DNA of 6,515 nt from JBFMHD01 sp040752395 [NCBI: Candidatus Hydrogenedentota bacterium]. Its GTDB lineage: Bacteria > JBFMHD01. A model generated the notes under the pieces. That model worked only from the letters and a program-made list of their open reading frames with translations. It had not been told where the DNA came from and did no database searches. Made by a program: the position numbers and the translations under genes. Positions 1 to 6,515 of the stretch are shown here, in pieces (the stretch's first letter is position 1; every line of letters starts with the position of its first letter). The stretch spans positions 1 through 6,515 of the forward strand of contig JBFMHD010000089.1 in NCBI GenBank assembly GCA_040752395.1, read 5' to 3'.

Positions 1-232
1 TTTCCTTTAAATATTTAATGATTAAATCGACATCGGTTAATTCGCCAGTGGTTAAATTGCTTATTATTTTATTATCTTCAAAATAATAAAAAAAATAATC
101 ATCCATAGCTTCCCGCACTGTTTCATCAGAATACAAATTTCGGTAAGACTGTAGCGTAGCTTTAAAATGATTAAAATAAAATTTTTCTTCTTGCGTATTC
201 TGATTTCTATTGGAAAAGAATAAGATTTTCAT
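1..232 (-). CDS. Unidentified protein, N-terminal 77 codons, runs off the left edge
   Basis: An open frame starts at ATG 232-230 and continues without a stop to base 1. It begins MKILFFSNRNQN and ends TDVDLIIKYLKE at the window edge. Its start lies 2 nt after the stop of the NeuB-family gene, so it belongs to the same operon and is probably translationally coupled. The only purine-rich stretch upstream (GAAGGG) is about 16 nt away, which is far for a ribosome binding site. The opening beta-strand-like segment (MKILFFSN) is common in Rossmann-type glycosyltransferases and some ATP-grasp proteins, but no diagnostic motif is present in this part. It does not resemble a SAF domain, so it is not the missing C-terminus of the preceding gene. 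A role in the same glycan pathway is inferred only from position. Confidence 0.75.
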   Translation of the reverse strand, partial: MKILFFSNRNQNTQEEKFYFNHFKATLQSYRNLYSDETVREAMDDYFFYYFEDNKIISNLTTGELTDVDLIIKYLKE

Positions 233-234
233 AA

Positions 235-1083
235 TTAAAGCCGTGTAACCCTTCTATATTTTAAAATATCTTTTTCAGCATCAATAGGTCCATCAACAAC
301 ATCCCCTAACATCTCCTCAACCTTTCTAATCTCAGAGATCATCAATTTCATATCCTTTGGTTCTGTGCTTAAAGTATGATCAGGCCCTTTCATCGCTTTA
401 GACAATGTAAAATGTTTTTCAATTAATTTAGCCCCACATGCAACAGCGATAATTGATGCTTCGATACCGATAGTATGGTCTGAAAACCCAGCTGGACAAT
501 TATATAGCAGTTCTAAACTATGAATAGTCTTCAGGTTCAGGTCTTTTATTAATTTTACAGGATACGCAGAGATACAATGAAGGATAGCATAAGAAGATGT
601 ATGTCTCTTAATGATTTCTAAAGCTTTGTTAATCTCTTTTCTTGTTGTCATACCCCGTGAAAGAATTATTGGTCTTTTAGTCTTTGCTATTTTATTGACC
701 AGTTTGATGTTAGTAACATCAAATGAGGCTATTTTAAAAGAGGCGACATTAATGGTATTTAAAAAATCTACTGATTCATCATCAAAAGGCGTTGAATAAA
801 TTATTATTCCGAGTGAATCTGCATAATCAAATAATTCCTTTTGCTGTTTAAAAGATAGTTCACACTTTTTCAATATCCCATAAATCGGTGAATCTTTTGG
901 TACCCTCTTTTCTGTTATATAGGTCTGAAGTTTAACCGCGTCAGCTCCGCTCTCTTTCACAGCTTTGATTAGTTTTTTTGCTACTTTAAAATCTCCGTTA
1001 TGATTTATACCAACCTCTGCTGTTACAAAAACTCTTTTACCTTCCCCAATCGCCCTTTCCCCGATACTTATAACCTTACTCAT
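235..1083 (-). CDS. NeuB-family nonulosonic acid synthase lacking the SAF domain
   Basis: NeuB-family enzymes condense phosphoenolpyruvate with a hexosamine-type sugar to make sialic, legionaminic or pseudaminic acids in the cytosol. The 282-residue product shows the full TIM-barrel signature: AEVGINHNG (22-30, with the catalytic-type Glu23), KLQTY (51-55), STPFD (97-101), FKIAS (116-120), SRGM (142-145), HC..AYP (169-175), GFSDHTIG (199-206), EKHFTL (222-227) and GPDH.LS (233-239). Usual family members are about 330-350 residues and end in a SAF (antifreeze-like) domain that gives an active-site arginine to the partner subunit. This protein stops at YRRVTRL, where that domain would begin. 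The ATG at 1083 has a strong ribosome binding site, AGAGGAG, at 1097-1091. The substrate cannot be told from sequence. An alternative is a related aldolase of the same superfamily acting on another sugar. Confidence 0.9.
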   Translation of the reverse strand: MSKVISIGERAIGEGKRVFVTAEVGINHNGDFKVAKKLIKAVKESGADAVKLQTYITEKRVPKDSPIYGILKKCELSFKQQKELFDYADSLGIIIYSTPFDDESVDFLNTINVASFKIASFDVTNIKLVNKIAKTKRPIILSRGMTTRKEINKALEIIKRHTSSYAILHCISAYPVKLIKDLNLKTIHSLELLYNCPAGFSDHTIGIEASIIAVACGAKLIEKHFTLSKAMKGPDHTLSTEPKDMKLMISEIRKVEEMLGDVVDGPIDAEKDILKYRRVTRL

Positions 1084-1090
1084 AAATAAT

Positions 1091-1121
1091 CTCCTCTGAA
1101 AAACATTGTAACTCTAATAAT
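1091..1121 (-). repeat. Conserved RBS leader module, copy 1 (upstream of the NeuB-family gene)
   Basis: This 31-nt leader reads ATTATTAGAGTTACAATG followed by TTTTTCAGAGGAG on the minus strand. It carries the ribosome binding site AGAGGAG 7 nt before the synthase ATG. The same module is found at 6267-6297 (30 of 31 bases identical) and 6440-6470 (29 of 31). In each case it directly precedes a start codon. No good -35 box accompanies it here, so I read it as a transcribed leader rather than a promoter. Confidence 0.8.
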
Positions 1122-1123
1122 TC

Positions 1124-1242
1124 GGGCTACAGGCTACAGGCTACGGACTACAGCCGGCTGGAGCCCGAAGCCCGGAGCCTGAAGCCCGGAGCCTGCTGAA
1201 AAGTCTTGAGTCTCGAGTCCTGTTTTGACTCACGACTCTTTT
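1124..1242. repeat. Heptamer repeat array, 17 units in one 7-nt phase
   Basis: The stretch divides without gaps into 17 degenerate 7-mers. On the plus strand the first block is gggctac, aggctac (twice), ggactac. A palindromic junction follows (agccggc, tggagcc). Next come alternating cgaagcc / cggagcc / tgaagcc units, then a gagtctc / gagtcct / ctcacga block. The first half is GC-rich in an otherwise AT-rich window. GGCT-type units at 1124-1151 are complementary to AGCC-type units at 1159-1193, so the tract could form a long imperfect hairpin centred on AGCCGGCT at 1152-1159. The pattern resembles the short tandemly repeated repetitive (STRR) heptamers described in cyanobacterial genomes. No gene is visible in it. 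Confidence 0.8.
1208..1238. repeat. GAGTC/GACTC inverted repeat within the heptamer array
   Basis: Arms gagtctcgagtc (1208-1219) and gactcacgactc (1227-1238) pair at 10 of 12 positions around a 7-nt loop. On the minus transcript no U-run follows, so it is not a standard terminator for the operon. On the plus strand a short TTTT follows, but no plus-strand gene precedes it. A related structure lies in the leader of the winged-helix gene. Confidence 0.6.
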
Positions 1243-1256
1243 CATATCATCTTTAG

Positions 1257-1283
1257 TTTTTCATACTTTGTGTAGAGCGCAAA
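1257..1283 (-). repeat. Interspersed repeat covering the end of a mini-ORF, copy 1
   Basis: These 27 bases match 6344-6370 at 26 of 27 positions. The 14-nt core gtgtagagcgcaaa (1270-1283) recurs at 6357-6370 and 6412-6425. The core forms half of a small hairpin, GAGCGC-ggttt-GCGCTC on the minus strand (1276-1292). Confidence 0.75.
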
Positions 1284-1293
1284 CCGCGCTCAT
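1261..1293 (-). other. Ten-codon mini-ORF with strong RBS (leader-peptide-like), uncertain
   Basis: ATG at 1293 opens a frame encoding MSAVCALHKV and stops with TGA at 1261. AGAGGAG (1305-1299) lies 5 nt upstream, a near-ideal ribosome binding site. The start, the hairpin-forming GAGCGC...GCGCTC core and the ending CALHxV-stop are shared with the 28-codon mini-ORF at 6434-6348. It sits between the dehydrogenase and the synthase genes. It could be a translated leader peptide, or merely a repeat that contains a start signal. Two copies in 6.5 kb cannot decide between these. Confidence 0.3.
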
Positions 1294-1302
1294 GTTGACT
1301 CC

Positions 1303-1326
1303 TCTCTATCTCTATCTCTATCTCTT
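1303..1326. repeat. Hexamer tandem repeat (TCTCTA)4
   Basis: Three perfect tctcta units and one tctctt lie in tandem on the plus strand, ending 3 nt from the stop codon of the dehydrogenase gene (1332-1330). On the minus strand this gives a purine-rich GATAGA tract that merges into the AGAGGAG ribosome binding site of the mini-ORF at 1293. Confidence 0.8.
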
Positions 1327-1329
1327 ATC

Positions 1330-2130
1330 TTACCAGCAACTCATCCCGCCATCGATAATTAAATTCTGGCCAGTAACATACTGTGAAGCATCAGAAGATA
1401 AATATAAAACGCCGCCAACTATATCATCAGTCATTGCCATACGTCCAAGCGGACACCTATATGAATACTTCTTTACAAAATCTTTGCCCTGCGGATTTTG
1501 TGGATTAAATACTCCGCCAGGCGATACACAGTTTACACGGATACCATATCGGGATAGATGAACAGCATAGTATCGTGTCATCTGAATAATAGCTGCTTTA
1601 GTAGCACCATATACCTCAGAATTCTTTCTTTTGCAATCGGTGTATATTCTATAATCAGGACTTATCACTCCATAGATCGACCCTATGTTGACTATAACAC
1701 CCCTGGTTCTACTTTTAATTAATTCTCTGGCATATTTCTGTATACAAAAGAATGTCCCTTTTAAATTCACATCCATTACCCAATTAAATCTTTTCTCGCT
1801 TCTTTCTAAAAAAGGTTCGAAGGTGCTGGCACCGGCATTGTTGATTAAAACATCGAGCTTTCTATGTTCTCTAAATATCTTCCCAAACATCTTTGAGACA
1901 GATTCCTTTTTCCTGATATCAACAGTATATAGAAACAATGTATCATAAGTATTTGTTAAATTTTTTAAATTTTTCTTGAGGTTTTTAATATCTAAATCTG
2001 CAGCTAATACAATCGCTCCACACTCTAAAAATGTTCCAACTAATGCTTTACCTATCTGTCCAGCAGCACCGGTAATTAAAACCCTCTTCTTTTCAAGATT
2101 GAACAATTTTTCAATATAATTCTTATTCAT
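1330..2130 (-). CDS. Short-chain dehydrogenase/reductase (PtmA-like sugar oxidoreductase)
   Basis: This is a classical SDR, an NAD(P)-dependent oxidoreductase of 266 residues, the usual length. It shows the cofactor glycine motif TGAAGQIG (20-27), an acidic pair after strand 2 (AADLD, 43-47) suggesting NAD preference, NNAG (97-100), Asn122 in VNLKG, Ser151 in GSIYG, the catalytic YGATK (Tyr174, Lys178) and PGGVFNPQNP (204-213). The C-terminus LIIDGGMSCW closes the fold. The insert around 157-172 and the PGGV segment recall the PtmA-type SDRs found in flagellin-glycan and legionaminic acid loci. That resemblance is from memory and the substrate is unproven. Its ATG overlaps the stop of the TIM-barrel gene in an ATGA junction, so the two are coupled. 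The local ribosome binding site (AAGAAAG) is weak. Placement before the NeuB-family gene supports a role in making or modifying that enzyme's sugar. Confidence 0.9.
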   Translation of the reverse strand: MNKNYIEKLFNLEKKRVLITGAAGQIGKALVGTFLECGAIVLAADLDIKNLKKNLKNLTNTYDTLFLYTVDIRKKESVSKMFGKIFREHRKLDVLINNAGASTFEPFLERSEKRFNWVMDVNLKGTFFCIQKYARELIKSRTRGVIVNIGSIYGVISPDYRIYTDCKRKNSEVYGATKAAIIQMTRYYAVHLSRYGIRVNCVSPGGVFNPQNPQGKDFVKKYSYRCPLGRMAMTDDIVGGVLYLSSDASQYVTGQNLIIDGGMSCW

Positions 2131-2903
2131 ACTTTCTTAATTAAGTTTTTAACCTCTTTAATAATATTAAAAAGAGTATCAATAGATTTATAATACTCTA
2201 TTGTTAAATATTTCACATTATTATAATCTTTTAAAATATCAAGCAACAACTTATAAATTTCATTATCTGGTCTATTGTGATTATCTCTTGCAATACCGTC
2301 TTTAATAGAATATCTGGAAATATGAACCTGTATACACTTTTCTAATGGCAGGTTCTTAATATAGTAATGATAGCTAATCTTTTTATTATATGAGGAGATA
2401 ATGGCATGTGAGATATCAAATAAAAAATTAATTTTGTTATCGTATACGATCTCTAATAAAAAAGAGCTGTCTGTTATTATATCGTATGCTTCTGATGGAT
2501 AATAATTGTTATTTTCAATAGCTATCAATATATCATTGCTTAAAATCTCTTTTAGAATCTTAAGGTTGTCTTTTGCATTTCTTAACATTTCTTTTTTAGT
2601 AAACTTTTTCCCATTAGACTGAAATATACCATTTTTTATAATAGGGTTACTGTAACAGGATGGTATGTGGAAACTGATTAATTTTAAGTCTTTCTTAAAA
2701 TTTTTTATCAGATATAAATGCTTTATCTCTTCGTTTTCTTCCCAGTTTTTAACTATGCTTATATCTGAATGATATAAATATTGACGATTTATATCAGAAT
2801 GAAATGATGCATCTCTGCATTCAAAACAATTGGATATATTGACTACTTTGGCTATCGCTTTTTTATGCCTGAATAAATGAGAAAGCGGAGTAGCAATTAA
2901 CAT
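2127..2903 (-). CDS. Xylose isomerase-like TIM-barrel protein with a metal-site pattern, function unknown
   Basis: The 258-residue protein has the residue spacing of metal-dependent TIM barrels of the xylose-isomerase/endonuclease-IV superfamily. The candidate ligands are His79 in SFHIP, Glu130 in IAIENNN, Asp163 and His166 in FDISHA, His194 in VHIS, Asp207 and His209 in DNHNRP, and Glu236 in TIEYY. The DNHNRP and TIEYY pair also recalls the DUF692/MbnB iron-enzyme group. A sugar isomerase or epimerase is the simplest guess, but an oxidative metalloenzyme is possible. The gene is richer in Lys, Asn, Ile and Tyr codons than its neighbours, which may mean a different origin. Its ATG lies inside the end of the aminotransferase gene (7-nt overlap) with no visible ribosome binding site, so translation is probably coupled. 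No signal peptide is seen. Confidence 0.75.
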   Translation of the reverse strand: MLIATPLSHLFRHKKAIAKVVNISNCFECRDASFHSDINRQYLYHSDISIVKNWEENEEIKHLYLIKNFKKDLKLISFHIPSCYSNPIIKNGIFQSNGKKFTKKEMLRNAKDNLKILKEILSNDILIAIENNNYYPSEAYDIITDSSFLLEIVYDNKINFLFDISHAIISSYNKKISYHYYIKNLPLEKCIQVHISRYSIKDGIARDNHNRPDNEIYKLLLDILKDYNNVKYLTIEYYKSIDTLFNIIKEVKNLIKKV

Positions 2904-4051
2904 AAAATTTGTCGAAGAGTAGAGATCACATCATCGACATCAGTCTCTGTTAGTTTCGGCGATAAAGGTAAACTTACTGTTGTCTCACCAATATAAAAGC
3001 TATTTGAATAATCTTCTGGTTTCCAACCATATGTTTCTCTGTAATACCTGTGAGTAGGTATACTTCTATAATGCACGCCGATACCGATATTGTGGTCTGT
3101 CATTCTTTTTAAAAATTCATCACGGCATAAACCGCATCTTTTTTTATCAATTAATATTGTATATAAATGCAGAGAATGTTTTGTATTAGCTTCAATAGGG
3201 GAGGGTAGTTCTATGTGTAAATCAGATAAAGCAGAATTGTATCTTTCCCATATCTCTTTCCTCCTCTCCCAGTATTTATCTATTCGTTTTATTTGATGTA
3301 TCCCAAGCGATGCCTGTAAATCTGTCATATTATATTTAAAACCAGGTGATATAACCTCGTAATGTTTAAATCCCTCATCTGAAAACCTTTTCCAGGCATC
3401 CTTGCTCATACCATGCAGGGCAAGGACCTTTATTTTATTCGCATACTCTTCATTATTAGTTATAACCATACCGCCTTCAGCTGTTATAATGTTTTTTGTT
3501 ACATAAAAACTAAAACAACCCATTTCGCCGAACGTCCCTGTCTTTCTGTTTTTATATTCTCCCTCAATCGCATGCGCACAATCCTCAATTATTTTTATAT
3601 TATGTTCTTTTGCTATATCACAAATTTCATCCATATTACAGGGTCTGCCTGCAAAATGAACAGGTAAAATTGCTTTTGTTTTTTTAGTAATTTTTTTTAG
3701 TATTTCAGCTGGATCAATATTCATTGTGTGGCGATCACAATCTGCTAAAACCGGTGTTGCACCTGAATGTATTATAGCATTTATCGTGGCGCAAAACGTC
3801 ATAGGTGTGGTTATCACTTCATCATCTTTCCCTATCCCTGCTGCTAATAATGATAAATGGAGTGCTGCGGTGCAGGAACCTAAAGCAATAGCATATTTTG
3901 CCTTTTTATATTCTCTGAATAATTCCTCAAACCTCGCCACTTTAGGTCCTGTCCCTATCCAGCCTGATTTAAGTGTTTCTAATACCTCGTCTATCTCTTC
4001 TTCCTCAATTAATGGGCTTCCAAAAATTAAAAAATTATTTTTATCTCTCAT
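2897..4051 (-). CDS. DegT/DnrJ/EryC1/StrS-family sugar aminotransferase
   Basis: PLP-dependent enzymes of this family transfer an amino group, usually from glutamate, to a keto-sugar, commonly a nucleotide-linked one. The 384 residues match the normal length. Visible motifs are SGWIGTGPKV (29-38), GSCTAALHLS for phosphate binding (58-67), PVHFAGRPCNM (130-140), EDCAHAIEGEY (156-166), FSFYVTKNIITAEGGM (180-195) with Lys186 as the predicted PLP lysine, and the subunit-interface segment YNMTDLQASLG (240-250). The ALHGM and VHYRSIPTH segments are also typical. It is the first enzyme gene after the two regulators, 81 nt behind the NusG paralog, and overlaps the next gene by 7 nt. The start is preceded only by a modest AAGG 6 nt upstream. 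The sugar substrate is not identifiable. Neighbouring NeuB-family and SDR genes suggest an amino-sugar or nonulosonate precursor. Confidence 0.93.
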   Translation of the reverse strand: MRDKNNFLIFGSPLIEEEEIDEVLETLKSGWIGTGPKVARFEELFREYKKAKYAIALGSCTAALHLSLLAAGIGKDDEVITTPMTFCATINAIIHSGATPVLADCDRHTMNIDPAEILKKITKKTKAILPVHFAGRPCNMDEICDIAKEHNIKIIEDCAHAIEGEYKNRKTGTFGEMGCFSFYVTKNIITAEGGMVITNNEEYANKIKVLALHGMSKDAWKRFSDEGFKHYEVISPGFKYNMTDLQASLGIHQIKRIDKYWERRKEIWERYNSALSDLHIELPSPIEANTKHSLHLYTILIDKKRCGLCRDEFLKRMTDHNIGIGVHYRSIPTHRYYRETYGWKPEDYSNSFYIGETTVSLPLSPKLTETDVDDVISTLRQILC

Positions 4052-4089
4052 TTGGTGCCTTTGTGCCTGTGTAAAATTTATTCAATTGG

Positions 4090-4120
4090 TATTAATCGGG
4101 GCCGAAACACCCTTTTAATA
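4090..4120 (-). promoter_or_regulatory. Stem-loop between the antiterminator gene and the first enzyme gene
   Basis: On the minus transcript TATTAA (4120-4115) pairs with TTAATA (4095-4090). An inner GGG (4112-4110) pairs with a CCC within 4101-4098, enclosing a loop of about 8 nt, UGUUUCGG. No U-run follows, so it does not look like an intrinsic terminator. Specialized NusG paralogs often act at leader sequences or hairpins ahead of biosynthetic genes, so this is a candidate recognition or pausing element. That role is inference. Confidence 0.4.
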
Positions 4121-4132
4121 CGTAACGCTACT

Positions 4133-4684
4133 CTATCTTACCTCAAAGATACATAAATCTACTAATCGATTCACACCTAAAAACTTTAACTCTACTTTCA
4201 CCCGATTCTTTCTTTTGTTAATCCCTCTTATTATACCTTCGTAACCCTTTAATGGTCCCTCAATTATCTTTACTATCTCACCCTCTCTGTAAAACCTTGA
4301 TTCCTCGACAATACCCTCCCTGTTTACTAAATCAAAAACTACCTTCATCTCTTCTCTTTCACAGAAAAAAGGACGATCCTCCTTCATAAGAATTTTAATA
4401 AACCCCTGTAATATGCTCTTTTTTCTATATATAGTTTTGCATAAATCAAGATTGTATAAAGAATCATCCTCGCCTTTAATAAATAAATATCCCGGATATA
4501 ATGCCTTGATATTATATAAATACTCGCCTTTCTTCCTTATATATAATTTCCGCCTTGGGAAAAATAGTCTCGCCGGCTCTTTGATTAAATCCAAAAGAAC
4601 ATCTGTTATCCGGCCTTCTTTACCCGCATATGTCTGAATAACAAACCAATTGCTACAGTTATCAGTCATTATATCTATAGCCAT
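4133..4684 (-). CDS. NusG-paralog transcription antiterminator (UpxY/LoaP/RfaH type)
   Basis: Specialized NusG paralogs join the elongating RNA polymerase on particular long operons, often surface-polysaccharide loci, and stop premature termination. The 183 residues show an NGN domain: NWFVIQTYAGKEGRI (12-26), ARLFFPRRKLYIRKKG (38-53) and LYPGYLFIKGE (62-72). A KOW domain follows near 133-165, with REGEIVKIIEGPLKGYEGII (133-152). The PRRK....K.G and PGY.FI spacing is that of the UpxY/LoaP class rather than of housekeeping NusG. I chose the ATG at 4684 because AGAGG lies about 10 nt upstream, whereas the internal ATG (residue 6) has no ribosome binding site. The gene overlaps the winged-helix gene by 10 nt, so the two are made together. 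Its likely target is this operon, which begins with it. Confidence 0.88.
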   Translation of the reverse strand: MAIDIMTDNCSNWFVIQTYAGKEGRITDVLLDLIKEPARLFFPRRKLYIRKKGEYLYNIKALYPGYLFIKGEDDSLYNLDLCKTIYRKKSILQGFIKILMKEDRPFFCEREEMKVVFDLVNREGIVEESRFYREGEIVKIIEGPLKGYEGIIRGINKRKNRVKVELKFLGVNRLVDLCIFEVR

Positions 4685-5265
4685 ACTATAATACCCTCTT
4701 TATCCATCTCTCTTATATTTTCAGCAATGTAACTTTTCAACAATACGCTGTTTGCAATAATAAGATAATTACTACCTTTATTCTTTTTTTCTATTATTTC
4801 CTGGAAACTGAAAACCTTATAACCTAATTTTTCATTTATTTCTTCTTCATCCTTGATAAATCCTATGAAATTAAAGCCATAATTTTTTACCCCTAAAAAT
4901 ATCATCTCTGCCCAGAGATCCGTACCGTAAATATAAATTTCTCTGCTGTTTACCTGTATCTCATTCAATTTATGAAGTATAATATCCCTCACACTCATAA
5001 AATAATCTATACTGCCTTTTAATATATTATAATTATATCTTAATCTTTCATTAAATCCATAGGGTGTCAGTACATATTTAAGCATTTGCTTATTCTTTAA
5101 TTTTTTTATTTTGATTAATCCTTTTTCTGCTAATTTATTTATAAAAAGATTCACCATTCCAAGAGAGAGATTTAACTCTTTTGCTAAAGCCCTCTGGGTT
5201 ACATTCTCTCTCTTGTATATCTCATTTAGTATCTCGACTTCTTCTCTTCTTATCTCTTCAGTCAT
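4675..5265 (-). CDS. EPS-type MarR-like winged-helix regulator fused to a Rossmann-like domain
   Basis: Residues 8-72 form a winged helix-turn-helix: TQRALAKELNLSLGMVN (23-39) is the HTH, and KGLIKIKKL followed by KYVLTPYG forms the wing and exit. This resembles the small MarR-type regulators found at exopolysaccharide loci, which are about 100 residues. Here the protein continues to 196. A linker (75-105) leads to a compact alpha/beta segment: EIYIYGTDLWAEM (109-121), FIGFIKDEE (133-141), GYKVFSFQEI (149-158) and YLIIANS (167-173). This order resembles the nucleotide-sugar or CoA-binding Rossmann domain at the N-terminus of PglD-like acyltransferases, though its first loop lacks the usual glycine-rich motif. 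A ligand-sensing role is inferred. AGGGAG (5276-5271) sits 5 nt before the ATG. It is the first gene after the strong promoter with twin palindromes, so autoregulation is likely. Confidence 0.85.
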   Translation of the reverse strand: MTEEIRREEVEILNEIYKRENVTQRALAKELNLSLGMVNLFINKLAEKGLIKIKKLKNKQMLKYVLTPYGFNERLRYNYNILKGSIDYFMSVRDIILHKLNEIQVNSREIYIYGTDLWAEMIFLGVKNYGFNFIGFIKDEEEINEKLGYKVFSFQEIIEKKNKGSNYLIIANSVLLKSYIAENIREMDKEGIIVWL

Positions 5266-5277
5266 AACGACTCCCTA

Positions 5278-5378
5278 TGAAAAGTCTTTAGTCTCAAGTC
5301 GTAAATCAAAAACTAATGACTCAAGACTGATTTATTGACTCACGACTCTGTGACTTTTAGACTGATTTCATATCATCT
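5278..5378. repeat. GAGTC/GACTC heptamer leader element in the 5' UTR of the regulator gene
   Basis: The stretch is built of 7-nt units such as tctttag, tctcaag, ctcaaga and ctgattt, with a one-base phase slip near 5334. It is a longer, diverged relative of 1197-1252. Both begin tgaaaagtctt/ttagtct, contain gactcacgactct (5338-5350 and 1228-1240), and end ttcatatcatct (5367-5378 and 1241-1252). The arms agtctcaagtc (5290-5300) and gactcaagact (5318-5328) pair at 9 of 11 positions. The predicted transcript therefore carries a hairpin about 12 nt before the ribosome binding site. Confidence 0.65.
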
Positions 5379-5441
5379 CCTATATCTTGCCTCTACCTAC
5401 CATCTCCTGATGAAAGATAAAATACCCACTGAAAATGGTTT

Positions 5442-5460
5442 CTGTTCAATTATTGAACAG
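5442..5460. promoter_or_regulatory. Operator 1: perfect palindrome overlapping the -10 box
   Basis: CTGTTCAATTATTGAACAG is a perfect inverted repeat with 8-bp arms and a 3-bp centre. It overlaps the last bases of the predicted -10 box and the expected transcription start, a classic repressor position. It shares TGTTCAnnnnnTGAACA with the site at 5495-5511. The winged-helix protein encoded directly downstream is the obvious candidate binder (inference). Confidence 0.8.
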
Positions 5461-5486
5461 TATATCTATTTTTTTATTTTTGTCAA
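5459..5486 (-). promoter_or_regulatory. Sigma-70-type promoter of the regulator/glycan operon
   Basis: On the minus strand a consensus -35 TTGACA (5486-5481) is followed by a 16-bp AT-rich spacer and -10 TATACT (5464-5459). The predicted start is near 5452, giving a leader of about 187 nt before the winged-helix ATG. It is the only clear promoter in the window and lies between two copies of the same palindrome. Confidence 0.82.
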
Positions 5487-5494
5487 GTCCAAAA

Positions 5495-5511
5495 TGTTCA
5501 TTTTTTGAACA
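5495..5511. promoter_or_regulatory. Operator 2: matching palindrome upstream of the -35 box
   Basis: TGTTCATTTTTTGAACA has 6-bp arms around a 5-bp centre and the same TGTTCAnnnnnTGAACA form as operator 1. It lies 8 bp upstream of the -35 box. The centres of the two sites are 52 bp apart, close to five helical turns, so proteins bound at both would face the same side of the DNA. Confidence 0.75.
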
Positions 5512-5600
5512 CCCTTATTTTAATATTCACAAAGATTTAGTCAAATAGCTAAGCCCTAAACCAAACAGGCATCATAACCCTTACCCCTTTACCAAATGAT
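5512..5600. other. Spacer between cysC and the operon promoter, no feature identified
   Basis: This AT-rich stretch holds no convincing gene and no hairpin-plus-U-run terminator for cysC. Together with 5266-5511 it makes a 340-base gene-free gap, whose other contents are the leader repeats, promoter and palindromes listed separately. Confidence 0.5.
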
Positions 5601-5663
5601 ACTTCTCACTTCTTAGTTCTTACTTTTGTATCCTCTGTCTCCTGTCTCCTGTCTTCTATATAT
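5601..5663. repeat. Heptamer repeat array overlapping the 3' end of cysC
   Basis: Nine consecutive in-phase 7-mers run acttctc, acttctt, agttctt, acttttg, tatcctc, tgtctcc, tgtctcc, tgtcttc, tatatat on the plus strand. All but the first few bases lie inside the cysC frame and encode roughly residues 200-217. The units are a different sequence family from those at 1124-1242 but share the 7-nt period. Confidence 0.8.
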
Positions 5664-6259
5664 CCTTTAGCTATTAAATATTTCATAATTTTACTCTGTG
5701 ATTCTTCTATTGTCTCATTTTCAGTATCAAGTATAAGTTCAGGGTTTAATGGTTCTTCATAGGGGGCAGAGATACCTGTAAACTCTTTTACTTCACCTCG
5801 CCTTGCCCTGCCCCACAAACCTTTGGTATCCCTCTTTTCACAACACTCTATACTACATCTTACGTAACACTCTATAAAATCACCTTCTTTCACAATCGAC
5901 CTTACTCTATCTCTGTCTTTTCTGTATGGTGATATAAATGCTGTTATTGCGATTATACCTGCATCTACGAATAGTTTTGCCACCTCACCTATGCGTCTTA
6001 TATTTTCTTCTCTATCTTCTTTTGAAAATCCCAAATTTTTATTTAACCCCTGCCTTATATTGTCACCATCAAGCACATAACTTCTCACTCCTCTCTGGAA
6101 AAGTTTTTCTTCAAGTTTGTATGCTATTGTTGTTTTTCCCGAACCCGATAACCCGCTCAACCAGATGATACAGCTTTTATGTCTGTTTGTGTGTTCGCGG
6201 TCGGTGCGTGTAATCGCGCCGTGGTGCCAGAATACATTTGTTGTTCTTGTATCAATCAT
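5606..6259 (-). CDS. cysC: Adenylylsulfate (APS) kinase
   Basis: CysC phosphorylates adenosine 5'-phosphosulfate with ATP to give PAPS, the donor for sulfate reduction and for sulfotransferases. The 217-residue protein shows NVFWHHGAITRTDRE (8-22), the P-loop GLSGSGKT (36-43), LDGDNIRQGLN (63-73), FSKEDREENIRRIGEVAKLF (78-97), AFISPYRKDRDRVR (107-120) with Ser110 at the family's phospho-serine position, KGLWGRARRGEVKEFTGI (146-163) and PYEEPLNPEL (166-175). The family is about 200 residues, and the conserved fold ends near residue 199. The extra charged tail IEDRRQETEDTKVRTKK is read from heptamer repeats. The start is fixed by the strong AGAGGAGG at 6273-6266. No ATP sulfurylase, PAPS reductase or sulfotransferase gene is in the window. 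A role in glycan sulfation is possible but unproven. Confidence 0.95.
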   Translation of the reverse strand: MIDTRTTNVFWHHGAITRTDREHTNRHKSCIIWLSGLSGSGKTTIAYKLEEKLFQRGVRSYVLDGDNIRQGLNKNLGFSKEDREENIRRIGEVAKLFVDAGIIAITAFISPYRKDRDRVRSIVKEGDFIECYVRCSIECCEKRDTKGLWGRARRGEVKEFTGISAPYEEPLNPELILDTENETIEESQSKIMKYLIAKGYIEDRRQETEDTKVRTKK

Positions 6260-6266
6260 AATTAAC

Positions 6267-6297
6267 CTCCTCTGAAAAACATTGTAACTATAATAAT
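6267..6297 (-). repeat. Conserved RBS leader module, copy 2 (upstream of cysC)
   Basis: It is identical to 1091-1121 except for one base (30 of 31). It carries the cysC ribosome binding site, 7 nt before the ATG. A weak promoter-like pair, TTGCTT and TATTAT 18 nt apart, runs into this copy. It is not conserved at the other copies, so I do not call a promoter. Confidence 0.8.
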
Positions 6298-6300
6298 ATC

Positions 6301-6335
6301 AAGTAGAAACAAGAAGCAAGAAGCAAGATAAACAA
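6301..6335. repeat. Short heptamer array (AGCAAGA family)
   Basis: Five in-phase 7-mers: aagtaga, aacaaga, agcaaga, agcaaga, taaacaa. They fill the space between the 28-codon mini-ORF and the cysC leader module. This is another sequence family built on the same 7-nt period. Confidence 0.65.
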
Positions 6336-6343
6336 ACATCTGG

Positions 6344-6370
6344 TTTTTCATACGTTGTGTAGAGCGCAAA
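6344..6370 (-). repeat. Interspersed repeat covering the end of a mini-ORF, copy 2
   Basis: It matches 1257-1283 at 26 of 27 bases. Its 14-nt core gtgtagagcgcaaa (6357-6370) is repeated directly at 6412-6425. The two cores flank the octamer tract as 14-bp direct repeats. Confidence 0.75.
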
Positions 6371-6434
6371 AACCCAAAAACGCAATAACCCAATAACCCA
6401 ATAACCCAATAGTGTAGAGCGCAAACGCGCTCAT
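6348..6434 (-). CDS. Putative 28-residue hydrophobic small protein or leader peptide
   Basis: ATG at 6434 opens a 28-codon frame ending at TGA 6348. AGAGGAG (6446-6440) lies 5 nt upstream inside the third leader module. The peptide starts MSAFALYT and ends CALHNV. Residues 9-22 (IGLLGYWVIAFLGF) are hydrophobic enough for one membrane span. The middle is read from an octamer repeat (GGGTTATT on the minus strand), so the composition may simply reflect the repeat. The start and end match the 10-codon mini-ORF at 1293-1261, and frame is kept despite about 54 nt of extra sequence. It precedes cysC and could be a leader peptide, a small membrane protein, or a chance frame in repeats. Confidence 0.3.
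   Translation of the reverse strand: MSAFALYTIGLLGYWVIAFLGFCALHNV
6368..6411. repeat. Octamer tandem repeat (AATAACCC)
   Basis: Units run aaaaaccc, aaaaacgc, then aataaccc three times and a partial aata. The minus strand carries four GGG tracts, three of them spaced by 5 nt, so a G-quadruplex is conceivable. The tract lies between two direct copies of gtgtagagcgcaaa. Confidence 0.8.
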
Positions 6435-6439
6435 GGGTA

Positions 6440-6515
6440 CTCCTCTGAAAAACGCTGTAACTCTAATAATTCGGGGTACAGGCTACAGGCTACGGACTAC
6501 AGCCGGCTGGAGCCC
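6440..6515 (-). repeat. Leader module copy 3 joined to a heptamer array, reaching the window edge
   Basis: This 76-nt stretch matches 1091-1166 at 73 of 76 positions, covering both the RBS leader module (6440-6470) and the first heptamers (from about 6473). The match is still perfect where the window ends, so the repeat probably continues. It precedes the 28-codon mini-ORF, as 1091-1166 precedes the NeuB-family gene. Confidence 0.85.

Follow-up and report, generated by a model that had tools for sequence, protein, structure and literature searches.

The window, by which we mean the whole stretch of 6,515 nucleotides analysed, carries on its minus strand a surface-polysaccharide operon whose promoter has an exact TGTTCAnnnnnTGAACA palindrome on either side. 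The genes and elements, in the direction of transcription, are as follows.

5606-6259, minus strand: adenylylsulfate kinase gene, upstream of the regulator promoter and on the same strand as the operon
5495-5511, no strand: O2, putative distal operator, TGTTCATTTTTTGAACA, exact match
5481-5486, minus strand: -35 box TTGACA, from the promoter scan
5459-5464, minus strand: -10 box TATACT, from the promoter scan
5443-5459, no strand: O1, putative proximal operator, TGTTCAATTATTGAACA, exact match
5276-5372, minus strand: long hairpin predicted in the mRNA leader that separates the regulator gene from the promoter
4675-5265, minus strand: regulator of 196 aa, N-terminal winged helix (MarR/HTH_24) and C-terminal Rossmann-like domain with a weak PglD_N-like signal; proposed to bind O1 and O2
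4133-4684, minus strand: LoaP-type NusG paralog (processive antiterminator), NF033641 at 132.8 bits against a cut-off of 125
2897-4051, minus strand: DegT/DnrJ sugar aminotransferase (PseC-like), from profile matches
2127-2903, minus strand: TIM-barrel protein of the MbnB/TglH/ChrH (MNIO) type, PF05114 at 56.9 bits
1330-2130, minus strand: short-chain dehydrogenase, PF13561
235-1083, minus strand: NeuB/PseI-like nonulosonate synthase, PF03102 above its cut-off, TIGR03569 and TIGR03586 below theirs

The last 10 bp of the regulator gene also belong to the LoaP-type gene, and the aminotransferase, NeuB-like synthase and dehydrogenase downstream place the regulator in an exopolysaccharide gene cluster, the setting expected for the TIGR04176 family. 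An MNIO-type TIM barrel (2127-2903) lies within this sugar operon. The genes at both window ends are flanked by intergenic repeat families (1080-1166, 1256-1283, 6256-6297, 6343-6370 and 6429-6515), with copies up to 96% identical and one repeat running past the window end. The mRNA leader of about 187 nt folds as a whole at -48.5 kcal/mol (z -3.6 versus shuffled sequences) and gave no Rfam match at gathering scores; its hairpin, partly made of a repeat also present at 1199-1239 (D3), might perhaps serve the LoaP-type protein.

The promoter scan gave TTGACA (5486-5481), 16 nt and TATACT (5464-5459) on the minus strand with a score of 11/12, from which we infer a transcription start at about 5452. 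The first-pass annotation of this DNA had described two matching palindromes bracketing the operon promoter, and both are indeed exact (5443-5459 and 5495-5511), with centres at 5451 and 5503, a distance of 52 bp or 4.95 turns at 10.5 bp per turn. The distal copy lies upstream of the -35 box, as that annotation had it, and ends 8 bp from it. The description of the proximal copy as lying over the -10 box was loose: on the minus strand the final T of TATACT doubles as the initial T of the palindrome, and with this one base in common the palindrome abuts the box, lies mostly downstream of it and spans the expected transcription start. The window holds no other match to TGTTCAnnnnnTGAACA, even with two mismatches permitted, a quality at which 0.39 matches are expected by chance and two or more were seen in 10 of 200 shuffles.

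The first gene of the operon had been said to encode a winged-helix protein, and its product scored above the gathering cut-offs of PF01047 (31.7 bits, cut-off 24.6) and PF13412 (39.5 bits, cut-off 21.9), which places it in the MarR superfamily. Against MarR_EPS (TIGR04176) it reached 54.8 bits at a cut-off of 88, and hence is a relative rather than a member, although the winged-helix half of all 42 aligned members of its family matches this model at E ≤0.001 and the polysaccharide-cluster setting is shared; it also differs in having 196 aa with an added C-terminal Rossmann-like domain, against 105 positions in the model. The helix-turn-helix residues Q24, G36, N39, Y64 and T67 are invariant in the 42 members, the window protein included, but at other, nearly invariant winged-helix positions it deviates (N43 for K, Q60 for R, R74 for K, Y77 for L), and for this reason it could favour a slightly different site.

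The C-terminal half shows a Rossmann-like pattern with a glycine-rich turn, for which the commonest residues in the family are GxGxxAE and those in the window protein GTDLWAE. The window protein matched PglD_N at E 0.025, below the cut-off, and single members gave weak C-terminal matches to PglD_N (4/36, best E 3e-4) and C2185-like_N (9/36). A C-terminal profile matched 2g6t, an uncharacterised protein, in the PDB (E 0.0011) and weakly 3nkl, a UDP-quinovosamine dehydrogenase domain (E 0.18), while the sole match outside the regulators among all fetched ORFs was a fragment that by eye is FlaA1/CapD-like (E 0.011). Single-sequence structure prediction of the regulator had a mean pLDDT of 43.9, too poor for a fold search. 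Given the weak PglD_N, C2185-like_N, 3nkl and FlaA1/CapD-type resemblances, we tentatively propose, with moderate to low confidence, that the C-terminal domain is a nucleotide-sugar sensor.

A direct search of the genome contigs with the regulator gave no relatives, and the aminotransferase was used as query instead, yielding 12 loci through which other genomes were reached. There the window regulator was the query (E ≤1e-8), and it had relatives in 125 of the 295 genomes from the phylum of a 'Nitrospirae bacterium' genome and in 52 of the 198 from that of a 'Desulfobacterales bacterium' genome (hereafter phylum 1 and phylum 2; both names inferred). At the same threshold there were none in the phyla of genomes G007 (0/7), G008 (0/118) and G003 (0/120), searches that had no positive control and show little. 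The genomes searched contained no close relative of the window protein; the closest full-length one is 33% identical over the full alignment, with long local alignments up to 37%, and it is this distance that makes conservation of a non-coding motif informative. Motif counts were made on 163 loci (164 ORFs), divided into 154 full-length relatives (ORF ≥180 codons) and nine short ones, with L016 left out as a partial match. For phylum 1, six weak short matches out of 139 were left out (G206:C12, G225:C20, G221:C147, G295:C6, G025:C48 and G121:C16); for phylum 2 the best 30 of 52 matches were counted, nine more were checked separately and 13 were left out.

Within 250 bp upstream of the 154 full-length relatives, TGTTCA-N5-TGAACA was found in exact form in 55; permitting one mismatch raises the number to 125 and permitting two to 141, leaving 13 with none. 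The exact core GTTCA-N5-TGAAC is present over the same distance in 130/154 and absent in 24, versus a mean of 0.08 and a maximum of 1/154 in shuffled upstream sequences and 0/152 in stretches further into the same loci; its ten bases sit at the promoter, and the five-base spacer is variable. A conserved site over the promoter of the own gene in orthologs is what is expected of an autorepressor. By phylum the core was found in 110/124 (phylum 1) and 20/30 (phylum 2, best 30 of 52), and in 4/9 of the further, more distant phylum 2 relatives. Since the genomes are related, the Fisher and binomial values given below overstate independence, and we therefore also counted non-redundant sets, in which the core was upstream of 41/54 relatives at <60% identity, 18/27 at <50% and 7/10 at <40%. 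Among the nine short MarR_EPS-type homologs (L015, L199, L201, L202 and L203 were noted as such) six have the core upstream, mostly further upstream than in the full-length relatives and with A or G as first base in 5/6, so that the short MarR_EPS branch may share the operator.

The first-pass annotation had proposed a search of related genomes with a test of co-occurrence, and had named a motif scattered away from promoters or missing upstream of orthologs as the outcome that would speak against it; neither was seen. In phylum 1, a combined promoter and operator pattern (TTGAC-N17-24-TGTTCANNNNNTGAAC) occurs at 52 places in 49 of the 295 genomes, 48 of which carry the regulator versus 125/295 overall (Fisher p = 7e-20, kinship ignored), and 46 of the 52 sites lie at most 450 bp upstream of the regulator; the reversed pattern gave one match across all phylum 1 genomes. 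The picture is less sharp in phylum 2 (spacer N12-24), where 25 of the 31 pattern-bearing genomes have the regulator versus 52/198 overall (p = 4e-12, kinship ignored), and where 16 of 35 sites are directly upstream of it, six more within 3 kb and 13 elsewhere.

Exact sites without the promoter requirement numbered at least 75 in at least 62 genomes among the matches listed (tally 68), versus 11 genomes for the backward pattern. In genomes without a detected regulator there were 21 among the matches listed, against about 29 expected for 12 bases. Sixteen exact sites among the matches listed are away from the regulator in genomes that have one, and nine of these were inspected: five precede polysaccharide-type genes (an ABC-2 exporter, two GDP-mannose dehydratases, a flippase and an acyltransferase), a sixth is in front of a decayed copy of the regulator, with a NusG-like gene behind it, and the remaining three lie inside a gene, inside a doubtful long ORF (by eye about 160 bp before a Clp-like ORF) and before a gene without Pfam match. 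Locus L209 (1029-1100) has a promoter and operator with an ATG in the right arm and stops a few codons on, and seems to be the decayed remnant of a second regulator copy in front of a NusG-like gene. A promoter-plus-operator scan of viral contigs gave 65 stretches, with a regulator relative in only two (L286 and L289) and the remainder chance-like. Both (L289 6061-6330 and L286 1-240) contain two operators at a distance of about 25 bp, as well as a promoter and a regulator relative truncated by the contig end in L286 and by a stop in L289, and their neighbours are by eye sugar-nucleotide-like (L289) and phage-like genes, two of the phage-like ones without Pfam match.

The distance from the -35 box (at most one mismatch) to the operator falls into two main classes, 19-22 nt in 54 of the 130 core sites and 13-14 nt in 46. 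At 19-22 nt, a class that includes the window with 21 nt to O1, the operator begins where the -10 box ends and extends over the start site, while at 13-14 nt the -10 box is by eye within the operator; both placements fit repression. Conservation concerns the proximal palindrome and its placement against the -10 box, and a distal copy is optional: more than one site (at most one mismatch each) was found in 14/154 relatives. Seven of these have a distal copy 45-52 bp upstream, as considered below, three have spacings of 22, 23 and 68 bp, and four have overlapping palindromes at 15-bp spacing. In the latter (L013, L080, L110 and L184) the two palindromes share two bases, and because of this overlap their inner arms form a third palindrome, an arrangement that is commoner if two mismatches are permitted.

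The right arm reads ATGAAC at 66 of the 130 core sites, and in 53 of the 66 its ATG is in frame with an open reading frame into the regulator, where one in three is expected (p = 6e-15, relatedness ignored); in 38 no other possible start codon precedes the conserved region. As the -10 box immediately precedes the operator, the transcript is expected to start no more than a few bases from this ATG. A Shine-Dalgarno-like sequence was found at 0/53 of these sites versus 10/59 of the other sites with an ATG further downstream (p = 0.0015), which is mild evidence for leaderless mRNAs. We predict that these 53 relatives have leaderless mRNAs with the start codon within the operator. The window differs: some 187 nt of leader separate the expected start from its regulator ATG, which is outside the operator.

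A NusG-like gene is among the next three genes in 78 of the 144 relatives with a downstream ORF, and directly next in 64. For 53 of the 66 relatives without one the next gene was scanned, and the commonest matches were sugar-nucleotide dehydratases/epimerases, nucleotidyltransferases, flippases, ABC-2 exporters, sugar dehydrogenases and glycosyltransferases.

Can the two palindromes of the window act together, as cooperative or looped binding in helical phase had been suggested? Dimers five helical turns apart would then make contact over the -35 box or draw the DNA into a short loop, a possibility we regard as improbable even though the 52-bp distance is close to a whole number of turns, both window copies are exact, and distal copies at 45, 47, 48, 49, 50, 50 and 52 bp from the proximal one in 7/154 relatives far exceed the 0.003 expected by chance, three of the seven (L081, L093 and L102) having three copies each. 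The pair is accordingly real and recurrent, but the spacing spreads over about 0.7 turn, so that helical phase is not conserved, and 140/154 relatives lack a second site even when one mismatch is permitted; a fixed phase was therefore rejected, and cooperative or looped binding in helical phase found no support. A loop of only 52 bp would also be unusual for a small dimer. By eye, the distal copy in six of the seven relatives is 1-8 bp upstream of a -35-like box, a position that is enough to give the spacing range. The two copies could alternatively serve tandem promoters, each with its own operator, P1 (TTGACA-16-TATACT) with O1 and P2 (TTGACT-16-TAAAAT) with O2. The P2 match (TTGACT 5544-5539, 16 nt, TAAAAT 5522-5517, minus strand, 10/12) is weaker than that of P1 and ends 5 bp before O2, which would put its start site inside O2; however, of the five promoter-like matches found by the scan in 5200-5800, 2.0 are expected by chance, the distance of 27 nt from the P2 -35 box to its operator is outside the main classes of 13-14 and 19-22 nt (counted in relatives up to about 26 nt only), and by eye there is no good promoter before the distal copies of L081 and L102, and this arrangement is likewise unlikely.

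That the palindromes are instead RNA hairpins or terminators is hardly credible. A terminator scan does flag 5442-5460 on the plus strand (one found versus 0.1 expected), but the stem has eight pairs of which three are G-C, and by eye no plus-strand gene leads into it; in relatives the core is at the promoter with a variable spacer, and the start codon lies within the motif in 53/130. On these grounds the terminator reading was rejected. We also consider it quite unlikely that the motif is the operator of another polysaccharide regulator and merely travels with this family. Some sites are indeed away from the regulator gene, and binding by the regulator itself is a prediction, but the near-complete presence of the family in pattern-bearing phylum 1 genomes and the site at its own gene in 46/52 cases argue for autoregulation, as a site at the family's own gene is the usual mark of an autoregulator.

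Motif conservation, co-occurrence and promoter anchoring together strongly support the earlier proposal that the motif is an autoregulatory operator for the adjacent winged-helix regulator, and very probably the two palindromes serve this regulator as the DNA switch of its own operon. A winged-helix dimer, presumably of the window protein, would bind TGTTCA-N5-TGAACA, and on O1, against the -10 box and over the start site, it would block RNA polymerase and so repress, rather than activate, its own operon, comprising the regulator, the LoaP-type antiterminator and the polysaccharide genes. The Rossmann-like domain probably senses a pathway intermediate that would relieve repression, its weak likeness to PglD/NeuD and FlaA1/CapD-type nucleotide-sugar-binding domains suggesting the kind of ligand. 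O2 would be an accessory site that raises occupancy, probably via protein-protein contact or local concentration rather than a fixed-phase loop. As a whole this model, in which O1 and O2 are operators of the first-gene winged-helix protein, with autorepression at O1, a sensor domain and an accessory O2, is one that we hold with high confidence from comparative sequence evidence.

An autorepressor with an operator at its own promoter is a well-known kind of circuit. Rex, a redox-sensing repressor, combines a winged helix with a Rossmann domain and binds operators over promoters, and the window regulator resembles it in domain order, size and operator placement. The window protein did not, however, match the Rex models at E 0.001, just one of the 42 aligned members has a Rex match, and the glycine turns (GxGxxAE in the family, GTDLWAE in the window) are not the NAD-type GxGxxG. 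In the lambda phage the cI mRNA from PRM is a leaderless autorepressor message that starts at its start codon beside operator DNA; the 53 relatives are comparable, but hold the ATG inside the right arm of the operator itself. With its LoaP-like next gene above the cut-off, the window also resembles long operons headed by LoaP/RfaH/UpxY-type NusG paralogs. Bacillus LoaP is reported to require a small UNCG-loop hairpin in the leader (PMC12691694). In this target feature, described for Bacillus velezensis, the window differs: no UNCG hairpin with a stem of at least five pairs was found on its minus strand. Searches of open-licence papers yielded neither an operator for the TIGR04176 family nor the motif itself, and neither an operator-embedded start codon nor a NusG-type pairing for the regulator family.

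On balance we lean towards the view that these relatives represent a widespread, undescribed family of polysaccharide autorepressors, with a winged helix and a nucleotide-sugar-type Rossmann domain, which would share one common 17-bp operator across at least two phyla plus the lineage of the window. In many of them a stretch of about 25 bp appears to hold the -10 box, the start site, the operator and the start codon; a single site would then govern both the start of transcription and the first codon of a leaderless mRNA, and with a NusG-type antiterminator often next this may amount to a two-step switch of initiation and elongation. The regulator family is common among little-studied bacteria and, in the searched literature, known from annotation only; for it, this provides a concrete putative operator and gene circuit, predicts which polysaccharide promoters the family controls, and offers a natural set of operators containing the start codon of a probably leaderless message. 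One module would tie control of initiation to a NusG-type elongation factor, and if the Rossmann domain senses a nucleotide sugar, there would be direct feedback from sugar-coat precursors to the sugar-coat genes.
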